From contig NZ_JDTH01000002.1 of NCBI RefSeq assembly GCF_000710615.1, positions 612,082 to 676,081 of the forward strand: 64,000 bases of DNA, read 5' to 3'. A model generated the notes under the pieces. The model did not search any database. It was not told where the DNA came from and saw only the letters and a list, made by a program, of their open reading frames with translations. Shown here one piece after another: positions 1 through 64,000 of this stretch. Source of the DNA: Haladaptatus cibarius D43. GTDB lineage: Archaea; Halobacteriota; Halobacteria; Halobacteriales; Haladaptataceae. The translations under genes were made by a program, and so were the position numbers. Numbering within the stretch: position 1 is the stretch's first letter; each line of letters begins with the position of its first letter.

Positions 1-44
1 ACTCATATGGACTCAAAGGCCTGCATCCGTGATACGTGCTGTGG

Positions 45-1295
45 CTACGTCACACCTCCACCGCGAGTGTCGAACGATTCGTACTCGTTCGTCTCGACGA
101 CCTCCCGAAGGTGCTCTCCGACCTGCCACACGTCGTGGAATCCGACGTAGAGGGGTGCCGGACACACGCGAACCACGTTCGGCGGTCGGAAATCCACGAC
201 GACACCGCGGGCTTTGAGCGCCTCGTTGATTCGATACGCTTCCTCGTGTTCGACCGCGACGTGGCCACCTCGTCGTACCGGGTCGCGCGGCGTCCCGACT
301 TCGCACTCCGGAATGTCGTCAATCAACTCGATTAGGTAGTCGGTCAGTTCGAGCGATTTCGCTCGAACTGCCTCGATACCGATTTCGGAGAATGGTTCGA
401 GCGACCCGAACAGCGGGGCCGCGCTGAACACGGGAATCGTCCCGATTTGCCACGCACCTGCATTTTCGGCGGGTGTGAACGTCGCGTTCATTTCGAACTG
501 GGTGTCCTTGTCGTGACCCCACCAGCCAGCCAATCCGGACGTTTCGCCGAAATGGCGCTCGTTGACGTACAGGCCAGCAATCGCCCCCGGCCCGGCGTTC
601 AGATATTTGTAACTGCACCAGACGGCGAAATCCACGTTCCAGTTCGACAGTTCGTGCGGCACCGCTCCGACAGAGTGCGCGAGGTCGAATCCCGCCAACG
701 CGCCGTGTTCGTGGGCCGCTTCCGTGAGACGTTCGATGTCGAGCAGTTGGCCGCTCCGGTAGAGAACCGACGGCATGAACAGAATTGCCGTCTCGTCGGA
801 AAGGGCGTCGATAACGTCTTCTTCCCCGATAGTTCTGCCATCTCGGCTTTCCACCACGACGAGGTTCTCCTCGGGGTCAACGCCCCGGCTCTGCATCTGT
901 GACCGAATCGCGTAATGGTCGGTCGGGAAGTCGAGTTCGTTGACGATGACCTCGCCACCGTCGTAAAACGTCGAAAACAGCGCGTGGATGTTGACGGTCG
1001 TGGAGTTGCTGACGACGACTTCCGACTCCCGCGCACCGACGAGCGGCGCGAGTCGGTCGCCAAGACGCTCGCCGTAGTGGAACCAGTCGGGGTCTGCATC
1101 CGTCCACCCGCGGATTCCCTGTTCGCGCCATTCGTCCACGGCGTTCGACAACGCTTCCTCCGCGTCCTTGGAAAACGCACCGAGAGAGTTGCCGTCCATG
1201 TACAGTTCGCCATCCGGAACGTGAAATCGGTCGCGCAGATGGGACAGAGAGTCGTTTTCGTCCCGTCGTCTGGCGTCTGCTTCGCCGGTATCCAT
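45..1295 (-). CDS. kynU: kynureninase
   Basis: PLP-dependent fold-type I hydrolase that cleaves L-kynurenine to anthranilate and alanine in tryptophan catabolism (family knowledge). About 416 residues, the normal length. The PLP-lysine region WCSYKYLNAGPG puts the Schiff-base lysine near residue 230, and FDLAHSVG supplies the Asp that contacts the pyridine nitrogen. I start at the ATG at 1295; a GTG eight codons upstream (1319) is also in frame but adds residues unlike the family. It is divergent from the hydrolase at 1420 across about 125 bp. No tryptophan dioxygenase is visible in the window. Confidence 0.93.
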   Translation of the reverse strand: MDTGEADARRRDENDSLSHLRDRFHVPDGELYMDGNSLGAFSKDAEEALSNAVDEWREQGIRGWTDADPDWFHYGERLGDRLAPLVGARESEVVVSNSTTVNIHALFSTFYDGGEVIVNELDFPTDHYAIRSQMQSRGVDPEENLVVVESRDGRTIGEEDVIDALSDETAILFMPSVLYRSGQLLDIERLTEAAHEHGALAGFDLAHSVGAVPHELSNWNVDFAVWCSYKYLNAGPGAIAGLYVNERHFGETSGLAGWWGHDKDTQFEMNATFTPAENAGAWQIGTIPVFSAAPLFGSLEPFSEIGIEAVRAKSLELTDYLIELIDDIPECEVGTPRDPVRRGGHVAVEHEEAYRINEALKARGVVVDFRPPNVVRVCPAPLYVGFHDVWQVGEHLREVVETNEYESFDTRGGGVT

Positions 1296-1419
1296 ACGTG
1301 TCGTTTCGGGCGATAACACTTGATTGTCCGCTTGTCAGCACCGATTTCTCCTTGTCGATACCGACGAACTCTCCTACCGCTTGCTGAAAGTATAACACAG
1401 CCGCTCCCAAGAAACGAAT

Positions 1420-2337
1420 ATGGACGACGAAATGGCCGCCGCAGTCGAGCGAATCGAGGCGATGGGCGTTCCACCGTGGCACGCGATGTCTGTCGAGAGC
1501 GCCCGCAGAATCGAAGACGACGTGTTCACTCCGAACGAACGGGAAGAAATCCATTTCGTCCGCGACCTCTCGATTCCCGGCCCGGAGGGTGACATCCCGA
1601 TTCGCGTCTATCGGCCCGACGTAGCGGACGTTCCCGTCGTCGTCTTCTACCACGGCGGCGGCTGGGTGCTGGGAACGCTCGACTCAATCGACGGCGTCTG
1701 CCGAGAGTTGGCGAAACGGTCGGAGTGCGTCGTCGTCTCGGTCGATTACCGGCTCGCGCCGGAGCATCCATTTCCGGCGGGCGTGGACGACGCATACGCG
1801 GCGCTCGAATGGGTCGAAGAACACGCGGATTCGTTCGGCGGCGACCCGACGAAAATCGGCGTTGCGGGCACGAGCGCAGGCGGAAACCTCGCGGCGGTTA
1901 CCGCGCTCCGCGCCCACGAGTTCGACGGCCCGAGGATTTCGCATCAGTGTCTTCTGTATCCCATCACGAACCACGATTTCGGCACCGATTCCTACGCCGA
2001 AAACGCGGACGGCCCGCTGTTGACGCGGGCGGACATGGCGTGGTTCTGGAACCGCTACCTCCGCAGTCCGGTCGATGGAGCGAACCCCTTCGCGTCGCCG
2101 CTTCGCACGGACGACCTGTCGGGACTTCCGCCCGCAACCGTCGTCACCTGCGGCTACGACCCGCTTCGGGACGAGGGAATCGCCTACGCCGACCGACTCG
2201 CCGAGGAGGACGTGCCGGTTCGACACCATCACTACGCCGAGATGGCGCACGGCTTTCTCTCGCTCACGGATTCGGTTTCGACCGCGGACGAGGCGATGGG
2301 TTCGGTGGCAACGTCGATTCGGGAGAATTTGGAGTAG
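1420..2337 (+). CDS. alpha/beta hydrolase (HSL-type esterase/lipase)
   Basis: A 305-residue carboxyl-ester hydrolase of the hormone-sensitive-lipase group. The oxyanion motif HGGGW is at residues 78-82, the nucleophile elbow GTSAGG has Ser152, the acid lies in GYDPLRDEG near residue 247, and the catalytic His is near 277 in MAHGF. An N-terminal cap precedes the core, as in bacterial HSL esterases, and there is no signal peptide, so it should be cytoplasmic. It is transcribed divergently from kynureninase. Animal kynurenine formamidase also uses an HGG-W alpha/beta hydrolase, so a role in hydrolysing N-formylkynurenine is possible, but that is inference from position only. Confidence 0.88.
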   Translation: MDDEMAAAVERIEAMGVPPWHAMSVESARRIEDDVFTPNEREEIHFVRDLSIPGPEGDIPIRVYRPDVADVPVVVFYHGGGWVLGTLDSIDGVCRELAKRSECVVVSVDYRLAPEHPFPAGVDDAYAALEWVEEHADSFGGDPTKIGVAGTSAGGNLAAVTALRAHEFDGPRISHQCLLYPITNHDFGTDSYAENADGPLLTRADMAWFWNRYLRSPVDGANPFASPLRTDDLSGLPPATVVTCGYDPLRDEGIAYADRLAEEDVPVRHHHYAEMAHGFLSLTDSVSTADEAMGSVATSIRENLE

Positions 2338-2365
2338 AGCGTCGAAAGGCGGGCGAGAGTCGCAG

Positions 2366-3211
2366 TTACATCACGAACGAGAGTGGCAAGGATGGCTGGA
2401 ACAGGAGGACGAGGAGGCCAGCAACGAGGGAGACGACGCCGGTTGCAATGGAGAACTCCTTGCCCCACGTTGAAGGGAGTCGTTCGACCGTGACGACCGT
2501 TGTGAGCGCCACCATCCAGAAGTAGTTCATCTCGCCGAAGAAGGGCATCAACAGGAAGAAGGGGCCGAGACAGACGAGGATGCAACTCACGCCGTGTTCG
2601 ACTCCTTTTTTCAGGCCGTCCGAGATGTTCGCCTTCTGCGGTTCGACGCGCGCACAGCAGGTTCGAAGGCGGGACTGTTTGAGCGTCGAGAGCTGGTAGA
2701 GACCCGTCAGCGCGAGGACGCCACCGATGACGATATGGATGTGTGCCTGCGTGAATCCGTGAATACCGCCCGGAAGCACAGCGTGGAAGGTCAGCGGGAC
2801 GACCGCGGAAAGCGCCCAGACGGCGTTGTATCCGGCGAGAAACGTCCCGACAGTTGCGGCGACCGAGACGTTCGACCCGCGAAGCACGTCTGCGTAATCC
2901 CGCGTGAATCTCGCCATCGGCGGATACATCATCGCCCACATCATTACGCCCCACATGACGACGTAGCCGACGATTGCGCCGAGCGTACCGACGTGGAACA
3001 CGCCGAGTTCCATCGCACCCGGCGCGGCCATCGGGACGCCCTGTTTCATCAGCCACATCATCCCCGGCATCGGGACGTTCCCGGTGTAGAGAAAGAGCCA
3101 CCAGAGGGCGTCCAACCCAATCATCCCGACGACGACCGCAGTCGTGCGGTCGATGCTGGCGTCGAACAGTTTGTTCGTGAGGCGATACAACCCGTCTGTA
3201 TTCGTATTCAT
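2366..3211 (-). CDS. DUF2182 family integral membrane protein
   Basis: A 281-residue polytopic membrane protein resembling DUF2182 (predicted metal-binding membrane proteins, function unknown). Hydrophobic segments lie near residues 23-43, 75-97, 115-140, 155-175, 205-230 and 250-275. The Met-rich stretch MWGVMMWAMMYPPMARF is typical of the family. Two cysteines (RTCCARV) and GVSCILVCLGPF could hold a metal. Transcribed on the minus strand downstream of a small zinc-ribbon gene (3279-3578), and the two may be co-transcribed. In other genomes DUF2182 proteins often sit next to DUF1326 proteins; none is visible here. Confidence 0.8.
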   Translation of the reverse strand: MNTNTDGLYRLTNKLFDASIDRTTAVVVGMIGLDALWWLFLYTGNVPMPGMMWLMKQGVPMAAPGAMELGVFHVGTLGAIVGYVVMWGVMMWAMMYPPMARFTRDYADVLRGSNVSVAATVGTFLAGYNAVWALSAVVPLTFHAVLPGGIHGFTQAHIHIVIGGVLALTGLYQLSTLKQSRLRTCCARVEPQKANISDGLKKGVEHGVSCILVCLGPFFLLMPFFGEMNYFWMVALTTVVTVERLPSTWGKEFSIATGVVSLVAGLLVLLFQPSLPLSFVM

Positions 3212-3278
3212 CTATGTTCCTCCAAATTGAAATCGAATCGCAGTCGCGCGCGTAGTCGTCGAAATTCGTCCGAGTAGT

Positions 3279-3578
3279 TCATCGGTGGAGTCCGCGGCCG
3301 TCGAATCGAACCCGCGGTATAAACGTTGGGTTCGCGGCGGCACCCTGCCGGAGGGACGCCCACGAGGTACACTCCGGGCAGGCGAAGACGGTGCCATCTT
3401 CGCCGCCGAAGATGCGGGCGAACTTCGGGTCGAGATGTTTGTTGCCGCAGTTTTCGTTCTGACAGGCGATGAGTCTCGACTCGTCGCCGTTGCCGGGGTT
3501 CCACGCCGGTCGGGAGTGGTGTGAGGCTTCAGTACTGGAATGCGATACTTCGGTGTTGGAATGGTCTGCTTTGGACAT
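3279..3578 (-). CDS. small zinc-ribbon protein (DUF7563-like)
   Basis: About 99 residues. A polar, His/Ser-rich N-terminus is followed by a four-cysteine zinc ribbon: CQNENCGNKH, then FACPECTSW, with FARIFG between them. This arrangement resembles small haloarchaeal zinc-finger proteins such as DUF7563. The first Met (3623) lies in a basic, non-family-like stretch, so I use the ATG at 3578. It precedes the DUF2182 membrane protein on the same strand with a gap of about 70 bases. The function is unknown; such proteins may bind nucleic acid or another protein. Confidence 0.65.
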   Translation of the reverse strand: MSKADHSNTEVSHSSTEASHHSRPAWNPGNGDESRLIACQNENCGNKHLDPKFARIFGGEDGTVFACPECTSWASLRQGAAANPTFIPRVRFDGRGLHR

Positions 3579-3879
3579 CGTAATTGTTCTCCGTGTGAAT
3601 CGCTTCGATTTTGTCTGACTCACGACGGCCAGAAGCCCGGATGTTTATCACAGAACCGACGGTAACGGCGACGACAAAAATCAGCCACAATCACGAGCGC
3701 CGACGTTTTCGAAGTCGGCTGAAACCGCATTCGTACCGTGATTTTGCCACTCAATTTCGAGAATGCGTGTGACCCCATTACGACACACCCCTCCGACATG
3801 GAACTCGTGACGTTCCATGCGCTCAGTTGAACCGCCAGACACTAAATTCCTGTAGATATATTAGGGAAATAAACTATCG
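3579..3879. other. intergenic region without a recognised gene
   Basis: About 300 bases between the divergent end of the zinc-ribbon gene and the stop of the next minus-strand gene. I see no convincing ORF, RNA gene or repeat. The left part should hold the promoter of the 3578 gene. Confidence 0.5.
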
Positions 3880-4293
3880 TCAGGGGACGCCGGCGGCGCG
3901 ATGTCGCCGATAGAGATAGAACACGCACATCGTGGCGACGCTTCCGAGCCACGACAGCATCGACAGAAAGAGGTTGATACGCGGGCCGAATAGAATCCCG
4001 CCGCTGAAGTAGCCGAGAATGGGCGTTGCCGCGCCGCCCCCAGCGTACAGCCACCAGCGAGGATTCCATTCGCTCGACTCCTGCAAATACTGTGTATCCT
4101 TGTACAGTGCTGGGAACGTCGTGAAACTCGCAAGTCCCAATACGACGAGGATGACCAGCGCGCCGAGTCCGATAAGCGTCACCCGGTTCGTCAGGCCGAC
4201 GATTGCGACGAAGACGGCAGCACCGAAGCCGATTGCGAACAGATACGCCGCCAGCACGTACCAGTAGAGTTCACGGGATTGGTTGTCAGTCAT
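3880..4293 (-). CDS. small membrane protein with four predicted TM helices
   Basis: A 137-residue protein that I do not recognise. Hydrophobic segments lie near residues 9-32, 38-58, 80-102 and 108-128, with a short polar loop (DTQYLQESSEWNPRW) between the second and third. Its ATG overlaps the TGA of the preceding beta-propeller-like gene (ATGA at 4290-4293), so the two are translationally coupled. That coupling suggests the membrane protein and the propeller worked together before the propeller gene was damaged. Confidence 0.75.
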   Translation of the reverse strand: MTDNQSRELYWYVLAAYLFAIGFGAAVFVAIVGLTNRVTLIGLGALVILVVLGLASFTTFPALYKDTQYLQESSEWNPRWWLYAGGGAATPILGYFSGGILFGPRINLFLSMLSWLGSVATMCVFYLYRRHRAAGVP

Positions 4294-4934
4294 CGTTCGA
4301 TGATAGTTCCGCCAGCGCCCACAGCGACGTCAACGTCGCCGACTGTCACGGCTTGCAAGTCCGCCTCCGCGGGTGTGTTCGACCGTCGCCGCCCGTCGCC
4401 GAAAACGCGCTCGTAGACGTGCCCGCTCGCGCCAGCGACGACGAGTTTCGAGTCGTCGCCAGCGATTGCGTGGAGCGCGCCCTCTCCGGCGTCTATCGGC
4501 GTCCAATTTTCACAAGCGCGGTCGTAGCGGTAGATTCGTCCGCCGCCACCCGCGATGAGAAGGCTTCCGTCTCCGGCGTGAACGTCGAAGAAGTTCACCT
4601 GCGCGTTTTTCACGCCGATGTCCTTCCAGCCTTTCTTCCGTTCCTCGAAGGCGTTTCCGCTGGTGTCCACGGCGAAGGCGCGTTTCTCGCCGAAATCGAG
4701 CGCGGGTATCGTCGAACCACTTCCGGGTTTGACGACTTCGCCCCACTTCGGACAGCCGTCGTCGTCCGTCGTGACCGGGAGCACTTCGCCGGAACCGTTC
4801 GCAATCCGGAGGACTTCGCTTCCGCGCTTTCCCTTGACCGCGATGGCCTCCCACGTGCTCGTCTTCTCCATCGGCGCGGAGTAGTCGTACTTTTTGCCTG
4901 CATCCACGTCGTAACAGCCGAGCGCGCCGGACAA
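4290..4934 (-). pseudogene. beta-propeller-like protein lacking its 5' end
   Basis: The open frame encodes about 214 residues of repeated short beta units with GxG and TSG turns (IYRYDRACENWTPID, HVYERVF, VGAGGTIIER), as in WD40/BNR-type haloarchaeal exported proteins. The frame has no ATG or GTG; the only start-like codon is TTG at 4934. It stays open to a TAG at 5043-5045, but the extra residues do not look like the family and contain no signal peptide. The expected Tat signal and first blades are missing. A complementary N-terminal fragment of what looks like the same family lies at 19790-19978. Expression from the TTG cannot be excluded. Confidence 0.6.
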
Positions 4935-5132
4935 CCCGGTCGCCCGTATCGAGCGAGAAACAGCAAGCTGTTCGGTCAGAAGTTCATTCGCATCCCGAGA
5001 AGGAAGCGTCGTCCGGACCGGACCTACACTGTATATTCGCGCCTATTAGGCCAAAAAGATGCCGGATATTACGGTAATACATATTAATTTTTGTAAAATA
5101 ATCATAAATAGAACCCTCGCGTTATGGGTTTA

Positions 5133-5435
5133 TTAAACGACTGTAGAACGACAGAATTTTTGGGAAATAGAAGCCCAAATACGGTCGTCATCTGCGACTC
5201 TACCGATGTGTTCAGCGGAACTCGATACCCCATCAGACACCGGTTCGCGTGCTAGGGAGAAATCCCATATGCTGGCGACAGGCAGCAAATCAAGCGCGTC
5301 GTCGGCTTCTGCTTCACCGCCATGCTCCGTAATAATCGGTGAGATAGTCTCTGCTGTGGATTTCCAATCGACCATGAGTTGAACTAGCGTTCCATCGAGA
5401 TCGTAAACGACTGCATCGTATTCGTCAGATAGCAT
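5133..5435 (-). pseudogene. HAD-family phosphatase remnant (N-terminal part)
   Basis: The first 35 residues from the ATG at 5435 match the HAD phosphatase start: AVVYDLDGTLVQLMVDW contains the DxDGT nucleophile motif. After about residue 50 the sequence no longer resembles the family, and the protein ends at about 100 residues instead of about 210. Motifs II to IV are absent, so it should be inactive. It lies at the edge of an AT-rich tract. A second, differently broken copy of the same family is at 18894-19097. Confidence 0.6.
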
Positions 5436-6333
5436 AGTCAGACAGTGGTTCAAACCCGTGAAATATGTTTCCTGAAATACACTTCAGTCAGGTGTGCTAC
5501 TGAAGAAGTTTACACACTGTGGAGGCTTCACTGTCTTCTTCTCCAAACTTACATCAACTCGGCAAATAATCAACGATTTACTCTGTCTTCTCCGTAGACT
5601 ACCTCAATCCCACACGGAGTTTTCGCAGAATCTGTGTAAACCGACCCGGAGGAGAACGATATAGCGAAATACAATATATAAATTGGTAGCGCGACAGCGA
5701 TGAGATCAAAACGAGTGATTTTGATGCGTTGATTCGAGATTATTGGTGCGATTTTGCACATCACGAACTCCAACGAGGGACGAAAAGCACAATTCGAACG
5801 TTTCAGCTATCGACGTACTCACAAACGGCGCTGTTGTTATCGACGATGAAATCACCGCAGAGTACGTCTGTAAGTGTGGTTGATTTGAGACGAGTTCTTC
5901 CGAGACGATCGTTGGGTGAACAACTGAGGGTTGTGTGAAAAATAGAGACAACGCATCAACGTTTCGCTGCAGTCGGTGAATCAGGTGCAGATTTATGAAC
6001 CATCACAAGATGTGGAATAAAACCGCTTCCAAACTCAGTTTGTCCCTTCGATCAGAACTCGAACCCGAAGGAAGGAGAGAAAATTATCAGAGTTACTGTG
6101 TCGAAAATTCTGGATAAACGGGAGTGGCGGTATAGTATGTAAATATGCAGTCTCTTTCCGATTTCTTCCGGGAATAATATCGTCCAGAATAGGCCCAAAG
6201 TAGGGACAACTACAGTACTACTTACGACGATAAGTAGTATTTTGCCACTCAAGTAAAGTACTAGAATAGAGGATAAAGTCCCTTATCACTCTACGTGGGA
6301 CAGATTGAAATACCGCGGCTGTGAGATGCAATC
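5436..6333. other. AT-rich gene-poor stretch, probable scar of decayed or acquired DNA
   Basis: About 900 bases visibly richer in A and T than the surroundings. Several short ORFs are open on both strands. A minus-strand frame at 5570-5773 has one hydrophobic segment, and another at 6052-6252 is hydrophobic, but none has a recognisable domain or codon usage like the neighbours. I do not call any as a gene. The right end should carry the promoter of the DUF5805 gene at 6334. Confidence 0.5.
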
Positions 6334-6726
6334 ATGGCCAAGGAGACGGAGAGAACTGTAGTAAAAACGTACATTCCCAAATATCAGAAAGAAGAATGGC
6401 AGTCGCATGCCGACGAACTCGACATGAGCCAAAGTGAGTTCGTCAGAGCCATGGTGCAGGCCGGAAGACGCGGTTTCGATATGAACCCCGTGCAGGCCCC
6501 TGAGGAGGGGTCGAACCCCGGGGGAGACGAGTTGAAAACACGCCTGCTCGAAACCCTCGCGGCAGAGGAAAATTTGTCGTGGGACGAACTGGTCGAACGA
6601 CTCGCCGGAGATTTCGAAGACAGACTCGAAGACGTGCTGAACGAACTACAGGCTTCGAACCGAGTGCAGTACAGCGGACGCCACGGAGGATATACACTCG
6701 TCGGAGGTACCGATGGCCGCCCGTAG
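6334..6726 (+). CDS. DUF5805 family protein, ribbon-helix-helix-like
   Basis: A 130-residue protein. The N-terminal part (RTVVKTYIPKYQKEEW, then DMSQSEFVRAMVQAG, residues about 7-48) has the strand-helix-helix pattern of ribbon-helix-helix DNA-binding proteins and matches what I know as DUF5805. The C-terminal part (residues 65-125) looks like a small winged helix (LLETLAAEENLSWDELVERL, ending GRHGGYTLVGG). The 3' end overlaps the tyrosine recombinase start by 14 bases. I know this pair as common in haloarchaea, so DUF5805 may help recruit or regulate the recombinase (inference). Confidence 0.82.
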   Translation: MAKETERTVVKTYIPKYQKEEWQSHADELDMSQSEFVRAMVQAGRRGFDMNPVQAPEEGSNPGGDELKTRLLETLAAEENLSWDELVERLAGDFEDRLEDVLNELQASNRVQYSGRHGGYTLVGGTDGRP

Positions 6727-7771
6727 CCCGGACACGCCGAATCCCGACGACCCAGTTGGATATTTTTTGCAAGATTTGCTTTACCACGGGAAAAGCGAAC
6801 GAACCCGAAACGCCTACAAGCGCGTTCTACGGCGTTTCGAGACGTTTCTCACCGACCGCGACGAGAATCCCTCGGGGCGGAGTGTCGCGCCCGAAGCGGC
6901 GACACAGCGCGACTGCATGGCGTGGATTCACACTCTCCGCGGTGACCACGCCGAAAGTACCATCGCCACCTACGCCTCCTATCTGCACCGGTTTTACGGC
7001 TACATGACCCAAGTCGGCGCGTTCGAATCGAATCCGATGGCGCTCGTGGTCGAAGAGATGCACGAGTCAATCGACAAAGACCCAATGCGGCGCGAAATTT
7101 CGGTGATGGGCATGCAAAAGTTTGTTTCGGCGGTGACACATCCACTGGAACGTGCTGTTTTCTTCACTCTGTTGAAAACCGGGATGCGTGTCGGCGAGGT
7201 GAGCAACCTCGACCTCCGGGACGTTAACCTCGCCGACGAAGACGCGCGTGCCGCCTACTCGCTCGGCGAACGCCCGCAACTCGACGGCCGCCCCGACTCG
7301 ATTTTCGTCGCCTCGGATGCGGTCAGGGGCCAGGTCATCAACGGCGAGGAACGAACCGCCTCGAACAAACGAAAACGCGAAACCATCGTTCCGGTGGACG
7401 GTGAACTCCGACGAGTGTTGGTTCGATGGCTTGCAATTCGACCGGACGCCCAATCACCTGCCGAGCCGCTGTTCGTCAGTACGAGCGGCGACTGGGGAAC
7501 GCGACTCACGCCGAAAATGATTCGGAACATCGTGGAGCGCCACGCCCGCGAACGCGGATGGTATCGAACCGGCGGCGGTGCGGAAGAGAACGTCACACCC
7601 CACTACTTCCGGCATTTTTTCACGACGCATCTCCGCGACCGAACCGGCGACCGCGGTATCGTCAAATATCTCCGCGGCGACGTGGCGAGTGACATCATCG
7701 ACACTTACACGCACAACTGGGGCGACCGCGTGCGGGAGGTGTACGAGGCAAACATCTACACGCTGTCATAA
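6713..7771 (+). CDS. tyrosine-type recombinase/integrase (Xer-like)
   Basis: 352 residues. An N-terminal SAM-like core-binding domain (about 14-110) is followed by the catalytic domain. Visible catalytic residues are Arg159 (KTGMRVGEVSNL), His297 and Arg300 in HYFRHFF, and Tyr332 in DTYTHNW. The usual LGH before the tyrosine is LRGD here, so the second histidine is replaced. It is coupled to DUF5805 upstream. No att repeats, tRNA target or other phage genes are visible, so it is more likely a resident chromosomal recombinase than part of a recent provirus. Confidence 0.88.
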   Translation: MAARSPDTPNPDDPVGYFLQDLLYHGKSERTRNAYKRVLRRFETFLTDRDENPSGRSVAPEAATQRDCMAWIHTLRGDHAESTIATYASYLHRFYGYMTQVGAFESNPMALVVEEMHESIDKDPMRREISVMGMQKFVSAVTHPLERAVFFTLLKTGMRVGEVSNLDLRDVNLADEDARAAYSLGERPQLDGRPDSIFVASDAVRGQVINGEERTASNKRKRETIVPVDGELRRVLVRWLAIRPDAQSPAEPLFVSTSGDWGTRLTPKMIRNIVERHARERGWYRTGGGAEENVTPHYFRHFFTTHLRDRTGDRGIVKYLRGDVASDIIDTYTHNWGDRVREVYEANIYTLS

Positions 7772-8341
7772 ACCGGATTTCACGTTATCGAGACGTCTTT
7801 GTGGTGAAAACACTCGATACCGGTTTTCATCCCGTTTAGCTGTGCCATCTGTGATGTGGAAGCAAAAAACAATGTGAAATAAATCAGTCCGTGCTGCTGA
7901 ATTCATTTCCGCATCGTGGAGTGGTTGAAAGTCGGGGCGAGTGGATCGAATTCGAGCAGTAGATGTGATTGGCAAAAACGGGGCAGATGCCTGCTAGCGG
8001 AGTGGGTAGAAAAAATAGGAATTTGCAGGGGAGTTTCAAACTAACGAGGACGGAATGGCGTGTTTTTCATGAATTTCATCGGGAGAGACGACATTGTATC
8101 CCAAGACGCACTGAAACGGCTGTCCGAAACGCACCTCATAAATTCTATATCGCTATACTGAATTGGAGCGAACAGTTCGTTCGACAGAATCCGAGAGATC
8201 CGGGAAAACAGCGGCGTAATGGTCGTTACCACCCTAGTTACAAAGATTACCGTCGATTTTGGGTCGGTAGGATAACTCTACAAATTTGAAAGTTCTGTGT
8301 GCTTTATCAGAGCGTCCGACCTACAGGTGTGCGAGGGAGAG
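7772..8341. other. intergenic region without a recognised gene
   Basis: About 570 bases. A plus-strand ORF at 7969-8289 is open, but its basic, low-complexity translation has no family features, and I do not accept it. No hairpin terminator or repeat stood out. The right end should hold the promoter of the secreted protein gene at 8342. Confidence 0.45.
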
Positions 8342-8863
8342 ATGTCCGAGAACAAAAACCACGACACGAAAAACGTCGAATCGACAGAACGGCGGTCGTT
8401 CATGAAAAAAGGGGCGCTCGCGACGGGCGCACTCGCGCTGGGCCTTGGAAGCGCCGGAACCAGTGCCGCACAAGAAAACGAAGCGTTGGTTTACACCTAT
8501 GCGTACCACCCGGGCGTCCAGTTCCGCGTCGAGAACACGCTAGAACAGACGACGGTTATCCAGTTGCTCCAACTACCGGGCGGTGGCAACGTGCCCGAAA
8601 TCAGCCAGCCCGACGACTACAGCGGATGGGTCATCCGCTACAACCTCGGCAATGGAGGTGCCGCGATTACCACGGTCATGTTCTCGCAGAATGCAAACCT
8701 CAGCGCGGATGACCAAGGGCAGTTTTCGGGAGACGCCACCATCTTCAGCAGTGAACTCAATCTGCTGAGCACCACCCTCCAGACGGGTGGTGGCGGCGGT
8801 GGCGGCAACACCACGACCACGACGCAAGGAAACGGCGGTGGCGGAAACAATTCGTCCGCCTGA
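8342..8863 (+). CDS. Tat-secreted protein with Gly/Thr-rich tail
   Basis: About 173 residues from the ATG at 8342; an earlier in-frame start (8297) would put a non-signal stretch in front. The N-terminus carries a twin-arginine motif (ERRSFMKKGAL) and a hydrophobic core ending near GTSAAQ, so it should be exported folded. The mature domain (about 40-145) is beta-rich and unrecognised. The tail is a low-complexity run of glycine, threonine and asparagine, probably a flexible or glycosylated linker. A second Tat protein with Gly-rich runs is at 27054. Confidence 0.75.
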   Translation: MSENKNHDTKNVESTERRSFMKKGALATGALALGLGSAGTSAAQENEALVYTYAYHPGVQFRVENTLEQTTVIQLLQLPGGGNVPEISQPDDYSGWVIRYNLGNGGAAITTVMFSQNANLSADDQGQFSGDATIFSSELNLLSTTLQTGGGGGGGNTTTTTQGNGGGGNNSSA

Positions 8864-8935
8864 ATCGACTACCAAAACCACCCGAACCGATTCATTTTTC
8901 GGCGATTCAGTAGGAGTTGGAAAAAGCGACCGAAC

Positions 8936-9529
8936 TCAGTCGTCGGCAGTGACTACTTCTTCGTGTTCAATATTCGTTCCCAGCACGTCGAGGAATTGGG
9001 AAATCCACTCGACGTGGTCGCCCCAATCGCGGCCAGTAACCAGATTTCCGTCGGTCGTCACACCGTCGTAATACTCACCACCGGCGTCTTCGACGTCGGT
9101 TTTTAGTGCGGAGTAGGCTGAACAGGTTCTGCCTTCGATAACGTCCGCCGCGGCGAGAATCTGGGCGGCGTGGCAGATTGCGGCGATGGGCTTGTTCTCG
9201 TCGTCGAAGTGCTGGACGACCTCTATAACCTCGTCGTAACTTCTGAGGTATTCAGGTGCGCGACCACCGGGGACGACGAGTCCGTCGTAGTCGGCGGGGT
9301 CTACGTCATCGAACGCAGTTGTAAGTGCGAAGTCGTGCCCTCGCGTTTCTAAATACGTCTGGTCACCTCGGAAGTCGTGAACTGCGGTTTTCACCGTGTC
9401 GCCGCCGTCCTTGTCGGGGCACACTGCATCGACTTCGTGGCCGACCGCTTGCAGTGCTTGGAACGGTACCATGATTTCGTAATCTTCGCCGAAATCGCCG
9501 ACAATCATCAGGAGTTTCTTTCCGGACAT
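8936..9529 (-). CDS. DJ-1/PfpI family protein
   Basis: 197 residues with the flavodoxin-like DJ-1/PfpI fold. The family start KKLLMIVGDFGEDYE contains the conserved Glu, and AAICHAAQILAA carries the nucleophilic cysteine in its tight elbow. Members act as glyoxalase/deglycase-type enzymes, chaperones or proteases, and the sequence alone does not decide between them. The long form with the RAPEYLR insert resembles the large PfpI-like proteins of haloarchaea. The ATG at 9529 is used because the ORF's earlier start (9556) adds a stretch absent from the family. Confidence 0.88.
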   Translation of the reverse strand: MSGKKLLMIVGDFGEDYEIMVPFQALQAVGHEVDAVCPDKDGGDTVKTAVHDFRGDQTYLETRGHDFALTTAFDDVDPADYDGLVVPGGRAPEYLRSYDEVIEVVQHFDDENKPIAAICHAAQILAAADVIEGRTCSAYSALKTDVEDAGGEYYDGVTTDGNLVTGRDWGDHVEWISQFLDVLGTNIEHEEVVTADD

Positions 9530-9610
9530 CGAGGGACGTACGACGGAGAAAAGCAAATAGATACTGGTGACCGAAGCGGTGTCGAACTCGTCTTCGAGAA
9601 GTCGTTTTTC

Positions 9611-10511
9611 TCACTGACCGTGGCGTTCTCGAAACGAAACGTAGTCGCTTCCGAGCAATTCCGCATTTTCGCGCACCCAGTCGTTGAATTTCGTCGTTCC
9701 TCGTGGTGGCGTATCTGTCGCCAAATAGCCGTCCATGAGAACCGTCGCTTCGTCCCACGTTAGAATCGTGTCATCGACGACCAGTTCGAGCAATTTCACT
9801 CCAGCGTATGCGAATGTGGGTGGAAGGTGAAGAATCCGACAGCGAACGTCGAGCAGTTCGGCAAATTCACGGAGTAATTCTTCGAAGGAGTACACATCCG
9901 GGCCAGCAACGTCGATAGTGACGTCTTCGTTTCGCTGGCCGTGTTCGATTGCGATGTCGGTAACGTCGCTTGCATAAATTGGTTGCACTCGATAGTCGCC
10001 GTTTCCGAAGACGCCGAACACCGGAAACCGTCGCATGAACCATGCGATGTTGTTCAGTAGAATATCTTCTACCCCGAAAATCAGCGTCGGGCGGAGAATC
10101 GCCGTCGAAAGGTCGGAGGCCCTGACGATTTCTTCGACTTTGGCCTTCCCACGATAGTATGGTAGGGCAGAACGAGATGGATTCGATACGCTGAAATGAA
10201 CGAGGCGGCGGACACCTGCGGCCTCTGCCGCCTCGATGAGCGTTCGACTGTTGTCGATGGCGTTCGCGAACGTGATTCCATCGTGGAACCCGAATCCAGT
10301 AGGTGTTGTACAGGGTGTCGACTCCGGTCAAATTTTCGGTGAGGGCGTCGAAATCGTCGAACGCGTAGGGTTCGGTTCGAATCCGTTCGGAGAACGAAGT
10401 ACGCCGATTAGGATGATTAGTGAGAGTCACCACATCCAATAGGCGGTCTGCGATGTATCTCCCCGTGAAACTGAACGCGCCCGTAACGACATCCGTCGAA
10501 CTATCCGATAT
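9611..10511 (-). pseudogene. NAD(P)-binding SDR (NDUFA9-like epimerase), frameshifted
   Basis: Read on the minus strand, the first part encodes VVTGAFSFTGRYIADRLL (Rossmann TGxxGxxG) and continues to DTLYNTYWIR. The frame then changes near 10288-10293. One extra base there turns the expected FHDGITFANAIDNSR into a different frame, and the second part runs on in the new frame (LVHFSVSNPSRSALPYYRGK, ILRPTLIFGVED) to the stop at 9611. There is also no ATG, GTG or TTG at the expected start: ATA stands at 10511-10509. A few codons seem missing after RLLD. Removing one base would restore most of the protein, so it is a recent pseudogene or contains a sequencing error. Confidence 0.75.
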
Positions 10512-10642
10512 ACGACAGTAGTCAGTTGGGTACTACAGTGACCAATAACGTTCGGGTTTTAGAAAGCACTGAACCCCATTTCCTCTCCGCACCATGATAG
10601 CAGACGACAAAACCAAATAACCGTCCATCCATTTTTCGATGA

Positions 10643-12268
10643 ATGCAAATCGACTACCAGCGCGAACGTGCAGAGTTCGAGTGGGATATTCCGGAAACGT
10701 ACAATCTCCCGGCAGTCATCGAGTCGCACGCCAAGGAGTTCGGCCACCGACTCGCAATCAAATTCCGCGACGACGAGGGAGGTGAGGAAACGCGAACTTA
10801 TAGCGACTTGCGGGACGATATGAACCGGTTCGCCAACGCCCTCGAATCGCTCGGCGTGGGCGAAGGCGACCGGGTGATGCACCTTCTCCCGCGCCACCCC
10901 GACGTGTTTGCGATTCAGCTTGGGGCGTTGAAACGCGGCGCGATTTTGGTGCCGTGTTCGGCCATGCTGAAGCCCAAAGACCTCCAGTTCCGCGCGAACG
11001 ACTGCGAGGCGACGACCATCGTTTGCCACGACGAGTTGACGGAGATGGTCGAACCGATTCTGGACGAGACGCCACTCGACACGATGGTCGTATTGGACGG
11101 GTCGCGGACGGGCAACTGGGAATCCTTCGCTGCCGTGGTCGATGGCGAATCGACCGAGCACGACGGGCCGGACATCGGCGCGCAATCGCCGATGTCGATC
11201 AACTATACCAGCGGGACGACTGGCCAGCCGAAACCAGTGCTTCATCGCCATCGCTGGATGCACTGTTTCGAGCGCGTCAACGGACGGTACTGGTGGGGCG
11301 TCGAACAGGGAACGGATTTCGAGGACGAGCTTCTGTGGGCGACGACGGGCACCGGATGGGCGAAATGGTTCTGGAGTCCGGTCGGCGTCGCGCTGACCAC
11401 TGGCGCGTCGCAGTTGATTTATCGGGGCGATTTCGACTCCGAAACGTTCCTCTCGTTAATGGAAGAAGAGGGCGTCACCCGGCTCTGTGCGGTGCCGACA
11501 CAGTATCGAATGTTCACGCAGGAAGACGACATGGCAGAGTACGACCTCTCGCTGACTGAAGTGGTTTCGGCGGGCGAACCGCTGAACCGCGAACCGATTC
11601 AAGCATTCGACAAGGCGTTCGGCGTGACGCCGCGGGATGGCTACGGCCAGACCGAAACCGTCGCGCTGGTGACGAACTACCCCGGCATCGACGTGAAACC
11701 GGGAAGCATGGGCAAACCGACGCCCGGACTCGGAACGACCATCATCGACACCGTAGACGACGAGGAAGTCGAACCCGGCGAAATCGGTGAAATCGCGGTT
11801 CCCGTAGATAGCCCCGCGATTTTCGACAGCTACTTCGAGAAGCCGAATCTGGACAAAAAGACGTTCTCGGGTGCGTACTACCGAACCGGAGACTTGGCGA
11901 GCGAAGACGAGGACGGCTACTTCTTCTTCGAAGGCCGGGCGGACGACATCATCATCTCGTCGGGCTACCGAATCGGCCCGTTCGAGGTCGAAGACGCGCT
12001 CATCGGCCATTCGGCGGTTGCGGAGGCCGCCGCGGTCGGCAGTCCCCACACGGAGCGCGGAAACGTCGTCAAGGCCTACGTTATTCTCGCGGATGGCTAT
12101 GAAGGAAGCGACGAACTCGTGGAGGAACTACAGGAGTACATGAAAGAGGAGACTGCACCGTACAAATATCCGCGCAGAATCGAGTTCGTGGACGAACTGC
12201 CGAAAACCTCCAGCGGAAAAATCAGGCGTATCGAACTCCGCGACAAGGAGCAGGCGAAGTTCGGATAG
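10643..12268 (+). CDS. acyl-CoA synthetase (AMP-forming)
   Basis: 541 residues of the ANL superfamily, which activates a carboxylic acid to an acyl-CoA through an acyl-adenylate. Core motifs are visible in order: the P-loop YTSGTTGQPKPV (about residue 190), DGYGQTE (about 335), YRTGDLA (about 415) and the C-terminal lysine motif TSSGKIRR (about 525). The overall pattern (benzoate or medium-chain acyl-CoA ligase-like) suggests an organic-acid rather than acetate substrate, but the substrate is not readable from sequence. It stands alone, with the SDR pseudogene upstream and aIF1 convergent downstream. Confidence 0.9.
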   Translation: MQIDYQRERAEFEWDIPETYNLPAVIESHAKEFGHRLAIKFRDDEGGEETRTYSDLRDDMNRFANALESLGVGEGDRVMHLLPRHPDVFAIQLGALKRGAILVPCSAMLKPKDLQFRANDCEATTIVCHDELTEMVEPILDETPLDTMVVLDGSRTGNWESFAAVVDGESTEHDGPDIGAQSPMSINYTSGTTGQPKPVLHRHRWMHCFERVNGRYWWGVEQGTDFEDELLWATTGTGWAKWFWSPVGVALTTGASQLIYRGDFDSETFLSLMEEEGVTRLCAVPTQYRMFTQEDDMAEYDLSLTEVVSAGEPLNREPIQAFDKAFGVTPRDGYGQTETVALVTNYPGIDVKPGSMGKPTPGLGTTIIDTVDDEEVEPGEIGEIAVPVDSPAIFDSYFEKPNLDKKTFSGAYYRTGDLASEDEDGYFFFEGRADDIIISSGYRIGPFEVEDALIGHSAVAEAAAVGSPHTERGNVVKAYVILADGYEGSDELVEELQEYMKEETAPYKYPRRIEFVDELPKTSSGKIRRIELRDKEQAKFG

Positions 12269-12294
12269 CTTCGATTCGGCGGTTCATCGGTTAC

Positions 12295-12594
12295 CTACTC
12301 GACTGCGTACCCCTTCTCCCGCAGAACCTCCTCCACTCGCTCGCGGTGATTGCCTTGCAGTTCGATTGCTTCGTCCTGTATCGTTCCGCCGGTCGCCATC
12401 TTTCGCTTGAGTTCCGACGCGAGTTCTTTCAGGTCAACCGAATCGGTATCGAACCCTTCCACGATAGTCACCGGCTTGTCGTAGCGTCGTTTTTCGATTC
12501 GAATCGTGAGGCGTTGTTCGGTTCGCCCCAAATCCTCGTCGATGCCGAGTTCTTCCGGTAGTCCCGTGATGGAATTGAAGTCGTCTTTTGCCAC
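12295..12594 (-). CDS. translation initiation factor aIF1 (SUI1 family)
   Basis: 99 residues, the typical length. SUI1 proteins bind the small ribosomal subunit and support fidelity of start-codon selection. The conserved core is clear: TIRIEKRRYDKPVTIVEGF, then the loop KMATGGTIQDEAIELQGNH and the C-terminal helix RVEEVLREKGY. Convergent with the acyl-CoA synthetase, 26 bases away. A single-gene unit with its promoter near 12600-12660. Confidence 0.93.
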   Translation of the reverse strand: MAKDDFNSITGLPEELGIDEDLGRTEQRLTIRIEKRRYDKPVTIVEGFDTDSVDLKELASELKRKMATGGTIQDEAIELQGNHRERVEEVLREKGYAVE

Positions 12595-12662
12595 GGCAAT
12601 CGAAACTATGATATCCAGTACCTTGGCTCTGTCTCACAATATCTCGAGAAATCTGACAAACA

Positions 12663-13058
12663 CTACATCTCACATTCCTCGCCGTGGTTGTGCGAGTAGA
12701 TGCCGATACGACCGGGTCTGTAGTTGAGTATCAGGTCGTGACATCCGTCCTCCGTGTACGTCACATCATTTCGGTCGTCGGCCACTGCTATGGAGAGGGT
12801 GTATCGAGACAGTTTGCTCGCCCACTCTTCGTGATTGACGCGAAATCCTTCGATGTCATCGCTCGGCACGCGGCGGGTGAGTTCGTGGATACGGGTTCCG
12901 TCCCGTTCGAACGTGATGTGAAACTCCCGTAATTTTCGGTCGTCGTTGATGAGGCTGAAATGGCCGAACCTCGCTTCGGGCGAATCGAGAATCACAAGGC
13001 AACCGGAACCAGCAATCGGTGCTGTGGCGGTAGCAGTGACGAAAGCTCTTCGGCGCAT
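12663..13058 (-). CDS. haloarchaeal lipoprotein of unknown function
   Basis: About 131 residues from the ATG at 13058. The start MRRRAFVTATATAPIAGSGC combines a Tat-like RRRAF motif with a lipobox ending in Cys, so the protein should be a lipid-anchored surface protein. The mature part is a short beta domain (HFSLINDDRKLREFHITFER; YTLSIAVADD) ending in HNHGEEC. I do not recognise a family. The five-codon-longer start (13073) is less likely because it displaces the signal. Confidence 0.7.
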   Translation of the reverse strand: MRRRAFVTATATAPIAGSGCLVILDSPEARFGHFSLINDDRKLREFHITFERDGTRIHELTRRVPSDDIEGFRVNHEEWASKLSRYTLSIAVADDRNDVTYTEDGCHDLILNYRPGRIGIYSHNHGEECEM

Positions 13059-13142
13059 AGCTGACACAAACATGAATTGTGACAGATGCCTTCTCCTTCG
13101 GGAATCTCAAGATTCTAAACCCACCCGCGCGTCGTCTGTGCC

Positions 13143-14294
13143 ATGAACCGAGTCGCAGTCATCGGCGCGTCGATGACGGAGTTCGGCAACCGCGACGGGT
13201 GGATACGCGACCTGCTCGCAGAGGCCGGGCAGGCCTGCCTCGACGACGCTTCTGTCTCGCCGCTGGATATAGAACACCTCTACGTCTCGAACATGGCGAG
13301 CGGCGAGTTCGAGGGCCAGACGGGGATTCCGAACGCATTGGCACACGATTTGGGCGCGCTTCCGGCGTACACCCAGCGAGTAGACCAAACGAGCGCGAGC
13401 GGCGGAGCAGGAATTTATTCGTCGTGGCAATCCGTCGCGTCGGGGGCGAGCAACATGACCCTGCTCGTCGGCGGTGAGAAGATGACCCACAAAACGACTG
13501 CCGAGGCGACGGACGTAATCGCCTCGCTGACCCACCCCGTAGAGTACAAACACGGCGTCACGCTCCCGAGTTTTGCGGGATTGACCGCCCGCAGGTACCT
13601 CCACGAGTACGACGCGCCGCGCGAGAGTTTGGCGAAAGTAGCCGTGAAGAATCACAAAAATGGGGTGGACAACCCTCATGCCCAGTTCCGCAAGGAAGTC
13701 GATTTGGAGACGGTGATGGACTCGCCAATCGTGGCCGACCCGCTGCGACTGTACGACTTCTGCCCGATTACGGACGGGAGCGCGGCGCTCCTGTTCTGTC
13801 CCGAATCGAAGGCGAAGGAGTACACCGACGACTACACCGTAATTTCGGGCATCGCGGGCGCAACCGACACCCACGTCGTGCATCAGCGCGCCGACCCCAC
13901 CGTGATGGGCGCGGCCTACGAAAGCAGTGAACTCGCCTATCAGATGGCCGAACGCGACCCGGACGACGTGGACGTGGCGGAACTCCACGACATGTTCACC
14001 ATCCTCGAATTTCTCCAGAGCGAGGCGGTCGGCTTCTTCGACCAAGGCGAAGGCTGGAAAGCCGTCGAGGAGGGCGTCACCGACCGCGAGGGAGAACTCC
14101 CCATCAACACCTCCGGCGGCCTGAAATCGAAGGGCCACCCGCTCGGCGCGAGCGGGGTCGCACAGGCCTACGAACTGCACCAACAACTGCTCGGCGAGGC
14201 CGGAAAGCGACAGGTCGATGCGGAAGTCGCGCTGGCCTGCAACGTCGGCGGGTTTGGAAATTGTGTCACGACGACGATTATGGAGGCGCGATAA
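13143..14294 (+). CDS. haloarchaeal-type beta-ketothiolase, catalytic subunit
   Basis: 383 residues of the thiolase/SCP2 family, which condenses or cleaves acyl-CoAs. The position that is normally the acyl-accepting cysteine reads TSASGGAG, so Ser84 stands in for Cys. Conserved histidines are in AELHDMF and KGHPLGASG. Haloferax mediterranei beta-ketothiolases for PHBV synthesis (PhaA/BktB) are reported to use a Ser-His-His triad and to need a small OB-fold subunit. The next gene, two bases downstream, is exactly such a protein. A role in polyhydroxyalkanoate or acyl-CoA metabolism is likely; no phaE/phaC is visible here. Confidence 0.88.
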   Translation: MNRVAVIGASMTEFGNRDGWIRDLLAEAGQACLDDASVSPLDIEHLYVSNMASGEFEGQTGIPNALAHDLGALPAYTQRVDQTSASGGAGIYSSWQSVASGASNMTLLVGGEKMTHKTTAEATDVIASLTHPVEYKHGVTLPSFAGLTARRYLHEYDAPRESLAKVAVKNHKNGVDNPHAQFRKEVDLETVMDSPIVADPLRLYDFCPITDGSAALLFCPESKAKEYTDDYTVISGIAGATDTHVVHQRADPTVMGAAYESSELAYQMAERDPDDVDVAELHDMFTILEFLQSEAVGFFDQGEGWKAVEEGVTDREGELPINTSGGLKSKGHPLGASGVAQAYELHQQLLGEAGKRQVDAEVALACNVGGFGNCVTTTIMEAR

Positions 14295-14296
14295 CC

Positions 14297-14665
14297 GTGC
14301 CGCTCGAAGCACATCGCTGTCCGAACGGCCACCTTACGATTCCGGGCCACCCGCGCTGTCCGGAGTGTGCGGAACCGCAGAACGGGACTGTCGATTTGAC
14401 CGACAGAACCGCCGAGGTCGTGACGTGGACGACCAGCACCGCGACACCGCCGGGGGTTCGGCAGCCTAATCACCTCGCAATCGTGGAGTTCGATGTCGAT
14501 GGCGAGCCGGTGCGGACAATCGGGCAAGTGACAAGTGGTGACGAGGTAGAGATTGGCGACGAAGTCCGGGCAGTGTATGCCGAGGAACTGCGTAACCTGG
14601 ATGCGGGAATTCGGGAAAGAGAGAGTCAGGACTGGGACGGCTATCAATTCGAGCCTCTGAAGTGA
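14297..14665 (+). CDS. Zn-ribbon/OB-fold (DUF35-type) thiolase partner subunit
   Basis: About 122 residues starting at a GTG two bases after the thiolase stop; the upstream ATG at 14261 would overlap the thiolase. The N-terminal rubredoxin-like zinc ribbon is CPNGHLTIPGHPRCPEC, followed by an OB-fold (residues about 55-105, AIVEFDVDGEPVRTIGQVT). DUF35 proteins pair with SCP2/thiolase enzymes and are required for activity in haloarchaeal beta-ketothiolases (family knowledge). The tight spacing supports one operon and complex. Confidence 0.85.
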   Translation: MPLEAHRCPNGHLTIPGHPRCPECAEPQNGTVDLTDRTAEVVTWTTSTATPPGVRQPNHLAIVEFDVDGEPVRTIGQVTSGDEVEIGDEVRAVYAEELRNLDAGIRERESQDWDGYQFEPLK

Positions 14666-15204
14666 ATCAGCGGGAGTAAGTTTTTGTCTGATTAGCGGTT
14701 TCTGATCTCTAGTTTAATTCGGTGTAGCTAGCTGTTTCCGACTCCAATCATACCGCCACCGCACCCGCCCACACGCCTCCCCCAGCCGATTCCTTCGCTC
14801 CTTTCAGTCGCTCAGTCATCCCTTACACGCTGTCAGCACAGACCTTCGGACGTGAAGTCCTCAGGCCGGTTCCAGCGCGCGCCATGTGGCCAATTCGAGG
14901 GATTCGAACGGACACAAACCTCATGGCGCGCGTGTTCGCAAGCCCGAGGACTCGTCGTCCGAGGGCTTGCTGATTATTCGTGCGAGGGACGAGTGCGCGA
15001 ACGAAGTGAGTGCATGAGTCGGTTGGGGAGGCGTGTGGCTGTCGCGGTGCGGTTGCAGTTGTGTGTTGTCGTGATTTGCAATCGACTTGGTCGGAAAAAT
15101 TTCTCGATGAGTGATGAATTTGCCGTAGTAGTTTCAGTGGAGTCAGCCACGACTAGCATTGTAAAAGATACAGCACGAGAAACGAACAGGCAATCAAAGA
15201 GAAT
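14666..15204. other. long intergenic region containing an inverted-repeat element
   Basis: About 540 bases without a coding gene. The centre (14754-15057) is a structured inverted-repeat element described separately. The flanks (14666-14750 and 15060-15204) are AT-richer and show nothing I recognise. Confidence 0.6.
14754..15057. repeat. inverted-repeat element with nested hairpins (MITE-like or structured RNA)
   Basis: The ends form an imperfect inverted repeat of about 60 bases. Its core is a perfect 14-base match: 14769-14782 (CCACACGCCTCCCC) against 15025-15038. Inside lie an 11-base perfect inverted repeat (14876-14886 with 14922-14932, CGCGCGCCATG) and a hairpin at about 14938-14970 with stem GCAAGCCC/GGGCTTGC, an opposed GA/GA internal loop and an inner GGAC/GTCC stem. 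The loop of the 11-base repeat contains ATTCGAAC, like a tRNA T-loop on the minus strand, but no full tRNA folds. It could be a non-autonomous mobile element or a non-coding RNA. Confidence 0.55.
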
Positions 15205-15921
15205 CTACTTCTCAGAATCGTCCGAATCGCCAGCACTCGCGCCACCTTCGGAGTCATCCTCCGAGTCGTCCTCGGAACCATCGCCCTCATCCAAATCTAC
15301 CTCGGAATCACCGTTGCCACGAGCACCCAGTTCGTCCCGAATCGAGCGCAGTTCGGCATCGACATCGACCTGCGGTTTTTCCTCCTCCACTTCGATGTCC
15401 TCGCCGTCTTCGCGTTCTTCGTCCGCCTCGTCCGCCTTTGTCGTTTCACGACTGCTATTGGCCTGCTCTCTTCCGGCAGAAATCTCTCCTTTGATGTCGT
15501 CGCTGAGTCGGCGGGCGTCTTCGAGGATTCGGCGCGCGCCCGGCTCCTGCGGCAATCCGCCCTCGGTGAGCGCACCTTCGACATCTTCGAGCGTGGATTG
15601 AAGGCGGTCTAAGGTGGCCTGACTTGCACGCCCGGCCCGGGAACTCAGTTCGGAGCGCGCTTCGCTGGTCGAATCGTATTCGGGGTCAACGAGGCGGATG
15701 ATTTGCTGGAGCGCCTTGAGCGCGCGGATGTTCGACTCCAACATGGTGATGAGCGTCGGGAGGGCGTATTCGCTGGTGAACGAGAGCATCTCGCGGGGCG
15801 TCGGCGGACGCGGGAGTCCGAGTGGGCCGCGAGGAGGGCGTTGGAGTTCGGTCTGCAAATCGCGCAGCATCGTCTCCAACTCCTCGATTCGGTCTTCGAG
15901 GTCGTCCGGGTCATCTGGCAT
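15205..15921 (-). CDS. acidic coiled-coil protein (DUF7547-like)
   Basis: 238 residues. The N-terminal coiled coil (DLEDRIEELETMLRDLQTEL) is followed by a Pro/Arg linker and a helical core (REMLSFTSEYALPTLITML, then IRALKALQQIIRLVD). The C-terminus is a long highly acidic tail rich in Asp, Glu and Ser, probably disordered. The layout resembles haloarchaeal DUF7547 proteins, but I cannot confirm the family. No membrane segment or signal is seen. Its stop lies near the inverted-repeat element, and the promoter region is shared with the downstream end of the Eis-like gene. Confidence 0.75.
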   Translation of the reverse strand: MPDDPDDLEDRIEELETMLRDLQTELQRPPRGPLGLPRPPTPREMLSFTSEYALPTLITMLESNIRALKALQQIIRLVDPEYDSTSEARSELSSRAGRASQATLDRLQSTLEDVEGALTEGGLPQEPGARRILEDARRLSDDIKGEISAGREQANSSRETTKADEADEEREDGEDIEVEEEKPQVDVDAELRSIRDELGARGNGDSEVDLDEGDGSEDDSEDDSEGGASAGDSDDSEK

Positions 15922-16006
15922 AACCGGACGTTCGCACCGCAGAACAAAAATATTGGTTGGTCAACAGTGGTGGTTAATCGAAATGGTAGTTGGCTAACAG
16001 TGGCCG

Positions 16007-17206
16007 TCAGAATCCTTCCCGAAGGAACACGTCCCGTTTCGGAAACAATGAGTCGAGACGGGGACGGGCGTCGTCCGATTCGACTGAACAGGTGCCGAAT
16101 CGTTCGGCGTCCTCGACGGAGTAGTAGCCTGCGACCAGCTGTGAAAGCGTGTTCACGTCGAGCGTCACGTCCGGGTCGTCGTCGGTTCGGTCGCAAAGGA
16201 CGATGTCGTCGGTGTCGAGTTCGAACGTGCCGTCGTTCCACTCCGCCAGCGGGTCGGTGACGCGAAGGACGAGGGTTTCAGAAATTTCGTTGGGATAGGG
16301 GATGCTTTCGAGGGCGCGGGGAACGTCCACGAGTCGGAACATCGGGCCGGTACCAATCTCGCAGTCCACAGCTCGGGGGTCGTCCACCATGTCGAGAAGG
16401 CCCGTGTTTTCTGGTTCGTAGGACAGTTCGACGGTTTCGACTTGCGAATCGTGATACTGAACGAATCGAAGCAGGTGGCGGTAGGCTTCGTCGTCTGCGT
16501 GGGCCATCTCCCAGATTTTGAGTCGCTTTCCGTCGCCGTCATCGTTCTCTTCAATGGTGTAGACGACGTAGCCGCGAGCGTCTTCCGGCTGTTCGCCGTT
16601 CTGCATCCACGCATACACGTAGGGGTCTTTCTTCCAGCCTTCGAAAACGCGGTGTCGCCACCACTCTTCCGTTCGGTCGGTAAAAAGCGCGTACTTCTGG
16701 CTGTGTGTGTCGAACACTGATTGGAGCAGTTCCCACTCGTCGGCATCGAGTCGGCGAAACTCGCCCGCCGGTTCGGTACCCAGCGCGAGAGCGTCGGGCG
16801 TCGTCTCGTACTTCGTGTACTTGTTCACCGTCCCCCAGCCGTACTTTCGATAAAATTCGTAAGAGAACGGCCAGAGGGCGGAAAAGTACACCTCGTTCTC
16901 ACGATACTCGGCGAGCGAATCCGCGAGCATCTGCTGTACCAATCCCCCGCGACGGCTTTCGGGCGGCGAGGCGACGGTAGACAGTCCGGCCATTTCGTGC
17001 CACTCGCCACGAATGTGCGTAGTGAACCAGTAGTGTTTGCAGACACAGAGAAGGTCGTCGCCGTCAAAGAGTCCCCGACGGTCACCGAGTTCCGGTTTGT
17101 CGTCATCCTCGTCCGACTTCGGGCCGTCTTCCGGACGGAAGGCGTAATGCAAAAACTCCTCGTACTCCCGCTTGCGTTTTGCGGGAATCGAGCGGTATTC
17201 GGGCAT
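16007..17206 (-). CDS. Eis-like GNAT N-acetyltransferase
   Basis: 399 residues with the three-part layout of enhanced-intracellular-survival (Eis) type acetyltransferases: an N-terminal GNAT domain, a second degenerate GNAT domain and a C-terminal SCP2-like domain. The acetyl-CoA loop lies in SPPESRRGGLVQQML, followed by FSALWPFSYEFYRKYGWG, a family signature. The C-terminal segment (TFELDTDDIVLCDRT onward) matches the SCP2-like fold. Mycobacterial Eis modifies aminoglycosides and proteins; the substrate in haloarchaea is unknown. It appears to stand alone. Confidence 0.87.
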   Translation of the reverse strand: MPEYRSIPAKRKREYEEFLHYAFRPEDGPKSDEDDDKPELGDRRGLFDGDDLLCVCKHYWFTTHIRGEWHEMAGLSTVASPPESRRGGLVQQMLADSLAEYRENEVYFSALWPFSYEFYRKYGWGTVNKYTKYETTPDALALGTEPAGEFRRLDADEWELLQSVFDTHSQKYALFTDRTEEWWRHRVFEGWKKDPYVYAWMQNGEQPEDARGYVVYTIEENDDGDGKRLKIWEMAHADDEAYRHLLRFVQYHDSQVETVELSYEPENTGLLDMVDDPRAVDCEIGTGPMFRLVDVPRALESIPYPNEISETLVLRVTDPLAEWNDGTFELDTDDIVLCDRTDDDPDVTLDVNTLSQLVAGYYSVEDAERFGTCSVESDDARPRLDSLFPKRDVFLREGF

Positions 17207-17468
17207 AGTTGGTGATAGTTATGAAATGAGAAATAGGTTCGTATCGCCCGCATATATTTTATTTCGCTATATGAAATAGCAGGGATACCCGCTAACGAAG
17301 ATGAGCGAAAAATATCGGTTCGAACCGCGAAACGACGGAACTGGTTCGGCACTGCCAAATTCGGTTCCACCCGAGAACACGACACACTCATCAAGATTTT
17401 CTCACGGGAGTACGACCTCAAGAAGGCCTCACAAAGAATTATTCCCGTTCACGACATTCCGTACTACT

Positions 17469-17615
17469 ATGTGCCAATACTGTACCGCGCGCGAAGACGG
17501 TTGGACGAAACTCCTCACCTACGACGACGTGTATCAGCGCGCAGTCGGTTCCCGTGGCGACGACGAGTACGGTTTCCACGAATCGTGGGACGACCTCCGC
17601 GACCAACTCGCGTAG
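17469..17615 (+). CDS. very small Cys-containing protein
   Basis: 48 residues from the ATG at 17469, starting MCQYCTAREDGWTKLL and ending WDDLRDQLA. The CxxC near the start could bind a metal or be redox-active. A longer in-frame start at 17301 adds 56 residues that look like translated intergenic DNA, so I reject it. It is convergent with the CobW-type GTPase: its stop at 17613-17615 touches that gene's stop at 17616. Conservation was not testable here. Confidence 0.55.
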   Translation: MCQYCTAREDGWTKLLTYDDVYQRAVGSRGDDEYGFHESWDDLRDQLA

Positions 17616-18791
17616 TCAGCGCCGCGGAAACGGTCCCCGCTCTGGATTCCACGAAGTCCCCTCTTCGTTTGCGTCGATGAGACATCCGTCGAGTTCGGCT
17701 GTAACGCTGTCTTCGTCGATGTCGGTACCGATGAGAACGAGTCGCGTCGTTCGCTCGCTTGGGTTCCACTCCCCGAGTGAACCGCATCGAACCGACGGCC
17801 CGGCCTGATTCAATCCCATCGCGTCGTCGTCCCACCCGGCTATCCAACAGACGCCTTTCGTCCGGGCGATATTGCCGTCCCAATCGTCCAACCATGCATT
17901 CAATCGGTTCGGATGAAACGGGCGCTCGCGCTCGTAGACGACGGTTTCGATTCGGTCGGCGACAAATTCGGTTTTCGAACCGTGTTCTCGATGGGAATGT
18001 TCCCCGTGGTCGTGCTCGGTATTGTGGTCGGTGCTTCCGGCGCTCGCCAGCGCGTGTTTCCAACCCGGCGAGCGCCGCGCCTCCTCGAAATCGAATCGGC
18101 CGGTTTCGAGAATCGTTTCGGGCGGGACGGCGCCATCTATCGTCCGAATCAGTTCCGCATTCGGCTGGAGTTCCCTGATAAGCGCTTCGACCTCGTCCAG
18201 CGAATCATCGGGCAGCACGTCACATTTGTTCAACAGGAGCAAATCGCAAAACTCGACGGTTTCGACCAGCACGTCGGTCAATGGGCGCTGGCTACCTCCG
18301 CCTGCATCGCGTAACTGACCGGTTTCCGTATCGAATGCCTTCGAGAAGCCGACGCTATCGACGACTGAAACCATCGTATCCAAGCGATACTCGTCTGTTG
18401 GGTCTACTTCCTCGTCGTCCATCCCGAGGAGCGTCCGAGCGAGCGGAATCGGTTCGCTCACGCCTGACGCTTCGATGAGGAGGCAGTCGAACTCACGGCT
18501 GTCGCGCAACAGCGCGAGCGTTGACCGAAGGTCATCCTGAAGCTGACAGCAGAGACAGCCGTTCGAGAGGTCTACGATGTCGTCGGTCGCGCCTTGTATC
18601 AATTCGGTATCGACGTTCACTTCCCCAACGTCGTTGACGACGACAGCAACACTGCGGTCGCCGGGGTCGTCGAGCACGTGGTTGATGAGCGTCGTTTTTC
18701 CCGCCCCGAGACAGCCGGTAACGACCGTAATTGGAATTCGTTCGTCCCCCATAGTTTCGGTATCGGTCTGCTTCGGGATAGCAATTGGCAT
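17616..18791 (-). CDS. CobW/COG0523 family GTPase (metal chaperone)
   Basis: About 391 residues from the ATG at 18791; a shorter start at 18752 is possible. Walker A is GCLGAGKTT, the metal motif is NGCLCCQLQ (CxCC), and LLLNKCD is the NKxD guanine-specificity motif. The linker holds a histidine-rich run (HDHGEHSHREH) typical of zinc-handling members, and the C-terminal CobW_C domain follows (WIAGWDDDAMG; RTTRLVLIGTDID). Family members deliver Zn, Co or other metals to enzymes at the cost of GTP. The metal here is most likely zinc, by analogy. Confidence 0.9.
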   Translation of the reverse strand: MPIAIPKQTDTETMGDERIPITVVTGCLGAGKTTLINHVLDDPGDRSVAVVVNDVGEVNVDTELIQGATDDIVDLSNGCLCCQLQDDLRSTLALLRDSREFDCLLIEASGVSEPIPLARTLLGMDDEEVDPTDEYRLDTMVSVVDSVGFSKAFDTETGQLRDAGGGSQRPLTDVLVETVEFCDLLLLNKCDVLPDDSLDEVEALIRELQPNAELIRTIDGAVPPETILETGRFDFEEARRSPGWKHALASAGSTDHNTEHDHGEHSHREHGSKTEFVADRIETVVYERERPFHPNRLNAWLDDWDGNIARTKGVCWIAGWDDDAMGLNQAGPSVRCGSLGEWNPSERTTRLVLIGTDIDEDSVTAELDGCLIDANEEGTSWNPERGPFPRR

Positions 18792-18893
18792 GGTAATTCG
18801 CGGAGCATTCAAACGATGGAAACTGGTCGAACGATGTATTTTCCACCCATTGGATGGCGAGAGCATTCAGACAGGATTTCCATGGTTACAAAG

Positions 18894-19097
18894 ATGGATA
18901 GATCATACGACGCCGTCGTGTCCGACTTCTGTGGGACGTTAGTTTGGCTCGCCGTGGATTGGCAGGAAACCGCAGAAGAAATCAAATCGATACTTCGGGG
19001 ACGCGGCGAACATCCAGAGAAAACGCTGTTCGTCGGCGGTTCGAACAGTGACGAGGTAACTGCTCGCAAAACAGAAGCTGCGTTCCGGCGGGTGTAG
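18894..19097 (+). pseudogene. HAD-family phosphatase with internal deletion
   Basis: About 67 residues. The start RSYDAVVSDFCGTLVWLAVDW is the HAD N-terminus, but the DxDGT motif reads DFCGT, so the second catalytic aspartate is lost. After residue about 40 it jumps straight to the family C-terminus (PEKTLFVGGSNSDEVTARKT, motif IV region). Some 130-150 residues in between are missing although the frame is kept. It cannot be an active phosphatase. A related N-terminal remnant sits at 5133-5435. Confidence 0.65.
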
Positions 19098-19133
19098 TGA
19101 GAGTTTATCGCTCTGAACGGCATCCATCTAGCT

Positions 19134-19622
19134 ATGAGTCTGGACGTGAGCACACCTAGCGCGCCGACCATCGACGGAGAGCGCGAAGACCAGTACGAAC
19201 CCGACGGGGAGAGACGGGGCGACTTGCAAGAGTACCTCGACGGCGAGGAAAACGCATGGGAAGAGGGGTTCAGCGAGTGGGCGGCGGAAACACCGCTTTC
19301 CGAGGAGTCCTATCGCATACTTCTCGACCTCGATTTACTTTCCGACCTCGATTTCTTTTGGGACGAGGAGTCAGAGGAAGTGCAGTACGAATCACCGGAA
19401 ATCGAAGGCGACTGGGAGGAACTGCATCCATCGCTCGACTCGTGGTCACAGGTGTCCGAAATCAACGAGGAATTGGACGAATTGGGCGAAACAGTCGCAG
19501 GTGTACTCTCCGACTACTACATCGCGTGGGACGAGGAGGCGGAAGTGACCGAAACTTTCGGCGAGCAGTACAACGCCCGCGACGATGCACTTCCGGAAAA
19601 CGAGCGAAACCGAGACGAATGA
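19134..19622 (+). CDS. acidic haloarchaeal protein of unknown function (DUF7992-like)
   Basis: 162 residues, strongly acidic, with no signal peptide or membrane segment. Conserved-looking blocks are DLQEYLDGEENAWEEGFSEW, LLDLDLLSDLDFFWDE, and LHPSLDSWSQVSEINEELDE followed by a C-terminal DYYIAWDEEAE. The all-helical, Trp-rich pattern resembles a conserved haloarchaeal family that I know as DUF7992, without a known function. It sits between two gene remnants and may be the intact survivor of an older cluster. Confidence 0.75.
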   Translation: MSLDVSTPSAPTIDGEREDQYEPDGERRGDLQEYLDGEENAWEEGFSEWAAETPLSEESYRILLDLDLLSDLDFFWDEESEEVQYESPEIEGDWEELHPSLDSWSQVSEINEELDELGETVAGVLSDYYIAWDEEAEVTETFGEQYNARDDALPENERNRDE

Positions 19623-19789
19623 GAATCATCGGGGCAGATTGTGCGAACTTTCATTCAGAAAATACAGTTTGAAATCCGTACTTTGTATTCGGAATGGAAA
19701 TTAGAAACTAGCGTAAAATTAGATTATTTTTGTAAGGTCAAAGAATAACTTATATTAATACTAGAGATATTGAAACGGTGCGTGACCAA

Positions 19790-19978
19790 ATGCCGAAAAA
19801 GACACGACGCCAGTTTCTTCGAGTTGGAGGGGCAACCGCAGTCGCCTCCGTTGGAATTGCGAGTTTGGTAACGTCAGCACAGACGGAATCCTCCGATGAG
19901 TGGAGTGCCGTCGAATCACCGACGACGGGAAGCGAATCTGGTTCGTCGGTGGAAGCGGCGAAAGGTGAGTCGCTGTAG
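19790..19978 (+). pseudogene. N-terminal fragment of a Tat-exported beta-propeller-like protein
   Basis: The frame begins MPKKTRRQFLRVGGATAVAS, a clear twin-arginine signal, and reaches EWSAVESPTT, the first repeat of the propeller family. It then runs 16 more codons to a stop. In another frame of the same DNA (about 19928-19963) the sequence reads DDGKRIWFVGGSG, the next expected block of that family, so a deletion joined the two pieces out of frame. The rest of the protein is absent. The gene at 4290-4934 starts almost exactly where this fragment ends. Confidence 0.6.
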
Positions 19979-19988
19979 GCCGAAGGGA

Positions 19989-21074
19989 CTACACTGCCCG
20001 CCGGTACTGCTGTGGCCACTCGATTCGGTCTTCCGCCCCCAGTTCTTCAGCAGCGTGAAGCGTAAAGTACGGGTCGCGGAGGTGTTCACGTCCGACGATA
20101 GCGAGGTCAGCGCGTTCGTTCCGAATGAGGGCATCGGCCTGTGTCGGTTCGGTTATTCCGCCGACTGCACCGACCGGAATTTCGGTCTGTTCGCGGATTC
20201 GCTCGGCGTAAGGAACCTGATAGTTCGGGCCGGTGCTCGGAATCTGTTGTTCGGGGTGTAGACCGCCTGCACTCACATCGATGAAGTCGGCCACGTCGGA
20301 CAGTCGGTCTGCGAGTCGAACCGAATCCTCAATTGTCCACGAATCCTGATTCGGAAGCCAGTCTGTTGCAGAAATGCGGACGAACACGGGTTTGTCGTCC
20401 GGCCAGATTTCACGAACGGTTTCGGTCACCTCGCGGACGATGCGCGTTCGATTTTCGAAACTTCCGCCGTACTCGTCCTCGCGGTGGTTCGCGGCCGGTG
20501 AGAGAAATTCGTGGAGCAGATAGCCGTGGGCGGCGTGGACTTCCGCGATTTCGAATCCGGCATCGAGGGAATGCTGTGCCGCGGTTGCGAAGGCGTCCAC
20601 GACGGTTCCAATGTCGTCCTTCGTCATCTCGCGAATTTCTGGTGGGTCGGACTCGTAGGGCCACGTATCGGCGCTTGGCGCGACCGTTTCCCAGCCGCCT
20701 TCGTCGGATTGTAGTGGAGTGTTTCCCTCCCACGGTCGGGATTTGCTCGCTTTTCTTCCCGCGTGCGCGAGCTGAATCGCCGGAACCGACCCCTGTTCGC
20801 GGATGAAGCGCGTGACGGGTGTGAGCGCATCTGCGTGTTCCTCGCTCCAGATGCCGAGGTCGTTGGGCGAGATACGACCGCGAGGTTCGACGGCTGTCGC
20901 CTCCGTCATGACGATTCCCGCGCCGCCGGTTGCGCGACTGCCGAGATGAACGCGATGCCAATCCGTCGCCAGCCCGTCCTCTGTGCAGGAATACTGACAC
21001 ATCGGGGACACCATCACACGATTTCGCGCCGTACTCTCCCGAAACGAGATACTACTGAATAGGTCGTCGGACAT
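19989..21074 (-). CDS. NADH:flavin oxidoreductase, Old Yellow Enzyme family (YqjM-like)
   Basis: 361 residues, an FMN-binding TIM barrel. It follows the YqjM subgroup: VMVSPMCQYSCTEDG places the subgroup cysteine near residue 26, HAGRKAS and HAAHGYLLHEFLSP carry the substrate-binding histidines, YGGSFENRTR is the barrel signature, and VGAVGGIT with LAIVGREHLRDPY is the phosphate-binding site. It reduces activated C=C bonds of enones using NAD(P)H; the physiological substrate is unknown. The gene lies just downstream of the propeller remnant, on the opposite strand. Confidence 0.93.
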   Translation of the reverse strand: MSDDLFSSISFRESTARNRVMVSPMCQYSCTEDGLATDWHRVHLGSRATGGAGIVMTEATAVEPRGRISPNDLGIWSEEHADALTPVTRFIREQGSVPAIQLAHAGRKASKSRPWEGNTPLQSDEGGWETVAPSADTWPYESDPPEIREMTKDDIGTVVDAFATAAQHSLDAGFEIAEVHAAHGYLLHEFLSPAANHREDEYGGSFENRTRIVREVTETVREIWPDDKPVFVRISATDWLPNQDSWTIEDSVRLADRLSDVADFIDVSAGGLHPEQQIPSTGPNYQVPYAERIREQTEIPVGAVGGITEPTQADALIRNERADLAIVGREHLRDPYFTLHAAEELGAEDRIEWPQQYRRAV

Positions 21075-21189
21075 CGCCTTCGTCTACGCATTTCGTAGTG
21101 AAAATAGCTACAGACACTGCCGTGTTTGCCGATAGTTCTGACGCGGGTACCCGAAAACTTATAATACAGTAAATGATATATGTGAAACA

Positions 21190-21930
21190 ATGCAGAATCG
21201 TGGCGAAAACAGTGCCCACTCGTCGGAGACAGCGGCAGTCTTTACCCGGACACTGGCGGGACTCAAGCGCCGTGGAAGCGGGTTGCTCCTCGTTGGGCCA
21301 CAGCCAGCAATGGGGCGCGCCTGCGAGCGGTTTCTCGGGGAATCCAAAACAGAGCCGCGATACCGACTATTCGTCAAAACCGATGGGGCGACTTGCCACG
21401 AACAACAAAAATGCGAGGAAGTGGGCGTCGGTTCGAACGATGAAAACGTGAAAATCATCGAACGAACGACGCACACGCGGAGCACTGCGGCGGTGTCGAG
21501 CACCGGTTACGACGGCAGTAACCACGGCATCGGACACAGCCACGACGAGGAATCGGAAACGACCGTCGTCACGAGCGGAAGTCTCGCTCGCCTCGGAATC
21601 ACGATTTCCGAGGCCATCGACGAGTTCGAACGGAAAAGTGACGGCTTGCAGTCGGGTGAACTGCGCGTGTGTTTCGATTCGCTCGTCCCGCTCTTGGGAG
21701 AGCACAGCGACGAATCGGTGTTTCGATTCTTGCACATTTTGGCCGCCCGCGTACGAAACGTCAACGGCATGATTCATATCCATCTTCCGACCAAGATGGA
21801 TTCGGCCACCGTAAACACGCTCGCGCCGGTTTTCGACGCCATCGTCGAGGTTAGCATGGCCGGTGGCGAGCCGGTACACAGATGGCAGTTGGTGCGACAG
21901 GACGTGACGACGGACTGGCTGTCGCTCTGA
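21190..21930 (+). CDS. DUF7504 family protein (KaiC/RecA-like, degenerate)
   Basis: 246 residues. The beginning (RRGSGLLLVGPQPAMGRACERFLG, positions about 25-48) looks like a decayed RecA/KaiC P-loop strand and helix, and the end (LRVCFDSLVPLLGEHSDES, FLHILAARVRNVNGMIHIHL, HRWQLVRQDVTTDWLSL) matches the DUF7504 pattern. The middle has a His/Ser-rich insert. Proteins of this kind usually lie beside HalOD1 or two-component genes in haloarchaea. A fusion version with the same C-terminus is at 62052 in this window. The role is probably signalling; no enzyme activity can be shown. Confidence 0.75.
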   Translation: MQNRGENSAHSSETAAVFTRTLAGLKRRGSGLLLVGPQPAMGRACERFLGESKTEPRYRLFVKTDGATCHEQQKCEEVGVGSNDENVKIIERTTHTRSTAAVSSTGYDGSNHGIGHSHDEESETTVVTSGSLARLGITISEAIDEFERKSDGLQSGELRVCFDSLVPLLGEHSDESVFRFLHILAARVRNVNGMIHIHLPTKMDSATVNTLAPVFDAIVEVSMAGGEPVHRWQLVRQDVTTDWLSL

Positions 21931-21960
21931 GTCGGGATTTACGACGTTTTCAGTAGATTG

Positions 21961-22686
21961 TCAATCGGACAGCAGCCACGGCTGGCGGTTTTTCAGTCGA
22001 GTAACGATTCGCCGCCCTTCCGTGGGCGCAAAGCGGTCTAATTCCCGGAGACGAACGACGTCGTCGTCGGTTATCTGTTCGAACAGCGGCGTGTCGAGCA
22101 GTTGCGTAACGCCCGGAATATCCTGTTGGCCGAACAGTCGTTGCCGTCGTCGTCGGTTCCCTTCCGCGATTCGTTCGCCGGGGTTGAGTGAATGGTCGTA
22201 GGATTGGATGATAGGATACCAACCGCCACGAACCGCGTGTCCCGTGTATTTCGAAACCGTCGCAACCAGTTCTCTGTTGGCGGTTTCAGTGGAATTGACG
22301 AGGTCGCACTGGCCAGTGTCGGTGTTCGCTTCGAGAAGTTCGCGGTGAACCGCCAGCAGTCGGTGAAGCAGTTCGACCGACCGGGACAGTTCCTCGGTGA
22401 CCGACGAGCGGAACCGTCGTTCCGTCTCGTCGTCGTAACGATAGAACTTCCCCTTCACGTTGCTCTCGAACGCTCGCGCTTCGAAGTAGTGGTCGTTGAG
22501 TTCACTCAGCACGTCGAGATACTCGATTTTTGATTCGGTAGCGGGCGATTGGAGTCTGGCGACGCCGCGACCTGTCATCACGAGTGCGCTGAGACAGCGT
22601 TCGCCCCGATAGTGGAAAAATCGGTGTCGGCCATCGCTTCGTTCGACTAATTCCTGTGACCCCCGGAAGAACCCCTTCGAAACCAT
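21961..22686 (-). CDS. conserved-looking haloarchaeal protein of unknown function
   Basis: 241 residues without signal or membrane segments. It is rich in Arg, Glu and His and largely alpha-helical (SVTEELSRSVELLHRLLAVH; TPLFEQITDDDVVRLREL). The N-terminal block RFFHYRGERCLSALVMTGRG may be a beta domain. I recognise no motif. It is convergent with the DUF7504 gene (31 bases apart). Codon use matches the neighbours, supporting a real gene. Confidence 0.65.
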   Translation of the reverse strand: MVSKGFFRGSQELVERSDGRHRFFHYRGERCLSALVMTGRGVARLQSPATESKIEYLDVLSELNDHYFEARAFESNVKGKFYRYDDETERRFRSSVTEELSRSVELLHRLLAVHRELLEANTDTGQCDLVNSTETANRELVATVSKYTGHAVRGGWYPIIQSYDHSLNPGERIAEGNRRRRQRLFGQQDIPGVTQLLDTPLFEQITDDDVVRLRELDRFAPTEGRRIVTRLKNRQPWLLSD

Positions 22687-23041
22687 ACGATAGTTGGTGT
22701 GTCGTTCGAGCGAGAGGACATAAATGTTTCAGTGGAATTATCACGAGGAATAATCCGAGGGTAGAAGATCAGTCCGAAAAGAAGGTAGAATTCTAAAGGG
22801 ATAGGAATGATGCGGCCAGTACATTGTCCAGTTCATGAACGGCCAATACAGAAATACGTCTGCGCCGCGGATTTCCTGCAAGAGTGCCGTCCGACGTGCG
22901 AAATGTCGAACTGTCGAACGGTGCACGATAGCGTACCGAACGTGACTCGGTAGCATTTTCCACGGGAAGCGTCGGAAATAACGAGAGCCATTAATCCAAT
23001 TGTGAGTAAATAATTTACCGACGGAGTGCGAAGGGATAGCT
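22687..23041. other. intergenic region without a recognised gene
   Basis: About 355 bases between divergent genes. It must contain both promoters. The ORF on the minus strand here is an antisense shadow of the aldehyde dehydrogenase. I see no repeats or stable hairpin. Confidence 0.5.
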
Positions 23042-24472
23042 ATGACACAGAAACGTCTCCACCGCCGAGAGCAGTTGTTCATCGATGGCGAATGGCTAGA
23101 TACCGACGACGTGCTTGAGGTAACCGACCTCGCGGAAGACGGTATCTTCGCCGAAGTCGCTGCCGCTGACGCAGAACTAGCCGACAACGCGCTCGCGGCC
23201 GCCCAGCGCGCGGAAGCCGAAATGCGCGAGACGACGATTCCACAGCGAGCGGGGTGGATGGAGGAAATCGCTGACGGCCTTCTCGACCGAAAAGAGGAGT
23301 TGGCGGAAGTCATCGTCCGCGAAGCAGGCAAGCCGATTTCCAGCGCGCGCGGCGAAGTCGAAAGCGCCGCCGAACGCTTCCGCCGCGCCGCAGAAGAAGC
23401 CCACGACCTCCGCGGCGAGTTTCGCGAAGGAACGACGGACGGACACGAGGGCTGGGAAGCCATCATCAAGCCGGAACCGGTCGGGACCATTCTGGCAATC
23501 ACGCCCTACAACTATCCCCTCGCAACGACGGCGTTGGAAGTCGCCCCCGCGCTCGCGGCGGGCAACTGCGTCATCCTCAAACCGGCGAGCAAGACACCAG
23601 TGAGCGCGGCGATTCTCGCCGAGGTGATTTCCGAGCAGGACATTCCTAACGGTGCGTTCAACTTCACGCCCGGCAGTGCCAGCGAAATCGGTGACCTGCT
23701 CGTCGGCGACGACCGCATCAACATGATAACGATGACCGGTTCCAGTCCGGCAGGGAAACACGTCGCACGAAAGAGCGGCATGGTCAACCTCCACATGGAA
23801 CTCGGCGGAAACGCGCCCGCTGTCGTCTTCCCGGATGCCGACCTCTCCGACGTAGCCGGTGCCTGTGCCAAAGGGTCGCTCAAGTACGCCGGACAACGGT
23901 GTTCGGCCGTGAGTCGAGTCGTCGCACACGAGGACGTTCACGACGAAGTGGTCGAGCGACTGGAAGCGGAGATGGACAACTGGGTCATTGGCGACTTGTT
24001 CGACGAAGAGACGCAGATGGGGCCACTCATCAGCGAAGACCAAGCGGATTGGGTCGAAGAACTCGTCGAAGATGCGGTGGAGAAAGGTGCCGACCTGATT
24101 CGCGGCGGCGATCGCGACGGCCAGTTCTTCGAACCGACTCTGCTGGCGAACGTCCCGAACGACGCCCGAATCGTCCACGAAGAGCAGTTTGGCCCCATCG
24201 CGGCGGTCACCACGTTCGAAACCGAGGAGGAAGCCCTCGACATCTCGAACGGCGGCGACTTGGCGCTCGACGCCGCAGTGTTCACGGCGGAGTACGACCG
24301 CGCGCGGCGGATGGCCGACAAACTCGACGCCGGAGCGGTCAGAATCAACGGTGCGCCGAGCCACGGACTCGGCGACATCCCGTTCGGCGGGAACAAGGGT
24401 TCGGGCATCGGTCGGCAGGGATTACACCTGACCATCGAGGAGATGGTGCGGAAAAAGAGCATCATCCTCTAA
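23042..24472 (+). CDS. NAD(P)-dependent aldehyde dehydrogenase (GAPN/lactaldehyde-type)
   Basis: 476 residues. The family order is intact: the Rossmann segment VGTILAITPYNYPL and NCVILKPASKTP, the glutamate motif HMELGGNAPAVV, and the catalytic cysteine in KYAGQRCSAVSRV near residue 285. NNxPxGG-like ends read GDIPFGGNKGSGIG. The TPYNYPL form and the YAGQRC motif favour the non-phosphorylating glyceraldehyde-3-phosphate/lactaldehyde branch, but the substrate cannot be assigned. It ends at the left edge of the replication origin and runs toward it. Confidence 0.9.
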   Translation: MTQKRLHRREQLFIDGEWLDTDDVLEVTDLAEDGIFAEVAAADAELADNALAAAQRAEAEMRETTIPQRAGWMEEIADGLLDRKEELAEVIVREAGKPISSARGEVESAAERFRRAAEEAHDLRGEFREGTTDGHEGWEAIIKPEPVGTILAITPYNYPLATTALEVAPALAAGNCVILKPASKTPVSAAILAEVISEQDIPNGAFNFTPGSASEIGDLLVGDDRINMITMTGSSPAGKHVARKSGMVNLHMELGGNAPAVVFPDADLSDVAGACAKGSLKYAGQRCSAVSRVVAHEDVHDEVVERLEAEMDNWVIGDLFDEETQMGPLISEDQADWVEELVEDAVEKGADLIRGGDRDGQFFEPTLLANVPNDARIVHEEQFGPIAAVTTFETEEEALDISNGGDLALDAAVFTAEYDRARRMADKLDAGAVRINGAPSHGLGDIPFGGNKGSGIGRQGLHLTIEEMVRKKSIIL

Positions 24473-24650
24473 GGATATCACTCTCTGCCTCTCGCACTAC
24501 CTTTCATTCTACACCCATCTATCTCTCGCACTACTTCTCCCTCTGCCTCTCGGACTCGGAACCACATTTTGCGTTGTTCCTCGGTTTGCCTCCTCCTCGT
24601 GCCATTCCTTGGTACCTATCAACCCGTGTCATTCCTCGGTTCCCGACCGA

Positions 24651-24667
24651 CCCCATTGTTCCGCTGT
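24651..24667 (+). repeat. ORB-like element 1
   Basis: CCCCATTGTTCCGCTGT. Matches the local consensus ACCCCNTCGTTCCGCTGT with one change in the TCG part. Leftmost copy of the array. Confidence 0.7.
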
Positions 24668-24706
24668 GTCTGACGACTTTCTCTGGATAACACCGATTCA
24701 GATTGT

Positions 24707-24724
24707 ACCCCGTCGTTCCGCTGT
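24707..24724 (+). repeat. ORB-like element 2
   Basis: Exact ACCCCGTCGTTCCGCTGT copy, 58 bases before the next identical copy. Confidence 0.8.
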
Positions 24725-24764
24725 CTTCCGTGTCGGTGCCGCTCGCTGTTATTGTACATTGATT

Positions 24765-24782
24765 ACCCCGTCGTTCCGCTGT
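24765..24782 (+). repeat. ORB-like element 3
   Basis: Identical 18-base copy of the preceding element. A weaker copy (CGTCGTTTCACTGT) follows at 24787-24800. Confidence 0.8.
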
Positions 24783-24908
24783 TTTTCGTCGTTTCACTGT
24801 CTTTCGACTATCGGTCTGCCAGTTTCGTCATTCGCCTGTTATAAGCGTCGTTTCGGTCGGTTGCCATCGAAACATCGACCGGTTTCATGACGTGAGGAGT
24901 GATGCGGT

Positions 24909-24926
24909 ACCCCATCGTTCCGCTGT
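24909..24926 (+). repeat. ORB-like element 4
   Basis: ACCCCATCGTTCCGCTGT, full G-string and core. Confidence 0.8.
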
Positions 24927-25070
24927 TTATCAGCTAATACATCGAACTATTCAGGGCGTTTAAAGAAGTTTTACCCGCCTATCTACCGCTCGGAAGGAAC
25001 GAAGTTAGTGTGAGAAGGGCAGTATGGAAACAGTCGGAGAAAGATACGGCACTGTTTCTCACACCTCATA

Positions 25071-25087
25071 CACCGTCGTTCCGCTGT
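25071..25087 (+). repeat. ORB-like element 5
   Basis: CACCGTCGTTCCGCTGT; the core is exact but the G-string is shortened. Confidence 0.7.
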
Positions 25088-25148
25088 CTTTGGAAGCCTC
25101 GTTCTCGCTGGCTTCCATCGTTATCTGCTTTCACGGGGGTTCTCACCC

Positions 25149-25166
25149 ACCCCATCGTTCCGTTGT
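25149..25166 (+). repeat. ORB-like element 6
   Basis: ACCCCATCGTTCCGTTGT; one C-to-T change in the core. Confidence 0.75.
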
Positions 25167-25246
25167 TCTCTATAGACGTGGGGTGAGACGGGATGTGCCG
25201 TTCTTTCCTGTGTTTCCGCTGTCTTATTTAGTTTATAAACACCCCC

Positions 25247-25264
25247 ACCCCTCGATTCCGTTGT
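25247..25264 (+). repeat. ORB-like element 7, flanking the AT-rich stretch
   Basis: ACCCCTCGATTCCGTTGT; changed core, but the position and G-string are kept. It is the last plus-strand copy before the AT-rich stretch. A core without a G-string (GTTTCCGCTGT) lies nearby at 25212-25222. Confidence 0.65.
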
Positions 25265-25443
25265 TTTCTCGTCGAAAAGGGTGGTGGGGGTGAGACAGAA
25301 ATTCGAGAAAATGAATTATTCATCAACTATTTCGGTGAAATAGTCTATTTCGTCTGGTTTACGGATATTGTTGTAGTGATGATGACTTGAACCTTCCCAT
25401 TCTAGAGTCCTCCGTCACATCCCCACCCCTCTTTCTCACAGAT

Positions 25444-25461
25444 ACAGCGGAACTGAGGGGT
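25444..25461 (-). repeat. ORB-like element 8, inverted
   Basis: Reads ACAGCGGAACTGAGGGGT on the plus strand, the reverse complement of the array consensus. It faces element 7 across the AT-rich stretch. Confidence 0.8.
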
Positions 25462-25502
25462 GGGGGTGGTACTTAAACAAACGAGTCAAAAGAAACAGAA
25501 GA

Positions 25503-25520
25503 CTCAGCGGAACGGGTGGT
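25503..25520 (-). repeat. ORB-like element 9, inverted and weaker
   Basis: CTCAGCGGAACGGGTGGT: core AGCGGAAC kept, G-string partly kept. It lies between element 8 and orc1/cdc6. Confidence 0.6.
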
Positions 25521-25689
25521 TTCGGGGTGATTTACCCGACAATCGATGGACGCCCAACAACCGCCAAACCCCCGAGAAACGGGACTACAAACCCTATCCG
25601 TCAGACACAGCCGTTTCACACGAAACACAGGAAACATAGGAACAGGTGGTTCGGAAGCGTTATGACCCTGCTCCGTTTGCGGTGGAGTA

Positions 25690-26904
25690 ATGGGTTCATT
25701 CGAGTTCGTCCGCGAACACTCTCCGTACAAACATCGGGAGGCATTGCTTGACGATTACACGCCCGATACGCTGGTCGGGCGTGATTCTGAGTTGGCCGAG
25801 TATCACGGTGCGCTCCAGCCCGCCATCTACGGCGAGCAACCGGACAACATCTTTCTCTACGGCAAGGCCGGTGTTGGGAAAACGGCGGCGACGCGATTCC
25901 TACTCGATAAACTTGAACATAACGCGGGCGACTACGATGACTTGGAAATCTTCACGGAACTCGTCAACTGCGACGGCTTGAACTCCAGCTATCGCGTGGC
26001 CAGCCATCTCGTGAACACGCTCCGTGACCCGGCCAACCGCATCAGCGAAACCGGCTATTCGCGGTCGCAGGTGTACGAACTGATGTGGGACGAACTCGAC
26101 ACCCACGGCGGCATCATCCTGTTGGTGCTGGACGAAATCGACCATCTCAAAGACGACAGCATTCTCTACCAACTCTCCCGTGCGCGCGAGAACGAAAACC
26201 TCACCGAGGCCCGAATCGGCCTCATCGGCATCAGCAACGACCTCACTTTCCGAGACGGTCTGTCACCGAAAGTTCGCTCGTCGCTCTGTGAACGCTCGAT
26301 TTCGTTTTCGACCTACGACGCGAACGAACTTCGCGCCGTTCTCGACCAACGTCGAGAAGTCGCGTTCAAAGACGACGTGCTGACGGACGACGTGATTCCG
26401 CTGTGCGCCGCGTTCGGTGCGCAGGAATCCGGTGACGCGCGAAAAGCACTCGATTTGCTTCTGAAAGCTGGCGACCTCGCCCGCGAGGAAAACGCCGCAC
26501 GCGTTTCGGAGGAGCACGTTCGCCGGGGCCGGGACTTGCTCGAACGCGAGCAGGTCGCCCGCGGAATCGCCGACCTGAACGACCACGAACGACTGGTCGT
26601 CTACGCGCTCGCAACGCTCGAAGCCGAAAGCGAAACGCCCGCTCGGTCGCGCGAAATCTACTCCCGGTATAAAGCGCTTTCAGACGCCGCCCAACGCGAA
26701 GCCCTCACTGCGCGCTGGCTCCGCGAGCATCTCGACGACCTCTCGATGCTCGGTATCCTCTCCGTCTCCGAAATCAACGAAGGCTCCGCGGGCGGGAAGT
26801 ACCGCGAATATGCCCTCCAGCAAGACCTCGCGGTCGTCCTCGACGCCTTGGAGGAAACGCTCGAAGCGATGGGCGTTCACACGAGCGTCAAAGGCTACGT
26901 CTGA
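25690..26904 (+). CDS. orc1: Orc1/Cdc6 family replication initiator
   Basis: 404 residues, the normal archaeal Orc1/Cdc6 length. The AAA+ core has Walker A YGKAGVGKTA (about 57-66) and Walker B LLVLDEID (about 144-151), and RSSLCERSISF covers the arginine-finger/sensor region. The C-terminal winged helix (about 310-395) binds DNA. The protein binds ORB elements and loads the MCM helicase. It lies next to the ORB array and is probably the initiator of this origin; haloarchaea carry several paralogues, each usually matched to its own ORB type. Confidence 0.95.
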   Translation: MGSFEFVREHSPYKHREALLDDYTPDTLVGRDSELAEYHGALQPAIYGEQPDNIFLYGKAGVGKTAATRFLLDKLEHNAGDYDDLEIFTELVNCDGLNSSYRVASHLVNTLRDPANRISETGYSRSQVYELMWDELDTHGGIILLVLDEIDHLKDDSILYQLSRARENENLTEARIGLIGISNDLTFRDGLSPKVRSSLCERSISFSTYDANELRAVLDQRREVAFKDDVLTDDVIPLCAAFGAQESGDARKALDLLLKAGDLAREENAARVSEEHVRRGRDLLEREQVARGIADLNDHERLVVYALATLEAESETPARSREIYSRYKALSDAAQREALTARWLREHLDDLSMLGILSVSEINEGSAGGKYREYALQQDLAVVLDALEETLEAMGVHTSVKGYV

Positions 26905-27053
26905 AACCTCGATACAAATCCGGTTTTCGCCATTACTTCCCCGAAACGTCGGCTGACTCGCGCCGACGAGTCGTACAACGTTCCGAGATAGCCGGATAAC
27001 GCTTCGAACGATGACTCTCGTTTATTAATGCGCTCGCTGTGCGCTTTTGCGGT

Positions 27054-27740
27054 ATGACAAACCCACCAACCGACGAACCCCGAATCCAGGGACAGGCTGC
27101 TCACGGACAAAAACCTCACAGACGGACGACTCGCAGACGGTTTCTCAGAGCCACAGGCGCTTCGCTGGTCGGACTCTCCACACTCCCTACAGTCTCGTTG
27201 GCACAGGGACAAAACGTCGCGGAGTCTTTCGAATTCGGCGGCGAGGTACAAGCGTGGCAGGGGCGCTCACCGCAGTCCATTCAGGGCCAGCAGAACCCGA
27301 CGCTTGAGCTACAGACGGGAAACGTGTACGAGGTGACGTGGGAGAATATCGACGGCCAACCGCACAACTTCGCCTTGCAGGACGCGGACGGGCAGAACCT
27401 TCCCGTCATCTTCCCCGACGTGCAGACGAACATGGGCGGCGGCGGACAGGGTGGTAATCAAGGCGGCGGCGGCGGTGGCGGACAAGGCGGCGGTGGCGGC
27501 GGTCAGGTAACGCCCCCCGATGACGCAATCGACGTGACAGAGACGATTACACAGCAGGGTGCGACCCAGACGCTTCGCTTCGTCGCCACGCAGGACGTGG
27601 CGCAGTACATCTGTGTCATTCATCCGACGACGATGGTCGGAGAAGTTAGTCTGCAAGGCGGTGGCGGAGGCGGCGGAAACGGTGGCGGTGGCGGAGGCGG
27701 CGGAAACGGTGGCGGTGGAGGCAATGATGGCGGGAACTAA
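27054..27740 (+). CDS. Tat-exported cupredoxin (halocyanin-like) with Gly-rich insertions
   Basis: 228 residues from the ATG at 27054. The N-terminus is a Tat signal (TTRRRFLRATGASLVGLS). The type-1 copper ligands are visible: His104 in GQPHNFAL, and Cys187, His190 and Met194 in YICVIHPTTMVG. Two almost pure glycine stretches (about 128-150 and 202-226) interrupt and follow the fold; the first falls between the His and Cys ligands, which is unusual for blue-copper proteins. It is probably an exported electron carrier. The neighbouring convergent GMC dehydrogenase could be its electron donor (inference). Confidence 0.82.
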   Translation: MTNPPTDEPRIQGQAAHGQKPHRRTTRRRFLRATGASLVGLSTLPTVSLAQGQNVAESFEFGGEVQAWQGRSPQSIQGQQNPTLELQTGNVYEVTWENIDGQPHNFALQDADGQNLPVIFPDVQTNMGGGGQGGNQGGGGGGGQGGGGGGQVTPPDDAIDVTETITQQGATQTLRFVATQDVAQYICVIHPTTMVGEVSLQGGGGGGGNGGGGGGGGNGGGGGNDGGN

Positions 27741-27818
27741 CACTCCGACGAAGCGAAAATAGTCGTTTCGTGAACCGCCCGCACCGCCACCGCAACCGAC
27801 CGAACTAATTTTTGCGTC

Positions 27819-29585
27819 CTATCCGAGCATCCGTGGTCGCTTGAAATACTGCTTGATGCCGTCTGCCGCCCGGTACGCTAGCGCGCCGACCGTTCCGGTC
27901 GGATTGTAGCCGCTGTTGTGCGGGAACGCCGAGGCTCCGGGCACGAACAGATTTTCCGCGTCCCAACACTGGAGATAGGAGTTGACGACCGACTGGTTTG
28001 GGTCAGAACCCATAATTGCGCCGCCCGTGTTGTGCGTCGATTGGTACGGTCGAATGTCGTAGTTTCCGCCCTCGCCGATAACCTCCGTTCCGACGCCCAT
28101 CTTCGTTGGCCCCATCGCTTCGATGATTTCGGCACAGCGCTGTCCTTCGAACTCGGCGAGTTTTCTGTCCTGTTCCGTCCAGTTGAACGTCATCCGAAGC
28201 AGTGGGTCGCCCCACTCGTCGGTGTAGGTCGGGTCTAAGTCGAGGTAGTTGGTGCGGTGGGGCATGACTGCACCCTGTGCTGAGATGCTGGCCGTGCTGT
28301 TGTGATATTTGACGCTGGCGCGTTTGAACTCGCCACCCCACTCCTTTTCCACGTTCGGCGGCGATTCGTTGTTCGCAATCGGTCGCTTGCCGGTTTGGCT
28401 GATGGAAATGTTGCCGCCGTGAATGAAGTCCAGATCGGTGTGATCGAAGTTGTCGCCGTTCCAGTCGTCCACCGCGGCCCCGAGCGCACCCGCACCCATG
28501 TAGAGGTTCCACTCCTCGTCGTCGAAATACCCTGCCGCGCCGCCGCCGAAGTTCTGATAGCAGTAGTTCTTTCCAACGGTTCCCTCGCCGGTTTCCGGGT
28601 CGTAGGGTTCGCCGATGTTCGACAACAGGAGCAGTTTGACGTTCCAGAGTGCGTAGGCCGTGAGCGCGACGACCTCCGCCGGTTGAATGTACACCGTGTT
28701 GTCCACCGTATCGACGTACTTTACGCCGGTTACGCGACCTTCCTGTTCGTCGTAAACGAGGCGACGCGCGTCACACTGCGTTCGCAGTTCGAAGTTGCCG
28801 GTTTCCTGTGCGGACGGGAGAACGGTGACCGTCGGGTCTGCTTTCGCGCCCCACTCACAACCGAAGCGTTCGCAGTAGCCGCAGTACTGACACGGCCCGC
28901 GCGCGACCCCGTCGGGGTTCGTGTACGCCTCCGAAAGGTTCGCCGAAGGTGCCATAAATGGATGGTAACCGACGCTCGCCGAGGCCTCCATGAACCGACT
29001 CAGAAGTGGCGAGGTAATCATGGGTTGCGTCGGATACTCCTCTCGTGGCCCTTCGAACGGATTGCCTTCGTCCTGTATGTTCCCGTTGAGGTTGCCCGCC
29101 GCACCCGAAATGCCGGTCATCTCCTCGAACGTCTGGTAGTACGGCCTGAGTTCGTCATAGGTGATTCCCCAGTCCTGTAACTGCATGTTCTCCGGAATCT
29201 TCTCCGGGCCGTATCTGTCGAGCGTCCGCGACCGAATTTCGAAGTCGTAGGGAAGGAATCGCCACGTCTGGCCGTTCCAGTGAACGCCCGCTCCGCCGAC
29301 GCCCTTGCCGGGGAGAAACGACCCCAGTTGCCGCATCGGCAGGGCCTTTTGATTCGGTTCATTTCGGAACGTCAGAGTGCCCTTCGAGAGGTCTTGCATC
29401 ATTTCGTAGCGCAGGGCATAGCGCAGTTCGTTGTGCATGGTGAGATAATCCTCGGGGCCGCGCTCACCGCCGCGCTCGATGCCGACGACCTGCTTGCCGT
29501 CCTCCGCGAGTTCCTTACCGATAATTCCGCCCGTCCACCCGACGCCGACACAGACCACATCGACCGGGTCTAACACTTCAGGCAT
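27819..29585 (-). CDS. GMC-family FAD oxidoreductase (gluconate dehydrogenase-type large subunit)
   Basis: 588 residues from the ATG at 29585. FAD-binding GxGxxG near the start: VVCVGVGWTGGIIGKEL. Family blocks include LPGKGVGGAGVHWNGQTW, a Cys-containing stretch GPCQYCGYCERFGCEWG (six cysteines with the later ones), and the C-terminal catalytic block NTGGAIMGSDPNQSVVN / HNSGYNPTGTVGALAYR. It lacks its own signal peptide. The start overlaps the stop of the small subunit by 8 bases. These enzymes oxidise sugars or sugar acids at the outer membrane face; the substrate is unknown. Confidence 0.9.
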   Translation of the reverse strand: MPEVLDPVDVVCVGVGWTGGIIGKELAEDGKQVVGIERGGERGPEDYLTMHNELRYALRYEMMQDLSKGTLTFRNEPNQKALPMRQLGSFLPGKGVGGAGVHWNGQTWRFLPYDFEIRSRTLDRYGPEKIPENMQLQDWGITYDELRPYYQTFEEMTGISGAAGNLNGNIQDEGNPFEGPREEYPTQPMITSPLLSRFMEASASVGYHPFMAPSANLSEAYTNPDGVARGPCQYCGYCERFGCEWGAKADPTVTVLPSAQETGNFELRTQCDARRLVYDEQEGRVTGVKYVDTVDNTVYIQPAEVVALTAYALWNVKLLLLSNIGEPYDPETGEGTVGKNYCYQNFGGGAAGYFDDEEWNLYMGAGALGAAVDDWNGDNFDHTDLDFIHGGNISISQTGKRPIANNESPPNVEKEWGGEFKRASVKYHNSTASISAQGAVMPHRTNYLDLDPTYTDEWGDPLLRMTFNWTEQDRKLAEFEGQRCAEIIEAMGPTKMGVGTEVIGEGGNYDIRPYQSTHNTGGAIMGSDPNQSVVNSYLQCWDAENLFVPGASAFPHNSGYNPTGTVGALAYRAADGIKQYFKRPRMLG

Positions 29586-30492
29586 CGGTATCGCCCTCCG
29601 AATTTCCGTGTGCGTCGTTTTCCTGTGCGTCGTCCTGCTCACTTTCCATTTCGTACCGCGGGCCGTGGCTGTGAGCGGTCGATTCGGACGAGTTCGACGA
29701 CTCCGACGAACCCGTGCCGGTTTCGATTCCGGTGGATTCCACGTCGTCCTCGACGCCTTGCGGCGGGATTCGAATGAATCCCTTCCTGCCGATGAGTTCC
29801 TTGTAACTGCCGAGCGCGCCGGGCGACCCGGGGAAACGCTTCATCCGCCATCCGGCCATATTCCGATTGCCGCCGTAGGTGGGGTCACAGTAGACGCCCT
29901 CCAGAACGTTCGTGCGAAAGAGCGTGAAAAACTCCGACGGTTTGACCGAGCGGAAGTTGTTGGGTTCGTCGTTTTCGAGCGCCGTGAGCAGTTCGTCTTG
30001 CTGGTCGGTAGATAGGTCGAGAAAGCTCCCGCCGAACTCGTTGTTTGCGTACTCCTCAGTCCACTCCAGCGCGAACTCGTAGGTTTCGACCGGTGTGAGG
30101 TTCGATTGCCAGCCCTGATTCGGAATCGCGTCCTCGAACTGGTTGACGAACGGCGGTTCCATATACCAGTTTTCGCCCTGTCCCCACGCCCCCGCAAGTT
30201 GGCGGTCGATGAAGTAGACGACGCCGGTTTCGACAGCACCCGGCCCGAACTCATCAGACGGGTAAATCCGCTCCGCCATCGCCTGTACCAGTCGCGCTTG
30301 GTTGATGTCGAGTTGAACGAGCGCGTCCTCGTCTACGCCGGTATCGCCATTTTGTGTGTCTTGTTGTTGTACTTCTCCGCGCGCGACGTCGGCGGCGTGC
30401 CCCGACAGCACTATTCCGCCTGCGAGTCCCGACTGGCCGAGAAAGGAGCGTCGCGTGAAATCGAATCGTGTCTCCGGTTGTTCTTCTGGCAT
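29578..30492 (-). CDS. gluconate 2-dehydrogenase subunit 3 family protein (Tat-exported)
   Basis: 304 residues. The N-terminus has a Tat motif (FTRRSFLGQSGLAGG). The rest matches the small-subunit family: ARLVQAMAERIYPSDEFGPG, then FIDRQLAGAWGQGENWY, and GVYCDPTYGGNRNMAGW. In bacterial gluconate and fructose dehydrogenases this subunit exports the large subunit through Tat and supports electron transfer. The acidic C-terminal tail (Ser/Glu/His-rich, residues about 250-304) is a haloarchaeal addition. Together with the large subunit it forms one operon; the cytochrome c subunit of bacterial systems is missing. Confidence 0.88.
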   Translation of the reverse strand: MPEEQPETRFDFTRRSFLGQSGLAGGIVLSGHAADVARGEVQQQDTQNGDTGVDEDALVQLDINQARLVQAMAERIYPSDEFGPGAVETGVVYFIDRQLAGAWGQGENWYMEPPFVNQFEDAIPNQGWQSNLTPVETYEFALEWTEEYANNEFGGSFLDLSTDQQDELLTALENDEPNNFRSVKPSEFFTLFRTNVLEGVYCDPTYGGNRNMAGWRMKRFPGSPGALGSYKELIGRKGFIRIPPQGVEDDVESTGIETGTGSSESSNSSESTAHSHGPRYEMESEQDDAQENDAHGNSEGDTDA

Positions 30493-30690
30493 CTTCGTCC
30501 CCGTTGTTCGACCAGTGCAACCGAATAATCATTATCGACTGTTATAGACTGTTCACGAAGTAATCGGTCAGTTGTTCGCCCTACCGGAGCAGTAATCGGC
30601 AGTAATGTTGAAAAATTGAAAATTTATCACCGACGAACACCACGAACGGTCTGGACGGTTTAACGCACCGACCGAAGTAGAACGCGCACA

Positions 30691-31578
30691 ATGCAGGGAT
30701 TTCGATTCGGCGTCGTCTTCGTGGTGGTCGCACTCGTCGTCGCGCCAATGGCCGGTGTCGCACAGTCGACCGACGGGACACAACAGTCGCAACTACAGCG
30801 GGTAGGACAACAACAGACAGGTCAACAGCAATCACAGCAAGCCAATCAATCACAACAAACCAACGCGACCTTCGAACCCGCACTGGTCGAGAATGAGACT
30901 GTCTCGCTTGCTGGTGTTCCGCTCAATATCGAAAAAGGCTTGCTAACGCTCCGAGACGGGACGTTGACGCTGTTCGTGGAACGCGGCGCGGTGACGGCAG
31001 ACAGAACCACCGCAGTCGTGACGAACACGCGAATCGCGCTCGGAGATAACGTGACTCCCTCCGAGGCGAACAGGACGCGACAAGCCCTCGAAGACGGGAG
31101 ACTCGCGGCACCGTCGGGCGTTTCGCACGCTCGGCTTGCCGCTGGATTGCTGTCGGTCGAAACCAACGGCATCGCGTTCACCGAGACGAACATCGATACG
31201 AACGTCGGCAATCCCACGGTTCCACCGGGTCGCGCCGTCGCAGGGCCGGTGGAAAGTCCGTTCGAGGTGACGAACCTCAGCGCGCCGGAATCCCTTCCGG
31301 TCGGCCAGTCGTTCAACGTCTCGGCGACCGTTCGAAATCCCGGCAACAGAACTGGCACCGAGGAACTACAGTATCGGGTCGAGGGTATCACCGCCCAACG
31401 GCAAACCGTGACGCTCGGTGCGAACGAGTCACGAACGGTGACCTTCGAGGTCAGTTCGGGGACGCTCCCGAGCGAACCGGGAACGTACTCTCACGGTGTG
31501 TACGCATTCGACAGCAACCAGACGGTGAGCATCTCGTTGACTGGCGGCAATCAGTCGAATCAATCAGTTTGGCGGTGA
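30691..31578 (+). CDS. secreted protein with CARDB-like domain
   Basis: 295 residues. A Sec-type signal (FRFGVVFVVVALVVAPMAGVAQS) is followed by a Gln-rich linker (residues about 27-55), a middle domain with TADRTTAVVTNTRIAL and a C-terminal Ig-like fold (VTNLSAPESLPVGQSFNVSA...) typical of CARDB adhesion or spacer modules. There are several N-glycosylation sequons. No anchor is visible, so it is probably secreted or held by another protein. It is the first gene after the divergent GMC operon. Confidence 0.72.
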   Translation: MQGFRFGVVFVVVALVVAPMAGVAQSTDGTQQSQLQRVGQQQTGQQQSQQANQSQQTNATFEPALVENETVSLAGVPLNIEKGLLTLRDGTLTLFVERGAVTADRTTAVVTNTRIALGDNVTPSEANRTRQALEDGRLAAPSGVSHARLAAGLLSVETNGIAFTETNIDTNVGNPTVPPGRAVAGPVESPFEVTNLSAPESLPVGQSFNVSATVRNPGNRTGTEELQYRVEGITAQRQTVTLGANESRTVTFEVSSGTLPSEPGTYSHGVYAFDSNQTVSISLTGGNQSNQSVWR

Positions 31579-31606
31579 CCGCCGACCACACCAGAGATAC
31601 GATTGA

Positions 31607-32386
31607 ATGAACGAAATGAATGCGAAGACGGGATTCGTCACGCAAATCGGGATGGAGTACGAGGAGGCGTTCGAAATCGCGGATGACCTCGGGTTCGACT
31701 ATGTGGAACTGATGATGGACGGAGCGACCGAACGCCAGCATCTCGACCCGGATGCTGTTCGCGCGCGTGCAGAGAAGTGCAATATCGACCTCACGGTTCA
31801 TCTTCCATTCGCGCTCGACATCGGTTCTCCTTTCGAATACGTTCGGGAGGGAACAATTCGAGAAGTTCAGACCGCCGTCGAAACGGCGAATGCGTTCGGC
31901 GCGACCAAAGGTGTCCTCCACGCCAGTTCGAGCGCGTGGAAGCCCGCGTGGGATGCGGAAATCGTCGCGTCGAACATCGTCGAATCAGTACGGAAAATCG
32001 ACGGTTTTGCGGACGACCTCGGCTTCGAAATCTGCGTCGAAAACATCCCCGGCGGGTGGTTTACCATCCACGATTTCGACCGAATTTTCGACGAGACGAA
32101 CGCTTCGATGACTCTCGACACGGGCCACGCGCGAATCGACGGACTGGATTCGGGTGGGATGGCTTCCTTCGTCGGGAGCCACGGCGACCGAATTTCACAC
32201 TTCCACCTGAACGACACGCGACTGGCGAGAGACGAACATCTCCCGTTCGGGTCGGGAACCATCGACTTCCGCGAGATTTTTGGGGCGTTGCCCGACGATT
32301 GGGACGGAACGCTCTCGCTTGAGGTGTTCACCCTCGATTACGGCTACATCGAGACGAGCAAAACGTCTCTGGATGAACTGCTCTGA
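31607..32386 (+). CDS. sugar phosphate isomerase/epimerase (AP endonuclease-2 TIM barrel)
   Basis: 259 residues, xylose-isomerase-like TIM barrel. Visible metal-site blocks: DYVELMMDG near the start, ICVENIPGGW in the middle with the Glu ligand, LDTGHARIDG and HFHLNDTRLARDEHLPFGSG with the Asp and His ligands, and SLEVFTLDYG near the end. The real substrate is unknown. It may act with the PfkB kinase 300 bases downstream, but hairpin terminators separate the two, so they are not one simple operon. Confidence 0.85.
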   Translation: MNEMNAKTGFVTQIGMEYEEAFEIADDLGFDYVELMMDGATERQHLDPDAVRARAEKCNIDLTVHLPFALDIGSPFEYVREGTIREVQTAVETANAFGATKGVLHASSSAWKPAWDAEIVASNIVESVRKIDGFADDLGFEICVENIPGGWFTIHDFDRIFDETNASMTLDTGHARIDGLDSGGMASFVGSHGDRISHFHLNDTRLARDEHLPFGSGTIDFREIFGALPDDWDGTLSLEVFTLDYGYIETSKTSLDELL

Positions 32387-32440
32387 GGCGTGAGCAGACG
32401 GTTTGATTTTCGTCTCGATAGTGCGTATTCTAACCAAGCA

Positions 32441-32490
32441 GGCGGGCGAGTGCACTACACTCGCCCGCCAACCGAGTGTCGTTTTTATTT
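32441..32490 (+). terminator. hairpin with T-rich tail
   Basis: A perfect 12-base stem (32441-32452, GGCGGGCGAGTG, paired with 32458-32469) with a 5-base loop, followed by a T-rich run at 32481-32490. Likely ends the isomerase transcript. Confidence 0.6.
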
Positions 32491-32540
32491 GACTGGAAGC
32501 TCGGAATACGATCGGTATCCGAGCCATCGGCTTTGATTTG

Positions 32541-32569
32541 GGCGGGCAGGCCGACGGCCCGCCTGCCCC
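32541..32569. other. second GC-rich hairpin
   Basis: A compact inverted repeat, GGCGGGC ... GCCCGCC (32541-32547 and 32557-32563), overlapping a GGGCAGGC/GCCTGCCC pair. The two could fold in alternative ways. It stands in the 300-base gap upstream of the kinase. Regulatory role untested. Confidence 0.4.
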
Positions 32570-32685
32570 GTGATTTTAATCGGTTTTTCTGCCCTTGAAA
32601 CAACGTGACCGAAAACACTCTCACCCACGCGACAAACCACATCGAGTAAGCAAACCCTTTCCTGCTGGGCTTCTCACGGGAAACC

Positions 32686-33645
32686 ATGACGGAAACACCG
32701 AAGCCGCGAATCCTCGTCTCCGGGGAAACGCTCGTGGACTTCCTCCCGGAACAGCCCGGCACGCTCTCGAACGTGTCTTCGTTCGACCGCAGGCCGGGCG
32801 GGGCACCTGCGAACGTCGCAGTCGCGCTCTCCAAACTGGACGAAACGCCGTGGTTCTGGACTCGTGTTGCGGACGATCCATTCGGTGATTTTCTCGCGGA
32901 CACGCTGGCAGAAACCCTCCCCGACCGATTCGTAGAACGAGACTCCGACGCGAAGACGACGCTGGCGTTCGTCACCCACGACGAAACCGGCGACCGAGAG
33001 TTTAGCTTCTACCGCGACGGCACCGCGGACACGCAACTTCGCCCCGGTGGCGTGGAGGACGACGTGCTGGCCGACATCGAATGGGTGTACGTCGGTGGCG
33101 TCATGCTGGCCTCGAATCCGGGTCGCCGGGCGACGCTTGACCTCGCGGAACGCGCGAAAAAAGCGGGCTGTTCGGTCGTGTTCGACCCGAACGCCCGCAC
33201 CGAACTGTGGCCGGAAAACGGGTATCTCGACATGGTTGACCAGATGCTCGGTCTCTCGGACGTGGTGAAGGCGACTCCAGAAGACCTCAACATGGCTGGA
33301 TTCGACGCGGAAAATCCGGTCACACTCGCGGTCGATGTCTGCGAAGCCGGGCCGCACACCTGCCTGCTAACGCTCGGCGAGGACGGTTCCCATGCTCATG
33401 CATCCGAGGACGCGCCGTGGGGTGAGAACTCCTTGAGCCATTCAGGCTACGACGTTTCAGTGGAAGACACAACGGGTGCTGGAGATGCGTTCACTGCTGG
33501 CGCGATGGCAGCACTCGCCGAAGGAGAACCACTCTCTGAAGTGCTCGCGTTCGCCAACGCCGTCGCCGCCCTGACGACGACCGAATCGGGAGCGATGACG
33601 GCACTGCCGAATCGGCCATCCGTCACCCAACTTCGAAAGTCGTAA
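32686..33645 (+). CDS. PfkB-family carbohydrate kinase (fructokinase-like)
   Basis: 319 residues of the ribokinase/PfkB family. The N-terminal block RILVSGETLVDFLPEQPG and RRPGGAPANVAVALSKL hold the sugar-binding residues; the C-terminal signature DTTGAGDAFTAGAMAAL contains the catalytic Asp and the anion hole GAGD. Fructose, 2-keto-3-deoxygluconate or another sugar are all possible. The kinase starts about 300 bases after the isomerase and runs the same way. Confidence 0.9.
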   Translation: MTETPKPRILVSGETLVDFLPEQPGTLSNVSSFDRRPGGAPANVAVALSKLDETPWFWTRVADDPFGDFLADTLAETLPDRFVERDSDAKTTLAFVTHDETGDREFSFYRDGTADTQLRPGGVEDDVLADIEWVYVGGVMLASNPGRRATLDLAERAKKAGCSVVFDPNARTELWPENGYLDMVDQMLGLSDVVKATPEDLNMAGFDAENPVTLAVDVCEAGPHTCLLTLGEDGSHAHASEDAPWGENSLSHSGYDVSVEDTTGAGDAFTAGAMAALAEGEPLSEVLAFANAVAALTTTESGAMTALPNRPSVTQLRKS

Positions 33646-33722
33646 CTTCTCCTACGAAGTTCGTAACGGCACTTTTATGCCGATTACGAGGAATCCGAAC
33701 AACAGACCGCGACTGAGAAGAC

Positions 33723-35339
33723 ATGACAGGAACGACAGATGACACGAATGGGGAGTCTGCGGACGCAAACGGCGTGAAAAAGAGGGCATCGGAAGAGGGA
33801 ATACCGGAAGACGGGGCACTCGAAGAAGCGTCGTTCGTGGAGTACGGCATCGAGGACAAACCACCAACGGGGGAATCGGTTCTCCTGGGATTCCAACATT
33901 ATCTCACGATGATTGGCGCGAACATCGCCGTTCCGTTGGCGCTCGCGGGCGCGATGGAGATGCCCGCAGACCAGACGGCGCAGTTCGTCGGCACTTTCTT
34001 CGTCGTCTCCGGACTCGCCACACTGGCTCAGACGACGGTCGGCAATCGGTATCCAATCGTGCAGGGGGCGACGTTTTCGATGCTCGCACCCGCGTTGGCG
34101 ATTATTGGCGTGATTGGCGGTGGATGGCGCGTCACCTTGCTCGAACTACAAGGGGCGGTCATCGCGGCGGCCGCCGTCGAAGTGCTGGTCGGCTATCTCG
34201 GCTTGATGGGCCGACTGAAAAAGTATCTCTCGCCGGTCGTCATCGCGCCGACCATCACACTCATCGGCCTGTCGCTCTTCAACGTTCCGCAGATTACGGC
34301 GACCAATCAGAACTGGTGGCTCGTCGGCCTGACGGTCGGACTCATCGTTCTCTTCTCGCAGTATCTCGACAACCATCGCGCGTTTCGACTGTTTCCCGTT
34401 CTCCTCGGTGTCGTCTCTGCGTGGCTCATCGCCGCGATTCTGTCGGTGACCGGATTCTACTCTCCGGGAGCGCCGGGTCACGTCGCGCTCGGGCAAGTGG
34501 CGAGTGCCCAGCCGATTCAGCCAGTAATGCCGCTTCAGTGGGGAATGCCGCGCTTCACGCTTCCCTACATCATCGGCATGTTCGCGGGCGTCGTCGCGTC
34601 GATGATTGAGAGTTTCGGCGACTACCACGCCGTCGCCCGACTGTCGGGCGTCGGCGCGCCGAGCAGAAAGCGCATCGACCACGGCATCGGAATGGAAGGC
34701 ATCGCCAGCGTTTTCGCTGGAATCATGGGCACCGGAAACGGTTCGACCTCGTATTCGGAAAACATCGGAGCAATCGGTCTGACTGGAGTCGCCTCGCGCC
34801 ACGTGGTTCAGATTGGGGCTATCTTGATGCTCGTCGTCGGTTTCGTCGGCTACTTCGGCCAACTCGTCGCAACTATTCCGAGTCCAATCGTCGGCGGCCT
34901 GTTCATCGCCATGTTCGGGCAAATCGCCGCGGTCGGCCTATCAAACCTGAAATACGTCGATTTGGACTCCCAGCGCAACCTGTTCATCGTCGGCTTCGCC
35001 ATGTTCGCCGGACTCGCAATTCCGGCGTACATCGGCGGCCTCGGCGCAGGAACGGAACAGTCCGGTGCGGAACTGTTCCAAGAGGGGTTGGCGAACGTCG
35101 CGGTGCTCGGCCCGGCCTTGGGCACCGACCTCGTTGCGAATACGCTGTACGTCATCCTCGGAACCGGAATGGCAGTCGGCGGTTTCGTCGCGTTCTTCCT
35201 CGACAACACGGTCGAAGGAACACGCGAGGAACGCGGCCTCGAAGCATGGGACGCCATTACAGAGGACGAGAGCGACTTCGAGAGTGCAATCGACCGACTC
35301 GGTTCCGGTCGCGGTTCCGACCCGACGAAGGCGGACTAA
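33723..35339 (+). CDS. NCS2-family uracil/xanthine permease
   Basis: 538 residues, about 14 predicted membrane helices. The family block around the substrate site is GMFAGVVASMIESFGDYHAVARL, including the conserved acidic residue, and TGNGSTSYSENIGAIGLTGV. An N-terminal acidic cytoplasmic extension (about 45 residues) is common in haloarchaeal members. It imports nucleobases with a cation. Single gene; a T-rich tract at 35344 probably ends transcription. Confidence 0.92.
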   Translation: MTGTTDDTNGESADANGVKKRASEEGIPEDGALEEASFVEYGIEDKPPTGESVLLGFQHYLTMIGANIAVPLALAGAMEMPADQTAQFVGTFFVVSGLATLAQTTVGNRYPIVQGATFSMLAPALAIIGVIGGGWRVTLLELQGAVIAAAAVEVLVGYLGLMGRLKKYLSPVVIAPTITLIGLSLFNVPQITATNQNWWLVGLTVGLIVLFSQYLDNHRAFRLFPVLLGVVSAWLIAAILSVTGFYSPGAPGHVALGQVASAQPIQPVMPLQWGMPRFTLPYIIGMFAGVVASMIESFGDYHAVARLSGVGAPSRKRIDHGIGMEGIASVFAGIMGTGNGSTSYSENIGAIGLTGVASRHVVQIGAILMLVVGFVGYFGQLVATIPSPIVGGLFIAMFGQIAAVGLSNLKYVDLDSQRNLFIVGFAMFAGLAIPAYIGGLGAGTEQSGAELFQEGLANVAVLGPALGTDLVANTLYVILGTGMAVGGFVAFFLDNTVEGTREERGLEAWDAITEDESDFESAIDRLGSGRGSDPTKAD

Positions 35340-35343
35340 CTCG

Positions 35344-35360
35344 TTTTTTAATTTGTTTTT
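35344..35360 (+). terminator. T-rich tract after the permease
   Basis: TTTTTTAATTTGTTTTT just after the stop codon. T-rich runs end transcription in archaea; no hairpin is needed. Confidence 0.55.
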
Positions 35361-35449
35361 CCACGCGACAGTCTCTCGCAATTTTCGCCCACAAGTTTTT
35401 GCTCTCCCCGAGAGTGAGTAGAGATAGCACGCAACAAGGATAGATAGCA

Positions 35450-35749
35450 ATGACGGCAAACGAATCGGAAACCACGACGAGCACCTCGGACGACCAACAG
35501 ACGACCGACGAGCTGCGAGAAGACGACCTCCAAGCACAAGTCAAAGCCCTCCGCGACGAACTCGAAACGACGAAAAACCGCCTCCATCACGCCGAGAAAA
35601 ACCTACGGTGGATGGCACAACACCAAGCCAGCGAAACCGGAAAAAGCGTCTGTCCGGAGTGCAGTTCCGGCGGTTCGCTCTCCGTGGAGCGAACCGCCAC
35701 CGGGAAAAAGAAAGTCGAGTGTCGGAACTGCGGCGCGCGACTTATCTGA
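35450..35749 (+). CDS. small coiled-coil zinc-ribbon protein
   Basis: 99 residues. A Ser/Thr-rich disordered start leads to a helix (ELREDDLQAQVKALRDELET...) likely to form a coiled coil, then a four-cysteine ribbon: VCPECSSGG, then VECRNCGARLI. No enzymatic motif. Its 3' end overlaps the stop of the YjbQ gene on the opposite strand by 8 bases. It may be a nucleic-acid- or protein-binding accessory factor. Confidence 0.75.
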   Translation: MTANESETTTSTSDDQQTTDELREDDLQAQVKALRDELETTKNRLHHAEKNLRWMAQHQASETGKSVCPECSSGGSLSVERTATGKKKVECRNCGARLI

Positions 35750-36116
35750 CGATAACCCGGCGCGTTCGCGGGCCATCGCAGTCCACGAACAGAACCGATT
35801 GCCACGTCCCGAGAGCCAGGCCGCCATCCGAAACTGGAATCGTGACGCTGGAACCGAGAAGCATCGAACGGAGATGAGCGTCCGCGTTGTCGTCGATTTC
35901 GTCGTGTCGATAGCCGTCGTCTTCAGGAACGAGCGCGGAAAGCGCGGTTTCGAGGTCGGAAAGCAGTCGGGATTCGTCTTCGTTCACGACCACGCCTGCG
36001 GTCGTGTGCGGGACGAAAACGGTGCAGGTTTCGGCGTCCGAAAAAACACGCCGCTCTACCTGTTCAGTAATATCCACGACGGCCACTCGCTCCGAGGTGC
36101 TGATTTCGAACTCCAT
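35742..36116 (-). CDS. YjbQ/UPF0047 family protein (secondary thiamine-phosphate synthase)
   Basis: 124 residues from the ATG at 36116. The family signature is CTVFVPHTTAGVVVNEDES with YRHDEIDDNADAHLRSMLLG and LGTWQSVLFVDCDGPRTRRV. YjbQ proteins have weak thiamine-phosphate synthase activity, and their main role is unclear. Longer starts would extend into the neighbouring MazG-like gene's region without family support. The gene is convergent with the zinc-ribbon gene and divergent from the MazG-like gene. Confidence 0.9.
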   Translation of the reverse strand: MEFEISTSERVAVVDITEQVERRVFSDAETCTVFVPHTTAGVVVNEDESRLLSDLETALSALVPEDDGYRHDEIDDNADAHLRSMLLGSSVTIPVSDGGLALGTWQSVLFVDCDGPRTRRVIVR

Positions 36117-36168
36117 GCTTTCACTTCGACCCGTGGGTTCTAAACCATCACCTCGAAAGTGTACCTCT

Positions 36169-36474
36169 ATGAAAGAACAACAAACTGTCGCAAAATTCCT
36201 CGCGGAGCACGACATGGATGCCCCGCCCGCGTACCGACTGCTCGACCTCACGGCCGAAATCGGCGAACTGGCGAAAGATGCGAACGAATCGACCGACTAC
36301 GGCGCGTCGCCGGAGTCGATTTCGGTGAACGAAGACGAAATCGGTGATACACTGTTTGCCCTGCTCTCGCTCGCCGAATCGTTGGACATCGACGCAAGCA
36401 ACGCGTTGAACGAAGCGATTTCGAAGTACGAATCTCGAATCGAAACCACAGGCGACGCCGGTTCCGGAAGATAA
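36169..36474 (+). CDS. MazG-like nucleotide pyrophosphohydrolase
   Basis: 101 residues from the ATG at 36169. Single MazG-type four-helix bundle unit: RLLDLTAEIGELAKDANES carries an ExxE-type pair and VNEDEIGDTLFALLSLAESL gives the second acidic pair (EDEIGD) for Mg binding. Such proteins hydrolyse non-canonical or excess NTPs. Divergent from YjbQ with about 50 bases between starts. Confidence 0.82.
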   Translation: MKEQQTVAKFLAEHDMDAPPAYRLLDLTAEIGELAKDANESTDYGASPESISVNEDEIGDTLFALLSLAESLDIDASNALNEAISKYESRIETTGDAGSGR

Positions 36475-36646
36475 TCGCACAACTTCGTCGGGTGGTTGAT
36501 TTGCGCTGACTATCATCACCATCTCCTTGCAACTTTTGTTCGTTGTCTCGTTTCGCTATTAGAATGTCAACAAATATCCCGCCAATTATCACGACTGATA
36601 TGTGAATCGAAAGGATTATCCTCGATTTGCCGACTCTTGTGTGTAT

Positions 36647-37888
36647 ATGAATACTGATGTGTCGAGACGAGGATACCTCCGTCTCGCCAGCACGCTTCCA
36701 GCGACCGGCGCACTCGCCGGTTGTCTGGGTGGGAAACTCGGCCGTTCGCCGATTCAACTCGGCGCGGTGCTTCCGCTTTCGGCCGAGGGCTTTCTCGGAA
36801 CTGTCGCCAAACACCATCGACGGGCGGTCGAACAGGCGGTCGTCGACGTGAATCAGGCGGGCGGACCACTCGGCCGCGAAATCGAACTCACGGTCGAAGA
36901 CACCGCGCTCGACCCGGAGCAGGCGAAAACGGCACTGGCAACGCTTTCCAATGCGGGTGCCGTCGGATTCGTCGGCCCGGTTGTCACCGACATTTCGATG
37001 GTTCTCGCGGAAGAACTGCCAAACAAAGACATCTTCGCGGTGAGTCCGTCGAGTACGCATCCGGCACTTGCGACGGCGGGACGGTCAAACGGCACGAAAT
37101 TCTTCGGACGTACTGCCGCCAACGACATTCAGCAAGCGCTCGTGATGGCGAAAGTTCTCAACAGTGATCGCTACGTCGGTGCGGAAAACGTCGCCACCTT
37201 GTACGTAGACAACAGTTTCGGCGCGGGACTCGCGGACACCATCGAAGCCAACGTTTCCGGTGACGTAGTCGCCTCCATCCCGTTTCCGACGGGTCGAGAA
37301 ACGTACGCGAGAGAACTCAAGCAAATCGAAGACTCCGGCGCGGACGTGGTCGCATTCGCCAGCGAACCCGGTAATACGACGGTTCTCGAAGCACTCACCG
37401 AGAGTTCGTACGATGGCGAATACGTCCTTAGCGAAGGACTCCTTCCGGGGGAAATTCCGCCGCACATGGATGGCATGTACAGCGCGTCGGTGGCCGCGAC
37501 GAACACGACCGGCGCTATCGAACTCGAACAGAAACTCCGCGACATCGCGCCGCTCGCGGCCTACACACAGCACGCCTACGACGGGCTGTTTCTGATGGCA
37601 CTCGCAATCGAACAGGCGGGAGCGGCGACCGCATCCGCCATCAGCAACAACCTCGTCTCCGTTTCAGGTGGACGCGGACAGACGGTTTCTGTCGATGACT
37701 TCGAGCGCGCAGCCACGCTCATCGACGCTGGCAGGGACGTGAACTATCAGGGTGCGTCGAGTTCGGTCGATTTGAACGAGAATCTCGAACCTCTCAACGC
37801 CTACATCATCGAGCAAGTGAACGGAAGCGCAATCACCGAACTCGAACTCCTGCGTGCGTCCTTTTTCGAAGGGAGGATGGAACAATGA
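36647..37888 (+). CDS. periplasmic-type amino-acid-binding lipoprotein (LivK-like, chemotaxis partner)
   Basis: 413 residues from the ATG at 36647. The start combines a Tat-like motif (VSRRGYLRLAS) with a lipobox (ALAGC), so it should be membrane-anchored outside the cell. The rest is a type I binding fold of the branched-chain amino acid group (LGAVLPLSAEGFLGTVAKHH; DTALDPEQAKTALATL; VGFVGPVVTD). No permease genes follow; its stop overlaps the start of a chemotaxis transducer by 4 bases. That is the arrangement of Halobacterium BasB/BasT and CosB/CosT, where the binding protein presents the ligand to the transducer. Confidence 0.87.
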   Translation: MNTDVSRRGYLRLASTLPATGALAGCLGGKLGRSPIQLGAVLPLSAEGFLGTVAKHHRRAVEQAVVDVNQAGGPLGREIELTVEDTALDPEQAKTALATLSNAGAVGFVGPVVTDISMVLAEELPNKDIFAVSPSSTHPALATAGRSNGTKFFGRTAANDIQQALVMAKVLNSDRYVGAENVATLYVDNSFGAGLADTIEANVSGDVVASIPFPTGRETYARELKQIEDSGADVVAFASEPGNTTVLEALTESSYDGEYVLSEGLLPGEIPPHMDGMYSASVAATNTTGAIELEQKLRDIAPLAAYTQHAYDGLFLMALAIEQAGAATASAISNNLVSVSGGRGQTVSVDDFERAATLIDAGRDVNYQGASSSVDLNENLEPLNAYIIEQVNGSAITELELLRASFFEGRMEQ

Positions 37889-40344
37889 CTGACGCCGACG
37901 ACGCAGACGGCTCCCGGCGCGGGATTCGAAGTCGAATCGAGGGAGTACTACCGGCACGAATCCGACGGAGTTACGCCGCGAAGTTCGGAACGGTGTTGTT
38001 CACGATACTGATTCTCATCTCGTCTATCGGATTCTACATCCATTTCGACACGAAACAACTCGTGCAGGAGGAGAATCGCACGGAAATCAACAACGCCGCG
38101 AAGGGCGAGGCGGAGGCATTGCACAAATGGGTCACGAAGAAGCGTTCGACGACGCGATTCCTCGCCGAATCGGTGTCCGCGAATCAGACGGATACGGAGC
38201 GACAGGCGCTCGTCGAACGGAAACTCATCGACCTCCCGAACGACGTGCAGGCGATTCACTACGTCGATAGTCAGAGTAAGACTGTCCTCGCCAGCACGAC
38301 GGACGGGTTGGTCGGAACGACGCCCACCGAAACTGACGCCGCGTGGGCGAACAAATCGTTATCCGTCTCGGATTCGGACGGCGTCCAAGTGATGAATCCA
38401 TACGAGGAAAACGGTGAGCCGGTGACGGCGTTCGTCGCGCCGACCAGCGACCCGAATCGAATGGTCGTCATGACGACGTCCCTGACCGAGCGTTCGCACG
38501 CTCTTTCGTCGCCGATTGCGACGGGTGACATGACGGTCGTGGACGGGGAAGGAACCGTAGTTCTCGACAATCAGAACGCCCGGGTGCTGTCGGGGTATGG
38601 TGACGACGCGAGCGCCGCTATCGCGGACGGCCTATCCGGCAACAGCGACATCAAACGACTGTCTGGTTCGGACGGCAAATCGGCGGTGATGGCGTACACG
38701 CCCGTCGTCGGAACAGACTGGGTGCTGCTGTATCAGGTTCCGGTCAAATCCGCATTCGCGCTGCAAACTCACGTTACGCAGAACATCGGGGTTCTCGTGG
38801 CGATGGCCGTGCTGATGCTCGTGGTCGTCGGACTCTCCATCGGTCGCGGAACTGCGCAGTCGCTTGCGACCGTTTCGAAGACGGCGGACGAAATTTCTGC
38901 CGGGCGACTCGACGCGGAACTCCCGAGAACGAAACGAGAGGACGAGATGGGTAATCTGTTCGGTTCGTTCGAATCCATGCACGAGTACCTGAACACGGTC
39001 GCAGACCAAGCCGACGCCCTCTCTCGAAAGGAGTTCGACGCGCCGGTGTTCGAGAAGGAAGTCCCAGGCGAGTTCGGTGAAACGCTCGAAGAGATGCGAA
39101 CCGACCTCAGAGCAATGGTGGCTGACATCGAGCGCGCTCGCGCCGAAGCCGAAAACGCGCAGGCAGAAGCGGAAGCATCGCAAGCACGGGCGGAGTCGGC
39201 ACAGCAGGAAGCGGAGCAACTCAATACGGCACTTCAGCGCAAGGCCAACGAGTTCAGTGCGGTGATGGGGCAGGCGGCGGACGGCGACCTCACGCAGCGC
39301 ATGGCGACGGAAAGTCCGACGCAACCGATGACCGACATCGCCCGCGAGTTCAATCAGATGATGGACGAACTCGAAGCGACGATACGCGACGTAAACGAGT
39401 TCGCGGAAACGGTCGCCGCGGCGAGTCAGGAAGTGACCGCGAGCACCGACGAAATCGAACAGGCGAGTCGGCAGGTCACCGAATCGACGCAGTTGATGTC
39501 CGAAGGGGCGGTCGAGCAGTCCGAACGCCTCGAACACACCGCAGGCGAAATGAGCGAACTGTCGGCGACCATCGAAGAAATCGCCGCCTCGGCCGACCAA
39601 GTCGCCGAATCGGCTAACCACGCGGAAACACTCGGTGAAGACGGTCGGGAGGCGGCGCAGGCCGCAATCGAGGAGATGGCGGCCATCGAATCGGGAACCG
39701 AAACGACGGTGGAACACATCGAGGAACTGGAAACCGAAATCGAGCGCATCGGCGACGTGGTGGAACTGATTCGCTCCATCGCCGACCAGACGAACATGCT
39801 CGCGCTGAACGCCAACATCGAGGCGGCGAGTGCGGACGGTTCGACCGACGGCTTCGAAGTCGTCGCAAACGAGGTGAAAGAACTCGCCAACGAGACGAAG
39901 AAGGCAGTCGGCGACATCGAACAGCGCATCGAAACCGTCAGAGAGCGGGCGGAAGTGACCGTCGAAGACATCAGGGAAACCCACGGCGCGGTCGAAGACG
40001 GCGTCGTGACCGTCAACGAGGCGCTGGAATCGCTCGAAGAAATCGTGGTGAACGTCGAAGAGACGAGCGTCGGCGTCGAGGAAATCAACGACGTGACGGA
40101 CGAACAGGCGGAGACGACCGCGGACGTCGTCGCCATGGTTGACGACGTGAGCCAAATCGGGGAACAGACGGCCGAAGAAGCCGAGGACGTTGCGGCCGCG
40201 GCCGAAGAACAAACCGCATCCCTCGGCGAAGTGTCCCAGAGCGCAGAATCGCTCGCTCGACAGGCAGAATCGCTTGCGGCCACGGTTGACGATTTCCACG
40301 TCGAACCGCAACACGACGAAAACGGTTCGGACGACTCGCAGTAG
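37885..40344 (+). CDS. halobacterial transducer (methyl-accepting chemotaxis protein)
   Basis: 819 residues. Order: a short cytoplasmic N-terminus, TM1 (about 34-53), an extracellular Cache-like sensor (54-295), TM2 (about 299-320), HAMP (to about 372), a long Ala/Glu coiled coil with a second HAMP-like unit (about 400-510) and the signalling domain (about 520-800). The kinase-interacting tip is RSIADQTNMLALNANIEAA. It is coupled by ATGA to the binding lipoprotein upstream and should detect the ligand bound by it. Ligand unknown; branched-chain amino acids are the first guess by family. Confidence 0.93.
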   Translation: MTDADDADGSRRGIRSRIEGVLPARIRRSYAAKFGTVLFTILILISSIGFYIHFDTKQLVQEENRTEINNAAKGEAEALHKWVTKKRSTTRFLAESVSANQTDTERQALVERKLIDLPNDVQAIHYVDSQSKTVLASTTDGLVGTTPTETDAAWANKSLSVSDSDGVQVMNPYEENGEPVTAFVAPTSDPNRMVVMTTSLTERSHALSSPIATGDMTVVDGEGTVVLDNQNARVLSGYGDDASAAIADGLSGNSDIKRLSGSDGKSAVMAYTPVVGTDWVLLYQVPVKSAFALQTHVTQNIGVLVAMAVLMLVVVGLSIGRGTAQSLATVSKTADEISAGRLDAELPRTKREDEMGNLFGSFESMHEYLNTVADQADALSRKEFDAPVFEKEVPGEFGETLEEMRTDLRAMVADIERARAEAENAQAEAEASQARAESAQQEAEQLNTALQRKANEFSAVMGQAADGDLTQRMATESPTQPMTDIAREFNQMMDELEATIRDVNEFAETVAAASQEVTASTDEIEQASRQVTESTQLMSEGAVEQSERLEHTAGEMSELSATIEEIAASADQVAESANHAETLGEDGREAAQAAIEEMAAIESGTETTVEHIEELETEIERIGDVVELIRSIADQTNMLALNANIEAASADGSTDGFEVVANEVKELANETKKAVGDIEQRIETVRERAEVTVEDIRETHGAVEDGVVTVNEALESLEEIVVNVEETSVGVEEINDVTDEQAETTADVVAMVDDVSQIGEQTAEEAEDVAAAAEEQTASLGEVSQSAESLARQAESLAATVDDFHVEPQHDENGSDDSQ

Positions 40345-40350
40345 AATCGG

Positions 40351-40360
40351 TTTTTTTCTT
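40351..40360 (+). terminator. T-rich tract after the transducer
   Basis: Seven consecutive T followed by CTT, starting six bases after the stop codon. Confidence 0.5.
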
Positions 40361-40470
40361 CCCTCACTTTTCACTTTTCCCGCTTTTCATTTCTCCCCGA
40401 TTTCTCGACTCCGACGGTTTTCGATTACCGACACCATCACCGATTTGGCGGTTCGCACGCCAGTAGCAGT

Positions 40471-40947
40471 ATGCACGAACGAGCCAGCGAGTTCGAAGAC
40501 CGCGCGAAAAACGAGTTCAACTTCGACATGGACGTTCACGAGTTTCCGGAAGGGACGAAAACTGCGGAAGATGCCGCGGAGGCAGTCGGCTGTGACGTGG
40601 CCCAAATCGCCAGCAGCCTCGTCTTTCGTGCTGGTGACGACCTCGTCGTGGTCGTCACCAGCGGCGCGAATCGGATGAGCGAGGAAAAACTCGCGGCGTT
40701 GCGCGACGTTCCCGAAACCGAGGTCGGGATGGCCGACGCCGACGAAATCCGAAAAACCGTCGGCTGGTCGATTGGCGGCGTGCCGCCCTTTTGTCACGAC
40801 AGCGACCTGCCCGTCTATCTGGACGAGACGCTCACCGAATTCGAGACGGTGTGGGGGGCGGCGGGGACGCCGAAAGCCGTGTTTCCGATTGCGCCCGATA
40901 AACTGCGGGAGTTGTCGGGTGCGGTTGTCGCTGACGTGAGCGAGTAA
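40471..40947 (+). CDS. YbaK/EbsC-type aminoacyl-tRNA deacylase
   Basis: 158 residues. Conserved family blocks: VAQIASSLVFRAGDDLVVVVTSG with the KS-like position replaced by S, RMSEEKLAALRD, and VGWSIGGVPPFCHD containing the GGVPP loop. YbaK-like enzymes remove wrongly attached amino acids from tRNA. It starts about 125 bases after the transducer terminator and precedes the DUF4149 gene. Confidence 0.88.
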   Translation: MHERASEFEDRAKNEFNFDMDVHEFPEGTKTAEDAAEAVGCDVAQIASSLVFRAGDDLVVVVTSGANRMSEEKLAALRDVPETEVGMADADEIRKTVGWSIGGVPPFCHDSDLPVYLDETLTEFETVWGAAGTPKAVFPIAPDKLRELSGAVVADVSE

Positions 40948-41003
40948 AGCGAAGGCAGAATGTAAGCAAAACACCCATTTCGGTTCCGTCCGTTCGTTCC
41001 GCC

Positions 41004-41432
41004 ATGACCCTCCTCGAAACGGGACTGCTGTTAGTGTTGAACGCGACCCTCGGAATGTGGCTCGGAGCGATGATTTTCTTCTCGTTCATCGGCGCGCCGA
41101 CGACGTTCGACGTGCTGGACGACGGTGCGGGGACTGTTGTCAATGCCATCTTCCCAAAATACTACGTGTTCGGCGAACTGCTCGGATTTACGGCGGTCAG
41201 CGCCGCGACAATCGCCGGAAGTCAGGACGTGCTCGGTTCGATTGCCGCACTCGCGGTCGGCCCGCTCGTGCTAGTGGCACTCGCCGCGACGATTTACGCT
41301 CGCGCCAAACTCATCCCGAAGATGGAGGAAGCGGGAGACGACGGCTTTGCGAAGTATCACAAGCAGTCCGTGATTCTGAACGGAATCACCATGCTCGCGG
41401 TGGCTAGCGCGCTGGTTCTCACCCATCTCTGA
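41004..41432 (+). CDS. DUF4149 family membrane protein
   Basis: 142 residues with four hydrophobic segments (about 5-30, 52-72, 76-98, 118-140). The block LGMWLGAMIFFSFIGAPTTFDVLD and FPKYYVFGELLGF match DUF4149/TMEM205-like proteins. Function unknown. Twelve bases separate it from the GIY-YIG gene, so they probably share a transcript. Confidence 0.83.
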   Translation: MTLLETGLLLVLNATLGMWLGAMIFFSFIGAPTTFDVLDDGAGTVVNAIFPKYYVFGELLGFTAVSAATIAGSQDVLGSIAALAVGPLVLVALAATIYARAKLIPKMEEAGDDGFAKYHKQSVILNGITMLAVASALVLTHL

Positions 41433-41443
41433 GATTCGCATCT

Positions 41444-41860
41444 ATGAAAGGAACGTACACCTTGCTGGTCGAACTCACCGACTCCACGGAAATCGAATTT
41501 GGTGCGAAAGAAACGAGAGAACTCGATTTCGGGTGGTACGCCTACACTGGAAGTGCCTTCGGGCAAGGCGGTTTCTCGCGCGTGGCGCGCCACGCGCGAG
41601 TCGCGTCCCGGGAGAACGAGGCCCGCCACTGGCACATCGACTATCTCCTGGGCAGTTCGGAATCGCGGTTGGTTGAGGATGTGCGAACCGCCGAGGAAGA
41701 TGTAGAGTGCGAAATCGCGCGAAAACTCGATGCGGAGATTTCACCGGTTTCCGGAATCGGAGCGTCGGACTGCGATTGTGCAACCCATCTCCATTTTGCC
41801 TCGGAAAAACCCATCCTCGAATCGGCGGTTCGGCGGGCGCACGAACTGGCAGGAAAGTAA
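41444..41860 (+). CDS. DUF123/GIY-YIG-like nuclease family protein
   Basis: 138 residues. The N-terminal GTYTLLVEL and LDFGWYAYTGSAFG are the two halves of the GIY-YIG-like pattern in DUF123 proteins, followed by VARHAR and HWHIDYLL. The C-terminal Cys cluster (ASDCDCATHLHFAS) is typical of the archaeal family. The real activity is unproven. The gene contains a 26-base perfect DNA palindrome at 41575-41600 across the VARHAR codons. Confidence 0.85.
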   Translation: MKGTYTLLVELTDSTEIEFGAKETRELDFGWYAYTGSAFGQGGFSRVARHARVASRENEARHWHIDYLLGSSESRLVEDVRTAEEDVECEIARKLDAEISPVSGIGASDCDCATHLHFASEKPILESAVRRAHELAGK

Positions 41861-41919
41861 TTCTCGCTGACTGAAAGACAAGGACTACTTTTAATCCGTC
41901 TCCCGACGACCCTCAAACG

Positions 41920-44022
41920 ATGGGTGATCGCGTACTTTCAGATCTTTTCGCGCCGTCGCGCGTCGCAGTCGTCGGAGCCACGGAAAGCGAAGGCTCCATC
42001 GGTCGCGCAATCGTGACGAACCTGCGCGACGACTTCGACGGCGAGACGGTGCCGGTGAACCCGAACTACGACGAGGTGTTCGGGCTGGATTGCTACCCCG
42101 ACCTCGCGTCCGCGCCCGACGTAGATCTCGCGGTGGTGGTCGTCCCGCCACACATCGCAGTCGATGTCGTGCGCGGTGCGGGCGAGGCGGGCATCGAAAA
42201 CGTCGTCGTCATCACCGCTGGGTTCGGCGAGACGGGAAGCGAAGGGGCGGCACGAGAACGAGAATTGCAGGAAGTTGCCGAGGAGTACGACATCAACCTC
42301 GTCGGCCCGAACAGCCTCGGGGTGATGAGCACGCCGCTCGGCCTGAACGCGACGTTCGGGCCGGAAAACGCCCTGTCCGGGTCGATGTCGTTCATGAGCC
42401 AGTCGGGCGCGTTCATCACCGCGGTGCTCGACTGGGCCAACGACGAAGGACTCGGCTTCAAGGACGTCGTCTCACTCGGTAACAAGGCCGTGTTGGACGA
42501 GACGGATTTCGTCCGGGCGTGGGGGAACGACCCCGATACCGATGTCATTCTCGCCTATCTCGAAGGTGTCGAGGACGGCGGGGAATTCATCTCGTCCGCG
42601 CGCGAGGCGACGGACGACACCCCAATCGTGATGGTCAAGTCGGGCCGAACCGACGCTGGGGCGCAGGCCGTCTCCTCGCACACCGGAACCCTCGCGGGAA
42701 GCGACCGGGCCTACGAAGCAGGCCTCGAACAGGCGGGCGTTCTGCGGGTGGACAACGTCCAAGAACTGTTCGACTTCGCCCAGATTTTGGCGGGCCAACC
42801 GCTTCCCGAGAAGGACGACGTGGCAATCGTCACGAACGCGGGCGGGCCGGGCGTGATGACCACCGACGCGGTGGGCGATTCGAACCTCTCGCTGGCGTCG
42901 TTTTCGGAGGAAACGCTCTCGGCCCTGTCGGATGCTCTGCCCGAGGAGGCGAACATCTACAATCCAATCGACACCATCGGGGACGCAAACATCGACCGTT
43001 TCCGCGAAGCGGTCGATATCGCGCTGGCCGACGAAAACGTCGGTTGTGCGGTCGTGCTTTCGGCACCGACCGCCGTACTCGACTACGACGAACTCGCCGA
43101 GGTAATCGGCGAACTCCAGACAAAGCACGGCAAACCGGTCGCCGCGGCGATGATGGGCGGCGAACGAACCGAGGGCGCGAAAGAAGTTCTCCGCGAGGAC
43201 GGGATTCCGAACTACTTCGACCCGGCCCGTGCGGTTCGAAGCTTAGACGCTCTCGCCACGTTCCGCGACATCAGCGGGCGTGAATACGAGGAACCGACCG
43301 AATTCGAAGTTGACGAAGAACGCGCACGGGAAATCCTCTCGCGGGCGAAAGACCGCGGCGACAACCGTCTCGGCGTGGAAGCGATGGATTTGCTTTCGGC
43401 CTACGGAATCCCGACGCCGGAGGGAAGCATCGCGGAAACTCCGGAAAACGCGGTTTCGGCCGCACAGGACATCGAGGACGAAGTCGTGATGAAAATCGTT
43501 TCGCCCGACATCCTGCACAAATCCGACATCGGCGGGGTGAAAGTCGGGGTGGAAAACGAGGATGTGTACGACGCCTACGAAGACCTCGTGACGCGGGCAC
43601 GCAACTACCAACCCGACGCGACGATTCTCGGCGTGCAAGTCCAAGAGATGGTGAACCTCGATTCGGGCACCGAAACCATCATCGGGATGAACCGCGACCC
43701 GCAGTTCGGCCCGCTCTTGCTGTTCGGACTGGGCGGCATCTTCGTGGAAATCATCGAGGACACGACGTTCCGGGTCGCACCCGTGAGCGAACGCGAGGCC
43801 GGAGAGATGGTGAACGACATCGAAACCGCACCACTGCTTCGAGGGGCGCGAGGCCGCGACCCCGCAGACGTGGGGAGCATCGTGGAGAGCATTCAACGTT
43901 TGTCGCAACTCGTCACCGACTTCCCCGCGATTCTGGAACTCGACGTGAATCCACTCGTCGCAACCCCCGACGGCGTGCAAGCTATCGACATTCGACTGAC
44001 CGTGGACACCGACGAACTATGA
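41920..44022 (+). CDS. acd: acetate--CoA ligase (ADP-forming), fused alpha and beta subunits
   Basis: 700 residues. The N-terminal half is the CoA-binding and succinyl-CoA-ligase-like alpha part: VAVVGATESEGSIGRAIV for CoA binding and AVSSHTGTLAGS with the phosphorylated His254. The C-terminal third is the ATP-grasp beta part: VVMKIVSPDILHKSDIGGVK and GPLLLFGLGGIFVEI. It converts acetyl-CoA (or other acyl-CoA), ADP and phosphate to acid and ATP. Coupled by ATGA to the following gene. Confidence 0.95.
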   Translation: MGDRVLSDLFAPSRVAVVGATESEGSIGRAIVTNLRDDFDGETVPVNPNYDEVFGLDCYPDLASAPDVDLAVVVVPPHIAVDVVRGAGEAGIENVVVITAGFGETGSEGAARERELQEVAEEYDINLVGPNSLGVMSTPLGLNATFGPENALSGSMSFMSQSGAFITAVLDWANDEGLGFKDVVSLGNKAVLDETDFVRAWGNDPDTDVILAYLEGVEDGGEFISSAREATDDTPIVMVKSGRTDAGAQAVSSHTGTLAGSDRAYEAGLEQAGVLRVDNVQELFDFAQILAGQPLPEKDDVAIVTNAGGPGVMTTDAVGDSNLSLASFSEETLSALSDALPEEANIYNPIDTIGDANIDRFREAVDIALADENVGCAVVLSAPTAVLDYDELAEVIGELQTKHGKPVAAAMMGGERTEGAKEVLREDGIPNYFDPARAVRSLDALATFRDISGREYEEPTEFEVDEERAREILSRAKDRGDNRLGVEAMDLLSAYGIPTPEGSIAETPENAVSAAQDIEDEVVMKIVSPDILHKSDIGGVKVGVENEDVYDAYEDLVTRARNYQPDATILGVQVQEMVNLDSGTETIIGMNRDPQFGPLLLFGLGGIFVEIIEDTTFRVAPVSEREAGEMVNDIETAPLLRGARGRDPADVGSIVESIQRLSQLVTDFPAILELDVNPLVATPDGVQAIDIRLTVDTDEL

Positions 44023-45116
44023 ACACGATACTCGTCACAGCAACCGAAGAAAGCACAGGCAAGACCGCCGTCGCCCTCGCTCTGGCGCGACTCGCACAGG
44101 AGCGCGGGCTGTCGGTGAGCTACATGAAACCGAAGGGAACCCGACTCCAGAGCAACGTCGGCAAGACGCTGGACGAAGACCCGATGTTGGCCCGCGAACT
44201 GCTCGGACTGGACGCGGAGATGCACGAACTCGAACCAATCGTCTACTCGCCGACGTTCATCCAGCAGGCGATTCGAGGCCGCGAGAGTCCCGAGGAACTC
44301 CGCGAACAGGTTCGGGAAAACTTCGACTCGCTGGCCGAAGACAACGATTTGATGATAATCGAGGGTGGCGGTAAACTCACGACGGGCGGCATCGTCGAAC
44401 TCACCGACCCCGACGTGGCCGAACTACTGGATGCAGAGGTTCTACTCCTCTCGCACTACCGAAACGGAAGCGACGTTGACGACCTCCTCGCGGCGGTAAA
44501 CGACGTCGGCGACCGACTGTCCGGCGTACTGTTCAACGCCGTGACGAACACGGATTTCGACCCGCTGGATACCGACGTGGTTCCGTTCCTCGAAGGCCGG
44601 GACATTCCCGTTCTCGGCGTCGTTCCGCGCCAGCAAGACCTCGCGGGGGTCACGGTCGGCCAGTTGGCCACCGAACTCAACGCCGACGTGCTGACGGGAG
44701 GCGACACCGACGCCTTCGTAGAGCGGTTCCTCGTCGGCGCGATGAGCGGCGACAAGGCGCTTCGCCACCTCCGTCGCACGAAAGACGCTGTTCTCGTCAC
44801 GGGCGGCGACCGCCCAGACCTGCAAACCGTCGCGCTGGAAGCGCCCGGCGTCAAGTGTTTGATTTTGACCGGCGGCTTTCGACCGCCGGGCGCGGTCATC
44901 GGAAAGGCGGAAGAAAAGGATGTCCCCATCCTGCTCGTACAGGGCGACACCCTGACGGCAATCGAACGCGCAGAAGACGTGGTGCGTAGCGGTCGAACCC
45001 GCGACGAGGAAACGGTCGAACGAATGCGAGGGCTTCTGCACGACCACGCAGACGTGGATGCACTGCTCGGGAACGCAAAAAGCGATACGACGGACACCGA
45101 AGAACGAGAGGAATAA
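44019..45116 (+). CDS. phosphotransacetylase-like regulatory protein (BioD-like plus DRTGG)
   Basis: 365 residues. The N-terminal part (TILVTATEESTGKTAVALAL) has the P-loop of dethiobiotin-synthetase-like domains found at the N-terminus of long Pta proteins, and the middle (about 205-310) is a DRTGG-type domain (VPRQQDLAGVTVGQLATEL; CLILTGGFRPPGAV). The Pta catalytic domain is absent. Its position right after acd suggests a regulatory role in acetyl-CoA/acetate metabolism. Confidence 0.85.
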   Translation: MNTILVTATEESTGKTAVALALARLAQERGLSVSYMKPKGTRLQSNVGKTLDEDPMLARELLGLDAEMHELEPIVYSPTFIQQAIRGRESPEELREQVRENFDSLAEDNDLMIIEGGGKLTTGGIVELTDPDVAELLDAEVLLLSHYRNGSDVDDLLAAVNDVGDRLSGVLFNAVTNTDFDPLDTDVVPFLEGRDIPVLGVVPRQQDLAGVTVGQLATELNADVLTGGDTDAFVERFLVGAMSGDKALRHLRRTKDAVLVTGGDRPDLQTVALEAPGVKCLILTGGFRPPGAVIGKAEEKDVPILLVQGDTLTAIERAEDVVRSGRTRDEETVERMRGLLHDHADVDALLGNAKSDTTDTEEREE

Positions 45117-45117
45117 C

Positions 45118-46380
45118 ATGGCCGAACGCGGGGAGGAAACGGCCACAAAAAATGCGGATGTGGTCGTCGTCGGTGCCGGGCCGGGCGGCTGTGTGTTAAG
45201 CTACCTCCTCGCCAGAAGCGGCGTCGAAACCGTACTGCTGGAGCGCCATTCCGATCTCGACCGCGAGTTTCGCGGCTACTTGTTCCAACCACTCGTTTTG
45301 CGACTGTTCGACCAGATTGATATTTTGGACGACGTGCGCTCGCTCGACCACGACGAAGTCCGCCGACCCGCTTTGACCGTCTTCGGACATTCACACGAGG
45401 TCGTGGATTTCTCTCGGTTGTCGTCACCGTACGAGTACGGAATTTTGATGGAACAACCGCCACTGCTTCGACTGCTCATCGACCGGGCGAACGAGTTCGA
45501 GAACTTCGAATTTCGACCCGCAACGACCGTTTCCGACCTCCTGCGCGAAGATGACACGGTCGTGGGCGTCCGTGGAACCGACCGTGAACGAGACGAAGAA
45601 ATCGAACTGCGAAGTCGCCTCGTCGTCGGTGCCGACGGACGGTATTCGACCGTTCGGGAAACCGCCGGAATCGACGCGGGACCACTGGATTCGAAAGTGG
45701 AACTGCTGTGGTTCAAGCTTCCGGCAGATGCGGTTCAGTCCGCGGCACAGGGACGAATTGAAAGCGAGGGAATAGTTCTTTACTTCGGACTGGGGGAAGA
45801 GGAAGCACAAGCAGGATGGTTCATCGAGAAGGGAACGTATCCCGAGATTCGGGAGCGCGGAATCGACCACCTTCGGCGGAACGTCGGGGCGGTCGAACCG
45901 ACGCTTGCCCGCCACCTCACGAGTTTCGACCAATGTTCGCTCCTGCACATCGAACCCGGCATCAGCGAAAAATGGGTCGATGACGGATTGCTCTTGCTCG
46001 GCGACGCGGCGCACGTCGCCTCGCCGGTCGGTGGGCAGGGGAATGGTCTGGCGATTCAGGATGCCGTGGTCGCCCATTCGACAATCGTGAACGCACTGGA
46101 CGGGAGCGGTAGCGGCACGATTCCGAGGGCACGACTTGGCCGGTTCGAGTCGGTTCGTCGTCCCGCCGTCGAAGAAGTGGTTCGACTGCAACGACGCGGC
46201 GAACGAGCGCTGTCGTGGTACGTGCTCCACCGCGATTCGATTCCGGGATGGGTCGCCGCACCACTCGCTCGGACGCTGTTTACAGTTGCGCCGAAAACGC
46301 CCGGTTTCTGGCGAGCGTGGGAGACGTTTGCGCTCGGAGACAGGGAGATATCGGTCGATACCGAAGCGTTCAGGTCGTAA
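45118..46380 (+). CDS. FAD-dependent monooxygenase/oxidoreductase (UbiH/geranylgeranyl reductase-like)
   Basis: 420 residues from the ATG at 45118, one base after the previous stop. Rossmann start VVVVGAGPGGCVLSYLLARSG, GD-type motif RLVVGADGRYSTVR, and the second FAD signature LLLLGDAAHVASPVGGQGNG. The C-terminal part is not specific. It could be a hydroxylase acting on an aromatic or polyketide substrate, or a prenyl reductase. Likely in the acd transcript. It converges with the alcohol dehydrogenase, overlapping by 11 bases. Confidence 0.88.
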   Translation: MAERGEETATKNADVVVVGAGPGGCVLSYLLARSGVETVLLERHSDLDREFRGYLFQPLVLRLFDQIDILDDVRSLDHDEVRRPALTVFGHSHEVVDFSRLSSPYEYGILMEQPPLLRLLIDRANEFENFEFRPATTVSDLLREDDTVVGVRGTDRERDEEIELRSRLVVGADGRYSTVRETAGIDAGPLDSKVELLWFKLPADAVQSAAQGRIESEGIVLYFGLGEEEAQAGWFIEKGTYPEIRERGIDHLRRNVGAVEPTLARHLTSFDQCSLLHIEPGISEKWVDDGLLLLGDAAHVASPVGGQGNGLAIQDAVVAHSTIVNALDGSGSGTIPRARLGRFESVRRPAVEEVVRLQRRGERALSWYVLHRDSIPGWVAAPLARTLFTVAPKTPGFWRAWETFALGDREISVDTEAFRS

Positions 46381-47398
46381 TCATTCCTTTCACCGTCTTT
46401 CTTTCCTTTGCTCGCTCGAATGCGTCTCCAATTTCCTCTAGTCCCAACTCGAAATCCACGATTCCTTCTACATCGACTACGCCGTCAGCCAGCAGTTCGA
46501 TAGCCGCAGGGTACGTGTTCCGGTAGCGAAACGACCCGAACAAGTCCAGTTCGTTGTCGATGATTTTGCCCGTATCGAGCGGGATTTCCGCGTCCTGTGC
46601 GAGTCCGATGAGGACGATGGTTCCGCCCCGTCGAACCGCGTCGATTGTCGAACGAATCGCTGGTTCCGCGCCCGAGGCTTCGATGACGACATCGACGCCG
46701 TCGCCGTCGGTGAGTTCCGCGACAGCACCTTCGATTTCCGTCTCCCGAACGTCGATGACGGCGTCCGCGCCGCGTGATTCGGCCAGTTGGAGTTTCTCCG
46801 GAATCACGTCGGAGATGAACACGTCGGTTGCTCCGACGGCACGGACTGCCTCCATCGCCAGCAGGCCGATTGGCCCGCATCCCGTGACGAGAACCGAATC
46901 ACCGACCCCGACGTTGCCGCGACGGACGGCGTGAATCCCGACGCTGAGAGGTTCACAGAGCGCACCTTCGCGCAGTGACACCGAGTCGGGAAGTCGATAG
47001 GCGAAGTCGGCGGGCCACGCGACGTATTCCGCGAACGCGCCGTCGTCCGGCGGGGTCGCCATAAACGTCACGTCGGGACAGAGGTTGTACTCGCCGCGCT
47101 TGCAGTGTGTACAGCGACGGCACGGAACGCCGGGTTCGAGGGCGATTCTGTCGCCCGGTTCGAAGTCCTCGTCGGCGTTTTCGCCGACTGCGACCACTTC
47201 GCCCGCACTTTCGTGCCCGAGGACGAGGGTCGATTCGACCACGTAGTCGCCGATTTTCCCGTGTTCGTAGTAGTGAACGTCCGACCCGCAGATGCCGATT
47301 TGGCGGACGTTGACCAGTATTTCGTCCCGGTCGGGTTCGGGGCGTTCGCGTGCTTCGACGCGGAGCGACCCCGGTTCGTCGAGGACTGCGACGTGCAT
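46370..47398 (-). CDS. zinc-dependent alcohol dehydrogenase (sorbitol dehydrogenase-like)
   Basis: 342 residues of the medium-chain dehydrogenase/reductase family. Catalytic zinc ligands: ICGSDVHYYEHG (Cys) and LVLGHESAGEV (His-Glu); structural zinc: PCRRCTHCKRGEYNLC with four cysteines. NAD(P)-binding VTGCGPIGLLAMEA. The sorbitol/xylitol-dehydrogenase-like motif DVHYYEHG suggests a polyol substrate. Divergent from thiC, with a shared promoter region of about 135 bases containing inverted repeats. Confidence 0.92.
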   Translation of the reverse strand: MHVAVLDEPGSLRVEARERPEPDRDEILVNVRQIGICGSDVHYYEHGKIGDYVVESTLVLGHESAGEVVAVGENADEDFEPGDRIALEPGVPCRRCTHCKRGEYNLCPDVTFMATPPDDGAFAEYVAWPADFAYRLPDSVSLREGALCEPLSVGIHAVRRGNVGVGDSVLVTGCGPIGLLAMEAVRAVGATDVFISDVIPEKLQLAESRGADAVIDVRETEIEGAVAELTDGDGVDVVIEASGAEPAIRSTIDAVRRGGTIVLIGLAQDAEIPLDTGKIIDNELDLFGSFRYRNTYPAAIELLADGVVDVEGIVDFELGLEEIGDAFERAKERKTVKGMITT

Positions 47399-47400
47399 AC

Positions 47401-47474
47401 CGAACGTTCGTGCTCGAATGACGTGAAGGCTCGGCGAAATCGAGGCATTCCGAACGCTCGTTCGAATCGAACGA
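47401..47474. promoter_or_regulatory. inverted-repeat candidate operators between adh and thiC
   Basis: Two CGAACGYTCG units (47401-47410 and 47451-47460) lie 50 bases apart; the first is a perfect 10-base palindrome. The second extends into a 17-base inverted repeat (47458-47474, TCGTTCGA-A-TCGAACGA). The first touches the alcohol dehydrogenase start. They may control this gene, thiC or both. Confidence 0.4.
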
Positions 47475-47511
47475 CAGCGAGCTGAACCCTTGGCGTGTGC
47501 AAGATTTATTA

Positions 47512-47520
47512 CCTAGTAAT
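47512..47520 (+). promoter_or_regulatory. probable TATA region of thiC
   Basis: An AT-rich block (ATTTATTACC region) ends about 16-25 bases before the ATG at 47536, the distance expected for a leaderless haloarchaeal transcript. No TPP riboswitch fold is seen. Confidence 0.4.
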
Positions 47521-47535
47521 ACCACTCAGTGATTG

Positions 47536-48975
47536 ATGCCGAAGACACAACTTCAACGTGCTCGTGCCGGAGACGTTACCCCTGCGATACGACGAGTCGC
47601 CGAGCGCGAAAACAGGAAGCCGGATTTCGTTCGCGAACAGGTCGCAAACGGACAGGCGGTCATTCCGAGCAATCACAACCATGACGCGCTCGACCCGATG
47701 ATTATCGGTCGAGAGTTCGCCACGAAAGTCAACGCAAATATCGGGAACAGCGAGACGACGAGCGACCGCGAGGGCGAACTCCGAAAACTCCACGCCGCAG
47801 TTCACTACGGTGCCGACACCGTGATGGATTTGAGTACCGGCGGCAGTCTCGATGAAATCCGCGAGACGAACGTCGAATACTCGCCCGTTCCCATCGGAAC
47901 CGTTCCGATTTACGAGGCGGTCACGCTCGTTGACGACGTTGCAAATCTCACGCAGGAACTGCTACTCGACGTCATCGAAAAACAGGCTCGGCAGGGCGTC
48001 GATTACATGACGGTTCATGCAGGCGTGCTGATGGAACATCTCCCGCTTACCGATGGCCGCAAAACGGGTATCGTCTCACGAGGCGGGTCGATTCTGGCCA
48101 AGTGGATGGAGGAAAACGGCGTGCAAAACCCGCTTTACCTCGCATTCGAGGACATCTGTGAAATCTTTGCGGAGTACGACGTTACGTTCAGTCTTGGCGA
48201 TGGACTCCGTCCCGGTTGTCTCGCGGACGCCTGCGATGACGCACAGTTCGCGGAACTGGAAACGCTCGGCGAACTAACCCGAACGGCGTGGGAACACGGC
48301 GTCCAAGTGATGGTCGAAGGGCCGGGTCACGTCCCGATGGACGACGTTGCGATGAACGTCGAACGACAACAGGAGGTGTGTGACGGCGCTCCGTTCTACG
48401 TCCTTGGCCCACTCGTCACCGACATCGCACCGGGATACGACCACATCACGAGTGCTATCGGTGCAACCGAGGCGGCCCGTGCCGGTGCGGCGATGCTCTG
48501 TTACGTCACGCCCAAAGAACATCTCGGACTGCCGGACGAGGACGACGTTCGGGACGGACTCGCCGCGTATCGAATCGCTGCACACGCCGGAGACGTGGCG
48601 AACGACTTGCCCGGTGCCCGCGACTGGGACGACGCCCTCTCGGAGGCCCGGTACGAGTTCGACTGGCGACGCCAGTTCGAACTCGCACTCGATTCCGAGC
48701 GCGCCCGGGACTTTCACGACCAGACGCTCCCCGGTGACAACTACAAAGAAGCCCGCTTCTGTTCGATGTGTGGCGTGGAGTTTTGCTCGATGCGTATCGA
48801 CCAAGACGCCCGCGAGAGCGACGGCGAGATGCAATCGCTCGCCACCGAGACGGATTTGGACGACTCACCCGCCGCGGACGTCAACCTCCCACCGACTGGT
48901 TCTCACGACACGACGGCGATACCCGAACTCCCGGACTTCGCGGAATCGGTGGACGAGAGCCATGCAGACGACTGA
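47536..48975 (+). CDS. thiC: phosphomethylpyrimidine synthase ThiC
   Basis: 479 residues. Radical SAM-type enzyme that rearranges 5-aminoimidazole ribotide to HMP-phosphate in thiamine synthesis. Family blocks: [67 protein letters not shown], and the C-terminal [4Fe-4S] motif [11 protein letters not shown] (CX2CX4C). The ATG at 47536 is preferred to the in-frame TTG at 47533. It is not near other thi genes here. Confidence 0.96.
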
Positions 48976-49088
48976 ACGACTGATACGCTCACGTGGGATT
49001 TAACCCCCGTTCGCCGTTATTTATCCCGTTTCCTGTGAGTTGAACTGCTCAAACATTTCCGAAAACGAAACCTACTTCGGGCATCCTG

Positions 49089-49102
49089 ACTGACTAGTCA
49101 GT
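49089..49102. promoter_or_regulatory. palindromic operator of the TetR/MATE operon
   Basis: A perfect 14-base palindrome, ACTGACTAGTCAGT, ends two bases before the ATG of the TetR-family gene. Palindromes like this are the usual TetR-family targets, and this one would block the leaderless start, so autorepression is likely. Confidence 0.7.
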
Positions 49103-49104
49103 TA

Positions 49105-49698
49105 ATGAGTCAGCGGAGCGAATCGTCGGACACCCGCGAATCTATCATGCGAGCGACCTATTGTGCGCTCAGCAAGCACGGGTACGCCGACTTGACGATG
49201 CAGGATATCGCAGAGGAGTTCGAGAAGAGCAAATCGCTCATCCACTACCACTACGAGACGAAAGAAGACCTCTTCGTCGCGTTTCTGGACTATCTGCTCG
49301 ACCACTTTCACGAACACGTCGAATCAATCGACAGCGACGACCCGGCGGAACGACTGCACCACCTCCTCGACTTGTTCGAATCCGGGCCGTCGGACGACGA
49401 CAAGCGCGATTTCCACGTCGCCCTGCTCGAAATTAGGGCGCAAGCGCCCTACACCGACGCTTACCGCGAGCAACTCCGGCGGAACACAGACGACCTCCAC
49501 GATCTCGCTGCCGACATCATTCGGGACGGAACCGAAACCGGCCAGTTCGACTCGGTTGACCCCGACGAGGCGGCCACCGTCCTGCTGGCGACGGTCGATG
49601 GGATTCGAATCCGACGCGCGACGCTCGGCGGGAACGACGAAATCGAGGCTATCGACGGCCTGCTTTCCCGATATCTCGGCTGGGAGGGCGCGGAATGA
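49105..49698 (+). CDS. TetR/AcrR-family repressor
   Basis: 197 residues. The N-terminal helix-turn-helix is ESIMRATYCALSKHGYADLT with recognition region MQDIAEEFEKSKSLIHYHYETKEDL (residues about 32-56). The C-terminal ligand-binding part is all-helical. The stop overlaps the MATE gene start by four bases. It should repress the two-gene operon from the palindrome at 49089-49102 and release it on binding a drug or metabolite. Confidence 0.9.
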   Translation: MSQRSESSDTRESIMRATYCALSKHGYADLTMQDIAEEFEKSKSLIHYHYETKEDLFVAFLDYLLDHFHEHVESIDSDDPAERLHHLLDLFESGPSDDDKRDFHVALLEIRAQAPYTDAYREQLRRNTDDLHDLAADIIRDGTETGQFDSVDPDEAATVLLATVDGIRIRRATLGGNDEIEAIDGLLSRYLGWEGAE

Positions 49699-51164
49699 GT
49701 TCGAAGAACCTCGACGTGAACCTGACGGATGGTGAACTACTGAAACCACTGCTCGTGTTGTCGTTCCCCATCGTCCTCTCGCAGTTGATGCAGGTCGCCT
49801 ACAACCTCGCGGACACGTTCTGGGTCGGTCGCCTCGGGCAGGACGCGGTGAGCGCGCTGTCCTTTTCGTGGCCGCTCGTCTTCCTCATGATTTCGGTGGG
49901 TGGTGGGTTCACGGTCGCCGGAACCGTGCTTGTTGCCCAGAACAAAGGCGCAGGAAATCACGACCGAGTGGACCACATCGCGGGCCAAACCATCGCGTTC
50001 GTCACCGCCATCGCGGTTGCGTTCTCGATTCTCGGGTGGTTCCTCACGCCGACCTTGCTCTCGCTCATCGGGACGACGCCGGGCACGCAGGTTCACGCCT
50101 ACTCCGTGGAGTACACGCGAACCATCTTCCTCGGCGTGTTCTTCATGTTCGGCTTTTTCATCTTTCAGGCGCTCCTGCGTGGCTGGGGCGACACGAAGAC
50201 CCCGATGTATCTGATGGCGTTCGGCGTGGTCATCAACGTCGTCTTAGACCCGTTTTTCATCCTCGGGTTTCAGGACAACCCGCTGTTCGGCTACCTCGGA
50301 ATGCGCGGACTGGAAGCTTCGTTGTTCGACGCGACTGGGTTCACCGGGTTCGGCGTGCAGGGCGCGGCGTTCGCCACAGTTCTCTCACGGGGGGTCGGCG
50401 CAGTGGTCGGCTTTGCGCTCCTGTTCTCGGGACGGGTCGGCATCCACCTCTCGTTGGACGACCTGCGACTGCGCGCCGAATCGGTGAAGAAAATCGTCCA
50501 AATCGGCGGCCCGACGAGCATCGAACAGAGCACCCGCGCGCTCGGAATCACGGCCATGACCGCCCTCGTCGCGCTGGCCGGAACCGACGCAGTCGCGGCG
50601 TTCGGTATCGGCAATCGACTCACGTCGCTCGTCTTCTTGCCCGCGTTGGGACTCGCGCAGGGAACCGAAACCGTAGTCGGGCAAAATCTCGGCGCGGACA
50701 GAATCGAGCGTGCGAAACGCGCGGTGTACCTCGCAACGGCAATCATCATGGCGGTTCTCGCCGTCGTCGGTACGGTCGCCTACATCTTCGCAGAACCGAT
50801 TACGAGTATCTTCATCACAGGAGAAGGGTCAGCCAACGTAATCGAAATCGGTGGCGACTACCTTCGCATCGTCGGGCCGACATTTATCGGCATCGGCGTG
50901 TTCCGAATCGTCTCCGGCGGATTCCGCGGTAGTGGGAGTACGCGAGTGGCGATGGTTCTCTCCATCCTCTCGCTCTGGGTGTTCCGACTGCCGCCTGCTT
51001 ACGCTCTCGTCGAGTGGTACGACATGGGTTCGACTGGAATCTGGTACGGAATCGCGCTGTCGAACGTCCTAACCGCAATCGTCGCCGCCGCGTGGTTCCT
51101 GCGCGGAACGTGGACTGATTCGGTCGTGGAATCGTCGAAAAAGCCGACCGTTGCGGACGACTGA
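49695..51164 (+). CDS. MATE-family multidrug/cation efflux transporter
   Basis: 489 residues, 12 predicted membrane helices in two repeated halves. First-half block PIVLSQLMQVAYNLADTFWVG and second-half block IGGPTSIEQSTRALGITAMTAL are the family repeats; GIGNRLTSLVFLPALGLAQGTETVVGQNLGA is a strong MATE signature. It exports organic cations or drugs in exchange for H+ or Na+. Controlled by the coupled TetR-family gene. Confidence 0.94.
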   Translation: MSSKNLDVNLTDGELLKPLLVLSFPIVLSQLMQVAYNLADTFWVGRLGQDAVSALSFSWPLVFLMISVGGGFTVAGTVLVAQNKGAGNHDRVDHIAGQTIAFVTAIAVAFSILGWFLTPTLLSLIGTTPGTQVHAYSVEYTRTIFLGVFFMFGFFIFQALLRGWGDTKTPMYLMAFGVVINVVLDPFFILGFQDNPLFGYLGMRGLEASLFDATGFTGFGVQGAAFATVLSRGVGAVVGFALLFSGRVGIHLSLDDLRLRAESVKKIVQIGGPTSIEQSTRALGITAMTALVALAGTDAVAAFGIGNRLTSLVFLPALGLAQGTETVVGQNLGADRIERAKRAVYLATAIIMAVLAVVGTVAYIFAEPITSIFITGEGSANVIEIGGDYLRIVGPTFIGIGVFRIVSGGFRGSGSTRVAMVLSILSLWVFRLPPAYALVEWYDMGSTGIWYGIALSNVLTAIVAAAWFLRGTWTDSVVESSKKPTVADD

Positions 51165-51191
51165 TAAAACAGAAGAACGGATTTTTGGCGA

Positions 51192-52142
51192 CTACCGCGT
51201 CGGAAGCGTGTCCCGTCGGTCGAAATCCGTGTGGCGCTGTTCCGACGACGAAACCGAACTCACGGCGCGGAAGACGGTTTCCGGGTCGCGCGTCTTTCGC
51301 CAGTGCCAGCGTGTCCGGGCGATGAGCGAGAGTTTTCGTAAGGTTCCGAGCGACGGTTCCGTCGTGAGTACGTCGTAGCCCTGCGCTTGAATCACGCGAT
51401 GATAATCGGCGTACAGCACCGCCGACACCAGCACGGCGAACTGGCAATCTTCGGGAAGATACTGAATCCCCGCGACACCATCACGGTACAGGGATTCCGC
51501 TCGCCGGAGTTCGTCGCGCATCGCGTCGGCGAACGCCGCGGAAAATTCGAAATTTTCGATTTCCTCGTCGGTGACGCCGTACCGAGAGAGCGTCGTCTGT
51601 GGCAGGTAGATTCTGTCGCGGTCTACGATGTCCTCGCGCACGTCCCGGAGGAAGTTGGTCAACTGGAACGCTTCCCCGAGCGCCGTCGCGTGGGGCAGGG
51701 CGCGTTCGGCGTCTTCGGGATTCATTATCGTCGTCATCATCCGACCGACGGCGGCGGCGGAGCCGCGCATGTACGCCTCCAGTTCGTCGTAGGTTTCGTA
51801 CCGCGATTTGGTGATGTCGGAGGCCATGGCGTCGATGAAGAGCGTGACCTCCTCGTCCGAGATGTCGTGGGACTCGCGGAGTTGCTGAAACGCTTCGAGG
51901 ACTGGGTCGTCGGGTTCTGTCGTTCCGAGCGCCTGCGCTCGGAACGATTCGAGTTGGGCCTCCTGTTCGTCCGGCGGAACGCCCTCGGCGTCGTCAACGA
52001 CTTCGTCACAAACGCGGAAGAAGCCGTACAACACGTAGGTCGGGTGACGGACTCGTTTCGGCAGGAGTCGCGTGGCGAGATGGAACGTTTTCCCCGTCCG
52101 CTGTTGTATCGACTTCCCCGCTTGTACGTGTGTGTCCTTCAT
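51192..52142 (-). CDS. crtB: phytoene/squalene synthase family (CrtB-like)
   Basis: 316 residues from the ATG at 52142. First aspartate-rich motif FRVCDEVVDDAEG, second TNFLRDVREDIVDRDRIYLP, and KTFHLATRLLPKRVRHPTYVLYGFFR near the start. It condenses two GGPP (or FPP) into phytoene or squalene, the entry to carotenoids such as bacterioruberin. No other carotenoid gene is present in the window. Codon use is like the neighbours. Confidence 0.9.
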   Translation of the reverse strand: MKDTHVQAGKSIQQRTGKTFHLATRLLPKRVRHPTYVLYGFFRVCDEVVDDAEGVPPDEQEAQLESFRAQALGTTEPDDPVLEAFQQLRESHDISDEEVTLFIDAMASDITKSRYETYDELEAYMRGSAAAVGRMMTTIMNPEDAERALPHATALGEAFQLTNFLRDVREDIVDRDRIYLPQTTLSRYGVTDEEIENFEFSAAFADAMRDELRRAESLYRDGVAGIQYLPEDCQFAVLVSAVLYADYHRVIQAQGYDVLTTEPSLGTLRKLSLIARTRWHWRKTRDPETVFRAVSSVSSSEQRHTDFDRRDTLPTR

Positions 52143-52319
52143 TGCATGCCTGCCCCCAAGAATAGTAGTTTCTACGACAGAGGATTGAAAAAAGACGATG
52201 CCAAACCAGTTGGGTGCCACCTCCGATTTCGTTTCAATCTACTAGTTTTCTGTCCGACGTTTCGGCTGAAACAACCATGATAAAATTGATACTGCGGTGG
52301 TCACTACGGTTCTACAACA

Positions 52320-53033
52320 ATGAATCGACGAAGGTTCCTCGCGGCGAGTGTGGTTTCGGTCGCGGGACTGAGCGGCTGCCTCGGTTTGGGCGGTGAGTCG
52401 GGTGGGTCGAATCCGCAGTCCGAGGAAGGATACGACACAGAAGAACAGTACGGTCAAAACGTCCCGCTCGCACCGCTCTCCGACGTGTACGAGTGGTTCC
52501 AGCAGGACGACGGTCGGTTCGTAGATGCTCGCAGACAGACGCAGTACGATACGTCCCACATCGAGGGAGCGGTGCTCAGCCCAGCACCAGACGGGCAGTC
52601 GAAAAACGACCCGGTTGCGTCGTGGTCGAAGGACGAACGCATCATCTGTTACTGTGGGTGTCCACATCACCTCTCTTCGATGCGCGCGGGGAAACTGATG
52701 CAGAACGGCTACGAAAACGTGTACGTCATCGACGAGGGCTACTGGGAGTGGCACGAGAAGGGCTATCCGATTACGGGGCAAAACACCGAAGCGTCCCCAC
52801 AAAAGTACGTCATCGACGGCATCGCCGACCCGGCATTCGTCGGCGACAACGCGTGGGCACGTCACCTCCCAACCGGACAGAACGAAGCGACTGGCATTCT
52901 GGACGACGGCTCGTACTCGCTTCACGTCAAGTTCCACGATGTGACGCCGGACAGCGTCCTCACCATCCAGACGCCCGGATACGAAATCGAGGGAACCATC
53001 GGCGAACTCTCCTCGCACGTCGTCAGCGGATAA
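52320..53033 (+). CDS. exported rhodanese-domain lipoprotein
   Basis: 237 residues. MNRRRFLAAS is a Tat start and GLSGC a lipobox, so it is a lipid-anchored surface protein. The rhodanese domain (about 55-145) has RFVDARRQTQYDTSHIEGAV and the active-site loop ICYCGCPHHLSSMRA with the persulfide cysteine. A C-terminal beta domain (about 155-237) is unrecognised. It may handle sulfur outside the cell. AT-rich promoter sequence is upstream of 52320. Confidence 0.86.
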   Translation: MNRRRFLAASVVSVAGLSGCLGLGGESGGSNPQSEEGYDTEEQYGQNVPLAPLSDVYEWFQQDDGRFVDARRQTQYDTSHIEGAVLSPAPDGQSKNDPVASWSKDERIICYCGCPHHLSSMRAGKLMQNGYENVYVIDEGYWEWHEKGYPITGQNTEASPQKYVIDGIADPAFVGDNAWARHLPTGQNEATGILDDGSYSLHVKFHDVTPDSVLTIQTPGYEIEGTIGELSSHVVSG

Positions 53034-53128
53034 TCGTCTCCCGATGTATATTCCTGATTTTCCTTTCTCACAGTGCTCACTGGTGTTTCTGAAGGTTTAT
53101 AACCACTCCGCAGAGTGAACACTACCGA

Positions 53129-53344
53129 ATGATACAGTGCGGTCAGCACGATTGCGGGTGGATGGCCATCGCACCGTCCGAGCGGTCTGCGTGGAAACAG
53201 TACGAATCACATCTCCTGCGTGAACACGTTGAAACAGTCGAAATAGAGGCAGAGATTCCGGACGGATACGTACAGATTCGAACCAACGACGGCGAGTGGA
53301 AGACGATGACCGCGGAGGACGCAAAGAAATTCTATGACGAGTGA
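53129..53344 (+). CDS. small zinc-finger-like haloarchaeal protein
   Basis: 71 residues: MIQCGQHDCGW and HLLREHVETVE form a CxxxxC...H...H pattern, like a C2H2 finger, followed by an acidic strand-helix (PDGYVQIRTNDGEWKTM). No signal. Function unknown, but the pattern and codon use support a real gene. Confidence 0.65.
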   Translation: MIQCGQHDCGWMAIAPSERSAWKQYESHLLREHVETVEIEAEIPDGYVQIRTNDGEWKTMTAEDAKKFYDE

Positions 53345-53673
53345 CCTGTGACTCTCATTGAGTTGTGGGGGAACTTCTTCAGCGAGCGGATTGAATCAGG
53401 TTCGAAAGACGCTCCACAACACCGCAGACCGCGTCGGTGCCAACGGTTGTTACCGGTGGTTGCGGTTTGGTACCAATGACGATTAGTGAGCGACTGTGTT
53501 CGATTTTCGGGACTGCCGTTTCGCCTTTCTTTTTTAACTGTTTGCGTCCCGAGCAACCGCCCTGTCGTTTGTGTCACATCGAGAAAACGAAACCACCATC
53601 TTTTTGATTACGCTGTCAGTAGGATTCTAACAACAGTAATGAACAGCGACAGTCGCAACCGAGGAGGGGGTCT
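53345..53673. other. intergenic region with a short leader ORF
   Basis: About 330 bases. No stable repeat or RNA is seen. The last part (53640-53676) contains a 12-codon ORF, MNSDSRNRGGGL, whose stop codon overlaps the GTG of the MMPL gene and whose GGAGGGGG run (53663-53670) is also that gene's ribosome-binding site. Confidence 0.5.
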
Positions 53674-56600
53674 GTGAGCCTTCTCAATCGGATTTTCGAG
53701 AACGTAACGTCCCACAGCCGTGTTGTTATTGCGGTGTTGCTCGTTCTGACGGTGGTCGTCGGGGCAGGTGCGCAGATGATTGAACAGTCGTCGTCGCTCG
53801 ACCAGTTCCAGAGCGACAGCGAGGCGGCAGAGAAACTGGAGTACATCGATACGAACTTCACGACCGGACAGGAGAACACGACCGCAGTGCAGGTAATCAT
53901 CCGCGAGGATAACGTCCTGTCGAAGGACGCGATGGTGAATTCGCTTCGGTTCCAGCAACAACTCCGCGAGAACCAAACGGTCAACAAGACGCTGGTGGAC
54001 GACAACCCGACCAGCGGCGTTGCAAACGTCGTCGCCATCGGTGCGATACAGCAGGAGAAAGGCGCAGAACTTCGTTCGGACGGAGAACAACTCCAACAGC
54101 GAAGTCAGGAGTTGAATCAAACCGCAGGACGGTTGAGCGACGCGCTGAACCAAACGCGGGCGCTGCAAGCGCAGTACGACCAGTTGAACGCCTCCCGGCA
54201 GTCGGGTGACATCGACAACGAAACCTACCGCCAGCAGGCGGGCGAGATAGAAACCCAACTGCAAGGAGTACAGTCGAACGCGACGAACGGCCTCACCGCG
54301 AATCAGTCGGCTACGTTCAATCAGTCGGCGCAGCAGGCCCGCGGCTTGCAAGCCCAACTCGGTCAGTTGAACGCCTCGTATCAGCAGGGTCAAATCAACC
54401 AATCGACCTACCAAGAGCGAACGAGCGAGATTCAATCGCAGTTCCAGCAGGTGTACCAACTCGGAACGCAGGGCGTTCTGGCGGAGGAGTACGAACAACT
54501 CCAGACGCGGAGCGAGAACCTGACTGAAAGACAGGAAACCCTCCAAAACGGCTCGATGCCGTCGCTGTCCGAACAAGTTGACCAGTTAGAGTCGATGAAC
54601 CAGTCGCAGGTCGATACCATGACCGAAGCGGTGCTTTCCTCGGACTCGGGTTCCGACGGCATGTCGGGACAAGCATTGGCGTTCATGCCGACATCGTACG
54701 ATTCCGGCACGACCGAAGCCAATGCAACGATGTTGCTGGTGTTCCAGAAACAGGAGGGCCAGTCGATGCAACCGGGACAAGGATCTGACGGAATCGTCGA
54801 ATCCCAGTCGGCCATCCAGTCCATCGCGGGCGATACGTTCGACCAAGAAGCCATGGTCTTCGGAAGCGGCATCATCAGCGAGGAAATCAATCAGTCGATG
54901 ACGGACAGTCTGACCATCGTCGGCCCCCTCGCACTGCTGTTCGTCATCCTGACTCTGCTCGTAGCCTACCGTGACCTGCTCGACATCTTGTTAGGGGTCT
55001 TCGGCATCGTCCTCGTGCTGGTGTGGACGTTCGGCTTCATGGGATGGCTCGGCATCACGTTCAACCAGATGTTCATCGCGGTTCCCGTCCTCCTCATCGG
55101 ACTGTCCATCGACTACGCAATTCACGTCTTCATGCGACATCGAGAAGAACGCGAACAGGACACCGGTGCAGGCGTTCGCGGGTCGATGCGCGTCGCGCTC
55201 GTCAGCGTCGGCGCGGCCCTGACGTGGGTCACGGCGACGACGGTCATCGGATTCCTTTCGAATCTGGTCAGTCCACTGCCGCCGATTCAGGACTTCGGTA
55301 TCGTGAGTTCCATCGGTATCGTCGCCGCACTGCTCATCTTCGGCGCGCTGATTCCCGCGCTGAAAGTCGAACTCGACGAGTTCTTCGAATCCCGTGGCTA
55401 CAACCGCAACAAACGGGCGTTCGGTACCAGCGGCGGCGCGCTGGGTCGCGTCCTCTCCGCCGGAGCGATCGCAGCACGAAAAGCCCCACTCGTCGTCATC
55501 GTGCTCACGGTGCTCATCAGCGCTGGCGGTGCCTACGGTGCGACGAAAGTGGATACGAGTTTCGCGCAGGAGGACTTCCTCGCGGAAGACCCGCCGGGAT
55601 GGACGAAGGAACTACCGGAACCGTTCAAACCCGCCGAATATTCGGCGAAGAAGAATCTCGACTACGTGAACGACAACTTCGTTCGTGAGGATTCACAGGC
55701 ACAAATCCTGATACAGGGAGATATAGCACGAGACGATTCCCTCGAACAGATTCAGCAGGCCCGCGAGGAAGCCGCGAAAAAGGACACGACGATTGTCCTC
55801 GCAAGTGGCGACCCCGAGGTGACGAGTCCGCTCTCGGTGATGGAGCAGGTGGCGGCTGAGAACGAATCGTTCAACGCGACGTTCACCGCCGCGGACACCG
55901 ACGGAAACGGCGTCCCCGACCAGAACATAGAACAGGTGTACGACGAACTGTACGCCGTCGCTCCCGACCAAGCGGCGGGCGTCATCCACGAAGAGAATGG
56001 CGACTATCAGGCAGCACGAATGACAGTTTCGGTCAAGGGCGGTGCGGCGAGCGCCGACGTGACCGAGGACATGCGCGACGTGGCGGATGGCTTCGACAAC
56101 CTCGAAGCCACCGCGACCGGGCAGGCAATCGTCTTCGAAATCGTCCAGAAACAACTGCTCGACACGGTCATCCAGAGCCTCATCATCACGATGGTGTCCG
56201 TCTTCGCCTTCCTGATGCTTATCTACCGCATCACGGAAGGGAGCGCGACCCTCGGCGCGGTTACCCTGCTCCCCGTCGTGTTCAGCGTGACGTGGATTCT
56301 GGGCACGATGTATCTGCTCGAAATGCCGTTCAACGTCCTAACGGGGATGATTACGAGCCTCACCGTCGGATTGGGTGTCGCCTACAGCATTCACCTGTCC
56401 GAGCGGTACAACGTCGAACTGGAACGACGTGGCTCCGTCTGGGAAGCGATGGACGTCGCACTCACCGGAACCGGCGGCGCACTGCTCGGCAGTGCGGCGA
56501 CGACGGTCGGCGGCTTCGGCGTCCTCGTCTTCGCCATCCTGCCCGCACTCCAGCAGTTCGGCATCATCACCGGCCTGACCATCATCTACGCGTTCCTCGC

Positions 56601-56712
56601 GAGCGTGTTGGTGCTCCCGAGCCTGCTCGTCGTCTGGACGCGCTACTTCGGGCCGGGTGCTCGCGGAACCATGCAGACGAAACCGACGGCCGCCCCGTCG
56701 AGCGAGGATTAA
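53674..56712 (+). CDS. MMPL/RND-family transporter with repeat-containing outer loop
   Basis: 1012 residues. GTG start with the Shine-Dalgarno-like GGAGGGGG eight bases upstream. TM1 is at residues 17-34, a large extracellular loop reaches about 400, six helices follow (about 410-570), then a second loop and six more helices (about 830-1000). FNQMFIAVPVLLIGLSIDYAIH is the SSD/MMPL signature. The first loop has two 39-residue repeats (161-199 and 222-260) rich in Gln and in N-glycosylation sequons. Probably exports lipids or hydrophobic compounds. It is co-transcribed with the TrmB-like gene. Confidence 0.92.
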   Translation: MSLLNRIFENVTSHSRVVIAVLLVLTVVVGAGAQMIEQSSSLDQFQSDSEAAEKLEYIDTNFTTGQENTTAVQVIIREDNVLSKDAMVNSLRFQQQLRENQTVNKTLVDDNPTSGVANVVAIGAIQQEKGAELRSDGEQLQQRSQELNQTAGRLSDALNQTRALQAQYDQLNASRQSGDIDNETYRQQAGEIETQLQGVQSNATNGLTANQSATFNQSAQQARGLQAQLGQLNASYQQGQINQSTYQERTSEIQSQFQQVYQLGTQGVLAEEYEQLQTRSENLTERQETLQNGSMPSLSEQVDQLESMNQSQVDTMTEAVLSSDSGSDGMSGQALAFMPTSYDSGTTEANATMLLVFQKQEGQSMQPGQGSDGIVESQSAIQSIAGDTFDQEAMVFGSGIISEEINQSMTDSLTIVGPLALLFVILTLLVAYRDLLDILLGVFGIVLVLVWTFGFMGWLGITFNQMFIAVPVLLIGLSIDYAIHVFMRHREEREQDTGAGVRGSMRVALVSVGAALTWVTATTVIGFLSNLVSPLPPIQDFGIVSSIGIVAALLIFGALIPALKVELDEFFESRGYNRNKRAFGTSGGALGRVLSAGAIAARKAPLVVIVLTVLISAGGAYGATKVDTSFAQEDFLAEDPPGWTKELPEPFKPAEYSAKKNLDYVNDNFVREDSQAQILIQGDIARDDSLEQIQQAREEAAKKDTTIVLASGDPEVTSPLSVMEQVAAENESFNATFTAADTDGNGVPDQNIEQVYDELYAVAPDQAAGVIHEENGDYQAARMTVSVKGGAASADVTEDMRDVADGFDNLEATATGQAIVFEIVQKQLLDTVIQSLIITMVSVFAFLMLIYRITEGSATLGAVTLLPVVFSVTWILGTMYLLEMPFNVLTGMITSLTVGLGVAYSIHLSERYNVELERRGSVWEAMDVALTGTGGALLGSAATTVGGFGVLVFAILPALQQFGIITGLTIIYAFLASVLVLPSLLVVWTRYFGPGARGTMQTKPTAAPSSED

Positions 56713-56713
56713 G

Positions 56714-57457
56714 ATGGACGAAGACGACGCCATCTCGGCGCTCAGCGACCTCGGCCTGTCGAACTACGAGGCCAAGGTGTTCGTCGCCCTGCAAAAGCTG
56801 GGTACGGGAACCGCGCGGGACATCCACAGCGTGACGGACGTTCCGCGGTCGCAGGTGTACGGCGCGGCGGAAACGCTCCAAGAGCGCGGACTGGTCGAAC
56901 TTCAGCAGTCGAAGCCGATTCAGTATCGTCCCGTGAGTTTGGACGCGGCCAAATCGCATCTCCGCGACCGATTCGAACGAACACAAGAACGGGCGTTCGA
57001 CTACCTCGAAACCGCCCAAAACGAGTTCGTGGACGGCGAGGAAGAACGCGAAGACGTGTGGTCAGTCGATGGACGTGACGCCGTCTCCAGCCGTCTCGAA
57101 CAACTCGTCGAGGAAGCCGAATCGAGAATCGTCTTCGCGGTTCACGACGCCTCGCTGTTCACTCGCGGTATCGCGGACGCCCTCCGGGAGCGCGCCGACG
57201 CGGGAGTCAGCATCCTCGTCGTCACGGACAACCCTGCCGTTCACAACCGGGTCGAAGACCTCCCGGTTATCGACATGCCCGGTGGGCCGGAAGAACACCG
57301 CGCAGGACGCGTGGCGGTCGTGGACGACGATACGATGCTCATCAGCGTCTTCGGCGAAAACGAGAACGAAAGCGCGATTTGGAGTTCACAAACCGGTTTC
57401 GCGGCGATTTTGAGTCAGTTTATCGATGCCCGACTCGAAGACGCGGCGCGGGACTGA
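56714..57457 (+). CDS. TrmB-family transcriptional regulator
   Basis: 247 residues from the ATG at 56714, one base after the MMPL stop. N-terminal winged helix: LSDLGLSNYEAKVFVALQKLG, then DVPRSQVYGAAETLQERGLV. The C-terminal part (about 110-245) is a sensor with a PLD-like fold (RIVFAVHDASLFTRGI; VSILVVTDNPAV). TrmB regulators often sense sugars; here the gene partner is a transporter of the MMPL type, so a lipophilic effector is possible. Confidence 0.88.
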   Translation: MDEDDAISALSDLGLSNYEAKVFVALQKLGTGTARDIHSVTDVPRSQVYGAAETLQERGLVELQQSKPIQYRPVSLDAAKSHLRDRFERTQERAFDYLETAQNEFVDGEEEREDVWSVDGRDAVSSRLEQLVEEAESRIVFAVHDASLFTRGIADALRERADAGVSILVVTDNPAVHNRVEDLPVIDMPGGPEEHRAGRVAVVDDDTMLISVFGENENESAIWSSQTGFAAILSQFIDARLEDAARD

Positions 57458-57516
57458 CGCCTCCAAGAGCTAATTTTCCACGACAGTTTAAATATCAGGC
57501 AGACAAATCGTCGGAT

Positions 57517-58527
57517 ATGCCGTGGTACGCCGTCGAAGCACTGGACGACGCTATCGAAACCACCAAAGCCTTCCTCCTTCCGTTCGAACTGCGGACGTGG
57601 CTGAAACTCGCCGTCATCGTTCTTTTCCTCGGCGGGACGAGCACGTCACCACCGGGTGCTAACTTCCAGTTCGGCGGTGGGGGTGGAACGGGAGGCGGAA
57701 CGGGAACCCCACCCCCGAACATTCCGTTTTCGAACGATACGCTCACCGCCGTCGCAATCGCCGTCGTTGCGGTGGTGGTTTCTATCTGGCTGGTGCTCAC
57801 CTTCATCGGGTCATTCATGGAGTTTGCGTTTGTCGAGTCGCTTCGCTCGCGCGAGGTACACGTCCGGTCGTACATCCGCCGGTATTTCGGACAGGGAGTA
57901 CGACTGTTCGGCTTTCGGGTCGTCCTCCTCACTCTTCTTTTACTCCCGATTGCCGGTTTCCTACTCATCTTCGTTCCGTCGCTCCTCGACGGGTCGGCGG
58001 ATGTTGCCCTCGGAAGCCTGTTCGTATTCGTGCCGGTGATGCTTGTTCTCGGACTCGTCGTCGCCCTCATCGACGGTTTGACGACGAACTTCGTCGTTCC
58101 CGTCATGCTGTTGCGCGGCGACGGTGTGCTCGCGGGCTGGCGGACGTTCTGGCCGACGCTCCGGAGTCAGTGGAAACAGTACGGCATGTACGTCGTGCTT
58201 CGATTCGCACTTAGCATCGCGGCGGGCATCGTCGTCGGAATCGTGGGCGGAATCCTGAGTCTGTTCGTGCTGATTCCGTTTGCCATCCTCGGAATCGGGC
58301 TGTACGTTCTGTTAGGAAATCCCGCATTCAACACAGTTGTGTCGCTCACCCCGCTCGGGGCTTTGTTCGGCCTGCTTGCACTCTTTGGGTTCCTCTCCCT
58401 GTTGTTCGTCCTTGCTGTCGTCCGCGTCCCCATACAGACCTACCTTCGATATTTCGCGCTGCTCGTTCTGGGTGATACGAACCGGCAACTCGACCTCATT
58501 CCGGAACTACGAGAAGAGATTCGGTGA
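57517..58527 (+). CDS. DUF7544-like polytopic membrane protein
   Basis: 336 residues from the ATG at 57517. The start MPWYAVEALDDAIETTKAFLL with FELRTWLKLAVIVLFLGG matches the conserved haloarchaeal membrane family I know as DUF7544. It has a Gly/Thr-rich extracellular loop (about 50-75) and six or more TM segments (from 90 to 325). Function unknown. It lies 60 bases after the TrmB gene on the same strand, and probably belongs to the same operon. Confidence 0.78.
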   Translation: MPWYAVEALDDAIETTKAFLLPFELRTWLKLAVIVLFLGGTSTSPPGANFQFGGGGGTGGGTGTPPPNIPFSNDTLTAVAIAVVAVVVSIWLVLTFIGSFMEFAFVESLRSREVHVRSYIRRYFGQGVRLFGFRVVLLTLLLLPIAGFLLIFVPSLLDGSADVALGSLFVFVPVMLVLGLVVALIDGLTTNFVVPVMLLRGDGVLAGWRTFWPTLRSQWKQYGMYVVLRFALSIAAGIVVGIVGGILSLFVLIPFAILGIGLYVLLGNPAFNTVVSLTPLGALFGLLALFGFLSLLFVLAVVRVPIQTYLRYFALLVLGDTNRQLDLIPELREEIR

Positions 58528-58533
58528 AATGTT

Positions 58534-58986
58534 TTAGAGTTTTGAATCGAGTTGTCGGCCGACGGCATCGTCGCCGATGGGGCCACAGTCCCGCGCGAGA
58601 TGGACGAGCGGCGCGTTATTCATCGTCAGCCACTCGCCGTTGCCATCGCTGGCGACGGTTACGGAACGCTGCGTTTGCGGAAGTCCGTTGGCGCGCGTTC
58701 CACTCGTTTGTTCACGAACGCCCGCCATCTGGAGGGGGCGGGCGGGTTCTTCGGTGACGACGAACCGGTACTGGGGGATTTCGCGGTCGTGTTTTCGGAG
58801 CGCGTCACGATACTCGCGCGCGAGTTCGACGGCGCGAGAAGCGTCGTCGTGGTCTTCGAACTGTTTTCCCGTAATCGGCATCGGGCACTCGCCGGTTTCT
58901 GCGCACAGCACCGAAAACCGACCGTGACCGCTCTCGACCGCCAACGACTCGATTTCCCTGCGTGTCTGCCGGAGGATGTCGTCCAT
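58534..58986 (-). CDS. haloarchaeal DUF7552-like protein under metal-box control
   Basis: 150 residues. N-terminal helix plus beta sheet: DDILRQTRREIESLAVESG, then FSVLCAETGECPMPITGKQF and a helix RAVELAREYRDALRKHD. It resembles small haloarchaeal DUF7552 proteins, function unknown. The important feature is upstream: two DtxR/IdeR-like boxes at 58989-59023, the first three bases from the start codon. The protein may therefore belong to the metal-starvation (iron or manganese) response. Confidence 0.7.
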   Translation of the reverse strand: MDDILRQTRREIESLAVESGHGRFSVLCAETGECPMPITGKQFEDHDDASRAVELAREYRDALRKHDREIPQYRFVVTEEPARPLQMAGVREQTSGTRANGLPQTQRSVTVASDGNGEWLTMNNAPLVHLARDCGPIGDDAVGRQLDSKL

Positions 58987-58988
58987 GT

Positions 58989-59023
58989 TTAGGCTAACCT
59001 AATTTAGGTTTAGGCCGTCCTAA
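58989..59023. promoter_or_regulatory. two DtxR/IdeR-like metal-responsive operators
   Basis: TTAGGCTAACCTAA (58989-59002) and TTAGGCCGTCCTAA (59010-59023): each is an inverted repeat of TTAGG and CCTAA around four bases. An extra TTTAGG half-site lies between them. The layout and sequence fit DtxR/IdeR-type metal regulators (haloarchaeal Idr/SirR). They cover the expected promoter of the 58986 gene. Confidence 0.7.
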
Positions 59024-59035
59024 AAAGGTTGCGAC

Positions 59036-61351
59036 TCATTCCGTGAGCGAAGAGAGCAGATGGACGGCAAGGCGTTTGTCGAGTGGTTCGTTCGCGTTTC
59101 CGCAGTGCGGCGACTGCACGCAGGATGGGCATCCCGATTCGCAGTCGCAAGCACGAATCATCTCCTTCGTGTTCCACATGAGCGATTCGACCGTCTCGTA
59201 GCCCTCGCGGGTCAGACCGACGCCGCCGGGATAGCCGTCGTAGATGAAGATTGTGCTCTTCCCCGTGTGCGGGTGAATCGGCGTGGAAAGACCGCCGATG
59301 TCCCGACGGTCACAGAGCAACTCCAGCGGAAACAGGGAAATCATTCCGTGTTCGGCGGCGTGAATCGCGCCGCCGAAATCGCCGTCCATGGCGCGGATTT
59401 CCTGTTCCACGTCGTCCGGTATAGTGAAGTAGAGCGCTTTGGTTCGAAGTGTGAGTTCCGGCAGGGAAAGCGACTCCTTCCCGAGCGTCTCGCCGCGCTT
59501 CGCGTCTCGACGCTCGAACCCTGTGATTCGCTTTCGCATCGTCACGTCCGCAAATCGGACGGCGCAGTCCTCGCGGGTCGAAAGCGTCTTTTCGTCCACA
59601 TCGTCTTCGACCGTGATTTCTTTCTCGTGGAGCGTTTTCGTGTGGTAATCGGCCCACGTCGGCGACAGTTCCGCCACGTCCTTCGATAAGTCGAGGTCAA
59701 CGACTTCGTAGGACTGGCCTTGGTGGTGGTAAATCGCACCGGGGTGGACGTCGTTCAGGGCATCGCTGAAGGGAAGCGAAGAAATCACATCGTTGCGGGA
59801 ACGGTCGAGGAGGTCGATTTCGCGCTCGTCGATGCTTCGCAGGCTCATTTCGTGCTGTGGACTGCCGTCGCCGTCGTACACCCAGCGCATCCCGTCGCTC
59901 GTCTGTCGGCGTTTTAGTTCGCCTTCCGATTCGAGATTTGCAACGAGATCGGGAAACCCCTCGCCGAAATACGTCTCGTCGTCCGGCGACAGCCACGTTT
60001 CGCGCGCGGCAGACGTGACGTGATTCGGAAGCAGTTCCTCGTTTTCCGGATTGGCGACCGCTCGTTCCGGGTCGCCCGCAAAAAATTCGTCCGGGTTCCG
60101 CATCAAAAACTGGTCTAACTGGTCTTCGCCCGCGACGAGCGTGACGAGACTAGCGTCGGTTCCGCGCCCTGCACGTCCGGCCTGCTGGAACGCCGCCATT
60201 CGCGTGCCGGGATAGCTGTCGAGGAGAACGGCGTCGAGGCCACCGATGTCAACGCCGAGTTCCAGCGCGTTCGTGCTCCACGCGCCGCGAACCTCGCCGG
60301 AGTGGAGTCCCGATTCGAGTTCCCGTCTGCGGTCGTTTCGCAGTGCCGCCTGATACGCGGAAATTTTGGAGGCGAGGTCGCGCTCGCCGCGTCTGCGGAG
60401 TTCGTCGGTGCTCTCCATCGCGTAGCGTTCCGCGGCCTGTCTGGCACGAGTGAACACCAACGTCTGATAGTCGCGGGTGACGAGGTCGGCGAACAGTCGC
60501 TTGGATTCCGCGTGACTCGACTTCCGCCTGCCACTGCCGTGGCTTTCGTTTTCGTACTCCGGCGGGTTCCACAGCACCCAATGGGTCGGCCCGGTTCGAC
60601 TCGTATCTTCATCGACGAGGTGAAACGACGATTCCGATTGGCCGGTCACGGCGCTCGCGTGTTCGACCGGATTGCCGATGGTCGCGGAACAGCAGACGAA
60701 CTGTGGCGACGAATCGAATCGGTCGCAGATTCGCGCGAGTCGCCGGAGGACGAGTGCGACGTGGCTTCCGAAGACGCCGCGATATTCGTGAACTTCGTCG
60801 ATGACGACCGTTTCCAAGCCCTTGAAAAACCAGTCCCAAAGCCGGTGGGCATAGGGAAGCAGGGCGTAGTGGAGCATATCTGGCGTCGTGAGAACGATGG
60901 TCGGATGGCGGTCGCGCACCGCTCGCTTTTCTTTTTTGTCGAGTCGGCCGGTGTACTGGTCTACCGAGACGCGACTGCCGAATCCCAAATCGCGGGCGAG
61001 TTCGGACAGAGTGTCCTCTTGGTCGTTGATGAGCGCGTTCTGCGGGCCGATGTAGAGGGTCCTGCCGCCGTGATCCATCGCTCGCTCGAACGCCGGAATC
61101 GTGTAGGCGAGGCTCTTTCCGCTAGCGGTTTGCGTGGCGATAACGAGGTTGTCTCCGTCTCGGACTGCTTCGACGCCATCCGCTTGGTGGCGATACAGTC
61201 GGTCGATGCCGCGGTCTGCGAGGGCCGATTCGAGACGCGATTCGAGGGAGATGTCCCGAAACTCCCCGTCGGTTCCGGCAATCGTCTCGTGGCGAGCGAT
61301 CTGCCCCTCGTAGTAGACTCGCCCGCGAAGCCAGTCGATAGTGTCCTGCAC
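59036..61351 (-). CDS. DEAD/DEAH-box helicase, MrfA/YprA-like, with Cys-cluster
   Basis: 771 residues from the GTG at 61351 (a longer frame up to 61522 is not family-like). Motif I ATQTASGKSLAY, motif II VIDEVHEYRG, motif III SATIGNP, and motif VI QQAGRAGRG of superfamily 2. The C-terminal part (about 560-770) matches DUF1998, ending in the four-cysteine cluster CDCESGCPSCVQSPHCGN. Bacillus MrfA repairs mitomycin-C damage; archaeal relatives are 3'-5' helicases. DNA repair is the likely role. Confidence 0.9.
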   Translation of the reverse strand: MQDTIDWLRGRVYYEGQIARHETIAGTDGEFRDISLESRLESALADRGIDRLYRHQADGVEAVRDGDNLVIATQTASGKSLAYTIPAFERAMDHGGRTLYIGPQNALINDQEDTLSELARDLGFGSRVSVDQYTGRLDKKEKRAVRDRHPTIVLTTPDMLHYALLPYAHRLWDWFFKGLETVVIDEVHEYRGVFGSHVALVLRRLARICDRFDSSPQFVCCSATIGNPVEHASAVTGQSESSFHLVDEDTSRTGPTHWVLWNPPEYENESHGSGRRKSSHAESKRLFADLVTRDYQTLVFTRARQAAERYAMESTDELRRRGERDLASKISAYQAALRNDRRRELESGLHSGEVRGAWSTNALELGVDIGGLDAVLLDSYPGTRMAAFQQAGRAGRGTDASLVTLVAGEDQLDQFLMRNPDEFFAGDPERAVANPENEELLPNHVTSAARETWLSPDDETYFGEGFPDLVANLESEGELKRRQTSDGMRWVYDGDGSPQHEMSLRSIDEREIDLLDRSRNDVISSLPFSDALNDVHPGAIYHHQGQSYEVVDLDLSKDVAELSPTWADYHTKTLHEKEITVEDDVDEKTLSTREDCAVRFADVTMRKRITGFERRDAKRGETLGKESLSLPELTLRTKALYFTIPDDVEQEIRAMDGDFGGAIHAAEHGMISLFPLELLCDRRDIGGLSTPIHPHTGKSTIFIYDGYPGGVGLTREGYETVESLMWNTKEMIRACDCESGCPSCVQSPHCGNANEPLDKRLAVHLLSSLTE

Positions 61352-61458
61352 TGGGCAGGAGTTGGGCGTGGAGGGTCTAACCGGTTTCGTCGGAAAACGG
61401 TAAAAGAACACCACATGGTGCGCGAAAACAGCTATATCCTCCGTTCGTCCGCGTCCCG

Positions 61459-61836
61459 CTACTCCTCGTCTGAGAACGGTAGCGTCGAGAGGGGTTCCAC
61501 CATCTCGTCCCCGTATTCCCACGTAAGAACGCCAAAGTCTGCCAGTCGTGGAAGATGTTCCTGTTCGAGACGAAGACGTGTTTGCTCTTGTTTCGACGGC
61601 GTGACGTTCGTCAGTGGCGTATCGTCACAGCGACTCGTTATTTCCATTGCGACCCGAGAAAGGGGCGTCGATGTTTCCTGTTCCGCAAGGTAGAGAATGA
61701 GATGACGCCGTTGTTCGTCCCCAAGTAGCTTATACACGGAATCAGAGGTGGAAATAATAACGTCAGAGTCAACGACTTCCAAAAAACGCAGTAGTTCCAT
61801 GAGCGCCGGCCCCCCCTCCTTCGGTAATTTGCTCAT
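61459..61836 (-). CDS. DUF7344-like winged-helix protein
   Basis: 125 residues from the ATG at 61836. SVYKLLGDEQRRHLILYLAEQ is the DUF7344-type start helix pair, followed by VTPSKQEQTRLRLEQEHLPRL and a beta wing (DFGVLTWEYGDEMVEPL). This is a common haloarchaeal transcription-factor-like fold. The HalOD1-DUF7504 gene starts divergently 215 bases away. Confidence 0.82.
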   Translation of the reverse strand: MSKLPKEGGPALMELLRFLEVVDSDVIISTSDSVYKLLGDEQRRHLILYLAEQETSTPLSRVAMEITSRCDDTPLTNVTPSKQEQTRLRLEQEHLPRLADFGVLTWEYGDEMVEPLSTLPFSDEE

Positions 61837-62051
61837 GCTATATTGTATCGTCACTGTGGAATATGAATCACATGCTTAGACATTTAGTGAGTGAACCCAT
61901 ATATAATCAAATTTGAAAAAAGTAAATCCATTAACTGATAATAAATAACTTTTAATAAAATAAAGATAGAAGATATCTAGCATTGACGTTTGATAACATA
62001 GATGGACAGCATATGGACTTTTGACTCTTGAGCTACTAACGGTATAGAGGT

Positions 62052-63002
62052 ATGAGTGTCCCAGACAATAGTGCAACCTCACCGTTCATGTGCGGTGTGG
62101 AGGTGCCGATAACGTTTCACTACGATTGGGCGAACGAAGAAGCGCTGAGTGCGTTCATCATTCAACAGATGATAGAGGAAACGGGCGTTGATTCTTCCGA
62201 CGTACCCGAATCCCTGTATCAGTGCATCGACCCGGATGCACTGGAGGACTTGTTTCAGCCGCTTCAGGATGGGACACCTCGAACGAGTGGAGCGGTCACG
62301 TTCAACCTCGCCGGTCACTATGTTACCGCCAACAGCGACGGGACTATCGAAATCGAATCGGAACTCGGTCGGCTGAAACGAACCGGTGGGAACCTGCTAC
62401 TTACCGGTGACGTTCCAGCAGACGTGTTCGAGCAACTAAGCGCACAGTTCTTAGGCGACGTAACCTACGACAGAACGCATCTTTTCGCCCTCTACGGTCG
62501 GGATGCGGATGTCGCTCGCACACTGCTCACACGAGCGAACGCGAACCCCGACCACGCGCACGCACTCTCGTACGAAGCGGCAGTGAGGTCTACCACACAA
62601 GCGCAAACGAACGAACACTCGAATCAGCTCCGCGTCACGCCGGTAGTGGGGAGCATTGACGATCTCGAAACAACAATCAGAGAGGAAATATTCGAGCGAC
62701 AGCGCCAGCAGATGGGATTCGACCCGGGGGAGCTACGGTTTTGCTTTGACTCGCTCCAGTTGCTTTGCAGTGAGGAAGACACGCAGACCGTCAACAGTTT
62801 CTTGCGAACGATTGCGGAAACTATAGAGGAAGTTTCCGGGTTGGGGCAGTATATTTTCCCGGGTGCATACGAATCATCTCCCGTCCAAGCCGTCAAATCG
62901 CTGTTCGACGTAACTGTCGAACTAAAAATCGGCGAACAAGGGCCGGAGCAACGATGGCATTTACACGATACCGATTACACGACGACATGGTTCCCAATAT
63001 AA
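62052..63002 (+). CDS. HalOD1-DUF7504 fusion protein
   Basis: 316 residues. The N-terminal part (about 10-90) matches the HalOD1 output domain (ESLYQCIDPDALEDLF; then GAVTFNLAGHYVTANSDG), a haloarchaeal signal-output module. The C-terminal part (about 95-316) is DUF7504-like (GGNLLLTGDVPADVFEQL; LRFCFDSLQLLCSEED; QRWHLHDTDYTTTWFPI), like the protein at 21190. A fused pair suggests one signalling unit. Followed after 62 bases by a large gene on the same strand. Confidence 0.83.
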   Translation: MSVPDNSATSPFMCGVEVPITFHYDWANEEALSAFIIQQMIEETGVDSSDVPESLYQCIDPDALEDLFQPLQDGTPRTSGAVTFNLAGHYVTANSDGTIEIESELGRLKRTGGNLLLTGDVPADVFEQLSAQFLGDVTYDRTHLFALYGRDADVARTLLTRANANPDHAHALSYEAAVRSTTQAQTNEHSNQLRVTPVVGSIDDLETTIREEIFERQRQQMGFDPGELRFCFDSLQLLCSEEDTQTVNSFLRTIAETIEEVSGLGQYIFPGAYESSPVQAVKSLFDVTVELKIGEQGPEQRWHLHDTDYTTTWFPI

Positions 63003-63064
63003 TGCTAGAAACTGACATTTATTTCCACTACTAGAGTAACTGCGCAAGCGATACAACGAGCCAC

Positions 63065-64000
63065 ATGAAACCGGTATTTCGCCCAAACACAGACCCTCCC
63101 GGGATAACGATTATCGACCCCATTCAGCGGCGGCAGTTCCCTATTCGGACATCGGATTCCGTTCATCCAGTCGCAACGGAAACCGATCAGTTTTGCTTCC
63201 CTGTTGACAGTGCAGCAGAAATCGTAACGAACAAGCTTGTTTTGCCACATATCGTTATCGCTCACATCCGTACCGTCGATGGAGACGTTGTAACAAAAGC
63301 TGAAGATTTTTCATACGAACAGCTTCCGGAGGGGGAGTATCTGATAGAATTGAACGCGCCAATTCGGATATACTTGCGCGTTTCTGGCGAAGTAACGATC
63401 GCCTCGTCTTCGGACAGGATGGAATTTGATTTCGGTACGGAAATACGCGTTCGAATCGGGGCGCAGTCGTATCACGAACTGCCCGGAACGACGGTAACAA
63501 CGACCACCAACCCTCGGGATGTAATGTCTGCTCTTTCTACCCTCGGTTCGGCGCTAAAAACGTCAAGTTGCGAGCGCTCTTTGCCTTCGCTCAGAGGACA
63601 TCCGCCCGAAATCGAACTCGGGAGCCAGCTTGATATCCCTGATGAAATTTCGGCACCGGAAACGGGAGTTACAATCGAGGTCCCACCGGAACTCTCCATG
63701 ATTTATCCGATAAGTACCCTCGCTTATTATCTGGGTGCCAACGTCGTTCCGGGTGATGAGCCGAAACTCGTTACGGATATGGGATTCGTTCATCCCCTCG
63801 ACCACCCACGGAGAGGATTCGACGGTGAAGTCGAACGGATACTCAAACAGGTGTTATTTTTCGACTGTGTGACACGAACCGAAGGATTTTATCAAATTCC
63901 ACTCCACGAGCGACAGACGATCGAACCACGCGTCGATTTGGCGTTCGATGAACTGTACGAGCGAACGCTCTCGGAGCAGATAGAGGCCTATCTTGACGTT
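63065..64000 (+). CDS. large haloarchaeal protein of unknown function, truncated by the window end
   Basis: The frame from the ATG at 63065 is open for 312 codons to the last base. The start KPVFRPNTDPPGITIIDPIQ leads into beta-rich domains (FCFPVDSAAEIVTNKL; VSGEVTIASSSDRMEFDF; VTIEVPPELSMIYPISTLAYY) and a helical block (EVERILKQVLFFDCVTRTEG). No signal or membrane segment is seen. I recognise it only as a conserved haloarchaeal type found near signalling genes. It probably shares a transcript with the HalOD1-DUF7504 gene. Confidence 0.75.
   Translation, partial: MKPVFRPNTDPPGITIIDPIQRRQFPIRTSDSVHPVATETDQFCFPVDSAAEIVTNKLVLPHIVIAHIRTVDGDVVTKAEDFSYEQLPEGEYLIELNAPIRIYLRVSGEVTIASSSDRMEFDFGTEIRVRIGAQSYHELPGTTVTTTTNPRDVMSALSTLGSALKTSSCERSLPSLRGHPPEIELGSQLDIPDEISAPETGVTIEVPPELSMIYPISTLAYYLGANVVPGDEPKLVTDMGFVHPLDHPRRGFDGEVERILKQVLFFDCVTRTEGFYQIPLHERQTIEPRVDLAFDELYERTLSEQIEAYLDV

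Follow-up and report, generated by a model that had tools for sequence, protein, structure and literature searches.

A non-coding repeat built as an inverted doublet is dispersed between the genes of Haladaptatus cibarius D43 and its relatives, and on balance it is most likely a non-autonomous mobile DNA, or the descendant of one, that is recognised as folded single-stranded DNA. The copy from which it is described here lies in a window of 64,000 nucleotides of contig NZ_JDTH01000002.1, between positions 14723 and 15087 of that stretch. The evidence comes from the number and spread of the copies, from their conserved pairing, from the handedness of a GA/GA hairpin, and from comparison of the same sites in other species.

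Results

The repeat in the window

The initial annotation had placed an inverted-repeat element of about 300 bases at 14754-15057; the element itself was recovered, but its extent had been drawn too narrowly. In 71 aligned arms from copies in the own genome, conserved sequence begins sharply at the points equivalent to 14723 and 15087, giving a length of 365 bp (Table 1). The arm profile was built from 38 fetched regions of the own genome, and 71 of 72 arm hits entered the end profile, the one without an anchor being left out. Within these limits the matching ends described earlier are found at 14769-14782 and 15025-15038 (14 nt, 100% complementary), and the 11-base perfect pair CGCGCGCCATG/CATGGCGCGCG sits inside an inner pair, 14876-14889 with 14919-14932, that is 93% complementary. 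The hairpin with opposed mismatches was likewise borne out, as GA at 14946-14947 faces GA at 14961-14962. The T-loop-like ATTCGAAC (14902-14909) is unconserved among copies. Compared by eye with the exact arm-box pattern, neither arm of the window copy fits, the left having one extra C and the right one changed base. The match of this copy to the covariance model R1 holds by construction, because R1 was built partly from it.

Table 1. Parts of the repeat and an adjoining end-like sequence, in positions of the window
Feature	Position	Strand	Basis
Whole element, imperfect inverted doublet, 365 bp	14723..15087	.	Conserved-sequence boundary in 71 arms; about 65 related genome loci
Left arm or terminal inverted repeat, variant of the arm box	14723..14815	+	Arm profile
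Cloverleaf core scored by covariance model R1	14816..14992	.	Model match
Left hairpin P2, imperfect, TC/TC internal loop on + (GA/GA on -)	14839..14869	-	Sequence; type counts over copies
Central hairpin P3, GCGCGCGCCATG/CATGGCGCGCG stem, variable loop with ATTCGAAC	14875..14932	.	Complementarity of the inner pair; covariation
Right hairpin P4, CAAGCCC-GA-GGAC-TCGTC-GTCC-GA-GGGCTTG, tandem GA/GA	14939..14969	+	Sequence; type counts
Right arm or terminal inverted repeat	14993..15087	-	Arm profile
Second, outer end-like sequence, oriented as the right arm	15128..15160	-	Counterpart in H. litoreus and G004

The outer end-like sequence lies about 40 bases outside the right end and may be an older right end or a nested copy; tandem ends of the same kind occur at loci L043, L045 and L056. 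Convergent genes flank the window copy: at 14261-14665 (+) one for a protein with an OB-fold ChsH2_C domain, and at 15205-15921 (-) one for a DUF7547 protein. An open reading frame of 249 aa (14852-15601, +) that starts inside the element is probably spurious. Elsewhere in the window are a tyrosine-recombinase-like gene (Phage_integrase; 6713-7771, +) and an Orc1/Cdc6 gene (25690-26904, +).

Copies in the own genome

The element is not a single-copy sequence. Searched with 351 bases, the own genome (3.93 Mb in 13 contigs) yielded at least 112 DNA matches, the query itself among them; the stronger ones have about 70-87% identity, and many match on both strands, as expected of a palindrome. Model R1 gave at least 123 strand matches at E<=0.01, which were merged by hand into about 65 loci that match the core. 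The 26 own copies with both ends paired span 300-513 bp. No near-identical cores were found among the own copies, the best other core being about 85% identical at most; whole-core gene conversion within the own genome was rejected on the same observation, and there has been no recent burst of the element there.

The copies are intergenic: of 49 own cores examined, none lies wholly within a predicted gene, and those of L031 and L149 overlap one at the edge. By gene calls from a simple codon score, the contexts of these 49 copies are -+ 15, -- 13, +- 10 and ++ 9, with one side undetermined in the remaining 2. A terminator between convergent genes, the position that the window copy occupies, was considered and rejected, since the 49 copies show no such preference, and the T-rich flank was set aside as a TATA box because its profile is T/G-rich with few A. 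An extra module like GGTCTTCGTGAGCGACG adjoins the core in L033, L034, L041, L057 and L068, is absent beside others, and also accompanies the H. litoreus copy at the window site.

Folding and covariation

Folded as RNA, the region 14740-15070 reaches -192.8 kcal/mol on the + strand against -126.05 +/- 4.88 kcal/mol in dinucleotide shuffles (z -13.7), and the - strand gives z -10.5; none of 100 shuffles folded as well on either strand. An alignment of 11 own cores over 181 columns describes a cloverleaf, a 14-bp closing stem with three hairpins, in which 90.8% of cells are paired. It holds 66 double-change cells against 23.0 +/- 4.0 after shuffling, a number that none of 500 shuffles reached, and sliding the partners leaves 10-14. 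The energy model folds the window copy as a rod. We nevertheless prefer the cloverleaf, because the left and right side hairpins vary freely in sequence among copies while each keeps its pairing, so that in many copies they cannot pair together.

The same covariation is found in genomes outside model building. With one row per locus, 55 loci of H. litoreus and G004 have 311 double-change cells against 102.2 +/- 9.4, and 31 loci of other species and genera have 154 against 45.4 +/- 5.9, with 0 of 500 shuffles reaching either value; covariance-model alignments, it should be said, lean toward the model's structure, and strand counts take the better-scoring strand of each locus. When both strands were counted, four of five covariation measures beat all shuffles; pairs with any two-sided change numbered 28 against 25.7 +/- 2.0, which 85 of 500 shuffles reached. 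A lone copy with unconserved pairing is therefore not what is seen, because the copies are dispersed and their pairing covaries.

The GA/GA hairpin and the two strands

A simple hairpin finder, applied to the halves of the 49 own cores, picked out a hairpin in 35 of the 3' halves (20 GA/GA, 8 without internal loop, 1 TC/TC) and in 18 of the 5' halves (7 TC/TC, 5 without internal loop). In 40 H. litoreus cores the counts were 10/24 for GA/GA and 11/22 for TC/TC. Two halves depart from this handedness, a 3' half of an own core that has TC/TC and a 5' half of an H. litoreus core that has GA/GA. A GA/GA hairpin thus stands 3' of the centre on each strand, with rare exceptions, and the tandem GA mismatch persists where other internal loops are rarer.

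Summed over 137 loci, the side hairpins read on the GA strand hold 123 G-T against 46 A-C pairs (73 against 17 in the right hairpin; 50 against 29 in the left, read on the other strand), and the wobble pairs show no per-copy strand bias at these loci (simulated P 0.25). Pairing of the GA hairpin is the same on sense (0.958) and antisense (0.953) strands, and is independent of the direction of neighbouring genes (convergent 0.952, divergent 0.931). The element has no match to any curated Rfam family. The initial annotation's suggestion of a folded RNA is not supported by the Rfam comparison, the per-copy wobble counts or the pairing on sense and antisense strands, and its suggestion of a tRNA-derived ancestor falls because ATTCGAAC is central in only one of the 49 own cores, a set that includes the window locus; ARAGORN found no tRNA in the window. 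The element is not a tRNA relic and, judged from its sequence, gives no sign of acting as RNA.

The same sites in related species

Copy load within the genus, counted with the core model at E<=0.001, runs from 0 in G006, which has two partial matches to the plain DNA of the element, to at least 117 strand matches in the own genome; H. litoreus has at least 120 strand matches to R1, a load much like that of the own genome. At the window site the element is present in H. litoreus and in G004, where the left arm is damaged, and absent in six of the eight other genomes of the genus (G001, G002, G005, G006, G007 and G008). The flanking alignments stand about 660 bp apart in the own genome and 153-252 bp apart in the six genomes without the element.

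Of 40 H. litoreus loci fetched and read by hand, 33 have at least one flank in common with an own element locus. A further 24 own loci were sought in that species, of which 22 were placed and 17 of these fetched; five of the 17 showed no arm (L037, L053, L054, L137 and L150). No clean empty site between the close species was seen among five further sites read out. The H. litoreus sites of L037, L142 and L045 retain end-like remnants, that of L054 is without a clear remnant, and that of L053 has been replaced by other sequence.

Positions are stable and cores turn over. In 41 comparisons of orthologous cores (30 with H. litoreus, 11 with G004), made only where both flanks could be placed, 12 cores in the same orientation exceed the 99th percentile of unrelated copies (0.784), 2 do so inverted (0.93 versus 0.68 and 0.83 versus 0.65), and the remaining 27 do not exceed it, despite flanks of about 89% identity. 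The 27 comparisons under the identity cut were left out of a test of pair changes; the 14 retained contain 26 two-sided compensated pairs against 4.3 +/- 1.8 in shuffles. Among 688 pairs at shared sites, one-sided changes break the pair in 63 cases and keep it in 38. With a looser cut, 27 comparisons contain 47 two-sided compensated pairs (24 isolated, 23 clustered) against 10.2 +/- 3.0. In our reading, selection, copy exchange and hairpin-templated change together shaped these pairs, three causes that the data do not separate. The cores of L065 and L178, from different species, differ by the inversion of a hairpin loop on a stem that is still paired, as by a template switch.

In G002, G005, G007 and G008, where few loci were compared, similarity reached up to 88% over 233 bases, within G005. 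Several element hits on contig C1 of G004 are repeated exactly 551,849 bases further along (for example 1457113/2008962 and 1792900/2344749), as though the genome or its assembly contained a large duplication.

Ends and a possible mobiliser

Like a miniature inverted-repeat transposable element (MITE), as which it had been proposed, the element ends in inverted repeats and is dispersed in several copies that carry no transposase gene. Dispersed intergenic copies, inverted ends and a contrast of presence and absence between species agree with that proposal; a target-site duplication and an autonomous partner were not found. For 26 pairs of flanks, no duplication of 2-12 bases was detected at the mapped boundary or by a flexible search. 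The longest shared flank repeat averaged 4.81 bases against 4.52 in mismatched pairs, and 2 of the 26 pairs shared a repeat of at least 7 bases, against 3.5% expected.

A scan of the own genome gave 92 end-like hits and no autonomous insertion sequence that shares the element's ends. The sole inward pair of ends 0.8-3 kb apart, at C1:886154/888779 (2.6 kb), was rejected as such a partner: it encloses genes for an arginase-family protein, an IF5A-like protein and a PIN ribonuclease, and no transposase. In the same region (own contig C1, 886-889 kb), element pieces at L040 1190-1540 and 3890-4100 are apparently half-units placed back to back. An IS605/RAYT mobiliser was also rejected, as the Y1 transposase profile (PF01797) has no match in the own genome and one in G006, itself without a core-model match.

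A possible half-unit across the order

Under strict filters, matches to the core model occur in 22 of 243 genomes and 5 of 77 genera of the order, and 17 of the 22 belong to the family of the window species. The arm box CTCCCCANCCGAYTCNNTC, with zero mismatches, occurs in 100 of the 243 genomes and 39 of the 77 genera (control matches were zero in the rows shown). In G208, G042, G185 and G239, one genome from each of four other families, none of 30 loci, the first places listed, has an inverted partner within 600 bases downstream of the box. With all boxes near the centre counted, 0 of 32 have a partner downstream and 5 have one upstream (4 in G239), so other arrangements exist in those genomes. 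A downstream inverted partner accompanies 23 of 33 own boxes and 19 of 24 H. litoreus boxes, the Haladaptatus loci having been picked by similarity to the doublet; the own genome therefore also has partnerless boxes. With the downstream partner common in Haladaptatus and absent at the loci sampled in the four other genomes, the Haladaptatus element has the look of an older half-unit, often solo elsewhere, that was doubled in inverted orientation.

A box-spacer-box arrangement is seen in 23 of the 30 other-family loci, 16 with a hairpin below -5 kcal/mol, some of the spacers being cut short by the search pattern. Of these 30 loci (L263-L292), 13 have convergent neighbours and 3 divergent ones by the same codon-score gene calls, unlike the doublets. 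No transposase was seen among 10 proteins, one of these proteins without any family, encoded beside 8 such loci.

Discussion

The preferred explanation would work as follows. Each half of the element consists of an arm, a hairpin of free sequence, often with a GA/GA loop, and half of the central stem. Because two such halves face each other, a single strand can form either a rod or a cloverleaf of three hairpins, and this folded single-stranded DNA would be recognised by an enzyme supplied in trans, as proposed for bacterial REPINs. Mobility, like its single-strand DNA route, is inferred. At the window site, the contrast between species would reflect insertion rather than loss, with entry in the ancestor that the window species shares with H. 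litoreus and G004. The inverted cores may have arisen by recombination between the arms, and hairpin-templated correction would be one cause of the two-sided changes. Analysed in this way, the element is best read as a REPIN- or SMR-like mobile repeat that would be very old and now largely immobile in its own genome. The absence of a target duplication, an autonomous partner, an own-genome Y1 transposase, a recent burst and a clean insertion at the five further sites all speak against this explanation, as do the flanks shared with H. litoreus at 33 of 40 loci; the excess of compensated pairs would fit a host function too.

A more specific version, which we put forward tentatively and consider somewhat doubtful as a whole, starts from a half-unit widespread in haloarchaea. 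In the Haladaptatus family it would have been doubled head to head into the cloverleaf and mobilised, now or formerly, in the form of folded single-stranded DNA by some enzyme that is not a Y1/RAYT transposase, with the GA/GA hairpin 3' of the centre as the recognised mark on each strand. The element would then be an independently evolved archaeal counterpart of REP/REPIN.

A host-functional DNA structure accounts for part of the same data. The copies would act in place as cruciform or hairpin sites, with candidate roles in recombination, replication pausing or the binding of nucleoid or repair proteins, and mobility would be only a distant origin. Such a function would suit the shared flanks in H. 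litoreus, the two-sided compensated pairs at shared sites (26 against 4.3 +/- 1.8) and the spread of the arm box to 100 of the order's 243 genomes. Yet G006 does without any core-model match and six of eight relatives do without the window copy, one-sided changes break pairs more often than they preserve them, and 27 of 41 orthologous cores resemble their counterparts no more than the 99% level of unrelated copies. We therefore regard this reading as unlikely.

The strong fold on both strands might instead belong to a structured RNA or to a 3'-end signal read from either side. The excess of G-T over A-C in the GA-strand hairpin would suit it, and so would the convergent setting of the other-family arm-box loci (13 of 30, against 3 of 30 divergent). 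Against this stand the missing Rfam match, the lack of a convergent preference in the 49 own copies, the equal pairing of the GA hairpin in sense and antisense and in convergent and divergent settings, and wobbles without per-copy strand bias, so that the probability of an RNA role is small.

An ordinary MITE of a DDE-type insertion sequence, its target duplication eroded and its parent lost, would explain inverted ends, an intergenic position, the lack of a gene and a patchy distribution. The duplication has left no trace in 26 pairs, however, no partner with the element's ends was found in the own genome, and the conserved internal cloverleaf exceeds what DDE-type MITEs need; we find this origin very improbable. 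Chance inverted repeats in GC-rich DNA, for which no supporting point was found, are refuted by the dispersed copies, the shuffle z of -13.7 and the covariation in genomes outside model building, and their probability is negligible.

Returning to the folded mobile repeat, several known systems resemble it. In a literature search by titles and abstract openings, with most subscription journals outside it, we recognised no published description of this repeat. REPINs are inverted REP doublets associated with RAYT, and the legend of Figure S11 describes a stable hairpin and an alternative 'clover' fold (PMC3116915). Set beside the REPIN features given there, both are intergenic, non-coding inverted doublets of a hairpin unit, and here doublets (in Haladaptatus) coexist with partnerless units (in other families and some in the own genome); the Haladaptatus element differs in its length of 300-513 bp, its central third hairpin, its GA/GA loops and the lack of a detected Y1 protein in the own genome. 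The short mobile repeats (SMR) of Haloquadratum, described in PMC3119063 as about 80-110 bp long, commonly >95% identical and with some insertions specific to a strain, share with it inverted ends and, in that description, no target duplication and no transposase. They are set apart by the greater length of the Haladaptatus family, by its best other own core of about 85% at most and by the cloverleaf fold. PATEs of Haloquadratum, presented in the same source as IS605-type derivatives without inverted ends, are alike in their palindromes, lack of target duplication and heterogeneous copies, whereas inverted ends are present in the Haladaptatus element. Insertion sequences of Wolbachia, according to PMC3004938, invert by recombination between terminal inverted repeats; in both cases an element inverts in place between inverted ends, and here it is a non-coding repeat whose cores are also replaced. 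The element resembles REPINs, SMRs and PATEs in part, and each of these definitions contains features that it lacks.

For annotators of haloarchaeal genomes, the 249-aa open reading frame that begins within this non-coding element is a warning. The loci shared between species form a natural record of DNA hairpins evolving in place, by two-sided changes, core inversion and core replacement. Should half-unit and doublet belong to a single lineage, the haloarchaea would hold an archaeal parallel to REP/REPIN, and, as the doublet and the solo forms occur in different families, the step between them would be datable and testable.
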